Shown here: positions 1 through 64,000 of the stretch, piece after piece
Numbering within the stretch: the stretch's first letter is position 1
How the letters are laid out: each line of letters opens with the position of its first letter
Assembly (NCBI GenBank): GCA_017523725.1
Contig: JAFWVY010000023.1
Span: forward strand, 62,001-126,000
Source: Bacteroidales bacterium
GTDB taxonomy: Bacteria > Bacteroidota > Bacteroidia > Bacteroidales > UBA4181
DNA: 64,000 bases
Direction of reading: 5' to 3'
Notes under the pieces: generated by a model
Seen by the model: the letters and a program-made list of their open reading frames with translations, nothing else
Told to the model about the DNA's origin: nothing
Databases searched by the model: none
Position numbers and translations under genes: made by a program

Positions 1-537
1 GTACCACGTCAGGATTTCGTCCTTGGTATAGTTGCGTTCCAGTTTGACGGCGGTGACCCATTCGCGCAGCTTGTCGATGGTCAGCTGCCGGTACCGCTGG
101 AAGGACGAGGTGTAGCGCGTCGTGTCGCGCGGAAAGAGGTTCTTGGCCAGCTGCTGGGTGATGGTACTGCCTCCGCCTTCGCCGCTCTGCCGCATCAGCA
201 GGGTCTTGACGGCGACACGCACCAGCCCGATGCCGTCGATGCCGGCATGTTCATAGAATCGGTGGTCCTCCCGGGCGATGAGTGCCTGTATGGCGTAGGG
301 CGAGATTTCTTCGAAAGAAACGGGGTTCCGGTTTTCGATGTAGAAGGTGGCCAGCAGTTGCCCGTCTGCCGAGAATACTTCGGAAGCCTGGTTGCGCTTG
401 GGGTTTTCCAGCTCCTCAAAGGTCGGCATGAAACCCAGTCTGCCATGGGCTATGGCACTGAAGAGCAGATAGCTGCCGCCCAGTGCGAGCAACAGCAGCC
501 CCCAGCAGCACAGCACGAAAATCTTTGTCTTTGTCAT
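1..537 (-). CDS. Penicillin-binding protein 1A, class A (N-terminal part, cut by window edge)
   Basis: Bifunctional peptidoglycan glycosyltransferase/transpeptidase anchored in the inner membrane. The reading frame is open from the ATG at 537 down to base 1 (179 codons) and runs off the window. A single membrane segment lies at about residues 6-28. The GT51 glycosyltransferase domain follows with the EDHRFYEHAG motif (EDxxFxxHxG, containing the catalytic Glu) and the GGSTITQQLAKNLF motif. The transpeptidase half is outside the window. It is divergent from topA, with a -7 box at 581-588 upstream. Family assignment is secure; the exact paralogue is not. Confidence 0.93.
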   Translation of the reverse strand, partial: MTKTKIFVLCCWGLLLLALGGSYLLFSAIAHGRLGFMPTFEELENPKRNQASEVFSADGQLLATFYIENRNPVSFEEISPYAIQALIAREDHRFYEHAGIDGIGLVRVAVKTLLMRQSGEGGGSTITQQLAKNLFPRDTTRYTSSFQRYRQLTIDKLREWVTAVKLERNYTKDEILTWY

Positions 538-580
538 ATGACTGAATGGCGTCCGGTGTGTCACGCGGACGTGTGAACTG

Positions 581-588
581 CAAAAATA
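581..588 (-). promoter_or_regulatory. Bacteroidota -7 box for the PBP gene
   Basis: On the minus strand this reads TATTTTTG, a full match to TAnnTTTG, 44 bases upstream of the start codon. A clear TTTG -33 element at the usual spacing is not evident (only ATTG at 605-608). Confidence 0.6.
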
Positions 589-773
589 CAAATTTCTTGC
601 ATAGCAATGCAGTCCGGCGGGAACGGGTCGGAATTGATGCAGAAGGGCATTGAGAATAGAAGACGTGTGTGCCGTCTTGTCAGCATGTTATAAATCAGTA
701 TTTTACATATCAGATTCGGGCCGTTTTGCGAAGTTTTTTCAGGCGTCGCTCCGCTTTTCTGAATAAAAATGTA

Positions 774-781
774 TTACTTTG
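774..781 (+). promoter_or_regulatory. Possible -7 box for topA
   Basis: TTACTTTG matches TAnnTTTG except at position 2 and lies about 108 bases upstream of the preferred topA start. The position implies a leader of about 100 bases. No convincing -33 element. Confidence 0.4.
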
Positions 782-888
782 CGCCCTCCATTGGAAAGGG
801 GACGGGTGGTGTATACCAATCCCGGACCAAACGGACGGGGGAAACCGCTTCCTTTTGTCCAAATAATTCAAAGTCAGATATACAGGGG

Positions 889-3216
889 ATGAAATCGAAT
901 TTAGTCATCGTAGAGTCGCCGGCCAAGGCCAAAACCATAGAGAAATTTCTGGGGGACGGATATGAGGTAACGTCCAGTTTCGGGCACATACGCGATCTGG
1001 ACAAGAAAACCATCAGCGTGGACATCGACGACCATTTCCGTCCCCTCTACATCGTGCCGGACGACAAGAAAAGTCTGGTTTCCGAACTGAAAAAGAAAGT
1101 GACGCAGGCTGAGACGGTCTGGCTGGCTTCCGATGAGGACCGCGAGGGAGAGGCCATCGCATGGCATCTGTCGGAAGTCCTCAAATTGAAAAAGGACCAT
1201 ACGCGGCGCATTGTTTTCAACGAAATTACGAAGGATGCCATCCTGCGCGCCATTGCCGAGCCGCGCGACATCGACATCAATCTGGTCAACGCCCAGCAGG
1301 CCCGCCGTGTGCTGGACCGGCTGGTCGGTTTCGAACTGTCGCCGGTGCTCTGGAAGAAAGTGAAACCGGCGCTGTCTGCGGGCCGTGTGCAGAGCGTGGC
1401 TGTGCGTCTGCTGGTGGAGCGCGAACGCGAAATCCGGAATTTTGTCCCCACTTCATCCTACCGGGTGCTGGGACGTTTTGACGTGCCCGGGCAGAAGAAT
1501 GCCCTGACGGCCGAACTGCAGGCCCGGCTGGACACGCCCGACAAAGTCCGGGATTTCTTCATGCGCTGCCGTCCTGCGGTCTATACCGTCGGCGATATCG
1601 TGACCAAACCGTCCAGGAAATCGCCTGCGCCGCCGTTCACCACATCGACGCTGCAGCAGGAAGCTTCACGCAAGCTCGGCCTGTCGGTGTCACAGACCAT
1701 GTCAGTGGCCCAGCGGCTGTACGAGGCGGGAAAAATCACCTACATGCGTACCGATTCGGTCAATCTGTCCGACCTGGCGCTGAACATGGCCCGAAAGGTT
1801 GTGGCGTCCGAATTCGGTGAGGCGTATGTCTGCCCGCGCCGCTACAAGACCAAGACCAAGGGGGCGCAGGAAGCGCACGAAGCCATCCGGCCCACCTATC
1901 TGGACAAGCGCGAGATCAGCGGAACGGCCGTCGAAAAGAAACTTTACGACCTGATATGGAAGCGGACCGTCGCTTCGCAGATGAGCGACGCCCAGATAGA
2001 GAAAACGACGGTGAACATCCTCATTTCCTCATCGCCGGAACAATTTGCGGCATCGGGCGAGGTCGTTCGCTTCGACGGATTCTTGAAGCTTTATATCGAA
2101 TCGCACGATGACGAGCCGGAAGAGGAGACCGGCGGACTGCTGCCGCCGCTCACGGCCGGCCAGACGCTCGCTCTCGGGCACATGACGGCCACCGAGCGGT
2201 TCACGCATTCTCCGGCGCGGTACACCGAGGCCGGTTTGGTCAAGAAACTGGAGGAACTGGGCATCGGCCGTCCTTCGACCTATGCGCCGACCATTTCCAC
2301 AATCCTGCAGCGCGGCTATGTCGTAAAGGAGGACAAACCGGGCGAGACACGCATCATCCGCGTGTTGACCTTCGAGAACGGAGAAATCACGGAAACGGAG
2401 AAGAAGGAACTTTACGGATCCGAGAAAGCCAAGCTGGTGCCGAACGACATCGGTATTATCGTGAACGATTTCCTGGTGGCGCATTTCGGCGATGTGCTGG
2501 AGTACAATTTCACAGCAACGGTCGAAAAGGAATTTGACGAGATTGCGGCGGGCAACATGAAATGGGAGGACATGCTGCAGCGGTTCTACCGCTCGTTCCA
2601 CGCCAAGGTGGAGGAAACGATGGAGCATTCCGACCGTACGGTGGGCGAACGTCTGCTCGGTTATGACCCGGCAACCGGTGTGCCGCTGACGGTCAAGATG
2701 GGCAAATATGGCCCGCTGGTGCAGATGGGTTCGACTTCCGATGTGAACAAGCCGCGTTTCGCCGGGCTGCTGAAGGGCCAGCATATGGAGTCGATTACGC
2801 TGGAGGAGGCGCTGGCGTTGTTCCGGCTGCCGCGCAAACTGGGCCAGTACGAAGACAAGGAGATCACGGCGTCGGTGGGACGGTTCGGTCCCTATCTGCT
2901 GCATGGCGGCAAGTTCTATTCGCTCCGGCCTGATGTGGACAATCCGTTGGAAATTACGACGGAACGTGCAATCGAAGTCATTGAGGCCAAGCGCCTGGCC
3001 GACCAGAACAAACTCATCCGGACCTTCGAAGAAGATGCCCGGATCCAGATACTGAACGGTCGTTGGGGACCGTATATCGCTTGCGACAAGAAGAATTACA
3101 AGATTCCGAAAAAGGAGGATCCTGCCGGACTGACGCTGGAGCGTTGCCTGCAGATCATCGCCGAGGCGGATGCCAAAAGCCCCCGGACCGGCGGTAAACG
3201 TTCAAAGAAATCGTAA
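889..3216 (+). CDS. topA: DNA topoisomerase I (type IA)
   Basis: Relaxes negatively supercoiled DNA by transient cleavage of one strand. The TOPRIM domain starts at residue 6 (VIVESPAKAKTIEKF) and contains the acidic metal-binding motif DEDREGEA near residue 83. The active-site tyrosine is Y285 in YMRTDS. The C-terminus carries TOPRIM C-terminal repeat units (GRFGPYL, GRWGPYI) rather than cysteine zinc ribbons. 775 residues is normal for Bacteroidota. I chose the ATG at 889 because homologues begin just before VIVESPAKAK; an in-frame ATG at 769 would add an unrelated 40-residue extension. Its TAA overlaps the next ATG by one base (TAATG), which suggests coupling to the arginase-like gene and T9SS block. 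Confidence 0.97.
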   Translation: MKSNLVIVESPAKAKTIEKFLGDGYEVTSSFGHIRDLDKKTISVDIDDHFRPLYIVPDDKKSLVSELKKKVTQAETVWLASDEDREGEAIAWHLSEVLKLKKDHTRRIVFNEITKDAILRAIAEPRDIDINLVNAQQARRVLDRLVGFELSPVLWKKVKPALSAGRVQSVAVRLLVEREREIRNFVPTSSYRVLGRFDVPGQKNALTAELQARLDTPDKVRDFFMRCRPAVYTVGDIVTKPSRKSPAPPFTTSTLQQEASRKLGLSVSQTMSVAQRLYEAGKITYMRTDSVNLSDLALNMARKVVASEFGEAYVCPRRYKTKTKGAQEAHEAIRPTYLDKREISGTAVEKKLYDLIWKRTVASQMSDAQIEKTTVNILISSSPEQFAASGEVVRFDGFLKLYIESHDDEPEEETGGLLPPLTAGQTLALGHMTATERFTHSPARYTEAGLVKKLEELGIGRPSTYAPTISTILQRGYVVKEDKPGETRIIRVLTFENGEITETEKKELYGSEKAKLVPNDIGIIVNDFLVAHFGDVLEYNFTATVEKEFDEIAAGNMKWEDMLQRFYRSFHAKVEETMEHSDRTVGERLLGYDPATGVPLTVKMGKYGPLVQMGSTSDVNKPRFAGLLKGQHMESITLEEALALFRLPRKLGQYEDKEITASVGRFGPYLLHGGKFYSLRPDVDNPLEITTERAIEVIEAKRLADQNKLIRTFEEDARIQILNGRWGPYIACDKKNYKIPKKEDPAGLTLERCLQIIAEADAKSPRTGGKRSKKS

Positions 3217-4352
3217 TGGACCTGCTCAACCTGCTCACGCCTGTTTCACCGGCTGCCAAGCAGCATGCGACGGACGGTTCCCTGGGAGAACACATCCGGC
3301 TGTTCGGGAGCGATGCCGATGCGGCCCTTCCCGAAGGGACGGCAGTCGCCATCGTGGGGATCCCCGAAGACCGTCTCACGGGGCATCGCGGCGAAGCCAA
3401 GGCACCGGCCGGTGTACGGAAGGCCCTGTACGAACTGTCCAATCCTTTTGGTGACAAAGTGGTGACGGATCTTGGCGACCTGAAGCCGGGACATACCCTG
3501 AACGACACCTATTGTGCCGTTGACATGCTGATATCCTGGCTTCGCGACCGGGACATCGTCACGGTGCTGATCGGCGGGTCGTACGACGTGGTCTACGGGG
3601 CACTGCTGCCTGCGGTACGGCACGAGCGTTTCCTGCACTGGACTTCTGTTCATCCGCATGTTTTTCCGGAGGATTACCGGTATGCCGACAAAATCTCCCC
3701 GCTCTCACGGATGCTTTGGACCCCTGGCCAGGATCTGGAATACACGCAGGTGGGTGCCCAGCGGTATCTCGCATCCGCCGCGCAGTGGACACATGCGGAG
3801 CAGTATTACGATGTGCTCCGGCTGGGCGTGGTCCGGGAAGATCTTGAAATGGTGGAACCCTATCTGCGAGACAGCCATGTCGTGTCGCTGAGCATGACGG
3901 CAGTCCGCTATGCCGATGCGCCCGAAACTTCCTGGCTTTCGCCCAACGGTTTCATGGCTGAGGAAGCCTGCCGGCTGGCTTTTTTCGCCGGCACCAGTCC
4001 GATGTGCGGCGTGTTCAGCCTCGGCGACATGCGTCCGAAAGGCCGCCAGACACTGAACGTGACGGCCTGTGTGGCAGCCCAGTGCATCTGGCACTTCCTT
4101 TCCGGCCTGTCCCTGCGGGTCAGGGAGCATCCCTCCGAAAACGCCGCAAATTTTCAGAAATATATCGTGTCGCTGGACCAGAGCGGGCAGACGCTTCATT
4201 TCCTGAAGAGTATACTGACTGGTCGCTGGTGGATGCTTCTGCCCGGCGAAGAGGGACGTCCCCCCGCCGTGACGGCATGTTCCCAAAGCGACTACGAGCG
4301 GGCATGCAACAACGAAATGCCTTCCAGGTGGTGCAAACTGATACGGCGCTGA
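3216..4352 (+). CDS. Degenerate arginase/formimidoylglutamase-fold protein of the T9SS locus
   Basis: 378 residues with the ureohydrolase fold pattern but without the manganese site. Where arginases have GGDHS this protein has GGSYD (residues 120-124). The DAHxD position reads SVHPHVF (144-150), and the SxDxDxxDP position reads SLSMTAVRYADAPE (224-237). No signal peptide is visible, so it is probably cytoplasmic. It overlaps topA by one base and precedes porP/sprF and gldKLMN. From memory, flavobacteria have a similar 'formimidoylglutamase' next to topA and the gliding genes, with some motif acids still present. The pattern points to a conserved non-catalytic role linked to secretion or gliding (inference). 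Ureohydrolase activity is unlikely. Confidence 0.72.
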   Translation: MDLLNLLTPVSPAAKQHATDGSLGEHIRLFGSDADAALPEGTAVAIVGIPEDRLTGHRGEAKAPAGVRKALYELSNPFGDKVVTDLGDLKPGHTLNDTYCAVDMLISWLRDRDIVTVLIGGSYDVVYGALLPAVRHERFLHWTSVHPHVFPEDYRYADKISPLSRMLWTPGQDLEYTQVGAQRYLASAAQWTHAEQYYDVLRLGVVREDLEMVEPYLRDSHVVSLSMTAVRYADAPETSWLSPNGFMAEEACRLAFFAGTSPMCGVFSLGDMRPKGRQTLNVTACVAAQCIWHFLSGLSLRVREHPSENAANFQKYIVSLDQSGQTLHFLKSILTGRWWMLLPGEEGRPPAVTACSQSDYERACNNEMPSRWCKLIRR

Positions 4353-4376
4353 CGCGGCATCGAATATCGGCATGAC

Positions 4377-5318
4377 ATGAGACGATGGTTGTTCATAGGA
4401 ATCCTGCTGCTGGGGTCCGCCATAGAGGGCAGATGTCAGCAGGAATCCGACTACAGCCAGTATTTCAACCACATCATAACCTTCAATCCGGGCTATACCG
4501 GAGCATCCGGCATGGCGGATCTTTCGGCGCTGGTGCGCCGGCAGTGGAGCGGCATCAAGGGCGCACCGGAAATCATGTCCCTGCAGGCCCAGGTGCCGGT
4601 GAATCTGCGCCGGGCGCCGGGCGGTCTCGGCATCATCCTTTCCAACGATGAATATGCCTTCAACAAGAATTTGAATGTCAATTTGCTGTATGCCTACCAC
4701 ATGCGGATTGCATCGGGACAGTTGGGCATGGGTCTGGGCGTCGGCATGTTCCAACGTAAACTGGAGGCCGACTGGATTTATCCCGGATCGGCCACGGCCG
4801 GAGCGGGCGCTGACGTCGCCGTGCCGGAGCAGAACGCTTCGGATGCGACGTTCGATGCATCCTTCGGACTTTACTATGAAACCGAAAACTACTATATAGG
4901 CCTTTCTTCACTACATCTTTTCGAACCGGAGTTCGCTTACATGCAGACCGGAGAAACGCTCAAGCGTCAATACTATGTACTGTGCGGCTACAAACGCAAA
5001 ATGGGCAATCCTGCCTGGGAGTTCCTGCCCTCCGTCCTGTGGAGGACCGACGGAAAAATGTCGTTTTTTTCGGGAAATTGCCGTTTTGAGTACAATAAAA
5101 AGTTTTGGTGCGGCGTTTCATATAGGCAGCAGGATGCTGTGACCGGTCTTGTCGGCATCGAATTGTCCACCGGATTGCGCATAGGTTACGCCTATGATTT
5201 CCCGGTGAGCAAGTTGGGCGGCATCTCGGACGGCTCGCACGAATTTTCCGTGCGTTACCAGTTCCGGATCGGTCGTGAAAGGAATGTTTACAAGTACAGG
5301 AGTATCAGGTATCTATAA
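4377..5318 (+). CDS. PorP/SprF family type IX secretion outer-membrane protein
   Basis: 313 residues with an N-terminal signal peptide (cut near residue 21, after GRC). The mature start QQESDYSQYFNHIITFNPGY is typical of PorP/SprF, in which a short conserved N-terminus precedes an outer-membrane beta-barrel of alternating aromatic strands. These proteins attach to or help secrete individual T9SS cargo and link to the PorK/N ring. It lies 24 bases after the arginase-like gene and 62 bases before gldK, matching the phylum-wide gene order. No truncation is visible. Confidence 0.93.
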   Translation: MRRWLFIGILLLGSAIEGRCQQESDYSQYFNHIITFNPGYTGASGMADLSALVRRQWSGIKGAPEIMSLQAQVPVNLRRAPGGLGIILSNDEYAFNKNLNVNLLYAYHMRIASGQLGMGLGVGMFQRKLEADWIYPGSATAGAGADVAVPEQNASDATFDASFGLYYETENYYIGLSSLHLFEPEFAYMQTGETLKRQYYVLCGYKRKMGNPAWEFLPSVLWRTDGKMSFFSGNCRFEYNKKFWCGVSYRQQDAVTGLVGIELSTGLRIGYAYDFPVSKLGGISDGSHEFSVRYQFRIGRERNVYKYRSIRYL

Positions 5319-5380
5319 ACTGGTGCATCCGGACAGGCCGGCGGTTGGGACCGTTCCGGCGGTACTGAAAAAGACGAAAT

Positions 5381-6649
5381 ATGAAGAAATGGTTCTTATG
5401 GGCCCTGTTCGCCGTCCTGGCGACGGGCTGCGCCAACACCGGCAGCGGCGAGCTGGTCGGTACGGCGCGGAAACGTTACATCGAACCGTTGCCGCATGGC
5501 ATGAAACTGGTGCCCGGCGGGACGGCTGTCATCGGCAGCGACAGCGAGGACGCGGTGCTGTGGGATCCCAATTCCACCACTAAGAGTATCACGGTCAATC
5601 CCTTCTACATGGACGAGACCGAAATCACCAATGCCGAGTACCGTCAGTTCGTGATGTGGGTGAAGGATTCCATCATCCGCAGGGAACTGTTGATGGCCGG
5701 ATATGACGAGTTCATGCTCAACGCCGACGATGAACGCTCGGCCGAGACGGCGGCGCTCGACTGGAGGACGCGCATCGACATGCGCAACGAAGACATCGCC
5801 GACATGGTCCGGCAGGAGATGTACCTCCCCGAGGAAGAATGGCTTTTCGGCAAGCCCGCCCTGCGTACCGAACGCCTCGTCTTCACGTACGAGGAACTGG
5901 ACCTGAAACGCGCGGCTTCCGGCGACTACGGCAGCCGCCGCGACCTGATCAAGCGCACGTCGGTGCCGATTTATCCCGACACGCTGTGCTGGATCAAGGA
6001 CTTCGACTACATGTACAACGAACCGATCGCCTCGACCTATTTCTGGCATGAAGCCTACGACAACTATCCGGTGGTGGGCATCACCTGGGAACAGGCCCAG
6101 GCCTTCTGCGCATGGCGGACCAAACGGCTGAACGATGCGCTGGCCCGCATGGGACAGCGGCCGGTCTTCGCTTACCGTCTGCCTTCGGAATACGAATGGG
6201 AGTTTGCGGCCCGCGGCGGCCTGGACGGCGAGAAATATCCGTGGGGCAGCGAATTCGTCAAGAACAACAAGGACTGCTTCCTGGCCAACTTTAAGCCGGG
6301 GCGGGGCAACTACTCGGACGACGGGTGGGTGCTGACCTCTCAGGTGGCGCAGTTCGCCCCCAACGACTACGGGCTTTACGACATGGCCGGCAATGTGGCC
6401 GAATGGACCTGGTCGGCGTACGATGAATCGGCCTATAGCATTGTCAGCGATGTCAATCCGGAGTTCCGCCATGAAGCCGCTCCCGACGATCCTGCGCGGT
6501 TGCGCCGCAAGGTGGTGCGCGGCGGTTCCTGGAAGGATGCCGAATATTTCGTACGCGTCTCGACGCGTTCTTACGAATATCAGGACTCGTGCCGGTCGTA
6601 CATCGGTTTCCGTTGCGTCCGGGATTATCTGGGGTCTCCCCGTCGTTAG
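5381..6649 (+). CDS. gldK: GldK/PorK T9SS ring lipoprotein
   Basis: 422-residue lipoprotein with a type II signal (Cys17 in LATGCANT). The body is a formylglycine-generating-enzyme/sulfatase-modifying fold (PHGMKLVPGG near the start, PFYMDETEITNAEYRQF, RLPSEYEWEFAARGG, NDYGLYDMAGNVAEW, GGSWKD, YIGFRCV at the end). In T9SS this fold is structural: with GldN/PorN it forms the large periplasmic ring under the outer membrane. It is the first of the four consecutive gldKLMN genes. Confidence 0.96.
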   Translation: MKKWFLWALFAVLATGCANTGSGELVGTARKRYIEPLPHGMKLVPGGTAVIGSDSEDAVLWDPNSTTKSITVNPFYMDETEITNAEYRQFVMWVKDSIIRRELLMAGYDEFMLNADDERSAETAALDWRTRIDMRNEDIADMVRQEMYLPEEEWLFGKPALRTERLVFTYEELDLKRAASGDYGSRRDLIKRTSVPIYPDTLCWIKDFDYMYNEPIASTYFWHEAYDNYPVVGITWEQAQAFCAWRTKRLNDALARMGQRPVFAYRLPSEYEWEFAARGGLDGEKYPWGSEFVKNNKDCFLANFKPGRGNYSDDGWVLTSQVAQFAPNDYGLYDMAGNVAEWTWSAYDESAYSIVSDVNPEFRHEAAPDDPARLRRKVVRGGSWKDAEYFVRVSTRSYEYQDSCRSYIGFRCVRDYLGSPRR

Positions 6650-6673
6650 TGTTGCTGAAAAAAACAGATTACC

Positions 6674-7423
6674 ATGAAAAATACACGCAGTTTTTTCGAT
6701 ACGCAGAAATGGAAGAATTTTGTGGCCAAAATGTACGGCTGGGGTGCGTCGGTGGTGATTATCGGCGTGCTATTCAAGCTGATGCACTGGCCGAAAGCCG
6801 GGTATTTCCTGGTGGCCGGCCTGGGCGTCGAGGCCATCATCTTTTTTCTGTACGCCTTCGAGCGTCCCTATAAGGATTATGACTGGGAAACTGTTTTCCC
6901 GGAACTGGAAGGTGGCGAACCCCGTCAGTTCCTGACCGCCCTGTCGCCCGAAAGCGTCCGGGACGTCGCCCGTTCGGCCAATGCCGATAGCGGTAGCGGC
7001 CAGGTGCCGGATGCGGTGCTGAAACGCATTGAAAATGCCATGAGCCGCCTGGTCGAGATCGATCCTTCGACCTTCGCCAAGCTGGAACAGTCGCTGCAGC
7101 GGCTGAACAAGACCGCCGAAGGCATGGCCGACATCAGTTCGTTCGTTTCGTCCACGCAGCAGTACACGGCCGGCATGCAGGAGGCAGCCGCCACCGTGAC
7201 AAATCTCAACCAGTCGTTCCGCACGACCGCGGAGGGCCTGCAACAGTCGCTCGTCGCACTGAGTGTCTCTTATCAGGCGCTGGCGCTCAACCTGAAGAAC
7301 GAAATGTCGAAGATGGGGGTCAGCAACGATGCCTACATCGTGCAACTGGACGCACTGAACAAGAATCTGACGGCACTCAATACCGTGTATATCAACATGC
7401 TTACTGCGATGCAGGGCAAATGA
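6674..7423 (+). CDS. gldL: GldL/PorL T9SS motor membrane protein
   Basis: 249-residue inner-membrane protein with two transmembrane helices (about residues 20-37 and 42-61) joined by a short loop, then a long cytoplasmic region predicted to be helical. It includes the typical MYGWGASVVIIG and FKLMHWP segments. GldL forms the pentameric stator around a GldM dimer and harvests proton-motive force; the conserved glutamate in the second helix (GVEAIIFF) is present. It lies 24 bases after gldK and 10 before gldM. Confidence 0.96.
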   Translation: MKNTRSFFDTQKWKNFVAKMYGWGASVVIIGVLFKLMHWPKAGYFLVAGLGVEAIIFFLYAFERPYKDYDWETVFPELEGGEPRQFLTALSPESVRDVARSANADSGSGQVPDAVLKRIENAMSRLVEIDPSTFAKLEQSLQRLNKTAEGMADISSFVSSTQQYTAGMQEAAATVTNLNQSFRTTAEGLQQSLVALSVSYQALALNLKNEMSKMGVSNDAYIVQLDALNKNLTALNTVYINMLTAMQGK

Positions 7424-7433
7424 CGGAAGGGAT

Positions 7434-9050
7434 ATGGCGCGTTTGAAAGAAACGACGAGGCAGAAACTCATCAACATGATGTATTTGGTACTCACGGCCA
7501 TGTTGGCCTTGAATGTATCGAATGAAGTGTTGGACGCTTTTGTCGTAGTGGACGACGGCCTGGCCGAGACGACCCAGCGTGCGGAACAGAAGAACGGCGC
7601 AGTGTACGAGGATTTTGAACGGCAGGCGGCGCTCAATCCGGACAAGGCTGGTGCGTGGAAGGACAAGGCGGACATGGTGCATGCATCCTCCGATTCGCTG
7701 GTGGCCTACGTGCAGCGTCTGAAACAGCAGATCGTACGGCTGGCCGAAGGCCGGCGGACGCAGGCTATCCGTGCGGACGGTACGATTGACGGACGTCAGA
7801 TCAATGCCAAGGAGAACATGGACTATGCCTCGCAGATGATGATCCAGGAACGCAAGGGTGAAGAACTGCGGGAAAAAATTGACGCATACCGCGAGCAGCT
7901 CCTGTCGCTGGTCGCCGATGGCGACACCGTGCTGCAGGAGGCGCTGAACGGCTCGCTGAACACGCAGCGGGTGATGACCCGTGACGGCATGCATACGTCG
8001 TGGGAGTCGTACTACTTTGAGAATATGCCGCTGATGGCTGCGCTTGCCAACCTGTCGAAAATACAGGGAGATGTTCGCAACGCTGAATCGGATGTGCTGC
8101 AGCACCTGATGACGCAGATTGACATCGGCGCCTACAAGTTCAACAAACTCGATGCATTGGTGCTGTCGTCGTCCGACTATGTCCTGTCGGGCGAGACCTA
8201 TGAGGCGCAGGTCATCATGGCCGCGTACGATTCCACCACCTCGCCGGCGGTGTATATCGGCGACTGGCGCAGCCGCAAGCTGCCGGACGGCACGACGGAC
8301 TATGAGATGATTTCCACGCGCGACTCCATCCGCGTGCTCAATGGCAAAGGGCTCTACCGCCGGACTGCCGGTGCACCGGGGATTTACAGCTGGAAAGGCC
8401 TGGTGCAGATCCGGAACAACGACGGGACCTATACGCGGCGGCCGTTTGAGGCCAGCTACCAGGTCGGTACGCCGAACGCGGTCATATCCGCCACCAAGAT
8501 GAACGTGCTGTATGTCGGCGTGGACAATCCGGTGACGGCCACCGTTTCCGGGGTGCCGAACGAGAGCGTATCGGTGCGGATTGACAACGGCACCATTACG
8601 AAAGACGGCGCCGGAGGCTATATCGTACGGCCCGGAACAGCCGGCGAGAATGCTACCATCACCGTGTCGGCCATGGTCAACGGCGTACAGAAGACTATGG
8701 GAACCATGTTGTTCCGTGTAAAGGAGGTGCCCGACCCCGTAGCCAAGATCGGCGACAAGAAGGGCGGTACCATCGACAAGGCGACATTGGCGGCGCAGAT
8801 CGCCCTGCAGGCTGAACTGGAGTATTTCGATTTCGATATGAAATTCACTATTGTGGAGTTCAAGGTGTCCGGGCTGGTGGACGGCTTCCTGCAGGAAAAG
8901 GCTTCCTCTTCGGCGCGTCTGACCGATGAACAGAAGGCGCTCATCAACCGGTTAAGCAAGAATTCCAAAGTATATTTCGAAGATATCAAGGCGCAGGCGC
9001 CGGATGGCACTATCCGCGAACTGGCGCCCATGCAGTTTAGAATCAATTAA
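7434..9050 (+). CDS. gldM: GldM/PorM T9SS motor shaft protein
   Basis: 538 residues. The N-terminus contains one transmembrane helix (about residues 14-28, INMMYLVLTAMLALNVS), followed by a helical periplasmic domain and several immunoglobulin-like beta domains that reach toward the GldK/N ring. GldM dimers turn inside the GldL ring and transmit energy across the periplasm. The N-terminal MARLKETTRQKLINMMYLV is nearly invariant in the family. The length is normal and the frame intact. Confidence 0.97.
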   Translation: MARLKETTRQKLINMMYLVLTAMLALNVSNEVLDAFVVVDDGLAETTQRAEQKNGAVYEDFERQAALNPDKAGAWKDKADMVHASSDSLVAYVQRLKQQIVRLAEGRRTQAIRADGTIDGRQINAKENMDYASQMMIQERKGEELREKIDAYREQLLSLVADGDTVLQEALNGSLNTQRVMTRDGMHTSWESYYFENMPLMAALANLSKIQGDVRNAESDVLQHLMTQIDIGAYKFNKLDALVLSSSDYVLSGETYEAQVIMAAYDSTTSPAVYIGDWRSRKLPDGTTDYEMISTRDSIRVLNGKGLYRRTAGAPGIYSWKGLVQIRNNDGTYTRRPFEASYQVGTPNAVISATKMNVLYVGVDNPVTATVSGVPNESVSVRIDNGTITKDGAGGYIVRPGTAGENATITVSAMVNGVQKTMGTMLFRVKEVPDPVAKIGDKKGGTIDKATLAAQIALQAELEYFDFDMKFTIVEFKVSGLVDGFLQEKASSSARLTDEQKALINRLSKNSKVYFEDIKAQAPDGTIRELAPMQFRIN

Positions 9051-9061
9051 TTGTCAAATAT

Positions 9062-9937
9062 ATGAACAGTCAATTGGCAAGAAAAATGGCAGCGGCGCTG
9101 CTGGCGGCCGCAGTCTGGCTGCCGGCCGGCGCACAGACGGTCCGGGCGGAAGTGGAACTCAATCCGTACACCGAACGTGTGACGGAGGGCGATGCGGCTG
9201 TGTTCGGGCTTCTCCAGGCCGAAGATGTGGTGTACCAACGGACCATATGGCGCATGCTGGACCGGGAGGATGACAGCAATTCGCCGTTCTTCTATCCGGT
9301 TAATCCGGTGGGCGGTAAGCAGAACATGATCACCATCCTGCTGGAGGGCATCCAGCGCGGGGAAGTGACAGCCTATCAGCCGACGGCGCTCGGCAACGAA
9401 TTCCATGCGTCGCTGCGCATGACGCCGGCGCAGGTCGAGACGGCCCTCGGTGCCATCCACGATTCCATCGCGGTGCTCGATGAGAACGGCCGCCGTGTCT
9501 GGGTTGCGCGTGAGCAGGAGAGTCAGCTTGAGGATATTCAGAAGGTGCTCGTCAAGGAAATGGTTTATTTCGACAAGCGGAACGCCCACATGCAGCGGCG
9601 TCCCATCGGCATCTGCCCGATCCGGATGATTCCGAAGGACAGCGGGGACGATTCCCCCGATGACCTGGTACCCCAGCAGACCTTCTGGGTGCCGGTCATG
9701 CCGGTCCGGGACCTGCTGTCCAACAAGTACGTCACAACAAGTGACAACGAGGCCCGCCAGATGTCCATGGAGGCCTATCTGACGCAGCACCGTTACGATG
9801 GCATCATTTATGCTATATCGAACGCGCGTGGTAATCAGCGTCTGGCCGACTATGTGCCGGCGGACGAGGTGGCTGCGGAATCCGATCGCATCGAAGCCGA
9901 AATTGCTTCGTTCGAAGAAAAAATCTGGACGGAATGA
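9062..9937 (+). CDS. gldN: GldN/PorN T9SS ring protein
   Basis: 291 residues with a cleavable signal peptide (about residues 1-25, ending PAGAQ). GldN binds GldK to form the outer periplasmic ring of T9SS. Typical features are YQRTIWRMLDREDDSN, NPFFYPV-like FFYPVNP, and a middle segment on secreted-protein-like strands ending with a helical C-terminus. It lies 12 bases after gldM. Its stop overlaps the next start (ATGA at 9934-9937). Confidence 0.94.
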   Translation: MNSQLARKMAAALLAAAVWLPAGAQTVRAEVELNPYTERVTEGDAAVFGLLQAEDVVYQRTIWRMLDREDDSNSPFFYPVNPVGGKQNMITILLEGIQRGEVTAYQPTALGNEFHASLRMTPAQVETALGAIHDSIAVLDENGRRVWVAREQESQLEDIQKVLVKEMVYFDKRNAHMQRRPIGICPIRMIPKDSGDDSPDDLVPQQTFWVPVMPVRDLLSNKYVTTSDNEARQMSMEAYLTQHRYDGIIYAISNARGNQRLADYVPADEVAAESDRIEAEIASFEEKIWTE

Positions 9938-10278
9938 CCTCTCACAGAAACAGAAGCGGCATTGTCTATTCGACAGATCCCGACTTTGTCTACCGTTATG
10001 ACGGTGCAGACGAAGAGGCGGAGACCCTGCCGCCCGCGCAGCAGCAGTTGCGGGTGCAGCTGGACCGCCGGAACCGGGGCGGCAAGGTCGTGACGCTCGT
10101 TACCGGATTCAAGGGCGCTTCAGACGACTTGGAGACGCTTTGCCGTCAGCTGAAGGCCAAATGCGGGACGGGCGGATCCGCCAAGGACGGAGACATCCTC
10201 ATTCAGGGCGACTTCCGCGACCGGGTGCTGGCGCTGCTCGTTGAAGCGGGCTATAAAGCAAAACGTGCCGGCGGATAA
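9934..10278 (+). CDS. SUI1/YciH family translation factor (eIF1-like)
   Basis: 114 residues. The C-terminal 80 residues form a SUI1 domain: RVQLDRRNRGGKVVTLVTGF, then LCRQLKAKCGTGGSAKDG and IQGDFRDRVLALL. Bacterial SUI1 proteins resemble eIF1 and are thought to influence start-site selection or act under stress; the role is poorly known. Its start overlaps the gldN stop by four bases, so it is probably translated by coupling from the T9SS mRNA. It is the last gene of this block. Confidence 0.92.
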   Translation: MTSHRNRSGIVYSTDPDFVYRYDGADEEAETLPPAQQQLRVQLDRRNRGGKVVTLVTGFKGASDDLETLCRQLKAKCGTGGSAKDGDILIQGDFRDRVLALLVEAGYKAKRAGG

Positions 10279-10291
10279 TCGGGAAAAGCAT

Positions 10292-10299
10292 TAAGTTTG
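10292..10299 (+). promoter_or_regulatory. -7 box for the small secreted protein gene
   Basis: TAAGTTTG is a full match to TAnnTTTG, 19 bases before the next ATG. It lies between the SUI1 stop (10278) and the next gene, suggesting that gene is transcribed separately from the T9SS block. Confidence 0.6.
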
Positions 10300-10318
10300 C
10301 AGTCGAAAACAAACGCTC

Positions 10319-10927
10319 ATGAAAAAACATCTTCTATTCTTCGCGGCGGCATGTACGCTCTTTCTGCCGCAGATGCTCCTGGCGCAGACCGCCGGACAGG
10401 TGCCGCCCAAGGGCGCGCAGGCGTTCAAACAAGTCAGCGGCGCAGTCAAACTGGTCGTATTGTCCAATGACAACGGCATGGATTCCACGCTGTTCGATCC
10501 GGCCGGTCATATTATGCACGAGCATGCGACGCTGAGTCAGACCCAGTCAGGTCCGTCCAGCGTCTGGACTTTCCGGATGGCGGCCGGCGAGAAGGTGTAC
10601 ACGTACGATGCCGACGGGCGGCTCTCCGCTTTCGCGGATGCCGACGGCAAGCGTTACCATGATTTTGTCTATGACGGTGATGGGCGGCTGCTCTCCTATC
10701 TCGTAGGGGACAATCTGAAACATGTCTTTACTTACTCCGAGGGCAACCTGGAACGGATGACCGTTTACGAGGCCGGTGCGGACGGAACCTTCGCGGCCCG
10801 TCCGGACCAGTATTATCTCGACGATGCCACCATCTTTGATGAAAACGGCAACTGGACCAAGACAGACTACTGGGGTCCGGAGGTTTCGATACGCGAGATA
10901 ACCTATTACGACGAGTGGGAACTCTGA
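10319..10927 (+). CDS. Secreted protein with YD/RHS-like beta repeats, function unknown
   Basis: 202 residues. A signal peptide (residues 1-22, ending MLLAQ) is followed by beta-strand repeats of the type YTYDADGRLSAF, VYDGDGRLLSYL and FTYSEGNLERM, which resemble YD repeats. There is no C-terminal toxin-like region and no T9SS sorting domain that I can recognise. It is probably periplasmic or surface-exposed. It has its own -7 box at 10292-10299 and converges with mrp. Function cannot be assigned. Confidence 0.75.
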   Translation: MKKHLLFFAAACTLFLPQMLLAQTAGQVPPKGAQAFKQVSGAVKLVVLSNDNGMDSTLFDPAGHIMHEHATLSQTQSGPSSVWTFRMAAGEKVYTYDADGRLSAFADADGKRYHDFVYDGDGRLLSYLVGDNLKHVFTYSEGNLERMTVYEAGADGTFAARPDQYYLDDATIFDENGNWTKTDYWGPEVSIREITYYDEWEL

Positions 10928-10993
10928 TGTCGGACGGTCTTTCCGGACCGTGCCGGATTTAGTTCAGTCCACGCTGTTGCGCAGACGGATTGC

Positions 10994-12049
10994 TCAGGAT
11001 TCAGCGGCGGGCGTTTCGACGGCCGCCGCGATTTTTTTTGCCAGGTCCGCGAAGATCCGTCCGGTCGTACTCTCCGGGTCGAGTGCCGCAGGCGTGCCTT
11101 CGTCACCGCCTTCGCAGATGCTCTGTACCACCGGGATCTGCGCCAGCAGCGGAATACCCTGCGCTTCGGCGATTTTCCGGCAACCTTCCTTTCCGAAGAT
11201 GTAGTACCTGTGGTCGGGCAGTTCCGCTGGTGTAAACCATGCCATGTTTTCCACGAGCCCCAGGATGGGAACATTGACGGACGGATTGCGGAACAGGTCG
11301 ATGCCTTTCATGACGTCGGCCAGTGCCACGGCCTGTGGCGTGCTGACAATGACGGCACCGGACAGTTTCAGTTCGTTGACCAGCGTGATGTGGATATCGC
11401 CGGTGCCCGGCGGCATGTCCAGGATCAGGAAATCCAGTTCACTCCAGTCGCCCTGGTGTATCAGTTGCTTGAGTGCGGTGGTGGCCATCGGCCCGCGCCA
11501 GACGACCGCCTGGCCTGCCGGAACAAAGAATCCGATGGAAAGCATCTTGATACCATACGTTTCCATCGGGATAATCCATTCCTTGCCCCTCTCGTCCTGC
11601 CGTGCGGTCAGACCGCCCGTGGCATGCAGCATCATGGGCATGGACGGACCGTAGATGTCGGCATCGAGCAGACCCACCCGGTATCCGGCCAGGCGCAGGC
11701 CGATGGCGATATTGGCCGCCACGGTCGATTTGCCGACGCCACCCTTGCCGGAGGCCACGGCAATGATATGCCGGATGTGCAACGGATCTTCTTCGGGTGC
11801 GGGCGCCTGGGCAAAGGCATGCGTGATGTCGATTTCAGCGTCCGGCTGGACATAGTAGAGGATGGCCTTGCGGCAGGCTTTGTCGATGGACGATATGAGC
11901 GGGTCGTTGGCTTTGGGAAAGGTCAGCGTGAAGGCGACGTGCACGCCGTCAATGGCGATGTCGCCGACCATGCCGGCCTTGACGATATCGGTCGAGAGCG
12001 CCGGGTGCTTGACGTGTGCCAGCGCCGCCAGAATGTTTTCCTTGTTCAT
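10994..12049 (-). CDS. Mrp/NBP35-type iron-sulfur carrier ATPase
   Basis: 351-residue P-loop ATPase of the Mrp (ApbC) family, which carries and transfers Fe-S clusters. An N-terminal DUF59/MIP18 domain (residues 1-75) is followed by the deviant Walker A GKGGVGKS (101-108) and a later LDMPPGTGD. The C-terminal CxxC of classical Mrp proteins is absent: the equivalent region reads AWFTPAELPDHRYYIFG. I chose the start at 12049 (MNKENILAAL); the frame is open to 12199, but that part lies inside the heptose kinase gene. It is 2 bases downstream of that kinase, so co-transcribed. Confidence 0.93.
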   Translation of the reverse strand: MNKENILAALAHVKHPALSTDIVKAGMVGDIAIDGVHVAFTLTFPKANDPLISSIDKACRKAILYYVQPDAEIDITHAFAQAPAPEEDPLHIRHIIAVASGKGGVGKSTVAANIAIGLRLAGYRVGLLDADIYGPSMPMMLHATGGLTARQDERGKEWIIPMETYGIKMLSIGFFVPAGQAVVWRGPMATTALKQLIHQGDWSELDFLILDMPPGTGDIHITLVNELKLSGAVIVSTPQAVALADVMKGIDLFRNPSVNVPILGLVENMAWFTPAELPDHRYYIFGKEGCRKIAEAQGIPLLAQIPVVQSICEGGDEGTPAALDPESTTGRIFADLAKKIAAAVETPAAES

Positions 12050-12051
12050 GG

Positions 12052-13050
12052 TCAAGAGAATAGTTCTTTTTTCCGGGATGCTTCGTGCCACAGCGAGGTT
12101 CTGTCGATGGGGACGACGCCCACTTTCTCGCAGACCAGTCCGCCGGCCAGGTTGGCGAGGACGGCCGTCTCGTAGGGCGGCAGGCCGGCCGCCAGGCACA
12201 ATGCCGCAGTGGCGATGACGGTATCGCCGGCTCCGGAGACGTCGGCTACGTCGCGCCGTTCGGCAGGGATGGCGCGGTAACCGTCCGTATCGCTGAGGAA
12301 CATGCCGGCCTCAGACAGTGTGACGAGCATGTTCCGGATATCCTTTTCTTTCTGGAATGTCTGTACGGCCTGGAAAAGGGCGTCCGTGTCGGTCTTGCCG
12401 ATGCGCAGTTCGAGGCCTTCGGTCAATTCTTTGAAATTGGGCTTGAACAGCGTGATGTTCCGGTAATGGTTGAAATTTCTTTTTTTGGGGTCCACCAGCA
12501 CCGGGACCCCGAGATCTCCGGCTGCGGCGACGGTCTCGGTGATGACCGCCGGGGTGATGGCCCCTTTGTCGTAGTCTTCGAAGACGACGGCGTCGAAATG
12601 CTCCGCTTTGAAGAGCCGGCGGACGCGTTCGATGAACCGTCGTTCCATCTCTTCCGAGAGCGGAGTGTCAGTTTCCCGGTCAACACGCAGCATCTGCTGT
12701 CCGTTGCTGATGATGCGGGTCTTGACGGTCGTAGTGCGCTGCGGGTCGAATGTGATGCCCTCCGTGCTGATGCCCTTGGCCTGCATCATCGACAGAAAAC
12801 TCAAGCCGGAGTCGTCATTGCCGATGACGGTGCACAGGACGGGCCGGCCGCCCAGCGATTCGATGTTGAGCGCCACGTTGGCCGCACCGCCGGGACGGTA
12901 TTCGTTCTGCGTGCAGGTGATGACGGGCACCGGCGCTTCAGGGGAGATGCGGTCGGTATGTCCCCACAGGTAAGAGTCGATCATAACATCGCCGACAATC
13001 ATGACCTTCAGCCGGGAGAAGGTGTCGAAAACATGCTGCAGCTGAATCAT
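12052..13050 (-). CDS. D-glycero-beta-D-manno-heptose-7-phosphate kinase, RfaE1/HldA type
   Basis: 332-residue PfkB/ribokinase-family kinase acting on the ADP-heptose pathway for lipopolysaccharide. It shows KVMIVGDVMIDSYLWG at the N-terminus, RPGGAANVALNI for sugar binding, and the anion-hole/catalytic base motif DVSGAGDTV near the C-terminus. Only the kinase domain is present; the adenylyltransferase (RfaE2) domain of the fused E. coli HldE is not here. Other ADP-heptose genes are not in the window. It sits between trpS (9 bases upstream) and mrp (2 bases downstream). Confidence 0.9.
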   Translation of the reverse strand: MIQLQHVFDTFSRLKVMIVGDVMIDSYLWGHTDRISPEAPVPVITCTQNEYRPGGAANVALNIESLGGRPVLCTVIGNDDSGLSFLSMMQAKGISTEGITFDPQRTTTVKTRIISNGQQMLRVDRETDTPLSEEMERRFIERVRRLFKAEHFDAVVFEDYDKGAITPAVITETVAAAGDLGVPVLVDPKKRNFNHYRNITLFKPNFKELTEGLELRIGKTDTDALFQAVQTFQKEKDIRNMLVTLSEAGMFLSDTDGYRAIPAERRDVADVSGAGDTVIATAALCLAAGLPPYETAVLANLAGGLVCEKVGVVPIDRTSLWHEASRKKELFS

Positions 13051-13059
13051 ATCCGGTGT

Positions 13060-14049
13060 TTAGAAAGGTTTGAATCCGAACAGGCGCCTTACCTCGCGCA
13101 TGGTGGCTGCCGCGCTCTCTCTCGCTTTCTCGCGGCCTTCCTTCGTGACACGGTGCAGGTAGGCGTCGTCGTTGTAGATTTCGTCGTAGCGCTCGCGGAT
13201 GGGAGCCAGGAATTGCACGATGTCCTCGGCCAACTGTTTTTTCATGTCCCCGTAGCGGATGCTGCAGGTGCTGTATTGGTCGCGGAAGAATTGTACAGTG
13301 CCGGGGTCGGAAACCAGATCCATGATGGTGAACAGGTTCTGCACCGGTTCCGAAGGCGTCTGGTTCGGTTCCGTGGGGCCGGCATCGGTGACGGCGCTCA
13401 TCACCTTTTTGCGGATCACCTTGGGATCATCCACGAGGAAGAGCCCGTTACCTTCGGATTTGCCCATTTTGCCGGTACCGTCCAGTCCCGGTACTTTGAC
13501 CAGTTCGCGTCCGAAGTTGAAGGCCTCGGGTTCCGGGAACACTTTCTCCCCGTACATGTGGTTGAACCGGCGGGCGAAGATGCGCGCCAGCTCCAGGTGC
13601 TGTTCCTGGTCCTTGCCCACGGGCACCTTGTTGGCCCGGTGGACCAGAATGTCGGCGGCCATGAGCACCGGGTAGGTGAGCAGGCCGGCGTTGACGTTGT
13701 TGGGATTCTTTCTCACCTTTTCCTTGAAGGTGACGGTCCGTTCCAGTTCGCCCAGATAGGCGTTCATGTTCAGAAGCAGATACAGTTCGATGACTTCAGG
13801 CACTTCGCTCTGTACGTAGAGTACGGATTTTTCCGGGTCGATGCCGGACGCCAGGTATTCCGCCAGCACCTTGCGTACGTTGCCGTGCAGGTCTTCGGGG
13901 GTGGGGTGGGTCGTCAGCGAATGGTAATCGGCGATGAAAAAGAAGCACCGGTAGTCATCCTGAAGCCGGACAAAGTTGCGTACGGCACCCATGTAGTTGC
14001 CCAGATGCAGGTTGCCTGTCGAACGGATGCCACTCAAAACTGTCTCCAT
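13060..14049 (-). CDS. trpS: Tryptophanyl-tRNA synthetase
   Basis: 329-residue class I aminoacyl-tRNA synthetase. The HIGH-like motif is STGNLHLGNYMG near residue 11 and the KMSKS loop is GKMGKSEGN, both typical of TrpS. Length is normal for the bacterial enzyme. It is the first gene of the trpS-heptose kinase-mrp minus-strand unit. Its promoter (-7 at 14086-14093) directly abuts the rbfA -7 box. Confidence 0.97.
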   Translation of the reverse strand: METVLSGIRSTGNLHLGNYMGAVRNFVRLQDDYRCFFFIADYHSLTTHPTPEDLHGNVRKVLAEYLASGIDPEKSVLYVQSEVPEVIELYLLLNMNAYLGELERTVTFKEKVRKNPNNVNAGLLTYPVLMAADILVHRANKVPVGKDQEQHLELARIFARRFNHMYGEKVFPEPEAFNFGRELVKVPGLDGTGKMGKSEGNGLFLVDDPKVIRKKVMSAVTDAGPTEPNQTPSEPVQNLFTIMDLVSDPGTVQFFRDQYSTCSIRYGDMKKQLAEDIVQFLAPIRERYDEIYNDDAYLHRVTKEGREKARESAAATMREVRRLFGFKPF

Positions 14050-14077
14050 ATTTCTTATTGTGTATTGGCTTTTTTAG

Positions 14078-14085
14078 TAATTTTG
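14078..14085 (+). promoter_or_regulatory. -7 box for rbfA
   Basis: TAATTTTG is a full match to TAnnTTTG, pointing toward rbfA (start 14155). It ends where the minus-strand box for trpS begins. Confidence 0.62.
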
Positions 14086-14093
14086 CAAAAATA
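14086..14093 (-). promoter_or_regulatory. -7 box for trpS
   Basis: The minus strand reads TATTTTTG, a full match, 37 bases upstream of the trpS start. It abuts the rbfA -7 box, so each predicted start site falls in or near the other promoter's -7 element. Confidence 0.6.
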
Positions 14094-14154
14094 AACAATT
14101 CGGCGATACAGAACTTTGGCGGCCGGATTTTTCTTCAGATTCAACGATAACGTC

Positions 14155-14493
14155 ATGGATTCAACCCGTCAGCAGAAAGTGGCCCGGCTTTTACAGAAAG
14201 ACCTGGGAGAGATACTTCAGGGCATGCCGCGAGAGGTGAGCCTCGGCGCGATGCTGACCGTCACGGTCGTTCGTGTCAGTCCGGACCTGAGCACGGCCCG
14301 CGTCTATGTGAGTGTGTTTCCTTCGGAAAAAGGAAGCCAGGTGCTCGAGAACCTTCAGAAAGCAGTTGGAAGAATCAGGATGCAGTGCGGACAGCGGGTG
14401 CGTCACCAGTTGCGCATCGTCCCTGCACTGACCTTCTTTATCGACGACAGCCTCGACTACGCCGACCGGATAGAATCCCTGCTCTCGGAATAA
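14155..14493 (+). CDS. rbfA: Ribosome-binding factor A
   Basis: 112-residue KH-fold protein that binds the immature 30S subunit and assists 16S rRNA 5'-end maturation. The family pattern is present: STRQQKVARLLQKDLGEIL at the N-terminus, VTVVRVSPDLSTARVYVSVF in the middle, and LRIVPALTFFIDDSLDYADR at the C-terminus. I chose the ATG at 14155; an upstream in-frame ATG at 14116 lies too close to the promoter and adds unrelated residues. It is one base from the methyltransferase gene. Confidence 0.95.
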   Translation: MDSTRQQKVARLLQKDLGEILQGMPREVSLGAMLTVTVVRVSPDLSTARVYVSVFPSEKGSQVLENLQKAVGRIRMQCGQRVRHQLRIVPALTFFIDDSLDYADRIESLLSE

Positions 14494-14494
14494 C

Positions 14495-15301
14495 ATGGAC
14501 TACGATCCCATCAAACGCAGTCTGGGCGTTTTTTTCGACAGGACACCCCTGCTGCGCAAACTGTTCTACCGGATGCTGGATGTGCTGCTGCTGCGTACAT
14601 GGCATGTCCACAAGGCATTACGTCGTCTGCAGAGGGAATTGCCTGCTGGGGCGCGGATCCTTGACGCCGGATCCGGGTTCGGCCAGTATGACTATTATCT
14701 GGCGCGCCGGTGGTCCCGGTCGGAAATCGATGCGGTGGACGTCAAGGAGGAACAGATTGCGGACTGTACCCGTTTTTTCGCCCGTGCCGGGTTCACCCGG
14801 GTGCATTTCAGCGTGGCCGACCTGACGCAGTACGTGCGTCCGGACAGCTATGGCCTGGTGCTTTCGGTCGATGTGATGGAGCATATCCTGGACGATGCCG
14901 CCGTCTTTTCGAATTTCTGCCGTTCGCTGGTACCTGGCGGTGTGCTTTTGCTCTCGACGCCATCCGACCTGAGCGAGGAGGAAGACCATGGGGATGCTCC
15001 GGAATCGTTCATCGGAGAGCACGTGCGGGTAGGCTACCCGGTGCAGGAGATGCGTGAAAAACTGCAGAATGCGGGCTTCTCGGACATCAATATCCGGTAC
15101 ACATACGGTGCCGCCGGCCAGCTGGCCTGGCGCTTGTCCATGAAATATCCTGTTTCCATGCTGGGCCGCAGCCGCTGGTTCTTCCTGCTGCTGCCGTTCT
15201 ACTACGTGGTGGTGTTCCCGTTCTGTCTGCTGCTGAACTGGGCCGACCTGCATTTTTCCCATGCGTCCGGAACCGGACTGATTGTTGAAGCCCGCCGTTG
15301 A
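14495..15301 (+). CDS. SAM-dependent methyltransferase with C-terminal membrane segment
   Basis: 268-residue class I methyltransferase. Motif I is ILDAGSGFGQYD, followed by IDAVDVKEEQ, an acidic pair VDVMEHILDD after motif II, and LVPGGVLLLSTPS. Near the C-terminus (about residues 223-247) is a long hydrophobic stretch rich in Phe, Leu, Tyr and Val that could anchor it in the membrane. The substrate is unknown; a lipid or quinone-like target would fit a membrane-bound enzyme (inference). It is followed by the permease gene, whose chosen start (15312) is 11 bases after this stop. Confidence 0.8.
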   Translation: MDYDPIKRSLGVFFDRTPLLRKLFYRMLDVLLLRTWHVHKALRRLQRELPAGARILDAGSGFGQYDYYLARRWSRSEIDAVDVKEEQIADCTRFFARAGFTRVHFSVADLTQYVRPDSYGLVLSVDVMEHILDDAAVFSNFCRSLVPGGVLLLSTPSDLSEEEDHGDAPESFIGEHVRVGYPVQEMREKLQNAGFSDINIRYTYGAAGQLAWRLSMKYPVSMLGRSRWFFLLLPFYYVVVFPFCLLLNWADLHFSHASGTGLIVEARR

Positions 15302-15311
15302 TTTCCAGGCC

Positions 15312-16550
15312 ATGTCGCTCCCGTTCCACATAGCCCGCCGGTATCTGTTTGCCCACAAGTCGCATCATGCCATCAACATTATATCGCTGATATCGGTCAT
15401 CGGTGTCATGGTTTCTTCGATGGCCCTTGTGACGGTACTTTCGGTCTTCAATGGTTTCGAGGACCTGATCACGGGCCTTTACGGCGTATTCGACCCGGAC
15501 CTGAAGATCACCGGACGGGAAGGCAAGACCTTCGTGCCCGACAGTCTGCTGCTGGCATCGCTGCGTGCGGATGCCGACGTCCGGGTCGTTTCGGAAACCC
15601 TCGAAGAAAACGTGCTGGTGCGTTACGGCGACTTGCAGGACATCCCTGTCATGAAGGGCGTGGACGCGGACTATGTCCGCCTGACGGGGTTGGACACCCT
15701 GATGTACAGCGGCTTTTACAGCGTAGCGGAGGAATCCGAGACGGGGTTGCCCGATGCGGTACTGGGCATGAATGTCGCGGTGACGCTTCAGATGGGATTG
15801 CGTCAGATGCTGCCGTTGCAAGTCTATATGCTGCGCCGGCAGGTTCAGGTGTCGTTCAACCCGGAACAGGCCGTGCGTCGGGCATCGCTGCATTCGTCCG
15901 GCATCTATGCCATCGAGGAAGAAAGCGACGGTTACATTCTCGTCCCGCTCGGTTTTATGAGGGATCTGCTGGAGGCTCCGGGAGCTGTGACGGCTCTTGA
16001 TGTACAGTTGCAACCGGGTGCCGGAGCAAAGGCGGTGCAGCAGCGTTTGGCCGCAGTCTGGGGAGATGCGTATGTCATTCAGACACGATATGAGCAGAAA
16101 GCTCTGGTTTATAAGATAATGCGGTATGAAAAATGGGCTGGGTTCATGATACTCGCCTTTATCCTGCTGATAGCGTCGTTCAATGTCATCAGTTCACTGT
16201 CCATGCTGATGCTCGAAAAGAAGGAGGATGCGCGCACGCTGTCTGCATTGGGGGCCGACAGCCGGTTCATACGGCGGATTTTCTATGCGGAAGGCGTGCT
16301 GATCGCTTTTTCGGGTGCCGTGGCGGGGCTGATGCTGGGGGCGCTGTGCTGTTACCTGCAGCAGACCTTCGGTATTGTCAAACTGGCCAATGCCCAGAGT
16401 TTCATTATCGAAGCCTATCCCGTGCGCATGAAAGCCGCTGATTTCGCATGGATCCTGCTTGCGGTCGGGCTCATCGGCGGTCTGACCTCCTATTGGCCGG
16501 TGCACCGTTTTTTCAAGAAGGTGCAACCGGTGGAAGAAATACGTGAATAA
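15312..16550 (+). CDS. LolC/LolE-family ABC transporter permease
   Basis: 412-residue MacB/FtsX-like permease resembling the lipoprotein-releasing LolC/E proteins. The N-terminus (PFHIARRYLFAHKSHHAINI) and first transmembrane helix (about residues 22-45) are characteristic. A periplasmic domain follows, then three helices near the C-terminus. It would extract outer-membrane lipoproteins from the inner membrane with a LolD ATPase, which is not in this window. I chose MSLPFHIARRY at 15312; an in-frame ATG at 15282 overlaps the methyltransferase gene. Confidence 0.88.
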   Translation: MSLPFHIARRYLFAHKSHHAINIISLISVIGVMVSSMALVTVLSVFNGFEDLITGLYGVFDPDLKITGREGKTFVPDSLLLASLRADADVRVVSETLEENVLVRYGDLQDIPVMKGVDADYVRLTGLDTLMYSGFYSVAEESETGLPDAVLGMNVAVTLQMGLRQMLPLQVYMLRRQVQVSFNPEQAVRRASLHSSGIYAIEEESDGYILVPLGFMRDLLEAPGAVTALDVQLQPGAGAKAVQQRLAAVWGDAYVIQTRYEQKALVYKIMRYEKWAGFMILAFILLIASFNVISSLSMLMLEKKEDARTLSALGADSRFIRRIFYAEGVLIAFSGAVAGLMLGALCCYLQQTFGIVKLANAQSFIIEAYPVRMKAADFAWILLAVGLIGGLTSYWPVHRFFKKVQPVEEIRE

Positions 16551-16562
16551 TTATTTGAAAAT

Positions 16563-18020
16563 ATGAAATACAGGAAATTAACGGAACTGGAAACCGAGCT
16601 TCTGATCAACCAGGGATGCCGTTGCGACGACTGGCAGGCCATTGGAGTGACCGATGATTTCTCGCCCGATTATGTTTTCGATGTGCTTTTCATCGGCGAG
16701 GTCCGGATGGATGGTTTCACGGGAGAGGTCGAACTGGACGGCGGTGTCCGGCGCCATACCGGCATCTGCCATGCCACTATCGACACGTGTACAATCGGCC
16801 GCGATGCGTATATCGACGGTGTCCGGCGTTTTCTGTCGCATTATGACATCGGCGAAGGGGCGGTCATTTCTGATGTGGGAGCCCTGTATGCCACCGTTCC
16901 CGGTGCCTCGGCAGGCCGCGGCGCCTGCATCATCCAGTGCGGTACATTGTGCAACCTGCAGATAGCCGAGGGAGTCTGCCTCCGGAATGTGTCTGAATTG
17001 TCAGATCTTTCGATAGCACCGTTCAAGGCGGTGGAGGCATTGTCCGAACCCCGGGCCGGGCTGGAAGAACCGGCGGAGATGATGGAGAACGCTTTGTCGG
17101 AATCCGGAGATGTGCCGGCGGAACCGTTGCCTGCGGATGCCGGATATTCCGGTCTGGTGTCGGCTGTGTCGGCCGGCTCATCGCAGAATTCTATGGCAGT
17201 CGAGGCTCCGGCAAGGGCGGGCGGCGATGCGATGTCCGGACTGTTACCGGAAGGAGTTCCGGAAGAGACTCCAGAAACTCCAGAAGTTCCAGAAGGGACT
17301 CTGGTAGAGACCCGGGAAGCGACCTCGGTAGAACCCCGGGAAGACACGCCTGTGGTATATGCCGGGCCGGATCCGGCTGCGGCATATGCGTCCGACGGCC
17401 CTGCGGAGGCGCAACCGGTGCGCGAGGAATGGGATTTCATGGAGGAACCGGACGACGACCTGGCGGTCGGTGATACCATGGATGACGGGTCCTCTGAACC
17501 GGCCGGTGCATCTTCTGCCGGCGGATTCCCGGATGTCGAAGCATCTGAGCCGGCAGAAGAAGTGCAGGATGTCGCGCTGTCGGATGACGGAGAACTGGAC
17601 ACGAAACCCTCCGGCCTGGATGAATTGTATGCGGGCCTTCCCCAGACACCGCGTCAGACAAGTCTGTTCGACGAATGGGAAGAACCGGTGCCGACCCCGA
17701 TCCTGGCTGACACGCTGCAGCCCGGCTACAGTCCGGTCAACGAGAAATTCACGCCTCAGGCCGATCTGACGCAGACGCTTCAGTCCAAGAACCTGGCGCG
17801 CATGTCCGACGGCATCGGGCTGAACGACCGGTTCCTGTTCACCCGCGAACTGTTCAAGTCGAATCCGCAGCTGTACAAGGAATGCGTGGAACATGTCGAT
17901 GCCTGCGCTTCCAGGGCGGAGGCCGTGGCCTATGTTCAGAATACCTATGACTGGAAGAAGGCCTCTTCGGCGGCCCGGAAATTCATGGCACTTATTTCCA
18001 GAAGATTCCCTGAAAAATGA
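16563..18020 (+). CDS. Chimeric protein: DUF4954-like N-terminus, acidic linker, 'NDRFLF' C-terminal domain
   Basis: 485 residues in three parts. Residues 1 to about 155 (YRKLTELETELLINQG, later GGVRRHTGICHATIDTCTIG) resemble the start of DUF4954, a left-handed beta-helix family common in Bacteroidetes but normally several times longer. Residues about 160-390 are low complexity, rich in Glu, Pro, Ala and Ser, with PETPEVPEGT-like repeats. Residues about 395-485 match a C-terminal helical segment common in Bacteroidota hypothetical proteins (GIGLNDRFLFTRELF, then an aromatic/basic end). No signal peptide or membrane segment. It is probably a cytoplasmic protein of unknown function. It overlaps rsmI by four bases (ATGA). 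Confidence 0.7.
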   Translation: MKYRKLTELETELLINQGCRCDDWQAIGVTDDFSPDYVFDVLFIGEVRMDGFTGEVELDGGVRRHTGICHATIDTCTIGRDAYIDGVRRFLSHYDIGEGAVISDVGALYATVPGASAGRGACIIQCGTLCNLQIAEGVCLRNVSELSDLSIAPFKAVEALSEPRAGLEEPAEMMENALSESGDVPAEPLPADAGYSGLVSAVSAGSSQNSMAVEAPARAGGDAMSGLLPEGVPEETPETPEVPEGTLVETREATSVEPREDTPVVYAGPDPAAAYASDGPAEAQPVREEWDFMEEPDDDLAVGDTMDDGSSEPAGASSAGGFPDVEASEPAEEVQDVALSDDGELDTKPSGLDELYAGLPQTPRQTSLFDEWEEPVPTPILADTLQPGYSPVNEKFTPQADLTQTLQSKNLARMSDGIGLNDRFLFTRELFKSNPQLYKECVEHVDACASRAEAVAYVQNTYDWKKASSAARKFMALISRRFPEK

Positions 18021-18760
18021 GCAAGTTATACATCGTGCCGACCCCGATTGGCAACCTGGAGGACATCACGATGCGGGCTTTGACGGTGCTGCGCGAGGCT
18101 GACTGCATTCTGGCGGAGGATACACGGACATCGGGACACCTGCTGTATCATTTTGGCATTTCGAAACCCATGCAGGCGTTCCATAAGTTCAACGAACACA
18201 AGGTGCTGGATTCTGTAGTTGCCCGGATAGCCCGTGGAGAGACGATGGCCATGGTGTCGGATGCCGGCACGCCGTCGATTTCTGATCCCGGTTTCTTGAT
18301 CGTGCGGGCCTGTGTGGCGGCCGGCATTCCGGTAGAATGTCTGCCGGGTGCGACAGCCTTCGTGCCGGCGCTCGTTGATTCCGGATTTCCGACCGACCGT
18401 TTCTGTTTCGAAGGTTTCCTGCCGCAGAAGAAAGGCCGCCGGAAACGGCTTGCCGCCCTGCAGCAGGAACCGCGGACCATGGTCTTCTATGAGTCGCCTT
18501 TCCGGTTGGAGAAGGCGCTGGAGGAAATGTCGGAGGTCTTTGGTCCGGACCGGCTGGTCTCAGTGTCGCGCGAAATCAGCAAAGTGCACGAAGAAACCGT
18601 GCGGGGTTCTTTCGATGAAGTCCGGCAGATTTTCCGGGCACGCGGCGGTGTCAAGGGGGAGTGTGTGGTGGTCGTGGAAGGACTGGACGGATTCCTGCGC
18701 CGCACGTCTGGCCGTACGGAAGATGAAGGTGACGGGACCGACATGTCTTCTGAAATGTAA
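18017..18760 (+). CDS. rsmI: 16S rRNA (cytidine-1402-2'-O)-methyltransferase RsmI
   Basis: 247-residue tetrapyrrole-methylase-fold enzyme that methylates the 2'-OH of C1402 in the decoding centre. It begins KLYIVPTPIGNLEDITMRAL, a signature of the family, followed by AEDTRTSGHLL, SDAGTPSISDPG (SAM site) and RELTKxHEE-like REISKVHEETVRG. Length is slightly short of the E. coli protein but all core motifs are present. Start overlaps the previous stop. Confidence 0.95.
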   Translation: MSKLYIVPTPIGNLEDITMRALTVLREADCILAEDTRTSGHLLYHFGISKPMQAFHKFNEHKVLDSVVARIARGETMAMVSDAGTPSISDPGFLIVRACVAAGIPVECLPGATAFVPALVDSGFPTDRFCFEGFLPQKKGRRKRLAALQQEPRTMVFYESPFRLEKALEEMSEVFGPDRLVSVSREISKVHEETVRGSFDEVRQIFRARGGVKGECVVVVEGLDGFLRRTSGRTEDEGDGTDMSSEM

Positions 18761-18767
18761 AATTATA

Positions 18768-18775
18768 TATCTTTG
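18768..18775 (+). promoter_or_regulatory. -7 box for the porin gene
   Basis: TATCTTTG is a full match to TAnnTTTG, 61 bases before the porin start. The leader between them carries a 7-bp inverted repeat (18797-18814). Confidence 0.65.
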
Positions 18776-18796
18776 CCGCCCGCGGACGTTCCCGCA

Positions 18797-18814
18797 CATC
18801 CGGCTGTCCGGATG
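18797..18814 (+). repeat. Inverted repeat in the porin leader
   Basis: CATCCGG and CCGGATG are separated by CTGT, giving a perfect 7-bp stem with a 4-base loop in the 5' untranslated region of the porin. It lies 22 bases before the start codon and has no U-tract, so it is more likely an mRNA stability or regulatory element than a terminator. Confidence 0.5.
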
Positions 18815-18836
18815 AAATGTTTGTAATATCCCAGAT

Positions 18837-20150
18837 ATGAAAAAATCGACTGTATTCTTTTCGGGCCTCCTTCTGGTAGGCTGCCTTTCTTTGCATGCAC
18901 AGCGGATTGATGCGGATGCCTTGCAGCGCATCGTATCCACTGTCCAGGATCAAGTGGAAAACCTGACACCCAAAGTGACGCCGACCGCATCGAGCCAGAT
19001 TAAGTTGGGCGGCTTCGTAAGGACCGATGTTATTTTTGCCAGCCGTCAGAACCAGGCGGGGGCTGAGGGACTTTATACCTATTATCCGCTGCCGAAGGCT
19101 TTGGATGCCGAAGGCCGGGACATCAACGCGGCCTCTTCGGCCAATGTGCTGGCGCTGACCTCACGTCTGACGGCTACTTACACCGGGCAGACGGTGTCCG
19201 GCATCAAGACCAGGGCTTATGTCGAGGCAGACTTCGGCAGCAACCTGATCGGCAACGGCGCCGTATTCAGACTCCGCCAGGCTTATATGGAACTGCAGTG
19301 GGAACACGCTTCGCTGTTGCTGGGTCAGACCTGGCACCCGCTGTCAGCTGCCGTCATCCCGGTAACGCTCGACCTGAACACCGGTTCACCGGTCCGGCCG
19401 TTCAACCGCAGCCCGCAGCTGCGCTACAAGTACGCCCTCGGTGCGGTGTCGTTCACACTGGCGGCCGTGTTTCAGCACAGTTATCTTTCTGCCGGCCCGG
19501 ACGGCGCCTCTTCGAAATATCTGCGCAACTCCTCGTTGCCCGATTTCGTAGCCGGTGCGGAGTGGCAGGTGACCGATCAACTTGCATGGGGCGTGATGGG
19601 TGAGACCAAAGCCCTGAAACCGAGACTTTCCACGACGGGCGCCGCAGGCACCTTCAAAACGGACGAAACCATCCGCACTTATACCGGCCAGACTTGGCTG
19701 CAGTATGTCGACGGCGATTTCACGATGAAGGCGGCGGCTCTTTATGCGCAGAACATGAACGATGCGCAGATGATTGGCGGCTATGCTGTGGCGACGCGGG
19801 ACATCCTGACGGGGAGGGAAACCTACACACCGACGCAGCACCTGAATTACTGGTTGATGCTGCAGTATGGCAGACAACTGAAGGCGGGTCTCTATGCGGG
19901 TTACCTGAAATCGCTGGGTACGCTCGATCCGGTTAACGGCGAATTTTTCGGCCGGGCCTGCAACATGGACAGCATGTTCCGGCTGGCACCGCGGCTGTAC
20001 TATAATGTGGGCAACCTGCAGCTGGCCGGCGAAGTGGAATGGGACCACGCCGTTTTCGGTGCCAACCAGCCCGGGACCAAGGGTGATATCGTGAACACGC
20101 ACGACGTCGATGGGGTCAAGGTCGACGTCGCGGTTATGTTCATGTTCTGA
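18837..20150 (+). CDS. Outer-membrane porin-like beta-barrel protein (DcaP-like)
   Basis: 437 residues with a signal peptide (residues 1-21, ending LHAQ). A short helical/coiled segment follows (RIVSTVQDQVENL), then SQIKLGGFVRTDVIFASRQNQ and many alternating strands ending with FMF, the aromatic C-terminal residue of outer-membrane barrels. The N-terminal coiled region plus barrel resembles trimeric DcaP-like porins. Substrate unknown. It has its own promoter and converges on the deacetylase gene two bases away. Confidence 0.8.
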   Translation: MKKSTVFFSGLLLVGCLSLHAQRIDADALQRIVSTVQDQVENLTPKVTPTASSQIKLGGFVRTDVIFASRQNQAGAEGLYTYYPLPKALDAEGRDINAASSANVLALTSRLTATYTGQTVSGIKTRAYVEADFGSNLIGNGAVFRLRQAYMELQWEHASLLLGQTWHPLSAAVIPVTLDLNTGSPVRPFNRSPQLRYKYALGAVSFTLAAVFQHSYLSAGPDGASSKYLRNSSLPDFVAGAEWQVTDQLAWGVMGETKALKPRLSTTGAAGTFKTDETIRTYTGQTWLQYVDGDFTMKAAALYAQNMNDAQMIGGYAVATRDILTGRETYTPTQHLNYWLMLQYGRQLKAGLYAGYLKSLGTLDPVNGEFFGRACNMDSMFRLAPRLYYNVGNLQLAGEVEWDHAVFGANQPGTKGDIVNTHDVDGVKVDVAVMFMF

Positions 20151-20151
20151 T

Positions 20152-20916
20152 TCAGAGGGTTCCGGCTTCCATCCGTCGGGTCAGTTCCCCTACGGAGATT
20201 ACCTCGTATTTCTTTTTCCTGAGATATTTCACGATTTCCCTGAAGATGTCGGGAGAGGTCGTGACCCAGTCGTGCGCCAGGTCAGGAATGCCGTGGAAAC
20301 AGAAAATGGGGATGGTGCCCGGTGCGGCGTTCTCCAGGATGGCCTTTACCTGTTCCAGCGTGGACAGGCTGTCTCCCTTGATGGTATAGCTCGGTAGCAG
20401 CATCGGATTGGTGTCTTTCTGCGGGTCGAAGGTGCGTTCTTCGCCGGCGCGGGCCGACGTGTAGCCGCGCTCGCGCAGCACGTCCTGTGCCATACGGTTG
20501 TAGTCGTATCCCGGATAGGCGAAAGTCGTGGGACGCGGCAGCCCCTGCGCCTCGCATTGCGTTTCGATGTATTCCAGTTCCCGGTGGAACTCCTCAGCCT
20601 GCATCCGGTTGACATGCTTGTGCGTCCGGGTGTGGTTGCCGATTTCGAACCCCATCCGTCCGATAGCGCCGATCTGGTCCCAGGTCATGTATTGTTCCTT
20701 GTTTTCGAACCCGGGATACTCGCAGATGTAAAAAGTGGCACCGAACCGGTTTTTCCTGAGCAGAGGCGCTACGAAGGTGTAATGCGAACGCGGGGCGTCG
20801 TCAAAGGAGAGTACCACGGTGCGATGTATTTTTTTTCCGGCAGCATCCGGGCAGAGGATTCCGGTAAGGAGCAAAAAAAAGGACATCGTTGAAAGATATC
20901 CTGTCATTTTTTTCAT
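20152..20916 (-). CDS. Polysaccharide deacetylase (NodB fold), secreted
   Basis: 254 residues with a signal peptide (about residues 1-25). NodB motifs: VVLSFDDAP (motif 1, catalytic Asp and metal-binding Asp), GNHTRTHKHV (motif 2, metal-binding His pair), AYPGYDYNRM (motif 3) and IFCFHGI at the end. Carbohydrate esterase family 4 members remove N-acetyl groups from glycans such as peptidoglycan or chitin-like polymers; the substrate is not determined. I chose the ATG at 20916 (KKMTGYLS). The frame is open further upstream to 21024, but that part lies in the tRNA-Val gene. Confidence 0.87.
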   Translation of the reverse strand: MKKMTGYLSTMSFFLLLTGILCPDAAGKKIHRTVVLSFDDAPRSHYTFVAPLLRKNRFGATFYICEYPGFENKEQYMTWDQIGAIGRMGFEIGNHTRTHKHVNRMQAEEFHRELEYIETQCEAQGLPRPTTFAYPGYDYNRMAQDVLRERGYTSARAGEERTFDPQKDTNPMLLPSYTIKGDSLSTLEQVKAILENAAPGTIPIFCFHGIPDLAHDWVTTSPDIFREIVKYLRKKKYEVISVGELTRRMEAGTL

Positions 20917-20933
20917 ATGCTTTTGTATTTGTG

Positions 20934-21008
20934 TGGGTTGCACTGGATTCGAACCAGTGACCCCTACCCTGTCAAGGTAATGCTCTAAACCAACTGAGCT
21001 AGCAACCC
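20934..21008 (-). tRNA. tRNA-Val (anticodon GAC)
   Basis: Minus-strand cloverleaf beginning GGGTTGC with pairing CAACCC at the 3' end, D-arm GCTCAGTTGG..GAGC, anticodon stem TTACC/GGTAG around loop TTGACAG, and T-arm GTTCGAATCC. Anticodon GAC reads valine GUC/GUU codons. The discriminator is A; CCA is not encoded. A good promoter lies at 21022-21052. Confidence 0.96.
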
Positions 21009-21021
21009 GAAAAAGATGGCG

Positions 21022-21052
21022 CAAAGGTACGCGATTTTTTTAACCCGCCAAA
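21022..21052 (-). promoter_or_regulatory. Promoter for tRNA-Val
   Basis: On the minus strand a TTTG -33 element (21049-21052) is followed after 19 bases by TACCTTTG (21022-21029), a full match to TAnnTTTG. This is the cleanest full Bacteroidota promoter in the window. Confidence 0.75.
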
Positions 21053-21076
21053 TCTTCGCGGCAAAATCTGATGTTT

Positions 21077-22744
21077 TTATGCAGAAGACGCATCCCCGAG
21101 CAGGATACGCGCATTGGCCGTGGCCGCTTCGGAAACCTGGGTGCCGCTGAGCATCCGGGCGATGGCTTCCACTCGTTCTTCGCGGGACAATTCTTTGATA
21201 TAGGTGCGGGTGACGTTGCCTTCGTCGCGTTTATAGACGCTGAAATGGTGCCGGCCTTTGGCGGCGATCTGCGGCAGATGGGTGATGTTGATGATTTGGA
21301 CGCGGCGGGCCATGTCGGCCATGATGTTGCCCATGCGGTCGGCGATGCCGCCGGAGATGCCGGTATCGATCTCATCGAAAATCAGCGTCGGCAGAGCCAT
21401 TTTCTCTGCGATGACGGCCTTTATGCTCAGCATGATGCGCGAAAGTTCCCCGCCCGAAGCCACCTTGGAGAGATCTTCGGGAACCTGGCTTTTGTTTGCG
21501 GCGAAAAGGAACCGGATGCCGTTGATGCCGTTGTCGTGCAGCGTATCGTCTTCCGTCAGCTGGATGCGGAACTTGCCGTTCGGGATTCCGGAAGCCTGAA
21601 GCATGGCATCGACACTGCGTTCGATGTCCGGCACCGCCTGCCGGCGGGCGGCGGATAACCGGCGCGCAGTTTCCATCAACTGCTGTTGCGTCGCCTGCAG
21701 TTCGGTCTGCCAGCTTTGCAGCCGCTCGTCGGCCGATGAAAGGTCGCCGAGCTGTCCGGCCAGCGTGTCGCGGAGGGCGATAAGCGCTTCCGTGTCGCCG
21801 ACGCGGTGTTTCTGCTGCAATGTGTACAGCAGCTGCAGGCGCTCCTCGATGGCAGCCAGCCGTTCCGGCCGGTATTCCATGCGGTCATTCTGCCGGTCGA
21901 TGTCCTCTGCCAGATCCTTGAGGTCGATGTAGGCCTGTTCAAGACGCCCGGCGTAATCCGTGGCAGCCGGCAAGTATGGCGCGATGCGGGCGGCGGTGTG
22001 CCCGGCCTGGCGCAGCCGGTCCAGCAGCGGCTGTTCGCTCTGGCTCAGGGAATCTTGCAAATCGTTCAGCGCCTGTTTAATGTCTTCTGCGTGGGACAAC
22101 ATCTCCGCCTCTTCCTCCAGTGCCTGCTGCTCGCCTTCCTGCAAATGGGCGTCAACCAGTTGCTTGTACTGAAATTCCAGATAGTCGCGTTCCGCCTGCC
22201 GTGTCCGACAGGCTTCCAGGCAGGCATCGTATTCGGCGCACTGTTTCCGGTAATCCCTGCAGGCGTTCCGGAATGTTTCGACCTCCTCCAGCTGGCCGGC
22301 GAAACTGTCGGTCACCTGCATCTGGAAAGACGGTTGCGCCAGATAGATCTGCTGATGTTGGGAATGGATGTCGATGAGCCGTGTCCCCAACTCTTTCAGA
22401 ATGGTCAGATTCACCGGCGAGTCGTTGACAAACGCGCGGGACCGTCCGTCCGGCAGGATTTCCCGTCGGATGATGGTCTCCGTATCGTATTCCAGATCGT
22501 TTTCGGCGAAGAACTCCTTGAGCGTCAAGGCTGTCAGGTCGAATGTGCCCTCCACGATGCATTTCCTCGAACTGTCCGCAGGGGTCGAACTGTCGGCACG
22601 CTGGCCGGTCAGCAGACCCAGCGCCCCGAGCAGGATGGACTTGCCTGCACCGGTTTCGCCGGTGACGATGGTCAGTCCGCCGGCGAGTCTGATGTCCAAC
22701 TCGTCGATGAGGATATAGTTCCGTATGTACAGTCGGGTAAGCAT
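21077..22744 (-). CDS. recN: DNA repair ATPase RecN
   Basis: 555-residue SMC-like ATPase acting early in double-strand break repair. The N-terminal head has LTRLYIRNYILIDELDI and Walker A GETGAGKS (29-36), a long coiled-coil middle (about residues 150-370), and a C-terminal half with LSRIMLSIKAV and Walker B LIFDEIDTGISGG. Length equals E. coli RecN. I chose 22744, which aligns with family N-termini; an ATG at 22765 overlapping the previous TGA would add seven residues. It is last in panB-rluA-glucosaminidase-recN. Confidence 0.95.
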   Translation of the reverse strand: MLTRLYIRNYILIDELDIRLAGGLTIVTGETGAGKSILLGALGLLTGQRADSSTPADSSRKCIVEGTFDLTALTLKEFFAENDLEYDTETIIRREILPDGRSRAFVNDSPVNLTILKELGTRLIDIHSQHQQIYLAQPSFQMQVTDSFAGQLEEVETFRNACRDYRKQCAEYDACLEACRTRQAERDYLEFQYKQLVDAHLQEGEQQALEEEAEMLSHAEDIKQALNDLQDSLSQSEQPLLDRLRQAGHTAARIAPYLPAATDYAGRLEQAYIDLKDLAEDIDRQNDRMEYRPERLAAIEERLQLLYTLQQKHRVGDTEALIALRDTLAGQLGDLSSADERLQSWQTELQATQQQLMETARRLSAARRQAVPDIERSVDAMLQASGIPNGKFRIQLTEDDTLHDNGINGIRFLFAANKSQVPEDLSKVASGGELSRIMLSIKAVIAEKMALPTLIFDEIDTGISGGIADRMGNIMADMARRVQIINITHLPQIAAKGRHHFSVYKRDEGNVTRTYIKELSREERVEAIARMLSGTQVSEAATANARILLGDASSA

Positions 22745-22761
22745 GGACGTCCGGCAGTGCG

Positions 22762-23769
22762 TCATGGTTGGATGGTCAGTACCTGACCGACGCGTATGAC
22801 ATCGCCCATGCGCATGTTGTTGTTCCGATACAGAGCCTGGGTCTTGATGCCGTATTTCTGTGAAATACTGCGGATGCTTTCGCCTGAGGAAACCACGTGC
22901 ATGACGTTCCCCTGCAGCATCCGGTTCCGTTTGTTGCGGATATAGATGATGTCGCCCTTCTGTGGCACATATTGTTTGGAGACTTCGTTGCAGCGGCGCA
23001 GCCGGCTGGCCGAGCAACCCAGATCGTCCGCAATGTTCCGGATGGAGTCGTCTTCTTTGGCAAGAACATATTTTACCCCGTTGTTCTTCATGATTTTCCG
23101 CTCGATGATAACCGTGTAGCATTCCGGGTTACGCTCTGCGTCTTCTATGGTGATGCGGCCGGGACGCAGTTGTCCGAGCCAGTTGCGTCGGTATGTGCCG
23201 GTTTCTGTATCGGTTTCTGCCCCGATTCGCCGGTTGCCGGCCTGGTGTCTGTCGTACCGGGCCAGATTGTTCTCTTCGATGATGCGGATCAGGTTGGCCG
23301 CATAAGTCGGACTTGTCGCATAGCCGGCATCCTTCAGCCCCTGGGCCCAGTGCCTGTAGTCGGTGGAGGCATATTTGAACAGGCCGGCGTAGCGCTCCTG
23401 ATTGCAAAGGAAATCGGAATGGTCGCGGTAGGAATCACGGACGCTGCTGTACTTGCGGAAACATTCTCCGGCTTCGTCGTCGTCGTAATAGACCGTGCCG
23501 CCGGTCCAGCCCGACTTGCACTTGATGCCGAAGTGGTTGTTGCTGGCGCGTGCCAGTGCGCTGTTGCCGTTGTCCGATTCGAGCAGCGCCTGGGCCAGTG
23601 TGATGCTGGCCGGAATGCCGGTCCGTTTCATCTCGGATACAGCCAGCGGCGCATATTTGGCGATATAGGCCTGCCGGCTCGTCTGTGCATGTGCCGTGAT
23701 GGCCGTGCAGAGTCCCGTCAGGCACAGAAAAAAGCCTCGGATTAGTCTATGGGGATATCTTGCAACCAT
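22762..23769 (-). CDS. Secreted N-acetylglucosaminidase with LysM repeats (GH73, FlgJ-like)
   Basis: 335 residues. A signal peptide (about 1-29, ending AHAQ) precedes a GH73/mannosyl-glycoprotein endo-beta-N-acetylglucosaminidase domain: ITLAQALLESDNGNS carries the catalytic Glu, followed by SNNHFGIKC and YRDHSDFL. The C-terminal part contains two LysM-like peptidoglycan-binding modules (about 235-280 and 288-334: MHVVSSGESIRSISQKYGI). It likely cleaves glycan strands in the periplasm during growth or remodelling. It is 3 bases downstream of the RluA-type gene. Confidence 0.9.
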   Translation of the reverse strand: MVARYPHRLIRGFFLCLTGLCTAITAHAQTSRQAYIAKYAPLAVSEMKRTGIPASITLAQALLESDNGNSALARASNNHFGIKCKSGWTGGTVYYDDDEAGECFRKYSSVRDSYRDHSDFLCNQERYAGLFKYASTDYRHWAQGLKDAGYATSPTYAANLIRIIEENNLARYDRHQAGNRRIGAETDTETGTYRRNWLGQLRPGRITIEDAERNPECYTVIIERKIMKNNGVKYVLAKEDDSIRNIADDLGCSASRLRRCNEVSKQYVPQKGDIIYIRNKRNRMLQGNVMHVVSSGESIRSISQKYGIKTQALYRNNNMRMGDVIRVGQVLTIQP

Positions 23770-23772
23770 GTA

Positions 23773-24456
23773 TCAAGCTTTTTTTACAGCGTTGGTGAAA
23801 AAACGCCACAGGGCGTCGTCGGGTGGGTCGGCTTCGACCGCAAGCCGTTCGCCGGTGACCGGGTGTGTCAGCGCGATACAGCGTGCGTGCAGGCTGATGC
23901 CGCCATCGGGATTGGAACGGGGATAGCCGTATTTCAGGTCTCCCTTGATGGGGCAGCCGATGTGGGCGAGCTGGCATCGAATCTGATGATGCCGGCCGGT
24001 TTCAAGCCGGATTTCCAGCAGGTGATACCGGTCGGACGAAGCGAGCAGCCGGTAGTGCATCACCGCTTCCCGCGCTTCTCCGCGGGGCGTGTCATAGCAG
24101 TACGAGCGGTTATTGCGGGTGTCGCGGAGGATATAGTGCGTCAGGGTGCCCTGTGCGTCTGGCGGCAAGTCTTTCACGACGGCCCAGTAGGTTTTCTCGA
24201 TCTGGCGGTCCTGCATCATCCGGTTGAGCCGCGAGAGCGCCTTGCCCGTCCTGGCGAAAAGCACCACACCGCTCACCGGCCGGTCGATGCGGTGCACCAC
24301 CCCGAGGTACACTTGTCCCGGCTTGTGGTATTTTTCTTTGATGTATGCACGTACCTGCTCCTCGAGCGGCATATCGCCCGACGGGTCATACTGGACGATC
24401 TCTCCGACCGCCTTGTTGACGATGATCAGATGGTTGTCTTCGTAGAGCAGTTGCAT
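23773..24456 (-). CDS. RluA-family RNA pseudouridine synthase
   Basis: 227-residue pseudouridine synthase. The catalytic aspartate is in VVHRIDRPVSG (HRxD motif), followed by EKTYWAVVKD and LETGRHHQIRCQLAHIG. No N-terminal S4 domain, so the modified RNA (tRNA or 23S rRNA) cannot be named. It lies between panB and the glucosaminidase gene, with spacings of 9 and 3 bases. Confidence 0.92.
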   Translation of the reverse strand: MQLLYEDNHLIIVNKAVGEIVQYDPSGDMPLEEQVRAYIKEKYHKPGQVYLGVVHRIDRPVSGVVLFARTGKALSRLNRMMQDRQIEKTYWAVVKDLPPDAQGTLTHYILRDTRNNRSYCYDTPRGEAREAVMHYRLLASSDRYHLLEIRLETGRHHQIRCQLAHIGCPIKGDLKYGYPRSNPDGGISLHARCIALTHPVTGERLAVEADPPDDALWRFFTNAVKKA

Positions 24457-24465
24457 GGCATGGCG

Positions 24466-25278
24466 TCAATACTGTTCGTCGCTGTTCGGGAAATCGCCGG
24501 AACGGACATCCTGGACATAATGCCCGATGGCGTCCGTGACAATCGTGTTCAGATCTGCGTAACGCCGCAGGAACTTGGGCTTGAAGTCTTTGTTGATGCC
24601 GAGCATGTCGTGCAGTACCAGCACCTGACCGTCAACACCGTTGCCTGCGCCGATGCCGATGACCGGGATGTCGATTTCGGAGGCGACCCGGGCCGCAAGC
24701 CCGGCCGGCACTTTCTCCAGAACGAGGGCGAAACAGCCCAGATCAGCCAGCAGGCGGGCGTCGCTGACGAGTTTGTCAGCTTCGGCGGATTCTTTGGCCC
24801 GAAGTCCGTAGCCGCCGAACTGATGTACCGACTGCGGCGTGAGGCCCAGGTGTCCCATCACCGGAATGCCGGCCCGGAGGATGCCTTTGATGGCATCGGC
24901 GATGGCGGCGCCGCCTTCCATTTTGACGGCTTCTGCGCCTCCCTCCCGCATGATGCGGATGGCGGCCTGCAGCGAAAGGGCTGGGTCGCTGCAGCAGCCG
25001 AACGGCATGTCGCACACGACCAGGGCCCGTGTGGTACCCCGGGCCGTGCAGGCCGAATGGTAGATCATCTGGTCCAGCGTGATGGGCAGAGTCGTGGTGT
25101 AGCCGGCCATTACATTGGCTGCGGAATCACCGATCAGGATGATATCCACGCCTGCGGCATCGACCATCCTGGCCATACTGTAGTCATAGGCTGTCAGCAT
25201 GGCGATTTTCTCGCCCTGCTGTTTCATGGCGCGCAAGGTCTGCGTCGTCACTTTCTTTGTTTCTTGGTGTACGGACAT
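24466..25278 (-). CDS. panB: 3-methyl-2-oxobutanoate hydroxymethyltransferase
   Basis: 270-residue enzyme transferring a hydroxymethyl group from 5,10-methylene-tetrahydrofolate to alpha-ketoisovalerate, the first step of pantothenate synthesis. It shows KIAMLTAYDYSMARMVDAAG, ILIGDSAANVMAGYTTTLP (metal site), VKMEGG and PVIGIGAGNGVDGQVLVLHD. It is first in a minus-strand unit of four protein genes with a -7 box at 25301-25308. No other pan genes in the window. Confidence 0.96.
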   Translation of the reverse strand: MSVHQETKKVTTQTLRAMKQQGEKIAMLTAYDYSMARMVDAAGVDIILIGDSAANVMAGYTTTLPITLDQMIYHSACTARGTTRALVVCDMPFGCCSDPALSLQAAIRIMREGGAEAVKMEGGAAIADAIKGILRAGIPVMGHLGLTPQSVHQFGGYGLRAKESAEADKLVSDARLLADLGCFALVLEKVPAGLAARVASEIDIPVIGIGAGNGVDGQVLVLHDMLGINKDFKPKFLRRYADLNTIVTDAIGHYVQDVRSGDFPNSDEQY

Positions 25279-25300
25279 GACAAGATGCGTTATATCAGTG

Positions 25301-25308
25301 CAAAGGTA
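25301..25308 (-). promoter_or_regulatory. -7 box for panB
   Basis: The minus strand reads TACCTTTG, a full match to TAnnTTTG, 22 bases upstream of the panB start. The -33 position reads close to TTTCC rather than TTTG. Confidence 0.6.
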
Positions 25309-25338
25309 ATATGAAGTTTGGAAATGGCATCGGAACGT

Positions 25339-26988
25339 TTATTTCAGCGCGAAAGGCGTGCCGGTCGAGCCGTTGGCCGGTGCGAAATGCAGGGCGTGCA
25401 GGATGCTCGGAGTCACCGCCGTGATGTCGGTCTCGCCCGGAAGGATGCCGAACGGGATGTTCCATCCGCAGAAGACAAGCGGTACCGCGGCATCGTAGGC
25501 ATAGGACGAATTGCCGGAGGTGGTCAGTGCATCTTTTTCGGTCCAGCCGGGCAACAGGCTGAATACGATGTCTCCCGAGCGCTGTCGGCAGAACCCTTGC
25601 TGGATTTTCTGCGCGACGCCGGCAGTATAGCTGTTGCGCATCAGGTCCTGCGCCGTGAGAACGCAGCTCACACCCGAGATGTCCGACAAGAAACCGGCTG
25701 ACCGCGCCAATATTTCATCCTCCGGAATCTTCTCTGCTTCGAGCAGTGCCCGGTCGAAGTAAAGCTGCTGCCGATAGTAGCCGGAGATCCAGTTCCGGTT
25801 CCCGTAAGTGACATGCAGGAAACTGGTCAGCAAGGAGATGGCGCTGTTGGCGTTGAAGTTGCCTACGTTCATTCTGAGGGATGACATGTAGGCTGGCGGA
25901 TCGGCGCACCCGCCGGTCGAGGAGAATACGACCAGTACGTTGGCCAGTCCGATGGTCCGGTCCAGATAGGACAGCAGTTCGGCGATGTCCCGGTCCAGAC
26001 GTACGAAGGCATCGGCTGTTTCGATGGAGAACGGGCCGAAGAGACTGCCGATGGGACCGGTGGCCGCAAAACTGACAGACAGGAAATCCACGGCATCGTC
26101 CTGTCCGAGTCGTTCTGATTCTATAAGCTTGATGGCCAGTTCTTTGGTAATGGTGTTCCCTTCGGGGACTGCGGTGACGATCTGGTAGTCATCGGTATAG
26201 ATCTTGGCGTTGAGCGGCTTCGGGTCGTAGGGGAAGGTGTGCTGTCCGTTGAACCCGGTTTCCCAGGCGTTGTCGTCTGCGAGCCCGGTGTACTGCGGCA
26301 GCAGCCACTGCGGCGTCCATTTGGTCGAAATGGCCCGGTCGCCCGGTTTCTGGGCGTTGAGTTCCTGAATCCATGCCGGCAGTTGATCCATATAGAAAGA
26401 AGAAGTCATCCACAGGCCGCGGACCGTGTCGAACCAGAAGGCGCCGTCGGCCATGAATCCGGCAGGCAGGATGGCGCCGTCCGGCTGAAGCGATATGCCG
26501 AAGACTTTGCCGCGCATGGAGGTGCCGATTTTGATGGCATCTCCCAGCGTTGAGGCTTGCAGATAGCGGGGAGAATGCTGTCCGCGGGCATAACTCCCTC
26601 CGGTGGGGAAAGTGTGCCCGTCTGCCGTGGCTTCGGTCATGGCCTTCAAGTCCGGGCTGTACCAGCTGTCTGCCACGATGCCGTGTATGGCCGGTGTGGT
26701 GCCGGTGAACAGGGTGGCATAGGCCGGAGCGGCCTGGGTGAAATGGTAGTTGTAAACGGCCTTGGTGGCTGAGAGTCCCTGCCGCATCATCCATTTGAAA
26801 CCATTGTCGCCCATCAGGTGCCCGAATCGTCCCATATAATCCGTGCGCATCTGTTCCACAACGATGGAAAGCACCAGCCGCGGGTGTCCGGCATCGTCCG
26901 TCGCGGGAGAGGTTGCAGTTGGTTGCGGGAAACCCGGCCGGACGAAGAGCAGCAGCAGACCGGTCAGAAGAATTTTTTTTACAGCCAT
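25339..26988 (-). CDS. Alkaline-phosphatase-fold protein lacking the catalytic residues (PafA-like pseudoenzyme)
   Basis: 549 residues with an N-terminal signal peptide (about 1-22). It follows PafA-type phosphatases along its length (VVEQMRTDYM, FTGTTPAIHGI, AILPAG, RLDRDIAELL, RSGDIVFS), but every active-site position I can recall is changed: D38 to E45, nucleophile T79 to A86, N100 to D107, K162 and R164 to Q168 and D170, D305 and H309 to G311 and S315, the D352/H353 pair to G359/G360, and H486 to A501. Without metal ligands or nucleophile it cannot be a normal phosphatase. It overlaps the preceding membrane-protein gene by 10 bases, suggesting coupled translation. It may bind ligands or stabilise a partner (inference). 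Confidence 0.82.
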   Translation of the reverse strand: MAVKKILLTGLLLLFVRPGFPQPTATSPATDDAGHPRLVLSIVVEQMRTDYMGRFGHLMGDNGFKWMMRQGLSATKAVYNYHFTQAAPAYATLFTGTTPAIHGIVADSWYSPDLKAMTEATADGHTFPTGGSYARGQHSPRYLQASTLGDAIKIGTSMRGKVFGISLQPDGAILPAGFMADGAFWFDTVRGLWMTSSFYMDQLPAWIQELNAQKPGDRAISTKWTPQWLLPQYTGLADDNAWETGFNGQHTFPYDPKPLNAKIYTDDYQIVTAVPEGNTITKELAIKLIESERLGQDDAVDFLSVSFAATGPIGSLFGPFSIETADAFVRLDRDIAELLSYLDRTIGLANVLVVFSSTGGCADPPAYMSSLRMNVGNFNANSAISLLTSFLHVTYGNRNWISGYYRQQLYFDRALLEAEKIPEDEILARSAGFLSDISGVSCVLTAQDLMRNSYTAGVAQKIQQGFCRQRSGDIVFSLLPGWTEKDALTTSGNSSYAYDAAVPLVFCGWNIPFGILPGETDITAVTPSILHALHFAPANGSTGTPFALK

Positions 26989-28049
26989 GGGAGAGAATCG
27001 AAAGGAATCATTTCAATGAGTTGTGGAATATAGTTTTGCAGCCGCGGCAGTCCGTGCCGTACCATCAGACACTCTGCCTGCACCAGCAGCACGCCGATAA
27101 TCAGCACGGTGAATATCCGGGCGGCGCGCCGGGGCGACCGGCTGCTGTCGAAGAAGTCGGCCATCAGCAGCGACAGGAACGGCATGCAGCCCATATAGAG
27201 TGCGGCCGGATGGTCCGGCAGCAGGATAATCAGCAGCACAGACAGCAGAGCCGTCCACTGCATCATGGACCATGTGTGCCGGACATCGTTCTGGAACATG
27301 AAGATTTTGCGCCATAGCGCGACGAGTGCGGTCAGCGCCGTGAGAATCAGGACGGCTGCGGTCAGGATGGACAGCCAGGACGGCCAGGTCCATGCATCTG
27401 CCGGCAGACTTCCCGTCAGCCGGATCGGATGCGGGATGTCACGCCATGGGATGTCCCGGAAAACAAACAGCAGACTCTGCATGAGAAAGGCGGGTGTCAG
27501 CAGCCCCAGCAGCGAGGCCGCGGCCGAACGTCCGAACGACACGCTGGTCCATATCATGCTGATCCAGAAAATCAGAATGTACCATGAGGCGGGGCCGTAC
27601 AGCAAGCCGGCCAGGCCGATGAGCAGCCCGATGTCATAGGCGGCGCGTGTTTCTCCTTCCTGATGCAGGGAACCGAGCCGCCGGTCCGTGGCCAGCGTGA
27701 CCAGTACGAAGGCGGCCAGTGCCGTGTTGGGCACGCAGAGATCCGGCAGACAGGTGCAGCCGATGACCATGAGTGCGCCCGGCAGATAGTTCGCAACGCC
27801 GAGATGCCGGCGGTAAATGTGGACGACCAGCGCAATTTCGATGCAGAACAGCACCAGACCGACCGCGCGGTTGTCGAAAACCGTCCGGAGAATCGTCTGA
27901 GCCTGCCCCGGGCTGTCCCACAAAGCAGTCCAAAGCGGACGGGCGTCTGCGCCGCAGCCTCCCCACGACAACTGCAGCCCGAACAGCACCGCTGCCAGCA
28001 GGGTCAGGACAAATGCAGCATAGGACTTGGAGCTGAAGAAGGAGAACAT
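26979..28049 (-). CDS. Polytopic membrane protein (possibly DUF6427-like), function unknown
   Basis: 356 residues with about nine or ten hydrophobic helices and short polar loops, including VLTLLAAVLFGLQL near the start, LVLFCIEIALVVHIY, IGLAGLLYGPASWYILIFW and LTAAVLILTALTALVAL. The pattern resembles DUF6427 membrane proteins of Bacteroidota, a tentative match. It is 6 bases downstream of purD and overlaps the pseudophosphatase by 10 bases, so the three are probably one operon. No substrate or catalytic motif is evident. Confidence 0.7.
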   Translation of the reverse strand: MFSFFSSKSYAAFVLTLLAAVLFGLQLSWGGCGADARPLWTALWDSPGQAQTILRTVFDNRAVGLVLFCIEIALVVHIYRRHLGVANYLPGALMVIGCTCLPDLCVPNTALAAFVLVTLATDRRLGSLHQEGETRAAYDIGLLIGLAGLLYGPASWYILIFWISMIWTSVSFGRSAAASLLGLLTPAFLMQSLLFVFRDIPWRDIPHPIRLTGSLPADAWTWPSWLSILTAAVLILTALTALVALWRKIFMFQNDVRHTWSMMQWTALLSVLLIILLPDHPAALYMGCMPFLSLLMADFFDSSRSPRRAARIFTVLIIGVLLVQAECLMVRHGLPRLQNYIPQLIEMIPFDSLPWL

Positions 28050-28055
28050 GGTCGC

Positions 28056-29333
28056 TTACAGGCGTTGGAGGTCTTCGCCGATGTCCCGGCGGTTGTATTT
28101 GCCTTCGAAGGTGATGAGCGCAGCATTCCGGTTGGATTTTTCGAGCGCTTCGGCAATGGAGCCTCCCATGGCGGAGACCGAGATGACACGTCCGCCCGCC
28201 GTGACCACCTGTCCGTCCTGCCATTGCGTGCCGGCGTGGAACGCAATGGCGTCGGTCACCCGGTCGAGGCCTGTGATGGGCTTCCCTTTTTCGTAGCTGC
28301 CCGGATACCCGCCGGATACCAGCATGACGGTCGTGGCCGTCTGCGGGCTGATGGCGATTTGCTGCCGGTCGAGCGTCCGGTCTGCGGTGGCAGTGAACAG
28401 TTCGACGATATCCGATGAAATGCGCGGCATCACGGCTTCCGTTTCGGGATCGCCCATGCGGACATTGTACTCGATGACCATCGGGTCACCCTTGACATTG
28501 ATCAGTCCGAAGAAGATGAATCCCTGATAGTCGATGCCTTCCTGCCGCAGCCCGTCAACGGTGGGGCGGATGATGCGCTCCTCCACTTTCTGCATGAACG
28601 TGCGGTCTGCGAAGGGGACCGGCGATACGGCACCCATGCCGCCCGTGTTGGGTCCGGTGTCGCCTTCGCCGATGCGCTTGTAATCCTTGGCTTCGGGCAG
28701 CAGCACATAGTGCGTGCCGTCGGTCAGGATGAACACTGACAGCTCGATGCCCTCCAGGTATTCCTCGATGACCACGGTGGCGCTGGCTTCGCCGAATTTG
28801 CCGGCGAACATGGCATGCAGCTCTTGTACGGCTTCATCGCGCGAGGACAGGATCAGCACACCTTTGCCTGCGGCCAGGCCGTCGGCCTTGAGTACGTAGG
28901 GCGGTTGCAGTGTCTCCAGGAAGCCGACGGCCTCGGCTTCTTCGGAAGCCTTGAAACTTCTGTAGCGGGCCGTGGGGATGTGGTGACGCACCATGAAGGC
29001 CTTGGAGAACTCCTTGCTTCCTTCGAGCCGGGCACCGGCCTGGAAGGGGCCGATGAACCGGATGTCGCGCAAAGCGGGATTGGCGGCGAAATAGTCCCGG
29101 ATGCCCCGCACCAACGGTTCTTCCGGTCCGACGACTACCATGTCGATGCCGGTCTGCAGGCAGAACTCGGCGATGCCGCCGAAATCGTTCGGTTTCAGGG
29201 CTACGTTGGTGCCAACGGAGGCTGTGCCGGCATTGCCGGGGGCGATGTACAGTTTCGACAGCAGGGGACTCCGGGCTATTTTCCAGGCCAGTGCGTGGCA
29301 GCGTCCGCCGGAGCCTATCAGTAAGATATTCAT
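28056..29333 (-). CDS. purD: Phosphoribosylamine-glycine ligase
   Basis: 425-residue ATP-grasp enzyme converting 5-phosphoribosylamine and glycine to GAR in purine synthesis. It begins [18 protein letters not shown], followed by [12 protein letters not shown], the ATP-grasp core ([45 protein letters not shown]) and [14 protein letters not shown]. Start taken at 29333, aligning with family N-termini; the frame is open to 29480 but adds an unrelated Lys/Arg-rich extension. First gene of purD-membrane protein-pseudophosphatase. Confidence 0.96.
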
Positions 29334-29515
29334 ATAGATTGGAATGTTTAGAACAGATGCAACAAAAAAGATGTCGAATAAAAAGTAAAGATACAAAGAA
29401 TCCCGGCCGCTGCAAATGTTTTTTTTGCAGCAACTTTGGCGGCGAATGTTGTCGGGCGTCAGATTTTTTCGTATCTTCATCCCCAGTTTTCCCTTTATGG
29501 GGTATTTCCTGCAAA

Positions 29516-31000
29516 ATGTTTACACAACAAGATAGAAATCAATTCGATAAGAGAGGAATATCCGAGGCGGAGGTGCTGCGTCAGCTGCATTTTTTCGAGA
29601 CGGGATTCCCCGCATTGAATCTCGACCGGCCCGCTACGGTAGGCGACGGCATCGCCGTGCTCAGTGACGGAGAGATCTCCGCACTGGAGGCGGCTTACGA
29701 CCGTACGTCCGCGGAAAAGAAAATCGTCAAGTTCGTACCGGCTTCCGGCGCCGCGACGCGCATGTTCAAGGATATGTTCGCTTTTCTGAACACATCGGAG
29801 TACAGCAAGGCGGTGTCAGACCTCTGCGCCCGCCGCCGCGACCTGCCGTTCTACGACCTGCTGGCGCCGTATGCGGACGGACGGGAGGAGACCGGCGGAG
29901 ACCGGGCCTTCATCGCGGCCATGCTGGGCACGCCGGGTCTGGACTACGGCGCGCTGCCCAAGGCGCTGGTCCATTTCCACCGCTATGAGGACGGTGTCAG
30001 GACCTCGCTTGAGGAGCATCTGGTCGAGGGCGCCATGTACGCTTGTTCGGCAGGCCGGAAAGTGTACCTGCATTTCACGGTGTCACCCCAGCATCTGGAG
30101 GGATTCCGCCGCCGGGTTGCGGAGACGGCCGGAAAATACGGGCAGCGTTTCGGTGTGACGTATGACATTTCTTATTCGGTGCAGAGCCCTGCGACGGATA
30201 CGATCGCCGTCAATCCGGACAACACGCCGTTCCGGATGCAGGACGGGAGCATTTTGTTCCGGCCCGGCGGACACGGCGCCTTGCTGACCAATCTTGATGC
30301 CATCGATGCCGATCTGGTGTTTATCAAGAACATCGACAATGTGGTGCCCGACCGCAGCAAACCGGATACCGTTCGTTACAAGAAAGCGCTGGCGGCCTTG
30401 CTCTTCGATGTGCAGCGCCGGATTTTCGCTTATGAGGATCAACTGCAGCAGCCGGCTTCCGGTGCGCTGCTTGATGAAGTGTCGCGCTTCTTTGCGGAGA
30501 AATTGTTCATGGCCATGCCAGCCGGGTTCGACAGCCTGCCGGACGCGCAGCGCCAGGCTTTTCTGCTGCGTCTGCTTCACCGGCCGGTCCGCGTATGCGG
30601 TATGGTGAAGAACGAAGGCGAACCCGGTGGAGGGCCTTTCTGGGTGCGCCAACCGGACGGCACCTGTTCGCTGCAGATTGCCGAGTCATCGCAAATCGAC
30701 ATGCAGAATCCCGCCCAGGCTGCCATCGCCCGCAGCGCCACGCATTTCAACCCGGTGGACCTGGTCTGCGGCGTCCGGGATTTCCGTGGACGCAAGTTCG
30801 ACCTGATGGCATTCCGGGACGAAAATACGGGATTCATCTCCCATAAGTCGAAGGACGGACGGGACCTGAAGGCGCAGGAACTGCCTGGCCTGTGGAACGG
30901 GGCTATGGCCGACTGGAACACGCTGTTCGTCGAAGTGCCCGTCGCCACGTTCAATCCGGTCAAGACGGTCAACGACCTGTTGCGGCCGCAGCATCAGTAA
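29516..31000 (+). CDS. DUF4301 protein, nucleotidyltransferase-like
   Basis: 494 residues. The N-terminal third has [14 protein letters not shown], which resembles the nucleotide-binding loop of sugar-1-phosphate nucleotidyltransferases (GxGTRM). The middle contains [13 protein letters not shown] followed by FIKNIDNV, similar to GHGDLY and NxDN motifs of UTP-glucose/UDP-GlcNAc pyrophosphorylases. The DUF has no confirmed function; an NTP-sugar transferase-like role is inferred from these motifs. It starts at 29516 ([10 protein letters not shown]), the first Met consistent with the family. The next gene, a rhamnulokinase-like sugar kinase, begins 38 bases after its stop, so they are probably co-transcribed. 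Confidence 0.8.
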
Positions 31001-31038
31001 ATCAACCCAAAGAAATATTCATTGCAAACCACAGAACT

Positions 31039-32508
31039 ATGAGTAAACATACCTTTATCGCTTTCGACTTGGGCGCAACAAGTTACCGTACCATCGCCGG
31101 CACGTTGGAAGACGGACAAATCTCCATGGAGGAAATCAGCCGTTTCCCGAACGGCATCGTAGGTGTCCTGGACCACTATCACTGGGATATCGTGAGCATA
31201 TTCAATAATCTGAAGGAGAGCCTGGCTATTTGCGCCAGAAAGAATATCAAGCCTGAATCCATCGGCATTGACACCTGGGGCGTCGATTTCGGTTTCCTGG
31301 GCGAGGACGGTGCGCTGCTCGGCCTGCCCTACGCCTACCGCGATCCGCATACGGTGGGCATGATGGAAGAGTATTTCAAATTGCTGCCCAGCAAGCGGGT
31401 GTATGAGCTGACCGGCATCCAGTTCATGAATTTCAACAGCCTTTTCCAGGTCTTCACGCTGAACCGCAACAAATGCTCTGCGCTGAAACATGCCAAGGAC
31501 CTGCTGTTCCTGCCGGATCTGCTGAACTATCTTTTCACCGGTGTGAAGAAAGCCGAATTCACCATCTCTACCACGTCGCAGATGTTGAATCCCGCCACTA
31601 TGCAGTTTGACAAGGAGCTGTTCGATGCCATGGGCGTGCCTATTTCGCTCATGCAGCCGGTGGTGCTGCCCGGCACGAAGCTGGGGCTCCTGACCGATTC
31701 CATTGCAAGGGATACCGGTCTGGGCAAGTTGCCGGTCGTGGCGGTTGCGTCGCACGATACGGGATCGGCCATCGCCGCCGTACCGGCCGAAGGTGACAAC
31801 TGGGCTTACCTCAGTTCGGGTACATGGTCGTTGATGGGTATCGAGACGCGACAGGCGCTGATCAACGACACGACGTTCAACATGAATTTCACGAACGAGG
31901 GCGGCGTAGAAGGTACATTCCGTTTTCTGAAGAACATTACCGGCATGTGGCTGCTCGAGCAGTGCCGCAAGGATTGGGGAGACATCTCTTACAAGGAAAT
32001 CGATGCGGCCTGCAACGCCTCCATGCCGTACGAGTCGTTCGTCGATCCCGATGCGGCGGTGTTCGCCAATCCGGACAGCATGGAAGACGCCATCAAGAAT
32101 TACTGCCGCGAAACGGGTCAGCCTATTCCCGAAGGCATCGGCCCCATCGCGCGCTGCATTTTCGAGAGCCTGGCCATGAAGTATCGCTATGTGCTGGACC
32201 AGTTACGCAACGTTTCTCCGCATCCGATTGAAAAACTGCATGTCATCGGCGGCGGCGCCAGAAACTTGCAGCTTTGCCAATATACGGCCAACGTCATCGC
32301 AATCCCGGTCATCGCCGGTCCTACCGAATGTACGGCCATGGGCAACCTTTTGGTGCAGGCCATGGGTCTCGGTTATCTGAAATCGCTGGCCGAGATTCGT
32401 GAAGTTGTTCGCAACTCTGTGAAAACCACGAAGTTCATTCCCAAGGATACGGAGATCTGGAATGCTGCCTACCAGAAATTCCTCCGTGTGACCGGTCTGA
32501 AAAAATAA
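31039..32508 (+). CDS. Rhamnulokinase-like FGGY-family carbohydrate kinase
   Basis: 489 residues, the same size as E. coli RhaB. FGGY motifs: FIAFDLGATSYRT (phosphate loop), SIGIDTWGVDFGFL (substrate/catalytic Asp region), VASHDTGSAIAAVP, YLSSGTWSLMG and IGGGARNLQLCQYTAN. These patterns fit rhamnulokinase best, though L-fuculose or another ketose is possible. No rhamnose isomerase, aldolase or transporter is nearby; instead DUF4301 lies just upstream. A strong terminator follows at 32531-32565. Confidence 0.86.
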   Translation: MSKHTFIAFDLGATSYRTIAGTLEDGQISMEEISRFPNGIVGVLDHYHWDIVSIFNNLKESLAICARKNIKPESIGIDTWGVDFGFLGEDGALLGLPYAYRDPHTVGMMEEYFKLLPSKRVYELTGIQFMNFNSLFQVFTLNRNKCSALKHAKDLLFLPDLLNYLFTGVKKAEFTISTTSQMLNPATMQFDKELFDAMGVPISLMQPVVLPGTKLGLLTDSIARDTGLGKLPVVAVASHDTGSAIAAVPAEGDNWAYLSSGTWSLMGIETRQALINDTTFNMNFTNEGGVEGTFRFLKNITGMWLLEQCRKDWGDISYKEIDAACNASMPYESFVDPDAAVFANPDSMEDAIKNYCRETGQPIPEGIGPIARCIFESLAMKYRYVLDQLRNVSPHPIEKLHVIGGGARNLQLCQYTANVIAIPVIAGPTECTAMGNLLVQAMGLGYLKSLAEIREVVRNSVKTTKFIPKDTEIWNAAYQKFLRVTGLKK

Positions 32509-32530
32509 CCGGTGACTGCCGATTTTTCCG

Positions 32531-32565
32531 GAGGGAATGGTCGGATGGCCATTCCCTCTTTTTTT
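32531..32565 (+). terminator. Rho-independent terminator after the rhamnulokinase gene
   Basis: Perfect 10-bp stem GAGGGAATGG/CCATTCCCTC around an 8-base loop (32541-32548), followed by seven T (32559-32565). It ends 29 bases before the preferred start of the DUF5686 gene. Confidence 0.85.
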
Positions 32566-32593
32566 GGCATGTTTTATGCGGGTTTTTAGGGTT

Positions 32594-35113
32594 ATGCTAA
32601 AAGCGATAAGACATTTCTTTCTTGTTACTGCCATTCTGACCGGTGTCCTGCCGCCTTTGACGGTTGTTGCGCAGAGCACCCGGGCGCGGGGAATCGTCAC
32701 TGACAGCAAGACGGGTGAGCCGATACCGTTTGCCACCGTCGCTTTTCTGAATACGCCCACCAGCATCACAACCGACTTCGACGGGCTCTATACGCTGGAG
32801 ACCCGTGCCGCCGCCCGGGAGATCGGCGTGGTGGCCGCCGGATACAGATCACAGACGGTGGCTGTGACGCCCGGCGCCTTCCAGACGGTCAACTTCAAGT
32901 TGGAATCGACCGACCTGGAACTGGAGAAGGTGGTCGTCGTGAGCGATGACAGCTACGAGCGGGCCATCATCGCACGCGCCGTCGCCAACCGTGAAAAGAA
33001 CGATCCGGCCAACATCCCGCGTCTGGCATGCGACCTTTATACCAAGACGGAGCTGGACCTTTCGAATTTCGAGCAACCGCTCAAGAACAAGCATCTGAAA
33101 AAGAATTTCGGGTTCGTCCTCGATTATGTGGACACGTCTTCGATGACGGGGAAGGCGTACCTGCCCATCATGATTGCCGAGACGGCCTCGCGTTACTATC
33201 AGTCGGCGCCGCCGCATTTGCCGATGACGCGCGAGGTCATTTACGCCAACCGGATTTCCGGTGTCAACGACGATACCTCCATATCGCAGTTTACGGGTAA
33301 TCTGTATGTAAATATTAACCTGTACAGCAATTATATAGATCTGTTTGACGTACATTTTGCCAGTCCGCTCTCGTCGCATGGCAACCTGTTCTACAAATAT
33401 TATCTGGTTGACAGCCTGGCGGTTGAAGGCCGGAAGACCTACACCATCCGCTTCCATCCCCGGTCGCTCTCGACACCGGTTTTCGATGGCGAATTGCAGA
33501 TCGATGCCGAGGACTATGCTTTGCGTTCTGCCCATGTCAAGATGATGAAGAACTTGAATGTCAACTGGGTGCGCAATCTTTCGTTCGATTTGGAGAATAC
33601 AAAGGTCGATAACCGGTACTGGTTCAAGCGTCAGGAGAAGATGTTCGCCGACTTCTCGGTGGTGATGAACGATTCGACCAAGACCATGTCGTTCCTCGGC
33701 CATCGCCAGGTGGACTACATGAACGTGGAGCTGGACGGGGAATTCCCGCCGGAGGTCATAGGCCCCGAACGTATTGAACGCAAGGTGCTGGTCATGGACA
33801 ATGACCGGAAATTCGACGAAGCGTACTGGCAGGCGGTACGCCCCTATGAACTTTCGCCACACGAGCAGCGGATATATCAGATGGTCGATTCTATCAAGAA
33901 TGTGCCGCTGTACCGCGATATTTACACGGTGGTTTCCATGTTGCTGGGCGGCTATTATGAGATGGACAAGGTGGCCATCGGCCCGTATTTCAAACTCGTA
34001 AGTTTCAACCGTCTGGAAGGACTCCGTCTGCAGTTCGGCGGCCGGACGATGGCCAACTGGAACAAGCGGTTGCGTCTGACATCCTATGTGGCGTACGGAC
34101 TCAAGGACAAGGAATGGAAGGGACTGGGCGGCGTGGAGTATGTCCTCCGGAAACAACCGCAGCGCAAACTGGAGGCGGTGGCCAAACACGATGTCGTTCA
34201 GTTGGGGCTGAGCGAGGGCGCACTTACCGAGGGCAACCTGGTTTCATCGGTCATGTCCCGGGGTGGCAACGAGCGCTTGAACCGTGTGAACCGTTTCGAC
34301 CTGATGTATGCTGCGGATTGGCGGAACGGATTGGAGGGCCGGTACGGCATCCGTTACCAGGAACTTTTCGATTCGCCGTATGTGCCGTTCATCCTCAGCG
34401 ACCATTCGGTGACGCATGATAAACTTACGTCTCTGACGTTCAGTGCAGAACACCGTTTTTCCTGGGACGAGATCGTCACCTACGGCAATTTCGTGAAACA
34501 CCGCCAGTACACGCCGTATCCTATCGTGACGGTGCGTGCGACGCTGGGGACGAAATTCGGCGGCGACTATGCCTATACCCGGCTGGACGGCACCGTGTCG
34601 TACCAGCTCAAGATACCGCCGCTCGGCACGTCCCGGATTCTCATCGAGGCCGGCCGGATTTTCGGCAAGGTGCCCTATCCGATGCTCAAAATCCACGAAG
34701 GCAACGGTACCTATTTCTATGACGAAACGGCTTTTTCCTGCATGAATTACTATGAGTTCGCCTCAGATGCCTGGGTGTCGTGGCGCTGGGAGCACGATTT
34801 CAAGGGCATTTTCCTGGGCAGCATCCCGTTGATGAAACGGTTGAAATGGCGTGAGGCGGTTTCTTTCAGAGGCGTATATGGCACGCTGGAAGACAAGAAC
34901 AATGGCAGCCTGCCGTCATCGTCCGCCTATCTGCTTTTTCCCGAAGGCATGACGTCTGTGGAAAAACCGTACCTCGAAGCCGGTGTCGGCATCAAGAATA
35001 TTCTGCGGGTGTTCCGTGTGGACGCCTTCTGGCGTCTGACACACCGGGATAAAGTAGGTGCGGACGAAATCCAGAATTTTACGGTGAACGTCGGTGCCGA
35101 ACTGAACTTCTAG
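32594..35113 (+). CDS. DUF5686 outer-membrane protein with N-terminal carboxypeptidase-like domain
   Basis: 839 residues. A signal peptide (about 1-27, ending VVAQS) is followed by a CarboxypepD_reg-like beta-sandwich (ARGIVTDSKTGEPIPFATVAF, then DFDGLYTL), and then the large DUF5686 region (HHK-like HLKKNFGFV, VNINLYSNYIDLF, DVHFASPLSSHG) with a C-terminal half rich in amphipathic strands, suggesting an outer-membrane barrel. Family role is unknown. The start at 32594 gives a good signal peptide; MRV at 32576 is an alternative. The gene begins close behind a terminator, and I see no clear promoter between them. Confidence 0.86.
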   Translation: MLKAIRHFFLVTAILTGVLPPLTVVAQSTRARGIVTDSKTGEPIPFATVAFLNTPTSITTDFDGLYTLETRAAAREIGVVAAGYRSQTVAVTPGAFQTVNFKLESTDLELEKVVVVSDDSYERAIIARAVANREKNDPANIPRLACDLYTKTELDLSNFEQPLKNKHLKKNFGFVLDYVDTSSMTGKAYLPIMIAETASRYYQSAPPHLPMTREVIYANRISGVNDDTSISQFTGNLYVNINLYSNYIDLFDVHFASPLSSHGNLFYKYYLVDSLAVEGRKTYTIRFHPRSLSTPVFDGELQIDAEDYALRSAHVKMMKNLNVNWVRNLSFDLENTKVDNRYWFKRQEKMFADFSVVMNDSTKTMSFLGHRQVDYMNVELDGEFPPEVIGPERIERKVLVMDNDRKFDEAYWQAVRPYELSPHEQRIYQMVDSIKNVPLYRDIYTVVSMLLGGYYEMDKVAIGPYFKLVSFNRLEGLRLQFGGRTMANWNKRLRLTSYVAYGLKDKEWKGLGGVEYVLRKQPQRKLEAVAKHDVVQLGLSEGALTEGNLVSSVMSRGGNERLNRVNRFDLMYAADWRNGLEGRYGIRYQELFDSPYVPFILSDHSVTHDKLTSLTFSAEHRFSWDEIVTYGNFVKHRQYTPYPIVTVRATLGTKFGGDYAYTRLDGTVSYQLKIPPLGTSRILIEAGRIFGKVPYPMLKIHEGNGTYFYDETAFSCMNYYEFASDAWVSWRWEHDFKGIFLGSIPLMKRLKWREAVSFRGVYGTLEDKNNGSLPSSSAYLLFPEGMTSVEKPYLEAGVGIKNILRVFRVDAFWRLTHRDKVGADEIQNFTVNVGAELNF

Positions 35114-35139
35114 CCCGTCCGGGATGCACCGGCCGGCGG

Positions 35140-38100
35140 CTAGTATTCCTGCCAGCTCTTAATCTGGATATCCGAAAGCTTCATGTTGCAGAACGCCTGG
35201 ATGAAGGCGACGGCCAGCTGCGAGTTCGTGATCAGCGGGATGTTGTGGTCGATGGCGCCGCGGCGGATCTTGTAACCGTTGGTCAGTTCGCGCTTGGTCG
35301 TATTCTTGGGAATGTTGATAATCAGGTCGAACTGATGTTTGGCAATCATATCCATGACATCGCAGGCATGCTGGCCTGTTTCGTCGGGCCAGCCGACCAC
35401 GGTCGATGCCACGCCGTTCTCTGCCAGGAACTGAGAGGTGCCGGCGGTCGCATAGATCTTGTATCCTTTGTCCTGCAGCAGTTTGGCGCTGTCCAGAAGT
35501 TCCACCTTCGACTTGACGGCTCCGGATGAAATCATGATGCCTTTCTGCGGCAGTTTGAATCCGGTGGCGATGAGCGCGCTGAGCAGCGCCTCATCGAAAT
35601 CATCGCCGATGCAGCCGACCTCTCCCGTCGAGGACATGTCTACGCCCAGCACGGGATCAGCCTTGTGCAGCCGCGAGAAGGAGAACTGCGAGGCCTTGAC
35701 GCCGATGCGGTCGATGTCGAATTCCGACTTGTCCGGGCGGGTGTACGGGGCATCCAGCATGATGCGGGTGGCTGTGTCTATCAGATTGCGTTTCAATACT
35801 TTCGAGACGAACGGGAAGCTGCGCGAAGCACGGAGGTTGCATTCGATGACCTTGACATCGTTGTTCTTGGCCAGATACTGGATGTTGAACGGTCCGCTGA
35901 TGTTCAGGGCCTGCGCAATCTTCCGGCTGATTTTCTTGATACGGCGGATGGTCTCGAAATAAAGCTTCTGGGCGGGGAACACCAGGGTGGCGTCGCCGGA
36001 GTGCACACCGGCGAATTCGACGTGCTCAGAAATGGCATATTCGATAATCTCGCCGTTGTGGGCCACGGCGTCGAACTCGATTTCCTTGGCATTCTGCAGG
36101 AAACTCGACACCACGACAGGATACTCCTTGGAGACCTTGGAGGCCATTTTCAAGAAGGAGTCCAGATCCTTCTCATCGTAGCAGACGTTCATGGCAGCAC
36201 CCGAAAGCACGTACGACGGACGGACCAGCACGGGATAGCCGACATGCTCCGTAAAGGCATGGATCTCATCGCGGCTGGTCAGTTCCTTCCATGCCGGCTG
36301 GTCGACGCCGATCTGGTCGAGCATCAGCGAGAACTTGTGGCGGTTCTCTGCGCGGTCGATGGAGACCGGAGATGTGCCGAGCACGGGCACCGACTGCCGG
36401 TGCAGTTTCATGGCCAGGTTGTTGGGAATCTGGCCGCCGACCGAGACAATCACGCCCCGGGCCTGTTCCAGGTCGATGACGTCCATCACACGCTCGAACG
36501 ACAGCTCGTCGAAGTACAACCGGTCGCACATGTCGTAGTCGGTCGATACCGTTTCGGGGTTGTAGTTGATCATGATGGACTTGTAGCCCAGCTTGCGGGC
36601 GGTCTGGGTGGCGTTGACCGAACACCAGTCGAACTCGACGGAGCTGCCGATGCGGTAGGCACCGGAGCCCAGCACGATGACCGATTTCTCGTTCTTGTAG
36701 AACGGGATGTCGTGTTCGGTTTTGTCGTATGTGAAATAAAGGTAATTCGTCAGTTCCGGATGTTCCGAAGCCACGGTGTTAATGCGCTTGACCGTGGGCA
36801 GGATGCCCAGTTTCTTGCGCAACGCGCGGACCCGCAGGTTCTCTTTCTCCATATTCCCGTCGGGATTCTCGACGAAACGGGCAATCTGGAAGTCGGAGAA
36901 GCCCAGCTGCTTGGCCTTGTACAGCACATCGGCAGGCAGGTCTTCGATTTTTTTGTAGGAGGCGAGCACCAGCTTGTAGTCGTGGATGTTTTTGAGTTTA
37001 TCCAGGAACCACGGCGCGATTTTGGTCAGTTCGTAGATGCGGTCGATGGTGTAACCCGCATCGAAAGCGGCGTCGATGGCGAAAATGCGCAGGTCGGTCG
37101 GATGCGAGAGCGCGGTGTCCAGGTCGCCGAATTCCAGATCGTCGTTGCCGACGAATCCGTGCATGCCTTGTCCGATCATGCGGAGGCCTTTCTGGATGAT
37201 TTCCTCGAACGATTTACCGATGGACATGATCTCGCCCACCGATTTCATCGACGAGCCGATCTCGCGCGACACGCCCACGAATTTGCTCAGGTCCCAACGC
37301 GGAATCTTGCAGATGATGTAGTCGAGCTGCGGCGCCACGTAGGCCGAGTTCGGCGTACCCATTTCGCCGATTTCGTCCAGACCGTATCCCAAAGCCAGTT
37401 TGGCCGCCACGAAGGCAAGGGGATAGCCGGTGGCTTTCGATGCCAGGGCGGACGAGCGGCTCATGCGCGCATTGACCTCGATGACCCGGTAGTCGTCGGT
37501 CTCGGAATTGAAGGCGAACTGGATGTTGCACTCGCCCACGATGTCGAGGTGGCGCACCGTCTTGGTGGACAGGTTCACCAGCAGGTCGATTTCCTCCTGG
37601 TTCAGCGAGCAGGTGGGGGCGACGACAATCGATTCACCGGTGTGGATGCCCAGCGGGTCAACGTTTTCCATGTTGGCCACCGTGAAACAGTGGTCGTTCT
37701 TGTCACGGATGACTTCGAATTCGATTTCTTTCCAACCTTTGAGCGATTCCTCGACCAGGATCTGCGGCGCAAAGGAGAAGGCGGTCTCGGCCAGTTTCGT
37801 GAATTCCTCCATGTTCTCCGAGATGCCGCTGCCCATGCCGCCCAAAACGTATGCAGAACGGACCATGATGGGGAACCCGATGGTCTCGGCGGCGGCGATG
37901 GCGTCTTTCATATTGTTGACAGCCATGCTTTTGGGCGTTTTGATATGGGCTTCTTCCAGCTTCTTGACAAAGAGGTCGCGGTCTTCGGTGTTCATGATGG
38001 CTTCCACCGACGTGCCCAATACCTCTACATTATATTTTTTCAGTACGCCTTTGGTGTACAGTTCCGTGCCGCAGTTGAGGGCGGTCTGTCCGCCGAAGGC

Positions 38101-38358
38101 CAGCAGAATGCCGTCCGGCCGTTCCTTCTTGATGATCTCTTCGACGAAGTAGGCGTTGACCGGCAGAAAATATACCGTGTCGGCGATGCCTTCCGAGGTC
38201 TGTATGGTTGCGATGTTTGGATTGACAAGAACGGAGCGGATGCCTTCCTCTCTGAGGGCCTTGAGTGCCTGCGATCCCGAGTAGTCGAATTCTCCTGCCT
38301 GACCGATTTTGAGGGCTCCTGAGCCCAGTACGATCACTTTGCCTAAGTCTGTGCGCAT
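35140..38358 (-). CDS. carB: Carbamoyl-phosphate synthase large subunit
   Basis: 1072 residues with two ATP-grasp halves. The first is the carboxyphosphate half (KVIVLGSGALKIGQAGEFDYSG, LLAFGGQTALNCG, VRSAYVLGGMGSG); the second is the carbamate half (SVIVLGSGAYRIGSSVEFDWC, VSVGGQIPNNLA, VRPSYVLSGAAMNV). The C-terminal MGS-like allosteric domain includes YATAGTSQFL and NIPKNTTKRELT. It supplies carbamoyl phosphate for pyrimidines and arginine. carA is not adjacent. Possible -7 box at 38388-38395. Confidence 0.97.
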   Translation of the reverse strand: MRTDLGKVIVLGSGALKIGQAGEFDYSGSQALKALREEGIRSVLVNPNIATIQTSEGIADTVYFLPVNAYFVEEIIKKERPDGILLAFGGQTALNCGTELYTKGVLKKYNVEVLGTSVEAIMNTEDRDLFVKKLEEAHIKTPKSMAVNNMKDAIAAAETIGFPIMVRSAYVLGGMGSGISENMEEFTKLAETAFSFAPQILVEESLKGWKEIEFEVIRDKNDHCFTVANMENVDPLGIHTGESIVVAPTCSLNQEEIDLLVNLSTKTVRHLDIVGECNIQFAFNSETDDYRVIEVNARMSRSSALASKATGYPLAFVAAKLALGYGLDEIGEMGTPNSAYVAPQLDYIICKIPRWDLSKFVGVSREIGSSMKSVGEIMSIGKSFEEIIQKGLRMIGQGMHGFVGNDDLEFGDLDTALSHPTDLRIFAIDAAFDAGYTIDRIYELTKIAPWFLDKLKNIHDYKLVLASYKKIEDLPADVLYKAKQLGFSDFQIARFVENPDGNMEKENLRVRALRKKLGILPTVKRINTVASEHPELTNYLYFTYDKTEHDIPFYKNEKSVIVLGSGAYRIGSSVEFDWCSVNATQTARKLGYKSIMINYNPETVSTDYDMCDRLYFDELSFERVMDVIDLEQARGVIVSVGGQIPNNLAMKLHRQSVPVLGTSPVSIDRAENRHKFSLMLDQIGVDQPAWKELTSRDEIHAFTEHVGYPVLVRPSYVLSGAAMNVCYDEKDLDSFLKMASKVSKEYPVVVSSFLQNAKEIEFDAVAHNGEIIEYAISEHVEFAGVHSGDATLVFPAQKLYFETIRRIKKISRKIAQALNISGPFNIQYLAKNNDVKVIECNLRASRSFPFVSKVLKRNLIDTATRIMLDAPYTRPDKSEFDIDRIGVKASQFSFSRLHKADPVLGVDMSSTGEVGCIGDDFDEALLSALIATGFKLPQKGIMISSGAVKSKVELLDSAKLLQDKGYKIYATAGTSQFLAENGVASTVVGWPDETGQHACDVMDMIAKHQFDLIINIPKNTTKRELTNGYKIRRGAIDHNIPLITNSQLAVAFIQAFCNMKLSDIQIKSWQEY

Positions 38359-38387
38359 GGTGCGAGATATTTTAAAATTCCCGCCTG

Positions 38388-38395
38388 CAAAGGAA
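38388..38395 (-). promoter_or_regulatory. Possible -7 box for carB
   Basis: The minus strand reads TTCCTTTG, one mismatch from TAnnTTTG, 29 bases upstream of the carB start. Confidence 0.4.
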
Positions 38396-38467
38396 ACATT
38401 TTTTTCGCAGATAGCGGACAGGAATCATGTATTTTTTGCCGTGTCCGGCGCGTCCGTCACCTGGCAG

Positions 38468-38506
38468 AAAAAAAGCGGCGGCCACTTGCGTCGCCGTCGC
38501 TTTTTT
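38468..38506. terminator. Terminator after tRNA-Cys (bidirectional)
   Basis: Stem GCGGCGGC (38475-38482)/GCCGTCGC (38493-38500), 8 pairs including one G-T, flanked by seven A (38468-38474) and six T (38501-38506), so it could end transcription on both strands. On the minus strand it lies just 3' of tRNA-Cys. Confidence 0.7.
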
Positions 38507-38508
38507 CG

Positions 38509-38579
38509 AGGTCCCTGGCGGAATCGAACCGCCGTAAAAGGTTTTGCAGACCTTCACCTAGCCACTCGGTCAAGGAACC
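38509..38579 (-). tRNA. tRNA-Cys (anticodon GCA)
   Basis: 71-base minus-strand cloverleaf: acceptor GGTTCCT/AGGGACC, anticodon stem AAGGT/ACCTT with loop CTGCAAA, and T-arm GGTTCGATTCC. Anticodon GCA reads cysteine UGC/UGU. Discriminator is U; CCA is not encoded. Confidence 0.95.
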
Positions 38580-38588
38580 AATGCGGCG

Positions 38589-38618
38589 CAAAGGTAACAA
38601 AAAAAACAAGCAGACAAA
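38589..38618 (-). promoter_or_regulatory. Promoter for tRNA-Cys
   Basis: The minus strand shows a TTTG -33 element (38615-38618) and a perfect TACCTTTG -7 box (38589-38596) separated by 18 bases. Confidence 0.65.
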
Positions 38619-38701
38619 AAAACAGCCGTTTTTTTCGGCGAATTATCCCCGGCGCGTTACCTTTGGCCTGCCGCAGGTTGCGGTCCTCCAATCGAATCCG
38701 T

Positions 38702-40018
38702 ATGAAAAAAAACGTTCTGTTCTGCGTGGCGACAGCCCTGTGTCTGTGTTGCGGCATGCCGGTCCGTTCCGCCGGAACCTTCCCGGACGGGACACCGGTT
38801 CCGGCCTGGTTTGACGATATATCCGCCGTGGATCTGTCACGACTGGGTCCCGGCTACGTCATCACGGATTACGGCGTGGTACGCGACAGTATGTTGGTGC
38901 AGACTGCCGCCATTCAGGCCGTTATCGACAAAGCGGCTGCTTCGGGCGGCGGTGTGGTCATCGTGCCGGAAGGCGTCTTCTTGAGCGGCTCGCTGTTCTT
39001 CAAGTCCGGCACGCACCTGCACATTCAGGCTGGCGGCCGGCTCAAGGGCAGTGATGACATCAGCGACTTCGCACTCGTCATGACCCGCATCGAGGGGCAG
39101 AACCGCAGGTATTTCGCGGCGCTTGTCAATGCCGAGGGGCTGCACGGTTTCACGATGTCCGGCGAAGGCACGATCGACGGAAACGGCCTGCGATATTGGA
39201 AGCACTTCTGGCTGCGCCGGGAGTTCAATCCTGACTGCACCAACCTGGATGAGATGCGCCCGCGGCTGGTTTATCTTTCGCATTGCAAGGACGTGAAGAT
39301 TTCCGGGCTGCATTTCCGTAATTCACCGTTCTGGACCACTCATCTCTACAAATGCGACCGGGTCAAACTGGTCGGGGTGAACATTTTCGCCCCCAACCGG
39401 CCGGTGCAGGCCCCCAGTTCCGATGCACTCGATATCGACTGCTGCACCGACATGCTGGTAAAGGGCTGTTATCTTTCGGTCTGCGATGACGCAGTGGCAC
39501 TGAAGGGCGGCAAAGGGCCGTACGCCGACCGCGACACCCTGAACGGCGGCAACGCCAACATTATATTCGACGACTGTTTTTTCGGATTCAGTCACAGTGT
39601 CCTGTCATGCGGCAGTGAGTCGGTTCACAACCGCAACATTATTGTACGGAATTCCAGGGTGACGCAGGTGCTCAGGCTTCTGCGCCTCAAGATGCGGCCC
39701 GACACGCCACAGCGTTACGAATACATTTCTATTGAGAATGTCGAGGGAGATGCGCGGACTTTCCTGGATATCAACCCTTGGACGCAGTTTTTCGATCTGC
39801 AGGGACGGGAGGACATCCCGATGTCGTACGGCAGCGATATCACCTTCCGGAATGTGGAACTGACTTGCCGGACTTTTTTGGACGTGGCGGCTTCTGAACA
39901 ATATGAACTGGCACGTTTCGGCTTCGAGAACGTGTCGGTTACGACACCGCAGACTGTCATTGACACATCGGCCCTCCATCCTGTGAGCTGGAAGAACGTA
40001 CGGATTGCCCGGCCGTGA
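38702..40018 (+). CDS. Secreted GH28 polygalacturonase-like glycosidase
   Basis: 438 residues with a signal peptide (about 1-24, ending VRSAG). It is a right-handed beta-helix typical of glycoside hydrolase family 28: an N-terminal pectate-lyase-like start (SGGGVVIVPEGVFLSGSLFF), SSDALDIDCCTD (Asp244 at an NTDG-like site), VCDDAVALKGG (Asp262/263 catalytic pair), FGFSHSVLSCGSE (His298) and LRLLRLKM (Arg/Lys pair). Such enzymes cut pectin-type or other uronic-acid glycans. There is no SusCD pair or regulator nearby. I chose MKKNVLF at 38702 for its signal peptide. The 3' region is structured (40040-40140). Confidence 0.9.
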   Translation: MKKNVLFCVATALCLCCGMPVRSAGTFPDGTPVPAWFDDISAVDLSRLGPGYVITDYGVVRDSMLVQTAAIQAVIDKAAASGGGVVIVPEGVFLSGSLFFKSGTHLHIQAGGRLKGSDDISDFALVMTRIEGQNRRYFAALVNAEGLHGFTMSGEGTIDGNGLRYWKHFWLRREFNPDCTNLDEMRPRLVYLSHCKDVKISGLHFRNSPFWTTHLYKCDRVKLVGVNIFAPNRPVQAPSSDALDIDCCTDMLVKGCYLSVCDDAVALKGGKGPYADRDTLNGGNANIIFDDCFFGFSHSVLSCGSESVHNRNIIVRNSRVTQVLRLLRLKMRPDTPQRYEYISIENVEGDARTFLDINPWTQFFDLQGREDIPMSYGSDITFRNVELTCRTFLDVAASEQYELARFGFENVSVTTPQTVIDTSALHPVSWKNVRIARP

Positions 40019-40039
40019 GGCGGCCGGCCTGTCGCTCGG

Positions 40040-40076
40040 AATCCGGACGGCAGGCATCTGTCCGGATTGATGCCTG
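40040..40076 (+). repeat. Interleaved inverted repeats (possible H-type pseudoknot)
   Basis: Stem A is AATCCGGAC (40040-40048)/GTCCGGATT (40060-40068). Stem B is CAGGCATC (40051-40058)/GATGCCTG (40069-40076). The left arm of B lies in the loop of A, the arrangement of an H-type pseudoknot. Both stems are perfectly complementary. Confidence 0.6.
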
Positions 40077-40124
40077 AGCTGTCCGGATGCGGTTGCCTCA
40101 TACACGGTTTTTTTTGTGCCGGTT

Positions 40125-40140
40125 GACACCGGCCGGTGTC
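40125..40140. repeat. 16-base perfect palindrome upstream of pstS
   Basis: GACACCGGCCGGTGTC is fully self-complementary and lies about 130 bases before the pst -7 box. It could be a dimeric protein site, but no known operator matches. Confidence 0.4.
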
Positions 40141-40267
40141 CCGATGGCAGTTTGAACCGGGATATATGGTTTTGCTGCACATGGAGTTGCTGTAATATCT
40201 TACAGTAAAGATTTGTCCGTACTACATCTTTTGCACAAATCAAGACAACCTTTTTTCAGCGGCCTTC

Positions 40268-40275
40268 TATTTTTG
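40268..40275 (+). promoter_or_regulatory. -7 box for pstSCAB
   Basis: TATTTTTG is a full match to TAnnTTTG, 33 bases before the pstS start. No TTTG at the expected -33 spacing. Confidence 0.6.
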
Positions 40276-40308
40276 TGATTTAAAAAAAGCAGGTAAATAC
40301 TGCGCGCT

Positions 40309-41277
40309 ATGAGAAAGTATGTATTGTTTTTATGTGTAAGTGCAATGGTGTGCTTTGCCTTGACCTCCTGCACGGGGAAGAAGGTGGAACAGAAGGGTGA
40401 CGGACTGTCGGGAGACATTTCGGTATCGGGCGCCTTCGCGTTGTACCCGCTGGCTGTCAAATGGGCCGAGGAATTCCAGAAACTGCATCCGAGAGTTCGG
40501 ATCGACATGTCTGCCGGCGGCGCTGGTAAGGGCATGACGGATGTCCTGGCCGGGATGGTCGATCTGGGGATGGTTTCCCGGGAAATATACGGGCCTGAAC
40601 TGGAGAAAGGCGCCTGTCCGGTGGCTGTGGCCAAGGATGCCGTCGTCATGACGCTCAATGCGGCGAATCCTTTCTTCGAAGCACTGAAAAAACACGGGAT
40701 ATCCCGCGATGTTGCCCGGAAGATATGGATTACGGGCGAATATACAACATGGGGCGAGGTGCTGGGGACCGCCGACCGAACGCCGATACATGTCTATACG
40801 AGATCTGATGCCTGCGGTGCAGCAGAAACATTTGCACTGTGGATGGGAGCCAAACAGGAAGATCTGGGCGGCACGGCGGTCTTCGGCGACCCGGGCCTTG
40901 CCGCAGCTGTCCAGAACGACCGGCTGGGCATCGGTCTGAACAATATCGGCTATGTCTATGACGAAAATACGCGGACGCCCAATCCTGGTCTTGCCGTATG
41001 TCCCGTCGATACCGACGCCGACGGCCAGATCGGTGACGCGGAATATTTCTACGACACCAAGGATGCTTTTATCGCAGCTGTCGATGCGGATAAGTATCCT
41101 TCGCCGCCTGCACGCGATCTCTATATGGTAACCCGCGGCATACCCGACAAACCGGCGGTGGTCGCGTTTCTGGAATTCATCCTTTCAGAGGGACAGCAGT
41201 TCAACGTCCCGGCCGGTTATATCGCGCTTCCTGAGGAGAAACTTGCCATCGGCCGCGCTGCGTTGCACATCCGGTAA
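40309..41277 (+). CDS. pstS: Phosphate ABC transporter substrate-binding lipoprotein PstS
   Basis: 322 residues. A lipoprotein signal ends at Cys21 (ALTSCTG). The binding domain begins GDISVSGAFALYPLAVKWAEEF and contains SAGGAGKGMTDVLAG and VYTRSDACGAAETFA, which correspond to phosphate-ligand segments of PstS proteins (SGxG and RxDxSG). It captures phosphate in the periplasm for PstCAB. First gene of the pst operon; pstC begins two bases after its stop. Confidence 0.92.
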   Translation: MRKYVLFLCVSAMVCFALTSCTGKKVEQKGDGLSGDISVSGAFALYPLAVKWAEEFQKLHPRVRIDMSAGGAGKGMTDVLAGMVDLGMVSREIYGPELEKGACPVAVAKDAVVMTLNAANPFFEALKKHGISRDVARKIWITGEYTTWGEVLGTADRTPIHVYTRSDACGAAETFALWMGAKQEDLGGTAVFGDPGLAAAVQNDRLGIGLNNIGYVYDENTRTPNPGLAVCPVDTDADGQIGDAEYFYDTKDAFIAAVDADKYPSPPARDLYMVTRGIPDKPAVVAFLEFILSEGQQFNVPAGYIALPEEKLAIGRAALHIR

Positions 41278-41279
41278 AA

Positions 41280-42191
41280 ATGCCCAACCGTTACGAGATG
41301 ATTCAGAGACGTATTCTCAAAGACCGGGTGGCTCAGGGCACGATGTGCGGTCTGACCGTTTTCGCCATTGTGTTCCTGGCTGCGATGGCCGTCGGGTTAT
41401 ATATCAAGTCGGTACCGGTATTGGAGAACCATTCCCTGTTTTCACTTCTCGGTTCCAGTGAATGGAAACCCATGAAGGGTGAGTTCGGTTTCCTTCCGTT
41501 TATTGCAGGAACGCTGTGGGTGACCGGTCTGGCCATCATCATGGCTTTGCCGGTATCGCTCCTGACGGGCATTTACCTGACAGAATATGCCCGCCCTGCC
41601 GTGCGTAAAATGGTCTTCCCGGCACTCGACATCCTGGCTGCGCTGCCTTCTGTCATCTATGGTGTCTGGGGTATGCTGGTCATTGTTCCCTGGATATCCG
41701 AACGTGTGGCACCGCATTTCATTGAATTCTCATCGGGCTACACGGTGTTGGCAGCCGGCATTGTGCTGGGTGTGATGGTGGTCCCTTTGCTGGTGAGTCT
41801 TTTCATCGAGATATTTACAAATGTGCCGGTGGAATTGCGCGAGGCCTCCCTGGCATTGGGAGCCACGCGTTGGCAGACCACCCGGAAAGTTGTTCTGCGC
41901 AAGACAATTGCCGGTATGTTGGCTGCTACGGTGCTGGCGGTTTCGCGGGCCATGGGCGAAACCATCGCTGTGCTCATGGTCTGCGGGTGTGTCGTCGGCA
42001 TACCCTCGCATCTGCTGGATGCCTGCTATCCGATTCCCGCCTTGATCGCCAATAATTACGGAGAGATGCTTTCGATGCCTCTCTACGAATCGGCTCTTAT
42101 GTTCGCCGCCCTGATTCTTTTTGCAGTAGTGCTGATTTTCAATTTATTGTCGCGTATTGTGCTCTATCGTCTCGAACGTCGGAGCATCTGA
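41280..42191 (+). CDS. pstC: Phosphate ABC transporter permease PstC
   Basis: 303 residues, about six transmembrane helices. The inner-membrane permease signature EASLALGATRWQTTRKVVLRK (EAA loop) and SRAMGETIAVLMVCG are present. It forms the phosphate channel with PstA and couples to PstB through the EAA loop. It follows pstS and is 11 bases before pstA. Confidence 0.94.
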   Translation: MPNRYEMIQRRILKDRVAQGTMCGLTVFAIVFLAAMAVGLYIKSVPVLENHSLFSLLGSSEWKPMKGEFGFLPFIAGTLWVTGLAIIMALPVSLLTGIYLTEYARPAVRKMVFPALDILAALPSVIYGVWGMLVIVPWISERVAPHFIEFSSGYTVLAAGIVLGVMVVPLLVSLFIEIFTNVPVELREASLALGATRWQTTRKVVLRKTIAGMLAATVLAVSRAMGETIAVLMVCGCVVGIPSHLLDACYPIPALIANNYGEMLSMPLYESALMFAALILFAVVLIFNLLSRIVLYRLERRSI

Positions 42192-42202
42192 TATCTGTTG
42201 TC

Positions 42203-43057
42203 ATGAACGTCATCCGGTCCAAAAGAATCGAAGAATTGTTTTTCAAGGTGCTGATGCTGGCGGCGACGATGCTCGTCTTTGCGCTGGTGATCAGTGTCGT
42301 CTGGACGGTCCTTTCGCGTGGAAGCCGGGCGATGAGCTGGGACATGATTACCAAACTGCCGGGCGGTGGATTCTACATCGGCAAGGAAGGCGGTTTCCTC
42401 AATGCTATTGTGGGTTCGTTGTATATTGTGGGCGCCTCTGCCTGCATCGGGCTGCTCATTTCGGTACCGGTCGTCTTTTATCTGAATGTCTATCTCAAGA
42501 AGACCTCGCGGCTGGCATATGCGGCGCGGCTGGCCTTCGATGTCCTGTTCGGCGTCCCGTCCATTGTGTACGGCGCTTTCGGATTTGCAATCATGGTCTT
42601 TCTGGGACTGCGCACTTCGCTGCTCGGCGGAATCATCGTCATCACCCTGCTCATTATTCCCATCTTTATCCGCTCGATGGATGAGGCCACACGCAATTTC
42701 CCGCACGATATCCTGGATGCAAGTTTCGCATTGGGTGCAACCAGATGGGAAACGCTCAAGGTGGTGGTGCGGCAGATTGCCCCCGGTATCGCCACGGCAA
42801 CCCTGCTGTCTGTCGGACGCGCCATCGGCGATGCGGCCAGCGTCATGTTCACGGCTGGCTATACCGACAGCATTCCGACCTCACTGTCGCAGCCGGCGGC
42901 CACACTGCCTCTGGCCGTGTTCTTCCAGTTGAGCAGTCCGGTGCCGGAAGTGCAGGACAGGGCCTATGCAGCTGCGCTGGTTCTGACGCTCATTGTATTG
43001 ATTCTGAGTATTGGCGGCCGGTTCATAACCAGCCGTTTTTCAAAAAACAAACTGTAA
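42203..43057 (+). CDS. pstA: Phosphate ABC transporter permease PstA
   Basis: 284 residues with about six transmembrane helices. The EAA-like loop is DASFALGATRWETLKVVVRQ, followed by SVGRAIGDAASVMFTAGY. It pairs with PstC. Its TAA overlaps the pstB ATG by one base (TAATG), indicating coupled translation. Confidence 0.95.
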   Translation: MNVIRSKRIEELFFKVLMLAATMLVFALVISVVWTVLSRGSRAMSWDMITKLPGGGFYIGKEGGFLNAIVGSLYIVGASACIGLLISVPVVFYLNVYLKKTSRLAYAARLAFDVLFGVPSIVYGAFGFAIMVFLGLRTSLLGGIIVITLLIIPIFIRSMDEATRNFPHDILDASFALGATRWETLKVVVRQIAPGIATATLLSVGRAIGDAASVMFTAGYTDSIPTSLSQPAATLPLAVFFQLSSPVPEVQDRAYAAALVLTLIVLILSIGGRFITSRFSKNKL

Positions 43058-43809
43058 TGGCCATCGAAATCCGGGACCTCAATGTCCACATCAAAGATGC
43101 ACACATCCTGAAGCATGTCAATCTGACTATTCCGGAAAAACAGATTACCTGCATCATCGGGCCGTCCGGCTGCGGCAAATCCACGCTGCTGCGTACGATG
43201 AACCGTCTGATTGATTCCACGGAAGGCGTCCGGCTGGAGGGGAAAGTCTTGGTCGACGGTGCCGACATCATCGGCAGCGGTGCCGGAATTACAGAACTCC
43301 GGCGTCGGATCGGCCTGGTGAGCCAGCGTCCGTGTCCGCTGCCGATGTCGATTTTCGACAATGTAGCCTATGGCTGCCGCATCAATAAGATGTACAAGCG
43401 GCGTAAGGGCTTGATCTACGCCGTGCAGAAAAATCTCAAGGCGGTAGGGCTTTGGGACGAAGTGCGCGGCCGTGTCCGTACGCCTGCCTCCCGTCTGTCC
43501 ATCGGCCAGCAGCAGCGGTTGTGTCTGGCCCGTTCCCTGGCCGTGGAGCCGCAGTATATCCTTGCTGACGAGGCGACGAGCGCACTGGACCCGGTTTCGA
43601 GCAAGACGGTCGAGGATCTTTTCGTTGCGCTCAAGCGCGATTATACCATTGTCATGGTGACCCATACGCTGCACCAGGCGCTCCGCATTGCGGACAATGT
43701 GGTCTTCATGTATCTCGGGGAGATTGTCGAGGCAGGTCCCGCCGCTCAGGTTTTCCATAATCCGCAGCAGGAACTCACGCGGAACTATCTGTCCGGCGTA
43801 TTCAGTTAA
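43057..43809 (+). CDS. pstB: Phosphate ABC transporter ATPase PstB
   Basis: 250-residue ABC ATPase. Walker A is GPSGCGKST (near residue 34), Walker B is ILADEATSALDP and the switch is VMVTHTLHQALR. The signature reads LSIGQQQR instead of LSGGQ, and Walker B has ADEAT instead of LDEPT, both departures from typical PstB. No phoU follows; the next gene is cysD 11 bases later. Start overlaps pstA by one base. Confidence 0.93.
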   Translation: MAIEIRDLNVHIKDAHILKHVNLTIPEKQITCIIGPSGCGKSTLLRTMNRLIDSTEGVRLEGKVLVDGADIIGSGAGITELRRRIGLVSQRPCPLPMSIFDNVAYGCRINKMYKRRKGLIYAVQKNLKAVGLWDEVRGRVRTPASRLSIGQQQRLCLARSLAVEPQYILADEATSALDPVSSKTVEDLFVALKRDYTIVMVTHTLHQALRIADNVVFMYLGEIVEAGPAAQVFHNPQQELTRNYLSGVFS

Positions 43810-43820
43810 AATAATTTGCT

Positions 43821-44723
43821 ATGTCATATAAACTTACACATCTCAAGGAATTGGAGGCAGAGTCCGTCTATGTACTGCGCGAAGTGGCGGCACAGTTTGA
43901 ACGGCCGGCCATCCTCTTTTCAGGCGGCAAGGATTCCATCGTGGTAACCTATCTGGCTTGCAAGGCTTTTTATCCCGCCAAGATTCCGTTCCCGCTGCTG
44001 CATATCGACACCGGACACAATTTCAAGGAGACGATGGCGTACCGCGACGCGTTGGTGGAAAAACTGGGTGCCCGTCTTGTCGTCGGGTCGGTACAGGAAA
44101 GCATCGACAGCGGGCGTGTCAAAGAGGAAAAGGGCTACAATGCCAGCCGAAACCGGCTTCAGACGACTACGCTGCTGGACACCATTGAGCGATATAAATT
44201 CGATGCGTGTGTCGGCGGTGCGCGCCGTGATGAAGAGAAGGCCCGGGCGAAGGAGCGTTTTTTTTCGCATCGCGACGAGTTCGGCCAGTGGAATCCCAAA
44301 AATCAGCGGCCCGAACTGTGGAATATCTTTAACGGCAAGAAGCATGTGGGCGAGCATTTCCGCGTCTTTCCCATCAGCAACTGGACCGAGATGGATGTCT
44401 GGCAGTATATCTGTCAGGAACGGATTGAGATGCCGAGCCTGTACTTTACCCATGAACGGGCCTGTTTCCTTCGGGACGGGCAGTGGCTGGCCGCCGAGCC
44501 GTGCATGACGCTGAAACCGGACGAGGAAGTCGTAGTCCGGCAGGTCCGTTGCCGTACCATCGGCGATATCAGTTGTACGGGGCTCACCGTGTCCGCGGCG
44601 CATAGCGTGGAGGATATCATTGCCGAGATTGCTGCGACGCGTGTAACCGAGCGTGGCGGGCGCGCCGATGACAAACGGAGCGAAACCTCCATGGAGGACC
44701 GGAAACGGGAGGGTTATTTCTGA
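43821..44723 (+). CDS. cysD: Sulfate adenylyltransferase small subunit CysD
   Basis: 300-residue PP-loop ATP pyrophosphatase that adenylates sulfate to APS together with the CysN GTPase. It begins LTHLKELEAESVYVLREV and has the PP-loop AILFSGGKDSIV, VGGARRDEEKARAKER and FRVFPISNWTEMDVW. Length is normal. It opens the sulfate-activation genes cysD-cysN-cysH, 11 bases after pstB, so it may be cotranscribed with the pst genes or have its own promoter inside pstB. Confidence 0.97.
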   Translation: MSYKLTHLKELEAESVYVLREVAAQFERPAILFSGGKDSIVVTYLACKAFYPAKIPFPLLHIDTGHNFKETMAYRDALVEKLGARLVVGSVQESIDSGRVKEEKGYNASRNRLQTTTLLDTIERYKFDACVGGARRDEEKARAKERFFSHRDEFGQWNPKNQRPELWNIFNGKKHVGEHFRVFPISNWTEMDVWQYICQERIEMPSLYFTHERACFLRDGQWLAAEPCMTLKPDEEVVVRQVRCRTIGDISCTGLTVSAAHSVEDIIAEIAATRVTERGGRADDKRSETSMEDRKREGYF

Positions 44724-44781
44724 TTCTCCTGTAAAGTGTGTCCGGCGGACACGGAAAACCGCCGGAGAAAAACAGAAAAAA

Positions 44782-46059
44782 ATGAACACAAAAGGATATT
44801 TGGATATGGAACTTCTGCGCTTTACGACGGCAGGAAGCGTGGACGACGGGAAGAGCACCCTTATCGGCCGGTTGCTGTACGACAGCAAGTCGATTTTCGA
44901 GGACCAGCTCGAAGCCGTCGAGCAGGCATCCCGCAGCCGCGGCAACGAAGAAGTGAACCTGGCCCTGCTTACCGACGGCCTGCGTGCCGAGCGGGAGCAA
45001 GGCATTACCATTGATGTGGCTTACAGATACTTTGCTACACCAAAACGCAAGTTTATCATTGCCGACACACCGGGACATGTCCAGTATACGCGGAACATGG
45101 TGACCGGTGCCTCGACCGCCGACCTGGCCGTCATCCTTATTGATGCGCGCAATGGGGTTGTTGAGCAGACCATCCGCCACTCTTTCATTGCCCGCTTGTT
45201 GGGAATTCCGCATATTGCCGTCTGTTTCAACAAGATGGATCTTATTGATTTTTCTGAAGACAAGTTCCTGGAGATTGAGCGCTCTTACCGCCGGATGAGC
45301 GAAAAAATGGACAACCGGGCCAGTCTGTATTTCCTGCCGATTTCGGCCAAATACGGCGATAATGTGGTGGAGTCTTCGGCTCGTATGCCCTGGTATCGGG
45401 GCGAAACGCTGATGCAGTTGCTGGAGAATGTGCCCATTGTGCATAAACAGGGCGATCCGGACCAGCCGCTCCGTTTTCCCGTGCAGTATGTCATCCGTCC
45501 CATATCCGACAAGTTCCCCGATTTCAGGGCCTATGCCGGCCGTCTGAGCGGCGGTGTGCTGCGTCCCGGACAGTCCGTCCGCGTGTTGCCATCCGGATTC
45601 GAAACCCGTGTCAAGGCCGTCATGCAGGCGGAAAAGACGCTAGAAACCGCTCATACGCCGGAGTCTGTATCCGTGCTGTTGGAAGACGACATTGACATCA
45701 GCCGTGGTGATATGCTGGTGGATACGGAATCTGTGCAGCCGTTCGTCGGACAACAGCTGAAGATGATGGTCTGCTGGTTCAATGCGCAGCCGATGCAGCT
45801 TCGCCGCCGTTACATCCTGCGCGGGAGCGTTTCCGAGGTCATCGGCATGGTCCAGGGCATCGACTATCGTGTGGATATGCATACACTCGATCAGATTGTC
45901 GGTGATACTGAATTAAAAATGAATGACATTGCAATGATAACTGTCCGAACCGCCGGTCCGTTGGTATACGACCGTTATGCTGACAACCGGACCACGGGCT
46001 CCCTTGTTTTCATCGATGCCGACAGTTTCGAGACGGTCGGCGGAGGCATGATTCAGTAA
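44782..46059 (+). CDS. cysN: Sulfate adenylyltransferase large subunit CysN (GTPase)
   Basis: 425-residue EF-Tu-like GTPase that drives APS formation with CysD. G1 is GSVDDGKST, G2 region GITIDVAYRYF, G3 DTPGHVQYTRNM, and G4 NKMD. There is no APS kinase (CysC) fusion at the C-terminus, consistent with reduction of APS rather than PAPS. I chose MNTKGYLDME at 44782; the frame is open further upstream but overlaps cysD. Confidence 0.95.
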   Translation: MNTKGYLDMELLRFTTAGSVDDGKSTLIGRLLYDSKSIFEDQLEAVEQASRSRGNEEVNLALLTDGLRAEREQGITIDVAYRYFATPKRKFIIADTPGHVQYTRNMVTGASTADLAVILIDARNGVVEQTIRHSFIARLLGIPHIAVCFNKMDLIDFSEDKFLEIERSYRRMSEKMDNRASLYFLPISAKYGDNVVESSARMPWYRGETLMQLLENVPIVHKQGDPDQPLRFPVQYVIRPISDKFPDFRAYAGRLSGGVLRPGQSVRVLPSGFETRVKAVMQAEKTLETAHTPESVSVLLEDDIDISRGDMLVDTESVQPFVGQQLKMMVCWFNAQPMQLRRRYILRGSVSEVIGMVQGIDYRVDMHTLDQIVGDTELKMNDIAMITVRTAGPLVYDRYADNRTTGSLVFIDADSFETVGGGMIQ

Positions 46060-46081
46060 AGACCTTTTTTGTCAGAAATAC

Positions 46082-46798
46082 ATGAAAACATTCTCCCCAT
46101 CAGAAATCCGGCGTCTGAATGATTCATTCGACGGCCAGCCGCCGCAGGATGTGCTGCGCAGCGTCATGGACATGTTCGGTGACCGCATTGCGCTGTCCTC
46201 CAGTCTGAGTATCGAGGACCAGACCTTGACGGACATGATGTTGAAACTCAATCCGCGGGCGCGGATCTTCACCCTGGATACCGGCCGGTTGTTTCCCGAA
46301 ACTTATGCCCTGATTGACAAGACCAACCTGCACTACGGCATTCATATCGAGATGTTCGTACCTCAGACGGAGGCATTGCAGGAAATGGTGAATGTGCATG
46401 GAATCAACCTCTTCTATGAAAGTCTTGAAAAGCGTCATCTGTGTTGTCAGGTGCGGAAACTGGAGCCGCTTTCACGGGCATTCAGGATGCTTGACGCCTG
46501 GATTTGCGGCTTGCGGCGCAGTCAGTCGGTCACCCGGGGCGACATGCAGCTGATAGAATGGGACGACCGGCACGGTCTGCTCAAGATTAATCCGCTGATT
46601 GCATGGAGCGAAGAGCAGACATGGGATTATATCCGCACCCATGAGGTGCCATATAACAAATTGTACGACAAAGGTTTTCCGAGCATAGGCTGCCAGCCTT
46701 GCACCCGTGCCGTGCCACCCGGCGGCGATATCCGTTCCGGCCGTTGGTGGTGGGAAGATCCGCAGCACCGCGAGTGCGGGCTGCACAGTCGGGAATAA
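46082..46798 (+). CDS. cysH: APS reductase-type CysH (Fe-S adenylyl-sulfate reductase)
   Basis: 238 residues. The core is the PP-loop-derived ALSSSLSIEDQTLTDMM, FTLDTGRL, a Cys pair in HLCCQVRK and a CxxC in GCQPCTRAV, and the catalytic cysteine near the end in ECGLH. The four Cys (CC plus CxxC) bind a [4Fe-4S] cluster, a feature of APS-type enzymes, in agreement with the lack of cysC. It reduces APS to sulfite. No sulfite reductase genes (cysIJ) are in the window. It lies 22 bases after cysN. Confidence 0.93.
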   Translation: MKTFSPSEIRRLNDSFDGQPPQDVLRSVMDMFGDRIALSSSLSIEDQTLTDMMLKLNPRARIFTLDTGRLFPETYALIDKTNLHYGIHIEMFVPQTEALQEMVNVHGINLFYESLEKRHLCCQVRKLEPLSRAFRMLDAWICGLRRSQSVTRGDMQLIEWDDRHGLLKINPLIAWSEEQTWDYIRTHEVPYNKLYDKGFPSIGCQPCTRAVPPGGDIRSGRWWWEDPQHRECGLHSRE

Positions 46799-46815
46799 TA
46801 TTCAGTTTTTATTCA

Positions 46816-46823
46816 TATTTTTG
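46816..46823 (+). promoter_or_regulatory. -7 box for the AraC-type regulator
   Basis: TATTTTTG is a full match to TAnnTTTG, 22 bases before the start at 46845 and after the cysH stop. Confidence 0.6.
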
Positions 46824-46844
46824 CCAATTCTATCATTTCTCAGG

Positions 46845-47375
46845 ATGCTTGTCTCAGTCTGGCAAATCTCGTTTCTTGTTTCGCTCGTGGCGGCGGTCGT
46901 TTTTCTTGGCCTGTTCGTCCGGAGCCGCCGGCTGTACAAGAATCTTCTGAAAAAAAACCTGCAGGAACAGAACTTTGTATATCCGCTTTATGACAAAGTG
47001 GATTTTGCCGGGGTGAAGACCGAATCCGGGCAGGACCAGGTCATCATCCGGCAGTTGCAGACTTTGTTCGAGACCGACAAGATTTACCTTTCGCCCGATC
47101 TTACGGTCGGCAGTCTGGCGCGCGACATGGGGATTGCGCGGGGTACACTGTCGCGGATTGTCAATCATTATTTCCACAAGAATTTTCCGGCTCTGCTTAA
47201 TCAGTACCGTATCAACGAGTCTCTGCATCTTCTGACGGATGCGGCCAGCCGGAACTGGACCCTGGAAGTGATAGGTGAAAAGTGCGGTTACCGCAACCGT
47301 CAGCTTTTCCACTCCGCCTTCAAGAAAGAAACCGGCCTTACGCCCAACCGGTTCCGGAAGATAGCTGGCATGTAG
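46845..47375 (+). CDS. Membrane-tethered AraC-type transcription regulator
   Basis: 176 residues. The N-terminus contains one predicted membrane helix (about residues 4-25, VWQISFLVSLVAAVVFLGLFV), followed by a linker and an AraC-type two-HTH domain (about 80-175): LARDMGIARGTLSRIVNHYFHKNFPALLNQYRINESLHLL, then EVIGEKCGYRNRQLFHSAFKKETGLTPNRFRK. There is no sensor domain. Membrane-anchored HTH proteins may act through proteolysis or as local regulators. The start at 46845 lies 22 bases after its -7 box. The target is unknown; the neighbours are cysH and the DAHP synthase gene. Confidence 0.82.
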   Translation: MLVSVWQISFLVSLVAAVVFLGLFVRSRRLYKNLLKKNLQEQNFVYPLYDKVDFAGVKTESGQDQVIIRQLQTLFETDKIYLSPDLTVGSLARDMGIARGTLSRIVNHYFHKNFPALLNQYRINESLHLLTDAASRNWTLEVIGEKCGYRNRQLFHSAFKKETGLTPNRFRKIAGM

Positions 47376-47500
47376 TCCACAGGAATCCCGGTAGCCGTCG
47401 CTCTTGCGAAAATCCGGCCTTGCCGGGCCGGAATCTATGAAATATTTCGTAACATTGCGGCCAGGTAGCCGGTGGTTGAGAAACCGATGCCTCCAGTTTC

Positions 47501-48634
47501 ATGCAGATATCACTTCGTCTTGAGAATCCTATCCCGGCGGGATGCAACCGGCGGCCTTTTGTCATGGCCGGCCCGTGCAGCGCCGAGACGGAGCAGCAGG
47601 TCATGGAAACGGCACGGCCGCTGGCAGCCATGGGTGTCGGCGTATTCCGGGCCGGGCTCTGGAAGCCGCGCACAAGACCCGATTCGTTCGAAGGCGTCGG
47701 TGCGGCGGGTCTGCCCTGGCTGCAACGTGTCAAGACGGAACTCGGGCTGCCGGTGGCGGTCGAGGTGGCCAGTGTGCGCCATGTGGAAGAAGCGCTCAAC
47801 CACGGTATCGATGTGTTCTGGCTCGGTGCCCGGACCACGGCCAATCCGTTCGCGGTGCAGGAAATTACGGAAGCGCTGCGGGGGACGGATGTGTCAGTCT
47901 GGGTGAAAAATCCGATCAATCCGGACGTGGATCTCTGGATTGGTGCGCTGGAGCGGTTGAACCGGGCGGGCATCACCCGGCTCGGAGCCGTTCACCGGGG
48001 ATTCTCGGCTTTCGGCGCCACGGCCTACCGTAATGTACCCTACTGGCAGATACCCATTGAGTTGCATCGACGGATTCCGGAACTCCGCCTGCTGGTCGAT
48101 CCGAGTCACATCGGGGGAAGCCGCGACCGTGTGGCGGCACTGGCGCAGTATGCCATGAATCTCGATTTCGACGGGTTGATGGTGGAGGTGCACTGCTGCC
48201 CGGAACGGGCCTTGAGCGATGCCGCGCAGCAACTGACGCCGGACGGCCTGCAGACGATGCTGCAGCGGCTCCGGTTGCGTCGGCCGCAGGTGAAGGAGGG
48301 CGACCTGGCCGTGTTGCAGCGTTTCCGGGACGATCTGACCCGGATCGACGACCAGGTGCTCGAACTGCTGGCGCGCCGCATGTCCGTTTCGGACCGCATC
48401 GGCCGGCTGAAGAAGGAGAATAATGTCGTCATTCTGCAGCGGGAACGTTGGAACGAAGTGCTGGCGCATATGGGTGCGGTGGCCCGTGAGAAGGGGTTGA
48501 GCGACGAGTTTGTCATGAAACTGTACGATGCCATTCACGCCGAATCGATCGAACGTCAGCAGCGGGTGATGGAGGATTCGCCGGAACAAGCGTGCACCCG
48601 GATGGATGACGATGTGGATAATAAACTGAAATAA
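47501..48634 (+). CDS. Bifunctional DAHP synthase / chorismate mutase
   Basis: 377 residues. The N-terminal two thirds is a DAHP synthase of the KDSA/KDO8P-like type (PFVMAGPCSAE, FRAGLWKPRTRP, DPSHIGGSRDRV, EVHCCPERALSD), which joins PEP and erythrose-4-phosphate at the entry of the shikimate pathway. From about residue 270 a type II (AroQ) chorismate mutase domain follows (DDQVLELLARRMSVSDRIGRLKKE, ILQRERWNEVL), which makes prephenate. It opens the aro block, 11 bases before aroD. Confidence 0.92.
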   Translation: MQISLRLENPIPAGCNRRPFVMAGPCSAETEQQVMETARPLAAMGVGVFRAGLWKPRTRPDSFEGVGAAGLPWLQRVKTELGLPVAVEVASVRHVEEALNHGIDVFWLGARTTANPFAVQEITEALRGTDVSVWVKNPINPDVDLWIGALERLNRAGITRLGAVHRGFSAFGATAYRNVPYWQIPIELHRRIPELRLLVDPSHIGGSRDRVAALAQYAMNLDFDGLMVEVHCCPERALSDAAQQLTPDGLQTMLQRLRLRRPQVKEGDLAVLQRFRDDLTRIDDQVLELLARRMSVSDRIGRLKKENNVVILQRERWNEVLAHMGAVAREKGLSDEFVMKLYDAIHAESIERQQRVMEDSPEQACTRMDDDVDNKLK

Positions 48635-48645
48635 AACGATATGCG

Positions 48646-49293
48646 ATGATTTGCGTCAGTCTTTCAAAAATGGATTTCGAAACCTGTCTCGCCTGGACGG
48701 AGAAGGCGGATGCGCTGGAACTCCGGCTGGATCTCCTGGATCCGCTCTCCCCGGAACAGATGCAGGCCATCACCACGAGCGGTGCCCAGTGGATCGCTAC
48801 ATGCAGGCCGGGGAGCATGGACGAGGAAACGCGGTATGCCTGTCTTTCGCAGGCCATTGTCTGCGGAGCGACGTTTGTCGATGTAGAGTACGAGGCCGGG
48901 AAAGAGTACCGTGAGGCGCTGATGCACACGGCCCGTCAGTTCAGCTGCAATATCATCATGTCGTATCATAACACGGAGAATACACCCGATGCTGCGGCGC
49001 TGAAGCATCTGGTCCGCGAATGTTTCAACCGGGGGGCGGACTATGTCAAGGTGGTGACGACGGTACAGTCGGAGGCCGACGAAGCGACGGTGCTCGGCCT
49101 GTACGACCACTTCGACCAGCTGATGGCTTTCGGCATGGGTGAACACAGCCGTGCCTTGCGCATCAAGGCGGCGCCGAAAAGCGTCTTTACTTATGTGGCT
49201 CCGGACGCGGAACATCTGACGGCGCCGGGGCAGATATCATGGCAGGAAGCGCTCGACCTGCAGTTGGACCGGTCGGATGAAAATCAGGATTAG
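48646..49293 (+). CDS. aroD: Type I 3-dehydroquinate dehydratase
   Basis: 215-residue TIM-barrel dehydratase forming 3-dehydroshikimate. It begins MICVSLSKMD and has ALELRLDLLDP (Glu/Arg), NIIMSYHNTENTP (catalytic His) and DYVKVVTTVQ (Schiff-base Lys), the class I catalytic set, in contrast to the type II enzymes found in many bacteria. It lies between the DAHP synthase/mutase and aroC with spacings of 11 and 3 bases. Confidence 0.93.
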   Translation: MICVSLSKMDFETCLAWTEKADALELRLDLLDPLSPEQMQAITTSGAQWIATCRPGSMDEETRYACLSQAIVCGATFVDVEYEAGKEYREALMHTARQFSCNIIMSYHNTENTPDAAALKHLVRECFNRGADYVKVVTTVQSEADEATVLGLYDHFDQLMAFGMGEHSRALRIKAAPKSVFTYVAPDAEHLTAPGQISWQEALDLQLDRSDENQD

Positions 49294-49296
49294 CAT

Positions 49297-50271
49297 ATGA
49301 ATACATTTGGAAACGCATTTCGTGTCAGTATTTTCGGCGAATCGCACGGACCGTGCATCGGGGTGACCGTGGACGGATGTCCTGCCGGCATTCCCCTGAC
49401 AGAAGATGATTTTACGCGTGATCTGGGCCGCCGCAAGGCAGGCGCGACGGGTACGACTCCCCGCGTGGAGCGCGATGAACCACGGATTGTATCGGGCGTG
49501 TTCAACGATTTCACCACGGGGGCGCCCCTGACGATACTGTTCGACAATGAAAATGTCCAGTCGTCCGACTATGCCCGGTTCAACCGGTATCCCCGGCCGA
49601 GTCATGCCGATTTCGTGGCGGTGCGCAAGTTTGACGATTTTGCCGATTACCGAGGCGGCGGTCACTTCTCCGGTCGGCTGACCCTGCCGCTGGTGGCGGC
49701 TGGTGTCGTGGCCAAGAAAGTGATTTCGCCCATGTCGGTCCAAGCTTCCGTGGTGGAGATAGGCGGCGAGACCGCTCCGTCCGCCTGGTTGCCGCTGTTG
49801 GAGAAGATGCGGGCGGAAAAGGATTCTGTCGGCGGCATCGTGGCGTGTACGGCTTCGCATATTCCCATCGGTCTCGGCGAACCGTTCTTCGATTCGGCCG
49901 AGGCGCTGATCTCGCATCTGATGTTTTCCATTCCGGCGGTCAAGGCCGTGGAGTTCGGGTCCGGGTTCGGGGCCGCCCGCATGAAGGGCAGCGAACACAA
50001 TGACGTCATCGTTTCGCCCGACGGGACGACACGGACCAATCACGCCGGCGGTATCGTCGGTGGAATCACCAATGGCAATGACTTGGTTTTCAGGATTGCC
50101 GTGAAACCTACCGCTTCCATCGGGAAGGAGCAGGACACCATCAGTCTCGATACCGGGGCGCCGGCCAAGATCACGATCAAAGGACGGCACGATGTGTGCA
50201 TCGCCCTGCGGGTGCCACCGGTCGTGGAAGCCTGTACGGCCATTGCGCTGGCCGACCTGTTCCGCCGATAG
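49297..50271 (+). CDS. aroC: Chorismate synthase
   Basis: 324 residues; usual enzymes are 350-390, so this is a compact form. It has the signature FGESHGPCIGVTVDGCPAG at the N-terminus, RRKAGATG.TPRVERDE (FMN/EPSP binding), GGGHFSGR, HNDVIV, RTNHAGGIVGGITNG and a C-terminal PPVVEACTAIALADL. It eliminates phosphate from EPSP to make chorismate, the branch point for aromatic amino acids, folate and quinones. Last gene of the aro group. The spacer to the next gene contains that gene's -7 box. Confidence 0.95.
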   Translation: MNTFGNAFRVSIFGESHGPCIGVTVDGCPAGIPLTEDDFTRDLGRRKAGATGTTPRVERDEPRIVSGVFNDFTTGAPLTILFDNENVQSSDYARFNRYPRPSHADFVAVRKFDDFADYRGGGHFSGRLTLPLVAAGVVAKKVISPMSVQASVVEIGGETAPSAWLPLLEKMRAEKDSVGGIVACTASHIPIGLGEPFFDSAEALISHLMFSIPAVKAVEFGSGFGAARMKGSEHNDVIVSPDGTTRTNHAGGIVGGITNGNDLVFRIAVKPTASIGKEQDTISLDTGAPAKITIKGRHDVCIALRVPPVVEACTAIALADLFRR

Positions 50272-50379
50272 AGCAGATGTTTTTCCGCTGGAACGGCGGT
50301 CGTCGGAAAACCGGATTTTTCCGAAAAAAGCCGGAACGAGAGTAAACGTTCTATGCCTTTCGGAAGTCAAATATTAAAG

Positions 50380-50387
50380 TATATTTG
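50380..50387 (+). promoter_or_regulatory. -7 box for the MG2-domain protein
   Basis: TATATTTG is a full match to TAnnTTTG, 22 bases before the start at 50410. The earlier in-frame ATG at 50353 is upstream of it, which supports the later start. Confidence 0.62.
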
Positions 50388-50409
50388 CCCTTTTATTATA
50401 ATACCCCAT

Positions 50410-53400
50410 ATGATGAAAAAACTGCGTCTGCAGCTCCGGTTGGTCCTGGCCTTGTGCATGCTGTGCCTGCCGGCTCTGCTTTCCGCCCAGACCCCTTTGT
50501 CGGACGAAGCCCGTGCGGCTGATGCCGCTTCGTTGCGTCAGGTGATGGAAAAATATGAGTATTACACGAAAACCACCCCGCACGAGAAGGTGTACCTGCA
50601 TCTCGACAAACCGTACTACACCAAAGGCGACACCATCTGGTACAAAGCCTATATGCTGTTCGCCGACAGTTTTCATCCGGACACACTCAACCTGACGTTG
50701 TACGTCGATGTCGTGCAGCCGGATGGCCGCATTCTCGCCGAGCAGCGGATACGGGTCATCGACGGGATCGGACATGGGCAGTTTGTCTTTCCGGACGCTT
50801 TGACGCCAGGTTTCTACATGATACGGGCCTACACTTCCTGGATGCGGAATTTTACCGATGAGCCCCTGTTCAGCCGGCTGATTCCGGTATATGGCCAGGA
50901 GGTGACGGATGCGTCGTATCATTGGAATACATCATACCGCATCGTGTCCGGACATCAGGTAGATACGCTGCAGATGACGCTTTTCCTGACCGACAACCGG
51001 TATGTCTCCAAACCGGATGAACCGTTCCGGTTTGATTTCCGGGCGCGCGGACTGCATGCGGTGCAGGGTGAGCCCGAGACGGAAAAGGACGGAACCTACC
51101 AGTTGAACATCACGCTTCCCAAACAGCTTAAGAAAGCAACGGGCAATCTGAGCCTGACGGTCGGCGAGGGCAAAAGCCGGGAGAAACTGACAATGTCGGT
51201 GCCGTTGCTCCGGACTGACAGTATCGGCGTACGATTCTTCCCCGAAGGCGGTCATCTGGTGACCGGCGTGTGCAGCCGTGTCGCTTTCCAGGTGCTCGAT
51301 GCCGGCGGGACGGGTGTGCCGGCGACCGGTACGGTGTTCACATCCGACGGCCGGGTCGTGCAGACCTTTACGGCCGACAGAAAGGGGGTGGGAGCCTTTT
51401 ATCTGACGCCGACCCCCGGTCAGCGCTATTATGCCGAGGTCGAGACAGACTATGGCGCCGGTCAGCTGCTTGAGGCGCGCGCCGACCTGCCGGAAGCCCT
51501 TCCGAAGGGTTATGTCATGGAAGTGTTCAACCTCAACGGCCGGGAGGTGCAGGTCTGCATCAAGCGCAAAGGCATCGCGGCCGAGGAACTGCTGGGCATG
51601 ACTGTCCGTTCCGGCGGCCGGTTGGCTTTTGCCAAAATGCTGGCAGTCAAGCAGGATTCGCTGATGTTTTCACTGCCCCGTCAGGATTTTCCGTCGGGCG
51701 TTTCGCAGATTACACTGTTCGGTGCCTCCGGACAGCCGCTGGCCGAGCGTCTGGTCTTCGTAAATAACTATAAACCCCTTAAAATCAACATAAGTGCACC
51801 GCAGGATGTCTATAAGCCACGTGAACTTGTCAAGATGGATATTTCTGTGACCGATGCGGACGGACGTCCGGTGGAAGCCGACCTTTCGCTGTCTGTGACG
51901 GATGCTGCACAGGTCATCGACACCTCGCGTTTTGAGATGAACATTCTGACACAGATGCTGTTGCAGTCTGATTTGCGTGGTCGTATCACAGACCCCGGCT
52001 ATTATGTGGGCGATTCGACGATGGCTTCGCGCAAGGCACTCGAAATGCTGATGCTGACGCAGGGATGGCGACGCTACGACCTGAGCGGTGCGCTCGATGA
52101 AGCAACCCCTGATTATCCCTGGCGTTTCGAATGGGGTCTCAAGATCCGCGGCGTGGTGCGTCATATGACTCTCAACTATCCGTTGCCGGACCATCAGGTA
52201 ACCCGTATGATGGGAACCATCAAGAAAGACGCCTTCAGCGACAGCCGCTGGAAGCACGAGGTGCGCGGCTGGGACTACAAGCTGCCTTCGGGCGAAGGTA
52301 CTGCAGCGCAGGAGAAAAGCGACGGATTCCAGCTGGCGGAGATAGACCAGGCGGAGACGGACGAGCACGGAGAGTTCCTGTTCTATACCGGTCTGGAGGG
52401 CCAGTATATGATGGTTCTGCAGACCAAGAAATCTGCGGACAACAGCCGTTCTGCCCGGCGGAACAGCGAAGCTGCCGTCGTGGACCGGCGCATCGAATTG
52501 TACGATATGACCGACTCGCTGCCGACGGTGCCGTTCATGCAGCAGCTCGACATGCGTCCCGATGAGAAGGCGGCATACCTGGCGGCACTCCGTGCGCAGG
52601 AGGCCGTGGAAGCCGATATCGACGTGGAAGACCGTGAATTGCGTATCCTTCGCGATTCGCTCACCACTTATATTATTCCGGCGGTCGAAGTCGTCGAGCC
52701 GCTGCTCGTTGCCAAGAACATGGCACGGGAGATGTCGTCGTATCAGGTGGATGCCGAAATCGCTGCGCTGATGCTGGCCAACCTGGACAACTCCACGCAT
52801 ATCCCGACGCTGTACGAGATTCTGCAGTACATGTATCCCAACAAAATGTATATCGTCGAAAACTTCGACGAGGACGGAAATTCCACCGGAAATACCTACA
52901 CATGGCTGGGCCGCCCCATCCTGACGCTCGACCTGACGCCGAAGTTGCCGCGTGATTTCGACAAGAACGCCGGCATGAGCTACCGCAGCATTGAATCGAT
53001 CTATGTGGTGGATTCCGAGAATCCCATTCCTGAGATTTACCAGCGTCTGAAAAACTACTCGGAATACTGGGACGATCTGTACGACCTGCAGAGTGCGGAG
53101 GTCTTCGGTGCGGTTGTCGTCATGTACACGCGGACGGAGACCAAGCAGCCCATTTCGGGCATCCGGCGGACGCTCTGGGAAGGCTATGCCGCGCCGGTCG
53201 AATTCTACAGTCCTGACTATGCCTCTTACAATCCGGACGATCCGTTCGATGTCGCCGCGCACGAATACGACCGCCGCAGTACGCTGTATTGGAATCCTTC
53301 TGTCCGCACGGGGGCAGATGGCAAGGCCTCGGTCTCGTTCTACAATTCGGACCGTTACACGCGCTTGAACACCCGCATCGAAGGCATCACGGCCGACGGC

Positions 53401-53424
53401 CGGCTCGGTGCGATGCGGAGGTGA
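50410..53424 (+). CDS. Large secreted MG2-domain, TonB-plug-like protein
   Basis: 1004 residues with a signal peptide (about 1-26, ending LLSAQ). An alpha-2-macroglobulin MG2-like domain opens the protein (EKVYLHLDKPYYTKGDTIWYKAYML), a common start of Bacteroidota surface proteins, followed by several beta-sandwich domains. The C-terminal quarter (about residues 860-910) carries a degenerate TonB plug-like stretch (RSIESIYVV, then AEVFGAVVVMYTR), but no barrel strands follow. It is likely outer-membrane or periplasmic and may assist a surface complex; function is unknown. It has its own -7 box and is followed by a bidirectional terminator. Two adjacent ATGs (50410, 50413) are possible starts. 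Confidence 0.8.
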   Translation: MMKKLRLQLRLVLALCMLCLPALLSAQTPLSDEARAADAASLRQVMEKYEYYTKTTPHEKVYLHLDKPYYTKGDTIWYKAYMLFADSFHPDTLNLTLYVDVVQPDGRILAEQRIRVIDGIGHGQFVFPDALTPGFYMIRAYTSWMRNFTDEPLFSRLIPVYGQEVTDASYHWNTSYRIVSGHQVDTLQMTLFLTDNRYVSKPDEPFRFDFRARGLHAVQGEPETEKDGTYQLNITLPKQLKKATGNLSLTVGEGKSREKLTMSVPLLRTDSIGVRFFPEGGHLVTGVCSRVAFQVLDAGGTGVPATGTVFTSDGRVVQTFTADRKGVGAFYLTPTPGQRYYAEVETDYGAGQLLEARADLPEALPKGYVMEVFNLNGREVQVCIKRKGIAAEELLGMTVRSGGRLAFAKMLAVKQDSLMFSLPRQDFPSGVSQITLFGASGQPLAERLVFVNNYKPLKINISAPQDVYKPRELVKMDISVTDADGRPVEADLSLSVTDAAQVIDTSRFEMNILTQMLLQSDLRGRITDPGYYVGDSTMASRKALEMLMLTQGWRRYDLSGALDEATPDYPWRFEWGLKIRGVVRHMTLNYPLPDHQVTRMMGTIKKDAFSDSRWKHEVRGWDYKLPSGEGTAAQEKSDGFQLAEIDQAETDEHGEFLFYTGLEGQYMMVLQTKKSADNSRSARRNSEAAVVDRRIELYDMTDSLPTVPFMQQLDMRPDEKAAYLAALRAQEAVEADIDVEDRELRILRDSLTTYIIPAVEVVEPLLVAKNMAREMSSYQVDAEIAALMLANLDNSTHIPTLYEILQYMYPNKMYIVENFDEDGNSTGNTYTWLGRPILTLDLTPKLPRDFDKNAGMSYRSIESIYVVDSENPIPEIYQRLKNYSEYWDDLYDLQSAEVFGAVVVMYTRTETKQPISGIRRTLWEGYAAPVEFYSPDYASYNPDDPFDVAAHEYDRRSTLYWNPSVRTGADGKASVSFYNSDRYTRLNTRIEGITADGRLGAMRR

Positions 53425-53445
53425 TGTGTCCATCCGCACACACTA

Positions 53446-53487
53446 AAAGCCCGTCGCTGCCTTTCATGACACCGACGGGCTTTTTTT
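53446..53487. terminator. Bidirectional terminator between the MG2 protein and the ATPase operon
   Basis: Stem GCCCGTCG (53449-53456)/CGACGGGC (53473-53480) with a 16-base loop, followed by seven T and preceded by A-rich bases. The convergent genes on both sides could share it. Confidence 0.85.
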
Positions 53488-53506
53488 ATACGGATGCGGG
53501 CCGCGG

Positions 53507-53995
<489 letters not shown>

Positions 53996-55846
53996 TTATT
54001 GTTCGGTATGGATGATCCGGAACGGGTTGTAGAGCTGGCCGCCGCCGCTGTATCCCGAAGCCTTGTAGAATTCGAGGAAAGTCAGACGGATGGTATGGAC
54101 GAAGGATCCCAGCCCGTTCATGAAAATATTGATGCCGTGCCCGAAGAGCAGGATGAACAGTGAAACCAGGAAACCCAGCACCGGGATGTCCGGGCTGAGG
54201 CCGAAAGCCAGCGTGTTGAAGACGGCGCCGAGGATGCTGCCCGACAAGCCGAGCACGAAGAGCCGGATATACGACAGCAGGTCGCCCACCATGCCGGTCA
54301 CCATGTTGTAGGTGTCCCAGAGACCGGCACCGACGTTGACGAGCGGATTCCGGCCCGGCGAGTTGAACAGGAAGATGCCCACGGCTGCAAGTCCGAGCGC
54401 CGCCAGATGAAGGGTCTTCCCCAGGGCGAAGGCCGGCTGGCCTGCATACTTCGAAAGCAGGAAGCAGGCGATGCTGGACACAATCAGCCACAGCCAACTG
54501 ATGGTCGAAATGGCGTGTCGCCAGCCCTGTTGCCGGATGATGTTGACCACCTTGATGCACATGCCGAACAGAATCTGGACGAGACCGACAATCAGCGACA
54601 GGGTGAACAGGAAGTCACTGTCGAGGAATTTGTCTTTTACATCGGCGAAGACGGCCAGATTGCCGAGAGAGATGCCGAAGAAATTGCCGGTGAGGATGCC
54701 GAACAGCAGCGTGGAGAGCCCGAAGAACTGCACCAGGGTGAGGATCGGTTTCATGGCGGGTTTCATCTTGCGTTTGGCAATGCCTGCCGCAATGATGAAC
54801 AGCAGGCCATAACCGCCGTCAGCCAGGCAGAATCCGTAAAAGAGCCAGAAGAACGGCGCCACGAACGGTGTCATGTCGATTTCACCGTAGAGTGGCATGG
54901 AGTTCATCGCGCAGATGGGTTCGAATAATCTTGCGAACCAATTGTTTTTCAAAAGGACAGGAGCGTTTTCATGCCGTTCGGTTTCACTGGCGAGATACAC
55001 GGCCGACTGGGTGTCGAGAAAGGCGCGGAAAGCCTGGTCCCGGTCCACCGGCACATATCCTTCCAGCACGGCGAGACGGTTTTCCACCGCATCGTCCGCA
55101 CTTTGCGCCGCATCGCCGAAGTCAATCTGCGTGAGCAACTCGTCGCGGGCCTGCACCAGCGCCGGCCGCAGGGCGGTCAGCTGCAACAGTTCCGTCTGGA
55201 TGGCCGCGAGCCGTTCCTCGCATTGCCGGAGATCCTGCTGCAGGTTTTCCGCCGGCACCTCGGGCACCGGTTGCGGTTCCGCCTCCGCCGTCATGGCCTG
55301 CCAGGTCTCGCAACCCGCTGCATCATCCGCATCCGGCTGTACGGCTACAAAATATACTTTGCCGTTCTGCCGGCCGGTTTCAACAAGTGCCATCCGCTCC
55401 GCCCAGTCCGGATTGAACTGCTTGAGGGCGGCGGCGAAGAACTGCAGTTGGCATCCGCCCGTCCGGAGTGCCTGCAGGGTCTGTGGATCGAAATGTCCCC
55501 ACACCTCTGCGGCGGCGATTTCCTTCTGAAGCTGGCCGGCCTTGTTCTGAAGCGATTCCCGCTCCTGTTGCAGACCCTCTACGGAGCGCAGCATGTCGGC
55601 GGCACCGCCTGGCATGTCGGGGGCCGGACCTGCCGATGCGACCTGTCCCGTCCGGGCCGTATCCGCCAGGAATTCCATGGCGCGCCCGTAGCGGTTCACT
55701 TCGTTCCACATCGCCTTTTCCGACTCAGAGGCCTCACGTTCGGAACGGGTGATGTCCACGACCCCCTGGTCGCGGACGGCTTCGAGGAATGCCTCCAGTT
55801 CCTTGTGATACACCAGAAACTGGTATTTTATCATAGGTACAATCAT
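53996..55846 (-). CDS. V/A-type ATPase I subunit (a-subunit stator)
   Basis: 616 residues. The N-terminal half is a soluble, coiled-coil-rich stator arm (residues 1 to about 300). The C-terminal half has about seven transmembrane helices forming the ion half-channels beside the K ring, including FWLFYGFCLADGGYGLLFI and MVTGMVGDLLSYIRLFVLGLSG with the essential Arg. Start chosen at 55846 (MIVPMIKYQFL), overlapping the subunit D stop by four bases (ATGA); the open frame to 56101 is antisense-like overlap with D. Confidence 0.93.
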   Translation of the reverse strand: MIVPMIKYQFLVYHKELEAFLEAVRDQGVVDITRSEREASESEKAMWNEVNRYGRAMEFLADTARTGQVASAGPAPDMPGGAADMLRSVEGLQQERESLQNKAGQLQKEIAAAEVWGHFDPQTLQALRTGGCQLQFFAAALKQFNPDWAERMALVETGRQNGKVYFVAVQPDADDAAGCETWQAMTAEAEPQPVPEVPAENLQQDLRQCEERLAAIQTELLQLTALRPALVQARDELLTQIDFGDAAQSADDAVENRLAVLEGYVPVDRDQAFRAFLDTQSAVYLASETERHENAPVLLKNNWFARLFEPICAMNSMPLYGEIDMTPFVAPFFWLFYGFCLADGGYGLLFIIAAGIAKRKMKPAMKPILTLVQFFGLSTLLFGILTGNFFGISLGNLAVFADVKDKFLDSDFLFTLSLIVGLVQILFGMCIKVVNIIRQQGWRHAISTISWLWLIVSSIACFLLSKYAGQPAFALGKTLHLAALGLAAVGIFLFNSPGRNPLVNVGAGLWDTYNMVTGMVGDLLSYIRLFVLGLSGSILGAVFNTLAFGLSPDIPVLGFLVSLFILLFGHGINIFMNGLGSFVHTIRLTFLEFYKASGYSGGGQLYNPFRIIHTEQ

Positions 55847-56439
55847 GCGCGTTCCTCCTCCTGTTTCTTTTTGACGATCTTCTGGGAAGACTTGGAGAGA
55901 TTCTCCTCGTCCTCGAGATAGCGTTTGATTTTCAGAATAGCTTCGCGGTATCCCGGAATCTGCACTTTTTCGTACAGGTTGACCTTCTGGGTGGTCTTTT
56001 TGCGGGCATGGTCCAGGATACGCATCCGCTCGTTGCAGATCTCGTATTCTATACCCGTCCGGGCCAGTGTCTGGATGATCTGTACGCCGTCGGCATACCA
56101 TGCCGGACTCGTGAAGAGCGAATAGGGACGCACACTGTATCGGATGTCACCGAGTGTGGGGATTTTCACGCCCGCGATTTTCGACAGCGTGACATCCACA
56201 TCCTCGATGGTGACGATGTCGGGTGAGAACTCCGTCCAGAGACAGGCCATGTACTCGTAGGAAGCCAGCTGTTCTGCCAGCCGGCTCTGCAGCGCCTCGG
56301 CCTCCTTGCGGGCCTTCTTGACTTCGACGCGCAGCGCCGATTCCTTGTTCTTGATGGTCGGCAGGGCACGCGTACGCATATTCAACTGCTTTTGCAAGTC
56401 GTTGAGCGAAGTCTTGTTGAATTGGTACTTGATGGCCAT
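55843..56439 (-). CDS. V/A-type ATPase D subunit (central stalk)
   Basis: 198 residues forming the antiparallel coiled-coil rotor shaft. It begins MAIKYQFNKTSLNDLQKQL and ends in a long helix (IPGYREAILKIKRYLEDEENL). It turns inside the A3B3 head. In many bacterial V/A operons an F subunit accompanies D; no F gene is found here. Overlaps subunit I by four bases and starts 8 bases after the end of subunit B. Confidence 0.95.
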   Translation of the reverse strand: MAIKYQFNKTSLNDLQKQLNMRTRALPTIKNKESALRVEVKKARKEAEALQSRLAEQLASYEYMACLWTEFSPDIVTIEDVDVTLSKIAGVKIPTLGDIRYSVRPYSLFTSPAWYADGVQIIQTLARTGIEYEICNERMRILDHARKKTTQKVNLYEKVQIPGYREAILKIKRYLEDEENLSKSSQKIVKKKQEEERA

Positions 56440-56447
56440 GAGCGTTC

Positions 56448-57770
56448 TCAGTTATTTTTCCAGTATTTGTCCATGAGGTTCTGGCGGATGGCCACTTCCG
56501 GCTGTGAGAAATAGCGCGCGAAAAGCGTCCACGCCGTGTCGAGCATCTCCACCGTGTCAATGTTGATGTCGATGGCAAGCAGTTTCTCGGAATAGTCCTT
56601 GGCGAACTGAAGCGTACGTTCGTCGTAATCCGACAGGTCGAAGCCGTTTTCAATCTTGGTCTTGGCATTGGCGGCATCGGCGTAGAGCCGGATGCAGGCG
56701 TTCATCACCTGCGGATGGTCCTCGCGGGTCTGCTTGCCGATGACCAGCTGTTTCAGACGCGAGAGGCTCCTGAACGGATCGATGATGACCTTGCCGGTGG
56801 TGGAGTCGGTGCGCAGGAAAAGCTGACCTTCGGTGATGTATCCGGTGTTGTCCGGCACGGCGTGCGTGATGTCGCCGCCCGAGAGGGTCGTGACGGCGAT
56901 AATGGTGATGGAGCCGCCCGACGGCAGCTGCACGGCCTTTTCGTAGATTTTGGCAAGATCGGAGTACAGAGATCCGGGCATGCTGTCCTTCGACGGAATC
57001 TGGTCCATGCGGTTCGAGACGATGCTGAGGGCATCGGCATACAGCGTCATGTCGGTCAGCAACACCAGGACATTCTCGTTTTTGTCGGCTGCGAAATATT
57101 CCGCGGCGGTCAGTGCCATGTCGGGGACCAGCAGCCTTTCGACGGCCGGGTCTTCGGTGGTGTTGACGAAGCAGACGATGCGGTCGAGGGCGCCGGCGTT
57201 CTCGAACGTGTTTCTGAAGAACAGGAAATCATCGTTCGACAGTCCCATGCCGCCCAGGATGATCTTGTCCGCCTTGGCGCGCAGGGCCACCATGGCCATG
57301 ACCTGGTTGTACGGCTGGTCCGGGTCGGCGAAGAACGGAATCTTCTGGCCGGAAACCAGTGCGTTGTTCAGGTCGATGCCGGCGATGCCCGTCGGGATGA
57401 ACTGCGATGGTTGTTTCCGCTTGAAGGGATTGACCGATGGGCCGCCGATTTCGCGTTTTTCGCCCTCTATTTCGGGGCCTTTGTCAATCGGATGTCCATA
57501 GGCGTCGAAGAAACGGCCGGCCAGATCGTCGCCCACCACGAGCGACGGCGGCTCGCCGTAGAACGCCACTTCGGAATTCGTGGCCAGTCCTTCGGTACCC
57601 TTGAATACCTGCAGGGTGACCAGGTCGCCTTGTATCTTCACCACCTGGGCCAGCCGGTCGCCCACCATGGCAAGTTCCTCGCCCGAAACGCCCTGCGCCC
57701 GCAGCGAAACCGTGGCTTTGGTGATGGCTTCCAGCCGGGTGTATATTTTCTGAAAAGCGGTTGTATTCAT
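56448..57770 (-). CDS. V/A-type ATPase B subunit
   Basis: 440-residue non-catalytic nucleotide-binding subunit of the A3B3 head. It contains VVGDDLAGRFFDAYGHPID, FFADPDQPYNQV, PSKDSMPGSLYSDLA and SGGSITIIAVTT. As expected for B it lacks a working P-loop lysine motif. It lies 15 bases after subunit A and 8 bases before D. Confidence 0.95.
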   Translation of the reverse strand: MNTTAFQKIYTRLEAITKATVSLRAQGVSGEELAMVGDRLAQVVKIQGDLVTLQVFKGTEGLATNSEVAFYGEPPSLVVGDDLAGRFFDAYGHPIDKGPEIEGEKREIGGPSVNPFKRKQPSQFIPTGIAGIDLNNALVSGQKIPFFADPDQPYNQVMAMVALRAKADKIILGGMGLSNDDFLFFRNTFENAGALDRIVCFVNTTEDPAVERLLVPDMALTAAEYFAADKNENVLVLLTDMTLYADALSIVSNRMDQIPSKDSMPGSLYSDLAKIYEKAVQLPSGGSITIIAVTTLSGGDITHAVPDNTGYITEGQLFLRTDSTTGKVIIDPFRSLSRLKQLVIGKQTREDHPQVMNACIRLYADAANAKTKIENGFDLSDYDERTLQFAKDYSEKLLAIDINIDTVEMLDTAWTLFARYFSQPEVAIRQNLMDKYWKNN

Positions 57771-57785
57771 GTCGGATCCTCCTTG

Positions 57786-59543
57786 CTATTTGGCTTTTTG
57801 TGCTTGTACGAGTTGTTCCAGCTGCGTTTCGTAATCCCTGAAGGCATCGCCCTGGAATTCAGTATAGTTCATCTGCCGGCAGATGTTGATAATCTGCTTG
57901 TAGAACGCAGCGCAGACATTGAAATCGTCGAAACTGAATTCCATATGACAGAGATCCAATATTTTGTCGTACATGTACTTCTGACGTTCCAACGGACACA
58001 GCGCATCGGTGGCATCGAACGCATCCTGTTGCAGGATGACGAAGTCGATGAGTTCTGATTTCCAGAAACGGTCGTGGTATGAAATCGGTACGCCGTCGTC
58101 GCCGAGGATGTTGATCTGCTCGTTGGCCTCCTTGCCGCGGAGCACGATGGTCTTGCCCTCGCTGACACGGTCGATCCAGTCCGGCGCGATGCGGTCGTTG
58201 AGATATTGCTGGATTTCAGGGTATTCGAGGTATTTCGAATAACTGTCCACAGGGTCGATGGCCGGATAGCGCTTGCTGTCGGCGCGGCCCTGCGAGAGCG
58301 CATAGAAACAGCGGGCGGCTTTCTTGGTGGATTCCGTGACGGGTTCTTTGAGGTTGCCGCCTGCCGGCGATACGGTGCCGATGAAGGTGACGGAGCCGGT
58401 CTGTCCGTTGTTGAGATAGACAAATCCGGCGCGGGCGTAGAACCCGGAGATGATGGCCGAGAGGTCCATCGGGAATGCGTCTGCACCCGGCAGTTCCTCG
58501 AGGCGGTTCGACATCTCGCGCAGCGCCTGTGCCCAGCGGGAGGTCGAGTCTGCGAGCAACAGCACTTTCAGGCCCATGTTCCGGTAGTATTCGCCCAGGG
58601 TCATGGCCGTATAGACCGATGCCTCGCGGGCGGAGACCGGCATGTTCGACGTGTTGCAGATGATGGTCGTACGTTCCATCAGGTTGCGGCCGGTGTGCGG
58701 GTCGATCAGTTTCGGGAATTCGGCGAAAATCTCAACCACCTCGTTGGCACGTTCGCCGCAGGCCGCCATGATGATCATGTCGGCGTCGGCCTGTTTGGCC
58801 AGCGCGTGCTGCAGCACGGTCTTGCCGCAGCCGAACGGCCCGGGGATGAACCCGGTGCCGCCTTCCGCCATCGGGTTGAACGTGTCGATGACGCGCACGC
58901 CCGTCTCCATGATCCGGAACGGCCGCGGTTTTTCCCGATAGGCCGTGATGGCCCATTTTGCCGGCCATTTCTGCACCATGGTTACCGGATAGACATTGCC
59001 CTCCGTGTCGGTCAGTTCGGCGATTTTCTCATTGATGGTGTAGGATCCGGCCGGCGCCAGCCATTGGACTACATAACTGCCGGTCATCTTGAACGGCACC
59101 ATGATGCGGTGCACAATCCAGTTCTCGTTCACCTTGCCCAGCCAGTCGCCGGCCGTGACACGGTCTCCGACGGATGCGGTCGGCGTGTAGTCCCACACGG
59201 CTTTTTCGTCGAGCGGCGCCGTGTATTGTCCGCGGCGCAGGAACAGACCGTCCATGGTCTCCAGATTGTTCTGCAGGCCGTCGTAGTTCTTCGACAGGAT
59301 GCCGGGGCCGAGCGTCACTTCCAGCATGTGTCCCATGAACTCCACGTCGCTGCCGATTTTCAATCCGCGGGTCGATTCGAAAACCTGCACGTATGCGTTT
59401 TCGCCGGTTATTTTGATGACTTCGGCCATGAGCCGGGCGTCCGGTGCCTCGATATAGCATATCTCATTCTGGGCGACCGGACCGTCCACCCGGACGATCA
59501 CCAAGTTCGAAATAATACCGTAAACTTTACCTTTTGTACTCAT
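57786..59543 (-). CDS. V/A-type ATPase A subunit (catalytic)
   Basis: 585 residues. It begins KGKVYGIISNLVIVRVDGPV and has an A-type bulge domain before the P-loop GPFGCGKT (235-242). Further motifs include LPGADAFPMD and the C-terminal helical domain. It hydrolyses ATP to turn the rotor (or makes ATP when reversed). It is between the DUF2764 gene (10 bases upstream) and subunit B. Confidence 0.97.
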   Translation of the reverse strand: MSTKGKVYGIISNLVIVRVDGPVAQNEICYIEAPDARLMAEVIKITGENAYVQVFESTRGLKIGSDVEFMGHMLEVTLGPGILSKNYDGLQNNLETMDGLFLRRGQYTAPLDEKAVWDYTPTASVGDRVTAGDWLGKVNENWIVHRIMVPFKMTGSYVVQWLAPAGSYTINEKIAELTDTEGNVYPVTMVQKWPAKWAITAYREKPRPFRIMETGVRVIDTFNPMAEGGTGFIPGPFGCGKTVLQHALAKQADADMIIMAACGERANEVVEIFAEFPKLIDPHTGRNLMERTTIICNTSNMPVSAREASVYTAMTLGEYYRNMGLKVLLLADSTSRWAQALREMSNRLEELPGADAFPMDLSAIISGFYARAGFVYLNNGQTGSVTFIGTVSPAGGNLKEPVTESTKKAARCFYALSQGRADSKRYPAIDPVDSYSKYLEYPEIQQYLNDRIAPDWIDRVSEGKTIVLRGKEANEQINILGDDGVPISYHDRFWKSELIDFVILQQDAFDATDALCPLERQKYMYDKILDLCHMEFSFDDFNVCAAFYKQIINICRQMNYTEFQGDAFRDYETQLEQLVQAQKAK

Positions 59544-59553
59544 CTGTATAGAG

Positions 59554-60381
59554 TTAAGATGTCAATACTTGTTTCAGGTCGAACGACCCCTGCGTGTCGG
59601 CAATCCACCGGCGGAACAGTTCCCGTCCCGCTTCGGCGTTCCACAGCATCCGCCGCTGCACCATGATGGCTTTCTGCATCCACGCCAGCACGGTGACCGT
59701 GTCGAAATCGTGCATGGCCGCCATGGTGTCCAGTTCCTCCCATTGGAGCAGGTCGAGCTTCAGTTCGCGCTGCACGATGTCCGGCATATCCATGATCTGT
59801 AGCAGCGGCTCTATCCATGGGCGCTGCTGTTTCAGGCCGAAGTCCGCCGCCGGACTCGAACGCAGGGCGTCCGTTACGTCGCCTTCGCCCAGCGTCTGCT
59901 GCTGCAGCCGGTGCTTGCGGGCCACGATGGCTGCGATGACATTGCGCCATTCCAGGTCGAACGCAAACCAGTCACGGATGAAGCGGACCGGGTGTTCCGC
60001 CGCCGCCCGGTGAAAATCGTCGGCCAGGTCGTCTTCGGGATGCGGGGACTGTATCCGTTCCGGCCGGCTGGCATCCTTGCCGGTGTAGCATTCCAGAAAG
60101 GCTGTCATATAGTCCGGCAAGTCGGAAAGTTCTTCGACGCGGGCGCGCAGTTCTTCGGGTGTCATGCTGCCGAGTGGCGAAAATCCGCTCTTGCACTGCA
60201 GCAGACAGACCAGGTTGTGGTTGTCGAATGGATAGCACAGCCACCGCAGGGCCTCCGCGTCCTTTTCGGACAGCAGAGCCTCCACTTCTTCTTTCAGCGC
60301 AGACAGGCTGAAACTGCCCGCGTCCAGATCGGCGGTCAACTCGGGCAGGCCGGCTACCAGGAATGGATACTTGCGGCTCAT
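59554..60381 (-). CDS. DUF2764 protein of the V/A-ATPase operon
   Basis: 275 residues. DUF2764 members start with YPFLVAGLPEL and are found almost only inside Bacteroidota V/A-ATPase operons, between the E and A genes, where other bacteria have subunit C. The body is mainly helical with no membrane segment. It probably replaces subunit C as the link between rotor and stator (inference). Overlaps subunit E stop by four bases and is 10 bases before A. Confidence 0.9.
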   Translation of the reverse strand: MSRKYPFLVAGLPELTADLDAGSFSLSALKEEVEALLSEKDAEALRWLCYPFDNHNLVCLLQCKSGFSPLGSMTPEELRARVEELSDLPDYMTAFLECYTGKDASRPERIQSPHPEDDLADDFHRAAAEHPVRFIRDWFAFDLEWRNVIAAIVARKHRLQQQTLGEGDVTDALRSSPAADFGLKQQRPWIEPLLQIMDMPDIVQRELKLDLLQWEELDTMAAMHDFDTVTVLAWMQKAIMVQRRMLWNAEAGRELFRRWIADTQGSFDLKQVLTS

Positions 60382-61001
60382 TTCGATGTTCCGAACAGCA
60401 GTTCGACCATGCGGGGGCGCAGATACTCCCTGACCAGCGCCTCGAAATCCTTTTCCGTGAAGCTGAGGTGGTATCCGCCGTCCTTGGGCCCGATCTTGAA
60501 TCCGGACTTGACGGCGCTGTCGCCCTGCAGTGTCAGTTCGTTCTGCAGCGTCTGGGAAATGGACTGCTTCAGGAATTCACCGCATTCTTTCTGCATGTCT
60601 TCCGGCAGCAGCACCGACAGGGCGACCGGCTCGGATCCCTGGGGATTGAAAGCTTCGACGGCGGTCTTGAGCAAGGACTTGACGAAGGTGCCGTCCCGGA
60701 ATGCCTCCTTGACCGGTCCGGTGACCACACGGGCTGTCACGGCCTCCTCCAGTTGCTGTTTCACGGTGTTGACGGCCTGCCGGCACGCCATCCGGATTTC
60801 CTTGTCAGCATTCGTCCTGGCCTCTTCGGCCGCCCGTTCCGCTTTGGCGCGGATGGCGGTCGCCTCGGTCTGTGCCGCTGATATGATTTTTGCGGCTTCG
60901 GCTTCGGCTTCGATGCGCAACGTAGCCGCCTCTTGTTGTCCTTTGGCGAGACCTTCCCGATAGAGCTTGTCGGTAAGCTCCTGAATCTTAGTATTCTGCA
61001 T
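60378..61001 (-). CDS. V/A-type ATPase E subunit (peripheral stalk)
   Basis: 207 residues, with a long N-terminal helix (about residues 10-95, rich in Ala, Glu, Lys and Arg) and a C-terminal globular domain (FEALVREYLRPRMVELLF). It forms the peripheral stalk. I chose MQNTKIQELTDK at 61001; the in-frame ATG at 61043 lies upstream of the operon -7 box (61032-61039) and cannot be on that transcript. First gene of the operon. Confidence 0.92.
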   Translation of the reverse strand: MQNTKIQELTDKLYREGLAKGQQEAATLRIEAEAEAAKIISAAQTEATAIRAKAERAAEEARTNADKEIRMACRQAVNTVKQQLEEAVTARVVTGPVKEAFRDGTFVKSLLKTAVEAFNPQGSEPVALSVLLPEDMQKECGEFLKQSISQTLQNELTLQGDSAVKSGFKIGPKDGGYHLSFTEKDFEALVREYLRPRMVELLFGTSK

Positions 61002-61031
61002 AATTAACCGTCGTTTTTTTGTCAGCAATGA

Positions 61032-61039
61032 CAAATATA
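61032..61039 (-). promoter_or_regulatory. -7 box for the V/A-ATPase operon
   Basis: The minus strand reads TATATTTG, a full match to TAnnTTTG, 31 bases upstream of the subunit E start. Confidence 0.65.
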
Positions 61040-61182
61040 GCAAAAAGAAAAAGAAGAATGTCGGTCATCCGGAGCTCATCTGCCGAAAAAACGCCTTTTT
61101 AAGAAATTTTAATTAAGACCGGAGCTGTCTTCCCGGTAGACCATGCGCTGCGAAAAAAAGTCCCCGGATATGTAATAATGTG

Positions 61183-61190
61183 TATTTTTG
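61183..61190 (+). promoter_or_regulatory. -7 box for the GH2 gene
   Basis: TATTTTTG is a full match to TAnnTTTG, giving a leader of about 70 bases. Confidence 0.62.
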
Positions 61191-61204
61191 TGCGTGGAAC
61201 GAAT

Positions 61205-61236
61205 CTTCCGGCAAGCCCCGGAAGGATTCTTTCCGG
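61205..61236 (+). promoter_or_regulatory. Leader with mutually exclusive hairpins
   Basis: Element 1 CTTCCGG (61205-61211), element 2 CCGGAAG (61218-61224) and element 3 TTCCGG (61231-61236). Element 2 can pair with 1 (7 bp) or with 3 (6 bp), but not both. This is the geometry of an attenuator or translational switch; there is no U-tract and no match to a riboswitch I know. Confidence 0.4.
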
Positions 61237-61268
61237 AGAAACACATTACAGCATTTATTCGCACAATC

Positions 61269-64000
61269 ATGAAGAAAATCCTTGTGGTCGCCATCCTGCT
61301 CACGATGGCGACATCCTGCGCCAAAGTGGAAATCTCCACTCCGGAAAGTCTGAGCATAGCCGGCTCCTGGCAGGTCAGCCTGGACAGCCTGGCCACTTTC
61401 CAGCCGATACAGTTGCCTGGTACGACCGATGATGCGGGCCTCGGTGAACCGAATACGCTGCAGCCCGCGTTGCAACTCCCGCAGCTGCAGAGTCTGCGGC
61501 GCAAACATTCCTTCATAGGCTATGCGTTCTACAAACGCACCGTGGACATCCCGGAAAGCATGGCCGGACAGCCGCTCAAACTGAAGCTGGAGCGGGTGCT
61601 GTGGCAGAGTTCGGTGTGGATCGACGGCGTGCAGCTGGAAGGCGCGGAGGAAAGCCTGGTCTCGGCGCACCGTTACATGGTGCCGCAGGGACTTTCGGCC
61701 GGCCCGCACGAGATAGTGCTGCGCATAGACAACCGCAAACGCTATGACATTTCGCGCAACGAACTGGCGCATGCCTACACCAACGATACGCAGATAAAAT
61801 GGAACGGTGTGCTCGGCGAGATGTCGCTGACGGTGGTCCGTCCGGTGGAGATTGCCCGGGTGGATGTCTATCCGTCGGTCAGGAAACACAGCGTGGAAGT
61901 CGTGACGACCTTGGTGCGCCACGGCGATGCGGACAAGGCATCGGTGACGGTGCTTACAGACTTGGGCGGCCGTTCGAAACGGCAGGCGGCGCTGGCCGGC
62001 GACACCACCGTGGTGCGTTCGGTCTGCCGTCTGGGCGGCCGTGCCGCACTCTGGGACGAGTTCAATCCGGACCTGCATCAGGTTACCGTAGTCTGCGGTG
62101 ATGACAGCCGGACGGTGCAGTTCGGTCTGCGCGAAATTACCACCGAAGGTACCCATATCAAAGTCAACGGCCGGACGGTCTTCATGCGGGGTACGCTGGA
62201 CTGCTGCATTTTCCCGCTGACAGGCACGCCGCCGACCGATGAGGCTGGTTGGGAAAAAGTCTTCACCACGGTCAAGGACTGGGGACTCAACCATGTGCGT
62301 TTCCACTCGTGGTGCCCACCCGACGCGGCGTTCCGCGTGGCCGACCGCATGGGCATCTATCTGCAGCCCGAACTGCCGATATGGTCCAGTGCGACGGTTT
62401 ATCCGGCAGTGCAGGCCTTCCTGATGGCCGAAACCGACCGCATTCTCGAGGACTACGGCAACCATCCGTCGTTCTGCATGCTCAGCGGCGGCAACGAACT
62501 TGACCGAGGTTACGAATACCTCAACGAGTGGCTGCGCTATCTCAAGCAGACCGATCCGCGTCATATCTACACCAACGCCACCTATTCGATGGGCGGCGAC
62601 CACAAGGGTTCACCGGAACCTGAGGATCAGTATTTCATCGCCTCGCGGAGTAAGCTCGGACAGGTGCGCGGACAGGATTATCTGAATGCCGAAGTGCCTG
62701 ATTTTACGCATGATTACAGCCGAACGGCCATCGACCAGGGCGTGCCGATGATTTCGCATGAAGTAGGCCAGTATTCGGTCTATCCCGATATCAGGGAAAT
62801 CGACTAATACACCGGTGTGCTCGAACCGCTCAATTTCATTTCCGTGCGGGAATCGCTCCGCGAAAAAGGCTATCTGGACAAGGCGGAGGACTATACCATG
62901 GCATCCGGCCGGCTGGCAGCCATCCTGTACAAGGAAGAGATTGAACGCGCTTTGAAGACCCCCGGTCTGAGCGGATTCCAGCTGCTTGGTCTGCAAGACT
63001 TCCCGGGTCAGGCTACGGCGCTCGTCGGACTGGTGAATTCGTTCTGGGAGAACAAGGGCCTCGTGACGGAGGCTTGGTTCCGCCAGGCATGTGCCCCGGT
63101 GACGCCGCTGGTGCGTTACCGCAAGGCTTGCTGGACTTCCGATGAGACCTTCACGGCCCGCGTCGAAGTGGCGAATTACTGGTCGGACAACCTTTCCGGA
63201 AAGGTGCAGTGGTCGCTTGAAAACGGTGACCAGGTCATCGGCAGCGGTACGCTGTCGGCTTCGCTGCCTACGGGCTGCACGACAGCACTGCAGGACAGCA
63301 TCCAGGTGGATCTTTCCCCGCTGTCCGAAGCCGCGGAGTTGACACTCCGTGTGTCGCTTGAGGGCACGGAATGGTCCAACAGCTGGAACGTGTGGGTCTA
63401 TCCTGCTGCGTATCAGCCGGACTTCGGCAGTGTCGTGGCGGCGAAAACGTACGATGAGGCCGTGGCACAGCTGAAGGAGGGCAAGACGGTGCTGCTGTCG
63501 CCCGATCCCGCGCTTCTGGCTGGCGAGCAGGGCAAGTTCGTGCCGGTGTTCTGGAGCCCCGTGTTCTTCCCGGGCGAGGCCGGCACCATGGGCGTGCTCT
63601 GTGACCCGTCGCATCCGGCCCTGGCCGGCTTCCCGACCGAAATGCACAGCAATTGGCAATGGTGGACGCTGACCAAGCATTCCCGGGCGCTCAACCTCGA
63701 CCCGCTGCCGCAGGTCGGTTCCATCATAGAAGCGGTTGACAATTTCGTGCGGAACCGCCGGCTGTCCTATCTGTTCGAAGCACAGTGCGGCAACGGCCGT
63801 CTGGTGGTGAGTGCCATGGACCTGCTCGGTGAGCAGGATGCCGGCAATCCGGAAGTGAAACAGCTGCTCGGCAGTGTGCTGGCGTACATGAATTCGGATG
63901 CCTTCCATCCGGCTGGCATCATCGGCGAGGCCGATCTGAAGTCCTTCTTCCGTCAGGAAACACCGCGGATGTTCCCCATGTTCATGCGGAACTGGCCAGT
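61269..64000 (+). pseudogene. GH2-family glycosidase lipoprotein interrupted by in-frame TAA
   Basis: Starts at 61269 (MKKILVVAILLTMATSC, lipoprotein Cys at 17). A sugar-binding domain (HSFIGYAFYKRTVDIPE) is followed by an Ig-like domain and the TIM barrel with GGNELDRGYEYL (acid/base E410) and MISHEVGQYSVYP (nucleophile E498). TAA at 62805-62807 stops at codon 513. The same frame continues without another stop through YTGVLEPLNF, MASGRLAAILYKEEIE and LQDFPGQATALVGLV to the window end at 64000. The usual residue at this position is Lys or Gln (AAA/CAA), so a single change makes the stop. This is a nonsense mutant or a sequence error. The 512-residue product contains both catalytic Glu but lacks the C-terminal domains. 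Confidence 0.88.

What the first reader, a model, noticed from the sequence alone, without database searches (positions are those of the whole stretch)
25339..26988. Alkaline-phosphatase-fold pseudoenzyme that has lost its whole active site
Aligned by eye to PafA from memory, the nucleophile, all six metal ligands and the three phosphate-binding residues are changed (A86, E45, G311, S315, G359/G360, A501, D107, Q168, D170), while the rest of the protein stays close to the family. It overlaps the preceding membrane-protein gene by 10 bases, and the two follow purD. A secreted pseudophosphatase coupled to a polytopic membrane protein suggests a binding or sensing pair.
Basis: partly seen in the sequence, partly recalled or inferred. 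Interest (0 to 1): 0.65.

Follow-up and report, generated by a model that had tools for sequence, protein, structure and literature searches.

The report
Dead phosphatase widespread in Bacteroidales
This gene makes a secreted protein folded like the bacterial alkaline phosphatase PafA but with every catalytic and metal-binding residue replaced; such inactive relatives are old, widespread and under selection in the bacterial order Bacteroidales, and in many species their gene follows (once is fused to) the enzyme that adds the last fatty acid to lipoproteins, so they probably help that step rather than cut phosphate.

Summary
The gene is on the minus strand (25339-26988, 549 aa). The predicted structure is PafA-like (VIA Z 59.5, rmsd 2.0 over 512 residues), and all ten PafA catalytic and metal positions are substituted.

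It is not an isolated oddity but belongs to an old Bacteroidales family. Of 110 family sequences aligned with PafA, 13 keep 9-10 of the ten residues and 97 keep 0-6. Close degenerate pairs have dN/dS 0.03-0.15, and decay is confined to the active-site region.

The proposed pairing with the neighbouring membrane protein is weak: purD-membrane protein is an old pair that the pseudophosphatase joined only in this family (two genera). A type IX secretion role is not supported: 13 of 20 genomes without SprA keep a member.

Elsewhere the pseudophosphatase directly follows lnb, the lipoprotein N-acyltransferase: 23 loci, secA next in 20, and one genome fuses the two (924 aa). Families with lnb alone carry a member far more often than families with lnt alone (36/40 against 20/56). 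Best reading: a catalytically dead accessory of lipoprotein N-acylation. For the window's copy, whose lnb lies elsewhere, this is inferred.

The parts
25339..26988 (-). pseudo-PafA: secreted alkaline-phosphatase-fold protein, 549 aa, all ten PafA catalytic/metal positions substituted
   Evidence: PF01663 E 3e-25; NF042991 PafA 466 bits against a cut-off of 650; PafA 5tj3 E 1.7e-87; active-site table; AF2 pLDDT 88, VIA Z 59.5 to 5tj3
26979..28049 (-). polytopic membrane protein of no known family, 356 aa, ends 10 bases inside the pseudo-PafA gene
   Evidence: no Pfam match even at E 10; about 8-9 hydrophobic segments; homologues follow purD in other Bacteroidales
28056..29480 (-). purD, phosphoribosylamine-glycine ligase
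   Evidence: TIGR00877 458.6 bits, over cut-off
24466..25278 (-). panB, downstream gene (same order in genome G003)
   Evidence: TIGR00222 318 bits; purD-membrane protein-pseudo-PafA-panB-rluA order in G003
23773..24456 (-). RluA-family pseudouridine synthase, downstream gene (same order in genome G003)
   Evidence: PF00849; order in G003

Best explanation
The gene encodes an exported (periplasmic) pseudophosphatase: a PafA fold kept by selection after its catalytic machinery was given up. SHOWN by computation: fold kept, active site lost, an old Bacteroidales family of such proteins, purifying selection in close relatives, decay confined to the active-site region, independence from type IX secretion, and recurrent linkage to lipoprotein N-acyltransferase genes. 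INFERRED: the protein acts as a non-catalytic accessory of lipoprotein N-acylation (the third acyl chain, added by Lnb), most likely by docking on the periplasmic face of Lnb and helping it hold or receive its substrate (the diacylated lipoprotein, or the phospholipid donor, whose phosphate head group could fit the ancestral pocket). FURTHER INFERRED: the window's copy, which is the only family member in its genome and whose lnb lies on another contig near sprA, does the same job as the lnb-linked copies.
For: Active site lost 10/10. Model matches PafA at Z 59.5, rmsd 2.0 over 512 residues. Kept-residue counts are bimodal, 9-10 or 0-6. Degenerate and intact sequences fall on two sides of one tree branch (weak support). 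dN/dS 0.03-0.15 in degenerate pairs. Only 14 columns conserved in intact PafA are lost in the degenerate set, seven of them catalytic, most of the rest adjacent. lnb-pseudo-PafA adjacency in L140-L144 and L146 (Lnb named by PF13387+PF25221) and in 17 of 40 further lnb loci, lnb-pseudo-PafA-secA in 15 of these. Every lnb-linked copy is degenerate, 1-3 of 10 kept. Single 924-aa Lnb-pseudo-PafA ORF in G052. lnt upstream of pseudo-PafA in L018 and L102. Family member in 36/40 lnb-only and 20/56 lnt-only families, p 6e-8. Own genome has Lnb.
Against: In the window's genome and in most environmental Bacteroidales the gene is not next to lnb. Four of 40 lnb-only families lack a member and 20 of 56 lnt-only families have one (some of these are true PafA). 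The co-occurrence is not corrected for phylogeny. The fusion was seen in one genome. No interaction or phenotype is known. The window's copy has a long branch (1.45-1.59 changes per site), so selection on it could not be measured directly.
Confidence: 0.42

Rival explanations
1. It is a non-catalytic binding protein or scaffold (for phosphate, phospholipid or glycan) in the periplasm with no special tie to lipoprotein acylation; the lnb-pseudo-PafA-secA order is only a conserved housekeeping operon.
For: Conserved core and no strong new invariant residues; environmental members sit in many different neighbourhoods.
Against: The Lnb fusion, two unrelated acyltransferases upstream, and the co-occurrence with lnb.
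Confidence: 0.25
2. Pseudophosphatase that forms a binding or sensing pair with the overlapping membrane protein encoded after purD.
For: 10-base overlap; the same purD-membrane protein-pseudo-PafA-panB-rluA order in genome G003 of another genus in the family.
Against: The membrane protein is a purD companion in at least 10 other genomes without pseudo-PafA beside it, and pseudo-PafA has other neighbours in almost all genomes.
Confidence: 0.12
3. It is an enzyme with a rebuilt active site (different metal or nucleophile), not a pseudoenzyme.
For: Some degenerate relatives keep T/S79, H353, H486 or acidic residues, so partial metal sites are possible in them.
Against: The window copy has G, S, T, G, G at five metal positions and A at the nucleophile; the former site varies freely across the family and no new conserved catalytic-looking set replaces it.
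Confidence: 0.1
4. It is an accessory of the type IX secretion system.
For: Often near gldD-gldE and carboxypeptidases with T9SS tails; once directly downstream of sprA (G047).
Against: 13 of 20 listed genomes without SprA keep a strong family member; many genomes with SprA lack one.
Confidence: 0.05
5. It is a decaying pseudogene.
For: Long branch and total loss of the active site in this copy.
Against: Full-length ORF with codon-position GC like its neighbours, confident fold, gene order kept in G003, low dN/dS in relatives.
Confidence: 0.02

Closest known systems
PafA alkaline phosphatase (Elizabethkingia meningoseptica, PDB 5tj3; NCBIfam NF042991)
   Same: Whole fold (Z 59.5, rmsd 2.0 over 512 residues), about 32% identity, most structural invariants
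   Different: Nucleophile, six metal ligands and the N100/K162/R164 phosphate-binding residues all replaced; scores 466 bits against the curated 650
PhoK/SPAP phosphatase of Sphingomonas (3q3q, 5xwi)
   Same: Same fold family (Z 42.1 to 3q3q)
   Different: PhoK is catalytic; more distant (about 20% identity)
Lnb, lipoprotein N-acyltransferase of Bacteroides (DUF4105; Armbruster et al. 2024, doi 10.1073/pnas.2410909121, cited in PMC12994826 and PMC13103446; not held here)
   Same: Proposed partner: gene adjacent in 12 families and fused once
   Different: Not homologous; Lnb is the membrane enzyme, the pseudo-PafA a periplasmic domain without an active site
PorX effector domain (AP superfamily, type IX secretion regulator; PMC11320123)
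   Same: AP-superfamily fold in Bacteroidota
   Different: PorX is a response regulator; this protein is exported, close to PafA, and found in genomes without T9SS

Membership tests
PafA alkaline phosphatase (NF042991) | PafA fold over the full length | tested here: met
   VIA Z 59.5, 512 aligned residues, rmsd 2.0
PafA alkaline phosphatase (NF042991) | Curated score at or above 650 bits | tested here: not met
   466.2 bits
PafA alkaline phosphatase (NF042991) | Nucleophile T79, Zn ligands D38/D305/H309/D352/H353/H486, phosphate-binding N100/K162/R164 | tested here: not met
   0 of 10 kept
PafA alkaline phosphatase (NF042991) | Phosphomonoesterase activity | not testable with these tools
   needs purified protein
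Type I phosphodiesterase/AP superfamily (PF01663) | Pfam match over gathering score | tested here: met
   89.8 bits against 23
Bacteroidales degenerate PafA-like clade (described here) | Degenerate active site and position on the degenerate side of the tree | tested here: met
   the separating branch is weakly supported (23; 55/85)
Lnb-associated accessory | Gene adjacent or fused to lnb | tested here: not met
   Not in the window's genome, where lnb is on contig C52; met in 23 other loci plus one fusion
Lnb-associated accessory | Lnb present in the same genome | tested here: met
   G000:C52, PF13387 and PF25221
Lnb-associated accessory | Physical contact with Lnb, or an N-acylation phenotype | not testable with these tools
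   needs experiments
Type IX secretion component | Absent from genomes that lack the system | tested here: not met
   13 of 20 listed SprA-less genomes keep a member

The most novel reading that the evidence does not exclude
Bacteroidales lipoprotein N-acylation uses a second, previously unrecognised component: a pseudophosphatase derived from PafA that binds Lnb (and can be fused to it), using a dead phosphate-monoester pocket to hold the phospholipid donor or the lipoprotein, in a step thought to need only the acyltransferase.
Probability: 0.3. Interest if true: 0.8.

Novelty: new variant of a known kind. Interest (0 to 1): 0.62.

Why it matters
A major envelope-protein family of an ecologically and medically important order resembles an active alkaline phosphatase although most members cannot be one: in 392 Bacteroidales genomes, 239 carry a strong match and only 22 exceed the PafA cut-off. 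Surveys that count PafA homologues as phosphatases may overcount. The link to Lnb gives a directly testable role in a step whose enzyme was identified only in 2024, and a natural fusion to start from.

Tried and rejected
T9SS accessory role: tested by survey of SprA and GldN; both are nearly ubiquitous and T9SS-less genomes keep the family. Purine link via purD: purD pairs with the membrane protein, not with this gene. Pseudo-specific conserved residues that could mark a new active site: none strong. Single loss: compatible with the trees but the key branch is weakly supported. Pfam for the membrane protein: no match. Neighbours of environmental members (M14 carboxypeptidase with T9SS tail, S8 protease, crcB, ychF, gldD/gldE): recurrent but lineage-specific, no common partner. 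Literature searches found no description of the family or of the lnb-linked gene in the held library; the Lnb paper itself is not held.

Full report
WHAT IS THERE. The gene lies on the minus strand at 25339-26988 and encodes 549 aa with an export-signal-like start (MAVKKILLTGLLLLFVRPGFPQ..., read by eye). It matches PF01663 and the PafA model NF042991 with 466 bits, below that model's cut-off of 650. The closest solved structure by sequence is PafA 5tj3 (E 1.7e-87). Aligned with PafA and 29 relatives, the ten catalytic positions read D38>E45, T79>A86, N100>D107, K162>Q168, R164>D170, D305>G311, H309>S315, D352>T358, H353>G359, H486>G492. Which residues are the six metal ligands is established knowledge of PafA, recalled here; the four positions T79, N100, K162 and R164 are also fixed by the engineered mutant 5too. 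An AlphaFold2 model from alignment A1 has mean pLDDT 88 and pTM 0.88. It aligns to PafA with TM 0.93 (Foldseek, normalised by PafA's length) and VIA Z 59.5, rmsd 2.0 over 512 residues, so the fold is kept and the known chemistry is gone. It is the only family member in its genome.

AN OLD FAMILY, NOT A ONE-OFF. 42 of 60 relatives carry a homologue, and a named-genome scan gave 502 relatives, of which the best 80 were fetched, mostly Bacteroidales MAGs. Of 110 sequences placed on the PafA columns (some of them near-duplicates), 13 keep 9-10 of the ten residues and 97 keep 0-6, with none at 7-8. Eleven further distant full-length members keep 1-3. In trees the degenerate and intact rows are two sides of one branch. 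Support for that branch is weak (23; 55/85), so a single loss is compatible but not proven.

SELECTION. Close degenerate pairs have dN/dS 0.03-0.15. Only 14 columns are conserved in at least 90% of intact PafA and in under 40% of 72 degenerate members. Seven are catalytic (D38, T79, N100, K162, R164, D305, H309) and most of the others are adjacent in sequence (H83, Y112, D163, Y306, F348, A351, G534). Of 139 columns conserved in the degenerate set, 95 are conserved with the same residue in the intact set, and only three weakly conserved positions are specific to it. The family kept the scaffold and let the active site drift. The window copy itself has no close relative, so its own dN/dS could not be measured; its codon-position GC resembles its neighbours'.

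SURROUNDINGS IN THE WINDOW. The preceding membrane protein has no Pfam match and about 8-9 hydrophobic segments. Its homologues lie beside purD in at least 10 other genomes of the order, without the pseudophosphatase there. The complete purD-membrane protein-pseudo-PafA-panB-rluA order occurs in G003, another genus of the same family. The purD-membrane protein pair is therefore old and the pseudophosphatase a later neighbour.

NOT TYPE IX SECRETION. SprA is present in 370 of 392 order genomes at least 90% complete, and GldN was found in 57 of 60 relatives. Of the 20 listed genomes without SprA, 13 keep a strong family member.

THE RECURRENT PARTNER. In gut-type Bacteroidales the gene directly follows lnb (PF13387 Lnb_N + PF25221 5TMH_Lnb) and usually precedes secA: six loci, five with secA (SecA named). 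Of 40 further lnb loci, chosen from the lnb hit list before their neighbours were known, 17 have pseudo-PafA immediately downstream, 15 of them with secA next; by chance far fewer than one would be expected. Together these 23 loci and the fusion genome cover families f3, f20, f22, f24, f26, f29, f42, f59, f60, f85, f100 and f104. Every lnb-linked copy is degenerate, 1-3 of ten residues kept, also in genomes that own a true PafA elsewhere (: G135, G236, G375). In G052 the two are one open reading frame of 924 aa (L147:7140-9911 minus), with Lnb_N at 27-176, 5TMH_Lnb at 253-375 and Phosphodiest at 422-861. In two related loci the unrelated acyltransferase Lnt, which performs the same step, lies upstream of the pseudophosphatase with one small ORF between them: L102 by NCBIfam, L018 by its position and its translation. 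The literature describes DUF4105/Lnb and Lnt displacing each other in several genomic contexts, and Lnb as the Bacteroides lipoprotein N-acyltransferase (PMC12994826; PMC13103446).

CO-OCCURRENCE. With one genome per family, a PafA-family member is present in 36/40 lnb-only, 8/10 both, 20/56 lnt-only and 0/2 neither (Fisher p 6e-8 for lnb-only against lnt-only). This is not corrected for phylogeny, and some lnt-only members are true PafA. The window genome is lnb-only and has the pseudo-PafA.

MECHANISM. Most likely the protein is a periplasmic, non-catalytic accessory of lipoprotein N-acylation. Linkage, fusion, co-occurrence and the dead active site are shown. Docking on Lnb and presenting the lipoprotein or phospholipid is inferred. 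That the window's unlinked copy does the same is a further inference, resting on its being the only family member in an lnb-only genome. Rivals are a generic scaffold, a pair with the membrane protein, a rebuilt enzyme and a T9SS role, in that order.

NOVELTY. The fold family is known; an order-wide set of its pseudoenzymes tied to lnb was not found described in the held library. I could not read the original Lnb paper, which may mention the neighbouring gene.

Noticed in passing
window 26979-28049 (-), and L127-L139: A polytopic membrane protein with no Pfam match lies beside purD in many Bacteroidales genomes; old pair, function unknown, fast evolving.
   Followed up: partly
L147:7140-9911 (-), genome G052: Single 924-aa ORF fusing Lnb (lipoprotein N-acyltransferase) to a degenerate PafA domain.
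   Followed up: yes
L156:808-2001 (-), genome G000 contig C52: The window genome's lnb lies after sprA and a gcvH-like gene, followed by a radical-SAM methylthiotransferase-like gene.
   Followed up: partly
window 9089-9931 (+): GldN of the type IX secretion system lies about 15 kb from the pseudophosphatase.
   Followed up: no
window 20933-21008 (-): A tRNA-Val gene lies inside the 5' end of the polysaccharide-deacetylase-like ORF as called at 20152-21024; the real start is probably near the MKKMTGYL segment.
   Followed up: partly
L033, L037, L038, L059, L062, L066 and others: In environmental Bacteroidales the pseudophosphatase follows ychF and an M14 carboxypeptidase with a T9SS tail, and often precedes an S8 protease and the gldD-gldE-ssb-mutY region.
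   Followed up: partly
L102, L018: lnt upstream of the pseudophosphatase, separated by one small ORF of about 100 aa.
   Followed up: partly
G047:C400: A degenerate copy lies directly downstream of sprA on the same strand.
   Followed up: no

Follow-up and report, generated by a model that had tools for sequence, protein, structure and literature searches.

A DUF4301 protein with a predicted UGPase/UAP1-like nucleotidyltransferase fold and its rhamnulokinase-like neighbor in a Bacteroidales genome

Genes and features at the locus

The window analyzed here, a 64,000-nucleotide stretch of DNA from a Bacteroidales bacterium, carries a gene for a DUF4301 protein followed on the same strand by a gene for an FGGY kinase, at the positions and with the 38-base spacing reported in the initial annotation. 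The features that concern us are listed below, with the evidence for each in parentheses.

29516..31000, + strand: DUF4301 protein, 494 aa, predicted UGPase/UAP1-like nucleotidyltransferase fold (Pfam, AlphaFold2, Foldseek, VIA-align)
29735..29764, + strand: candidate nucleotide-binding loop, residues 74-83, 10 aa (conservation, model)
29960..29962, + strand: K149 (PK lysine), opposite K90 of a true UGPase (invariant; MAFFT, two modes)
30269..30277, + strand: GHG, residues 252-254, opposite UGPase PGHG (conservation, MAFFT)
30329..30340, + strand: NIDN, residues 272-275 (conservation, MAFFT)
30683..30751, + strand: E390..Q393 and F411-N412, opposite UGPase E257..Q260 and F278-N279 (conservation, MAFFT)
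30950..30982, + strand: C-terminal lysine motif, residues 479-489, 11 aa, counterpart of FAPVKTTDDLL (hhalign E 3.2e-4, MAFFT)
31001..31038, + strand: intergenic gap between the two genes, 38 bases (reading-frame ends)
31039..32508, + strand: FGGY kinase, 489 aa, rhamnulokinase (RhaB) homologue (TIGR02627, PDB 2cgj, context of relatives)
32530..32559, + strand: terminator-like hairpin (13 pairs) and T run, 3' of the kinase gene (pattern scan only)

The DUF4301 reading frame extends from an ATG at 29516 to a stop at 31000, and in the Pfam search its product matched PF14134 with 688.7 bits over model positions 1 to 507 of 507. The kinase frame, from an ATG at 31039 to a stop at 32508, encodes FGGY_N and FGGY_C domains (Pfam). 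The hairpin scan returned 3 matches against a shuffle mean of 3.6, which is no excess, although the stem at 32530..32559 is long.

The motifs quoted in the initial annotation are real and conserved: PASGAATRM occupies residues 75-83, GHG residues 252-254 and NIDN residues 272-275, and most of these positions do not vary among 33 sequences that share about 50% identity. Most are likewise invariant in a set of 70 more diverse DUF4301 sequences, where N272 and I273 of NIDN are present in at least 90%. Within the loop, P75 to A80, R82 and M83 are invariant in both sets. As judged from the sequences, the conservation of these motifs is far above chance. In the structural model, strand 70-74 is the first beta strand and the loop (residues 74-83) follows it; GlmU was aligned by VIA-align from model residue 61-65 onward. 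We take D274 to be the metal-site aspartate expected from family knowledge, and E390..Q393 and F411-N412 presumably belong to the sugar-site region. The roles of the UGPase motifs, apart from the lysines cited below, are general background.

Relationship of DUF4301 to UGPase and UAP1

The AlphaFold2 model of the DUF4301 protein (pLDDT, 89.9; pTM, 0.89) had PDB entry 3r3i as its top Foldseek match (E 1.8e-10), and the best 41 matches were to UGPase, UAP1/AGX or USP structures (E 1.8e-10 to 8.5e-7). VIA-align superposed the model on 2yqj over 340 residues (Z 22.1; 3.2 Å); TM-scores were about 0.5, so that only part of the fold superposes.

Comparisons of sequences pointed in the same direction. 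Weak matches to Pfam UDPGP were found in 31 of 70 DUF4301 members (best E-value, 1.2e-5), and the next non-DUF4301 family was matched in 2 of the 70; the one member shown in full scored 22.6 bits against a cut-off of 22 and was thus barely above it. The DUF4301 protein of the window had no UDPGP (PF01704) match in the Pfam search. Searches of genomes with PF01704 recovered DUF4301 genes below the cut-off, through the same C-terminal stretch in each case (genomes G027, G068 and G445). Alignment of DUF4301 by hhalign with two true UGPases, one of which was identified through its match to PDB 3gue (2.7e-121), gave an E-value of 3.2e-4; no UGPase was recovered when the PDB was searched by sequence, either with single DUF4301 proteins or with the profiles A1 and A3. 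In the MAFFT alignment, K149, GHG, NxDN, E390, Q393, N412 and K483 have counterparts in UGPase, and nearly all of these residues are invariant in the 70 sequences. K483 is expected from the alignments to be the catalytic lysine. Two papers assign this role to K437 in AfUAP1 and K434 in LmUSP (PMC8386105, PMC12584669).

Prediction and alignment together support the view that DUF4301 is a UGPase/UAP1-like nucleotidyltransferase with a Rossmann-like NTP site; in this respect, the initial annotation was borne out. A preference for UTP is put forward tentatively, because MAFFT leaves the nucleotide loops of DUF4301 and UGPase unaligned and places Q223 one column off the UGPase glutamine. The divergence of this loop, together with the absence of a recurring neighbor family outside the Flavobacteriaceae (see below), might suggest that the fold has been kept while nucleotidyltransferase activity has been lost, leaving a sensor, chaperone or regulatory protein. 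We regard this as improbable; across 70 diverse sequences, the residues expected to be catalytic vary little or not at all, and such conservation is not expected of a dead enzyme.

The downstream kinase and its pairing with DUF4301

The kinase was described initially as rhamnulokinase-like, and it does look like a rhamnulokinase. It scored 487.4 bits against the NCBIfam equivalog TIGR02627, which is under the cut-off of 527.95 and far above the score of any non-rhamnulokinase family; it matched E. coli RhaB (PDB 2cgj) at 7.3e-98 over nearly its whole length; and, outside the window's family, 9 of 12 loci place its relatives beside rhaA, as opposed to 0 of 8 loci inside the family. The statement that no isomerase or aldolase lies nearby holds for the 64-kb window, where tblastn with the genome's own genes detected no rhamnose isomerase or aldolase, but both kinds occur elsewhere in the genome, and an orphan kinase lacking these partners is therefore ruled out. 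Away from the kinase locus, the genome carries rhaA (615 bits to PRK01076, above the cut-off) and a homologue of the bifunctional aldolase/dehydrogenase (277 bits to RhaD_aldol-ADH, cut-off 568); it also has two class II aldolase genes, one of them AraD-like. The kinase probably serves ordinary rhamnose breakdown rather than partnering DUF4301.

The initial annotation had proposed that the two genes form a sugar-activation module, in which the FGGY kinase phosphorylates a sugar that DUF4301 then converts to an NDP-sugar. The short same-strand gap favors this proposal, as does the recurrence of the pair in G003, a genome of the same family whose kinase is 69% identical and where 78 bases separate the reading frames. 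The pair was seen only in these two genomes, however. DUF4301 is present in 52 of 60 relatives, and no FGGY kinase homologue flanks DUF4301 at any of 80 other loci (0/80); in the window's own family, where seven genomes have both genes, they are adjacent in two, clearly apart in four and undecided in one. Genome neighborhoods therefore place DUF4301 mostly away from FGGY kinase homologues, and these counts, with the adjacency of the kinase's relatives to rhaA, led us to reject a conserved module. The chemistry also argues against it. FGGY rhamnulokinases add phosphate to the primary C1 hydroxyl of a ketose rather than to an anomeric hydroxyl, and their product is therefore not what a sugar-1-phosphate pyrophosphorylase normally takes as its substrate. 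The likeness drawn to fucose activation in Bacteroides fails on the same point, since Fkp, which activates L-fucose, has a GHMP-type kinase that acts on the anomeric hydroxyl. A sugar-activation module at this locus is thus highly improbable.

The neighbor survey outside the Flavobacteriaceae covered 111 loci, 107 of which gave a usable DUF4301 reading, and yielded 76 close same-strand neighbors. Among the 64 compared with Pfam (near-duplicates and locus L114 were left out), no neighbor family occurred more than twice. As a candidate gene complementary to DUF4301, UDPGP (PF01704) is rare: none of 60 relatives and 8 of 392 genomes had a match above the cut-off. The names Flavobacteriaceae (for our family f55), Bacteroidales and Rikenellaceae are what we take these groups to be from records and sequences and are not tool output; the labels SpoT, MurB, adenosylhomocysteinase, phosphopantetheinyl transferase and GGGP synthase were likewise assigned by eye.

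A NadR-type kinase partner in Flavobacteriaceae

The idea of a kinase partner failed for the FGGY kinase at this locus but held for a kinase of another type in another lineage. In Flavobacteriaceae, a ribosylnicotinamide kinase (RNK) of the NadR type precedes DUF4301, overlaps it or is fused with it, and the pair lies behind a PnuC transporter gene. RNK and DUF4301 are adjacent in 34 of the 34 sampled Flavobacteriaceae genomes that have both; four genomes have DUF4301 without RNK, and six have RNK without DUF4301. At 30 RNK loci, PnuC adjoins in 28 and DUF4301 in 28. In the fusions, TIGR01526 is matched only from position 164, by the kinase half, which covers positions 164-322 following the NMNAT portion of the model; the NMNAT half itself is missing. 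One locus, L213, has an NMT1/THI5-like gene near a TonB receptor, but a thiamine reading of the PnuC operon was set aside, since Rfam detected no TPP riboswitch in nine loci.

This arrangement raises the alternative that DUF4301 is an NMN adenylyltransferase of the UDPGP fold, converting NMN and ATP to NAD; the flavobacterial pair would then be a NadR-like two-step enzyme with its transferase half swapped for an unrelated fold. The NMN would be supplied in Flavobacteriaceae by RNK, from nicotinamide riboside entering via PnuC, and elsewhere by, for example, NAD-dependent DNA ligase. Fused kinase-nucleotidyltransferase proteins usually catalyze consecutive steps, and this habit, the fusions, overlaps and consistent adjacency, the PnuC genes at RNK loci, the NadR-type kinase lacking its NMNAT half and the lack of a TPP riboswitch pointing to thiamine all favor such a reading. 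Nevertheless, we consider it unlikely. NadD was found in all 56 of the DUF4301 or flavobacterial genomes tested, and NAD synthesis therefore does not require DUF4301. Outside the Flavobacteriaceae, RNK and DUF4301 co-occur no more often than expected by chance (8 genomes shared, 33 with DUF4301 and 60 with RNK; Fisher p of ~0.33), and a general partnership between RNK and DUF4301 was therefore rejected outside that family; the sample comprised 392 genomes, and the outcome was the same whether the family size, which was guessed, was set at 44, 46 or 50. Any AAA_28 match at 1e-8 was present in 18 of 44 DUF4301 genomes, and the window's genome had no AAA_28 kinase match and no detectable NadR-type RNK. 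The retention of UGPase sugar-site residues in DUF4301 also argues against NMN as the acceptor. In its fullest form, this doubtful reading sees in DUF4301 a previously unrecognized class of NMN adenylyltransferase (or of enzyme making a related, UTP-derived dinucleotide) built on the UDP-sugar pyrophosphorylase fold; the PnuC-fed flavobacterial pairing with RNK would be a second invention of NadR, and gut Bacteroidales would recycle NMN without the kinase.

Interpretation

We favor, with some reservation, the explanation that DUF4301 is a divergent but active sugar-phosphate pyrophosphorylase, probably UTP dependent, and that the kinase in the window is an ordinary rhamnulokinase away from rhaA. 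The predicted fold, the conservation of residues and the genomic contexts form its basis; from these we infer the activity, the use of UTP, the acceptor and the substrate of the kinase. It is postulated that DUF4301 would act as an Mg-dependent nucleotidyltransferase of the GT-A/UDPGP kind, in which the alpha-phosphate of an NTP would be attacked by a phosphate oxygen of a phosphorylated acceptor, yielding an NDP-linked compound and pyrophosphate; UTP is the likeliest NTP and a sugar phosphate the likeliest acceptor. DUF4301 would represent a compact, divergent branch, without the UGPase C-terminal beta-helix and with insertions of its own. In Bacteroidales, it is nearly universal and single copy, with no fixed neighbors, and in Flavobacteriaceae it is coupled to PnuC and the NadR-type ribosylnicotinamide kinase, a link to nicotinamide riboside that is left unexplained by a sugar substrate. 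The kinase of the window would serve in L-rhamnose breakdown, having lost its adjacency to rhaA and come to lie in a clade-specific gene order.

The family is widespread in Bacteroidota, is retained as a single-copy gene by most members of the Bacteroidales, the principal gut bacteria, and carries no functional assignment; we found only one paper containing the word DUF4301, in a single mention, and none containing PF14134. Its placement among the pyrophosphorylases, the named catalytic residues and the flavobacterial kinase fusion now open its function to testing with two purified proteins. Taken as a clue to the substrate of DUF4301, the gene pair in the window misleads.

Comparison with known systems

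Like UGPase (PF01704), DUF4301 has a predicted GT-A-type fold, with counterparts of K90, PGHG, NxDN, E..Q, FN and FxPVKTxxDLL. Unlike UGPase, it lacks the C-terminal left-handed beta-helix, ending 11 residues past K483 as opposed to about 95 in UGPase; insertions follow its nucleotide loop and its NIDN motif; and the loop itself reads PASGAATRM, not GGxGTxMG. Eukaryotic UDP-GlcNAc pyrophosphorylase (UAP1/AGX) provides the best VIA match, 2yqj, although identity in the structural alignment is 13%. Work on this enzyme leads us to expect that DUF4301 would share its mechanism, in which a lysine stands in for the second metal (PMC8386105).

The kinase of the window differs from E. coli RhaB in lying outside any rha locus and in its N-terminal motif, GATSYR instead of GATSGR, which it has in common with the G003 kinase; it differs from Fkp in being of the FGGY and not the GHMP type. 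The arrangement in Flavobacteriaceae is reminiscent of NadR in that an RNK domain adjoins or is fused to a transferase-like domain, DUF4301, behind PnuC; unlike in NadR, this domain has another fold and is C-terminal in the fusions.

The locus and the kinase gene

Four features of the window bear on the analysis:
28056-29330, divergent, upstream of DUF4301: purD
29516-31000, + strand: reading frame, DUF4301 (PF14134)
31039-32508, + strand: reading frame, FGGY kinase, 38 bases after DUF4301
32530-32559, 3' of the kinase gene: hairpin with T run, from a pattern scan

Because of the hairpin with its T run, a two-gene transcript covering DUF4301 and the kinase is plausible. Promoter and terminator signals at the pair did not exceed the level of shuffles, and two tRNAs were the only Rfam matches within the window.

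The initial annotation had read the two genes as a candidate sugar-activation module; however, the pair is not conserved. A search of the flanks (up to 8 kb) at 80 DUF4301 loci, all in named genomes, found no homologue of the kinase. Among the seven genomes of the window's family that have both genes, they are adjacent only in the window's genome and in G003; other genes lie behind DUF4301 in G002, G005, G006 and G010, and in G004 the contig ends there.

The kinase is most simply RhaB: it matches E. coli RhaB (2cgj) across nearly its length and scores 487 bits against the rhamnulokinase model TIGR02627, under the cut-off of 528 and far above its scores for non-rhamnulokinase families. Of the 60 relatives, 25 have a homologue at 1e-60 or better, and regions were examined for 20 of these: outside the window's family the homologue adjoins rhaA in 9 of 12 loci; inside it, rhaA was absent from the retrieved stretch in all eight. 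In the window's genome, contig C47 holds rhaA together with a gene for an MFS transporter; the genome also has a 656-residue aldolase/short-chain dehydrogenase, below the RhaD_aldol-ADH cut-off, on contig C46. The bifunctional RhaEW enzyme is known from rhamnose breakdown, Bacteroidetes included, and is stated in one paper to be always encoded within rha loci (PMC3870299); unlike RhaEW under that rule, the C46 protein lies outside a rha locus. Both kinases encoded behind DUF4301 (window 31039-32508; L114:9184-10656) have GATSYR in an N-terminal motif, where seven of the eight family relatives compared have GATSGR, the eighth (L157) having been translated in a wrong frame; the change might alter the kinase.

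Fold of DUF4301

By plain sequence, PF14134 was the only good match of the window's DUF4301, and PDB sequence searches gave no useful match. A structure model built from 33 sequences was graded good (pLDDT 89.9, pTM 0.89), and its 41 best Foldseek matches (1.8e-10 to 8.5e-7) were UGPase, UAP1/AGX and USP pyrophosphorylases. VIA-align superimposed Candida UAP1 on 340 residues (Z 22.1, 3.2 A); its two GlmU alignments begin at model residues 61 and 65, so that the PASGAATRM motif falls at the nucleotide loop. The sequence evidence agrees with the structural matches. Pfam UDPGP matched 31 of 70 DUF4301 proteins weakly (best 1.2e-5), the next family apart from DUF4301 itself matching two. Genome searches with PF01704 recovered, below cut-off, the DUF4301 genes of three genomes (G027, G068 and G445), each time along one shared C-terminal stretch of that Pfam model. 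Finally, 16 DUF4301 proteins were compared by hhalign with two true UGPases of bacteria, one of which matches 3gue at 2.7e-121; the comparison gave an E value of 3.2e-4 and paired an 11-residue DUF4301 segment with FAPVKTTDDLL of UGPase. The nucleotidyltransferase-like character first noted from motifs is thus supported, and the fold comparisons point to the UGPase/UAP1 kind. Bacteroidota open frames of about 1110-1156 residues (L309-L314, L318-L320) also have weak partial UDPGP matches.

Distribution and the flavobacterial partnership

Counting the window's genome in both cases, 52 of 60 relatives carry DUF4301, as do 71 of the 392 genomes in the phylum sample. Among the 49 relatives with more complete genomes the figure is 46, and the gene is nearly always single-copy in the relatives. 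In the control set, DUF4301 was found in Bacteroides ihuae only. In 32 of the 80 loci from named genomes, the gene divergent from DUF4301 and next to it is RelA/SpoT-like (by eye), and in three Alistipes/Rikenellaceae loci it is MurB-like; this is probably plain synteny.

In one family of the phylum sample, taken as Flavobacteriaceae, many DUF4301 frames are overlong, with an additional AAA_28 domain at the N-terminus that matches the ribosylnicotinamide kinase (RNK) half of NadR. At unfused loci the RNK gene overlaps DUF4301 or stops beside it, preceded by a gene for the transporter PnuC (PF04973). Across 30 RNK neighbourhoods, drawn from 114 RNK-positive genomes among 119, DUF4301 adjoins or is fused to RNK in 28 (exceptions L258 and L262) and PnuC adjoins RNK in 28 (exceptions L258 and L279). 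Within this family the phylum sample has DUF4301 in 38 genomes, RNK in 40 and both in 34, and in all 34 they lie 16-35 bases apart by match coordinates.

Several flavobacterial loci (L210-L215, L221, L222, L225) share a conserved block, incomplete in some, of PnuC, RNK, DUF4301, an RF-1-domain protein and a TonB receptor with genes resembling those for adenosylhomocysteinase, phosphopantetheinyl transferase and GGGP synthase; PnuC, RNK, RF-1 and TonB were assigned by Pfam and the others by eye. An NMT1/THI5-like gene (L213:3494-4402) lies near the TonB receptor of one such locus. Flavobacteria also have a second AAA_28 gene (L286-L293), which in L286 adjoins genes for a RecQ-like helicase and a methionyl-tRNA formyltransferase-like protein; in other loci it is followed by genes of similar size.

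Outside this family, DUF4301 occurred in 33 genomes of the phylum sample, RNK in 60 and both in 8, no excess over chance. In a separate set of 44 DUF4301 genomes, 18 had an AAA_28 match at 1e-8. Therefore, unless the partnership in flavobacteria is an added function, DUF4301 would act on a substrate that other lineages obtain by a different route.

Predicted activity and candidate active site

The boldest reading that the evidence allows, and in our judgment an unlikely one, is that DUF4301 is an NMN adenylyltransferase. It would account directly for the fusion, because NadR couples the same kinase to a transferase; however, it would set this reaction on a new fold, and by itself gives no reason for Bacteroidales to keep the gene. 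NadD was present in all 56 genomes tested, and none of ten neighbours, eight of RNK genes unlinked to DUF4301 and two of the second AAA_28 gene, was an NMN adenylyltransferase. DUF4301 is best read as a predicted sugar-phosphate uridylyltransferase, since sugar-site residues of UGPase are retained and many genomes that lack RNK carry the gene. In the open literature, the word DUF4301 was met only in a rumen metaproteome, PF14134 was not found, no title matching the kinase context concerned the family, and no paper matched the UGPase link.

MAFFT, run in two modes, paired DUF4301 residues K149, P250 and G252-H253-G254 with UGPase K90, P174 and GHG 176-178; N272, D274 and N275 with N205, D207 and N208; E390, Q393 and F411-N412 with E257, Q260 and F278-N279; and P481 and K483 with P351 and K353. 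All of these DUF4301 residues are invariant across the 70-sequence set save N272 (90% or more). The nucleotide loops of the two proteins were left unaligned by MAFFT; Q223 falls one column off the base-contacting glutamine of UGPase and is likely its counterpart. According to two studies, K437 of A. fumigatus UAP1 is essential for catalysis, K148 of the same enzyme binds the UTP phosphates, and K434 is the conserved lysine of L. major USP (PMC8386105, PMC12584669). Judged from its motif, K483 would be the DUF4301 counterpart of UAP1 K437 and USP K434. DUF4301 ends 11 residues past this lysine, whereas UGPase runs on for about 95.
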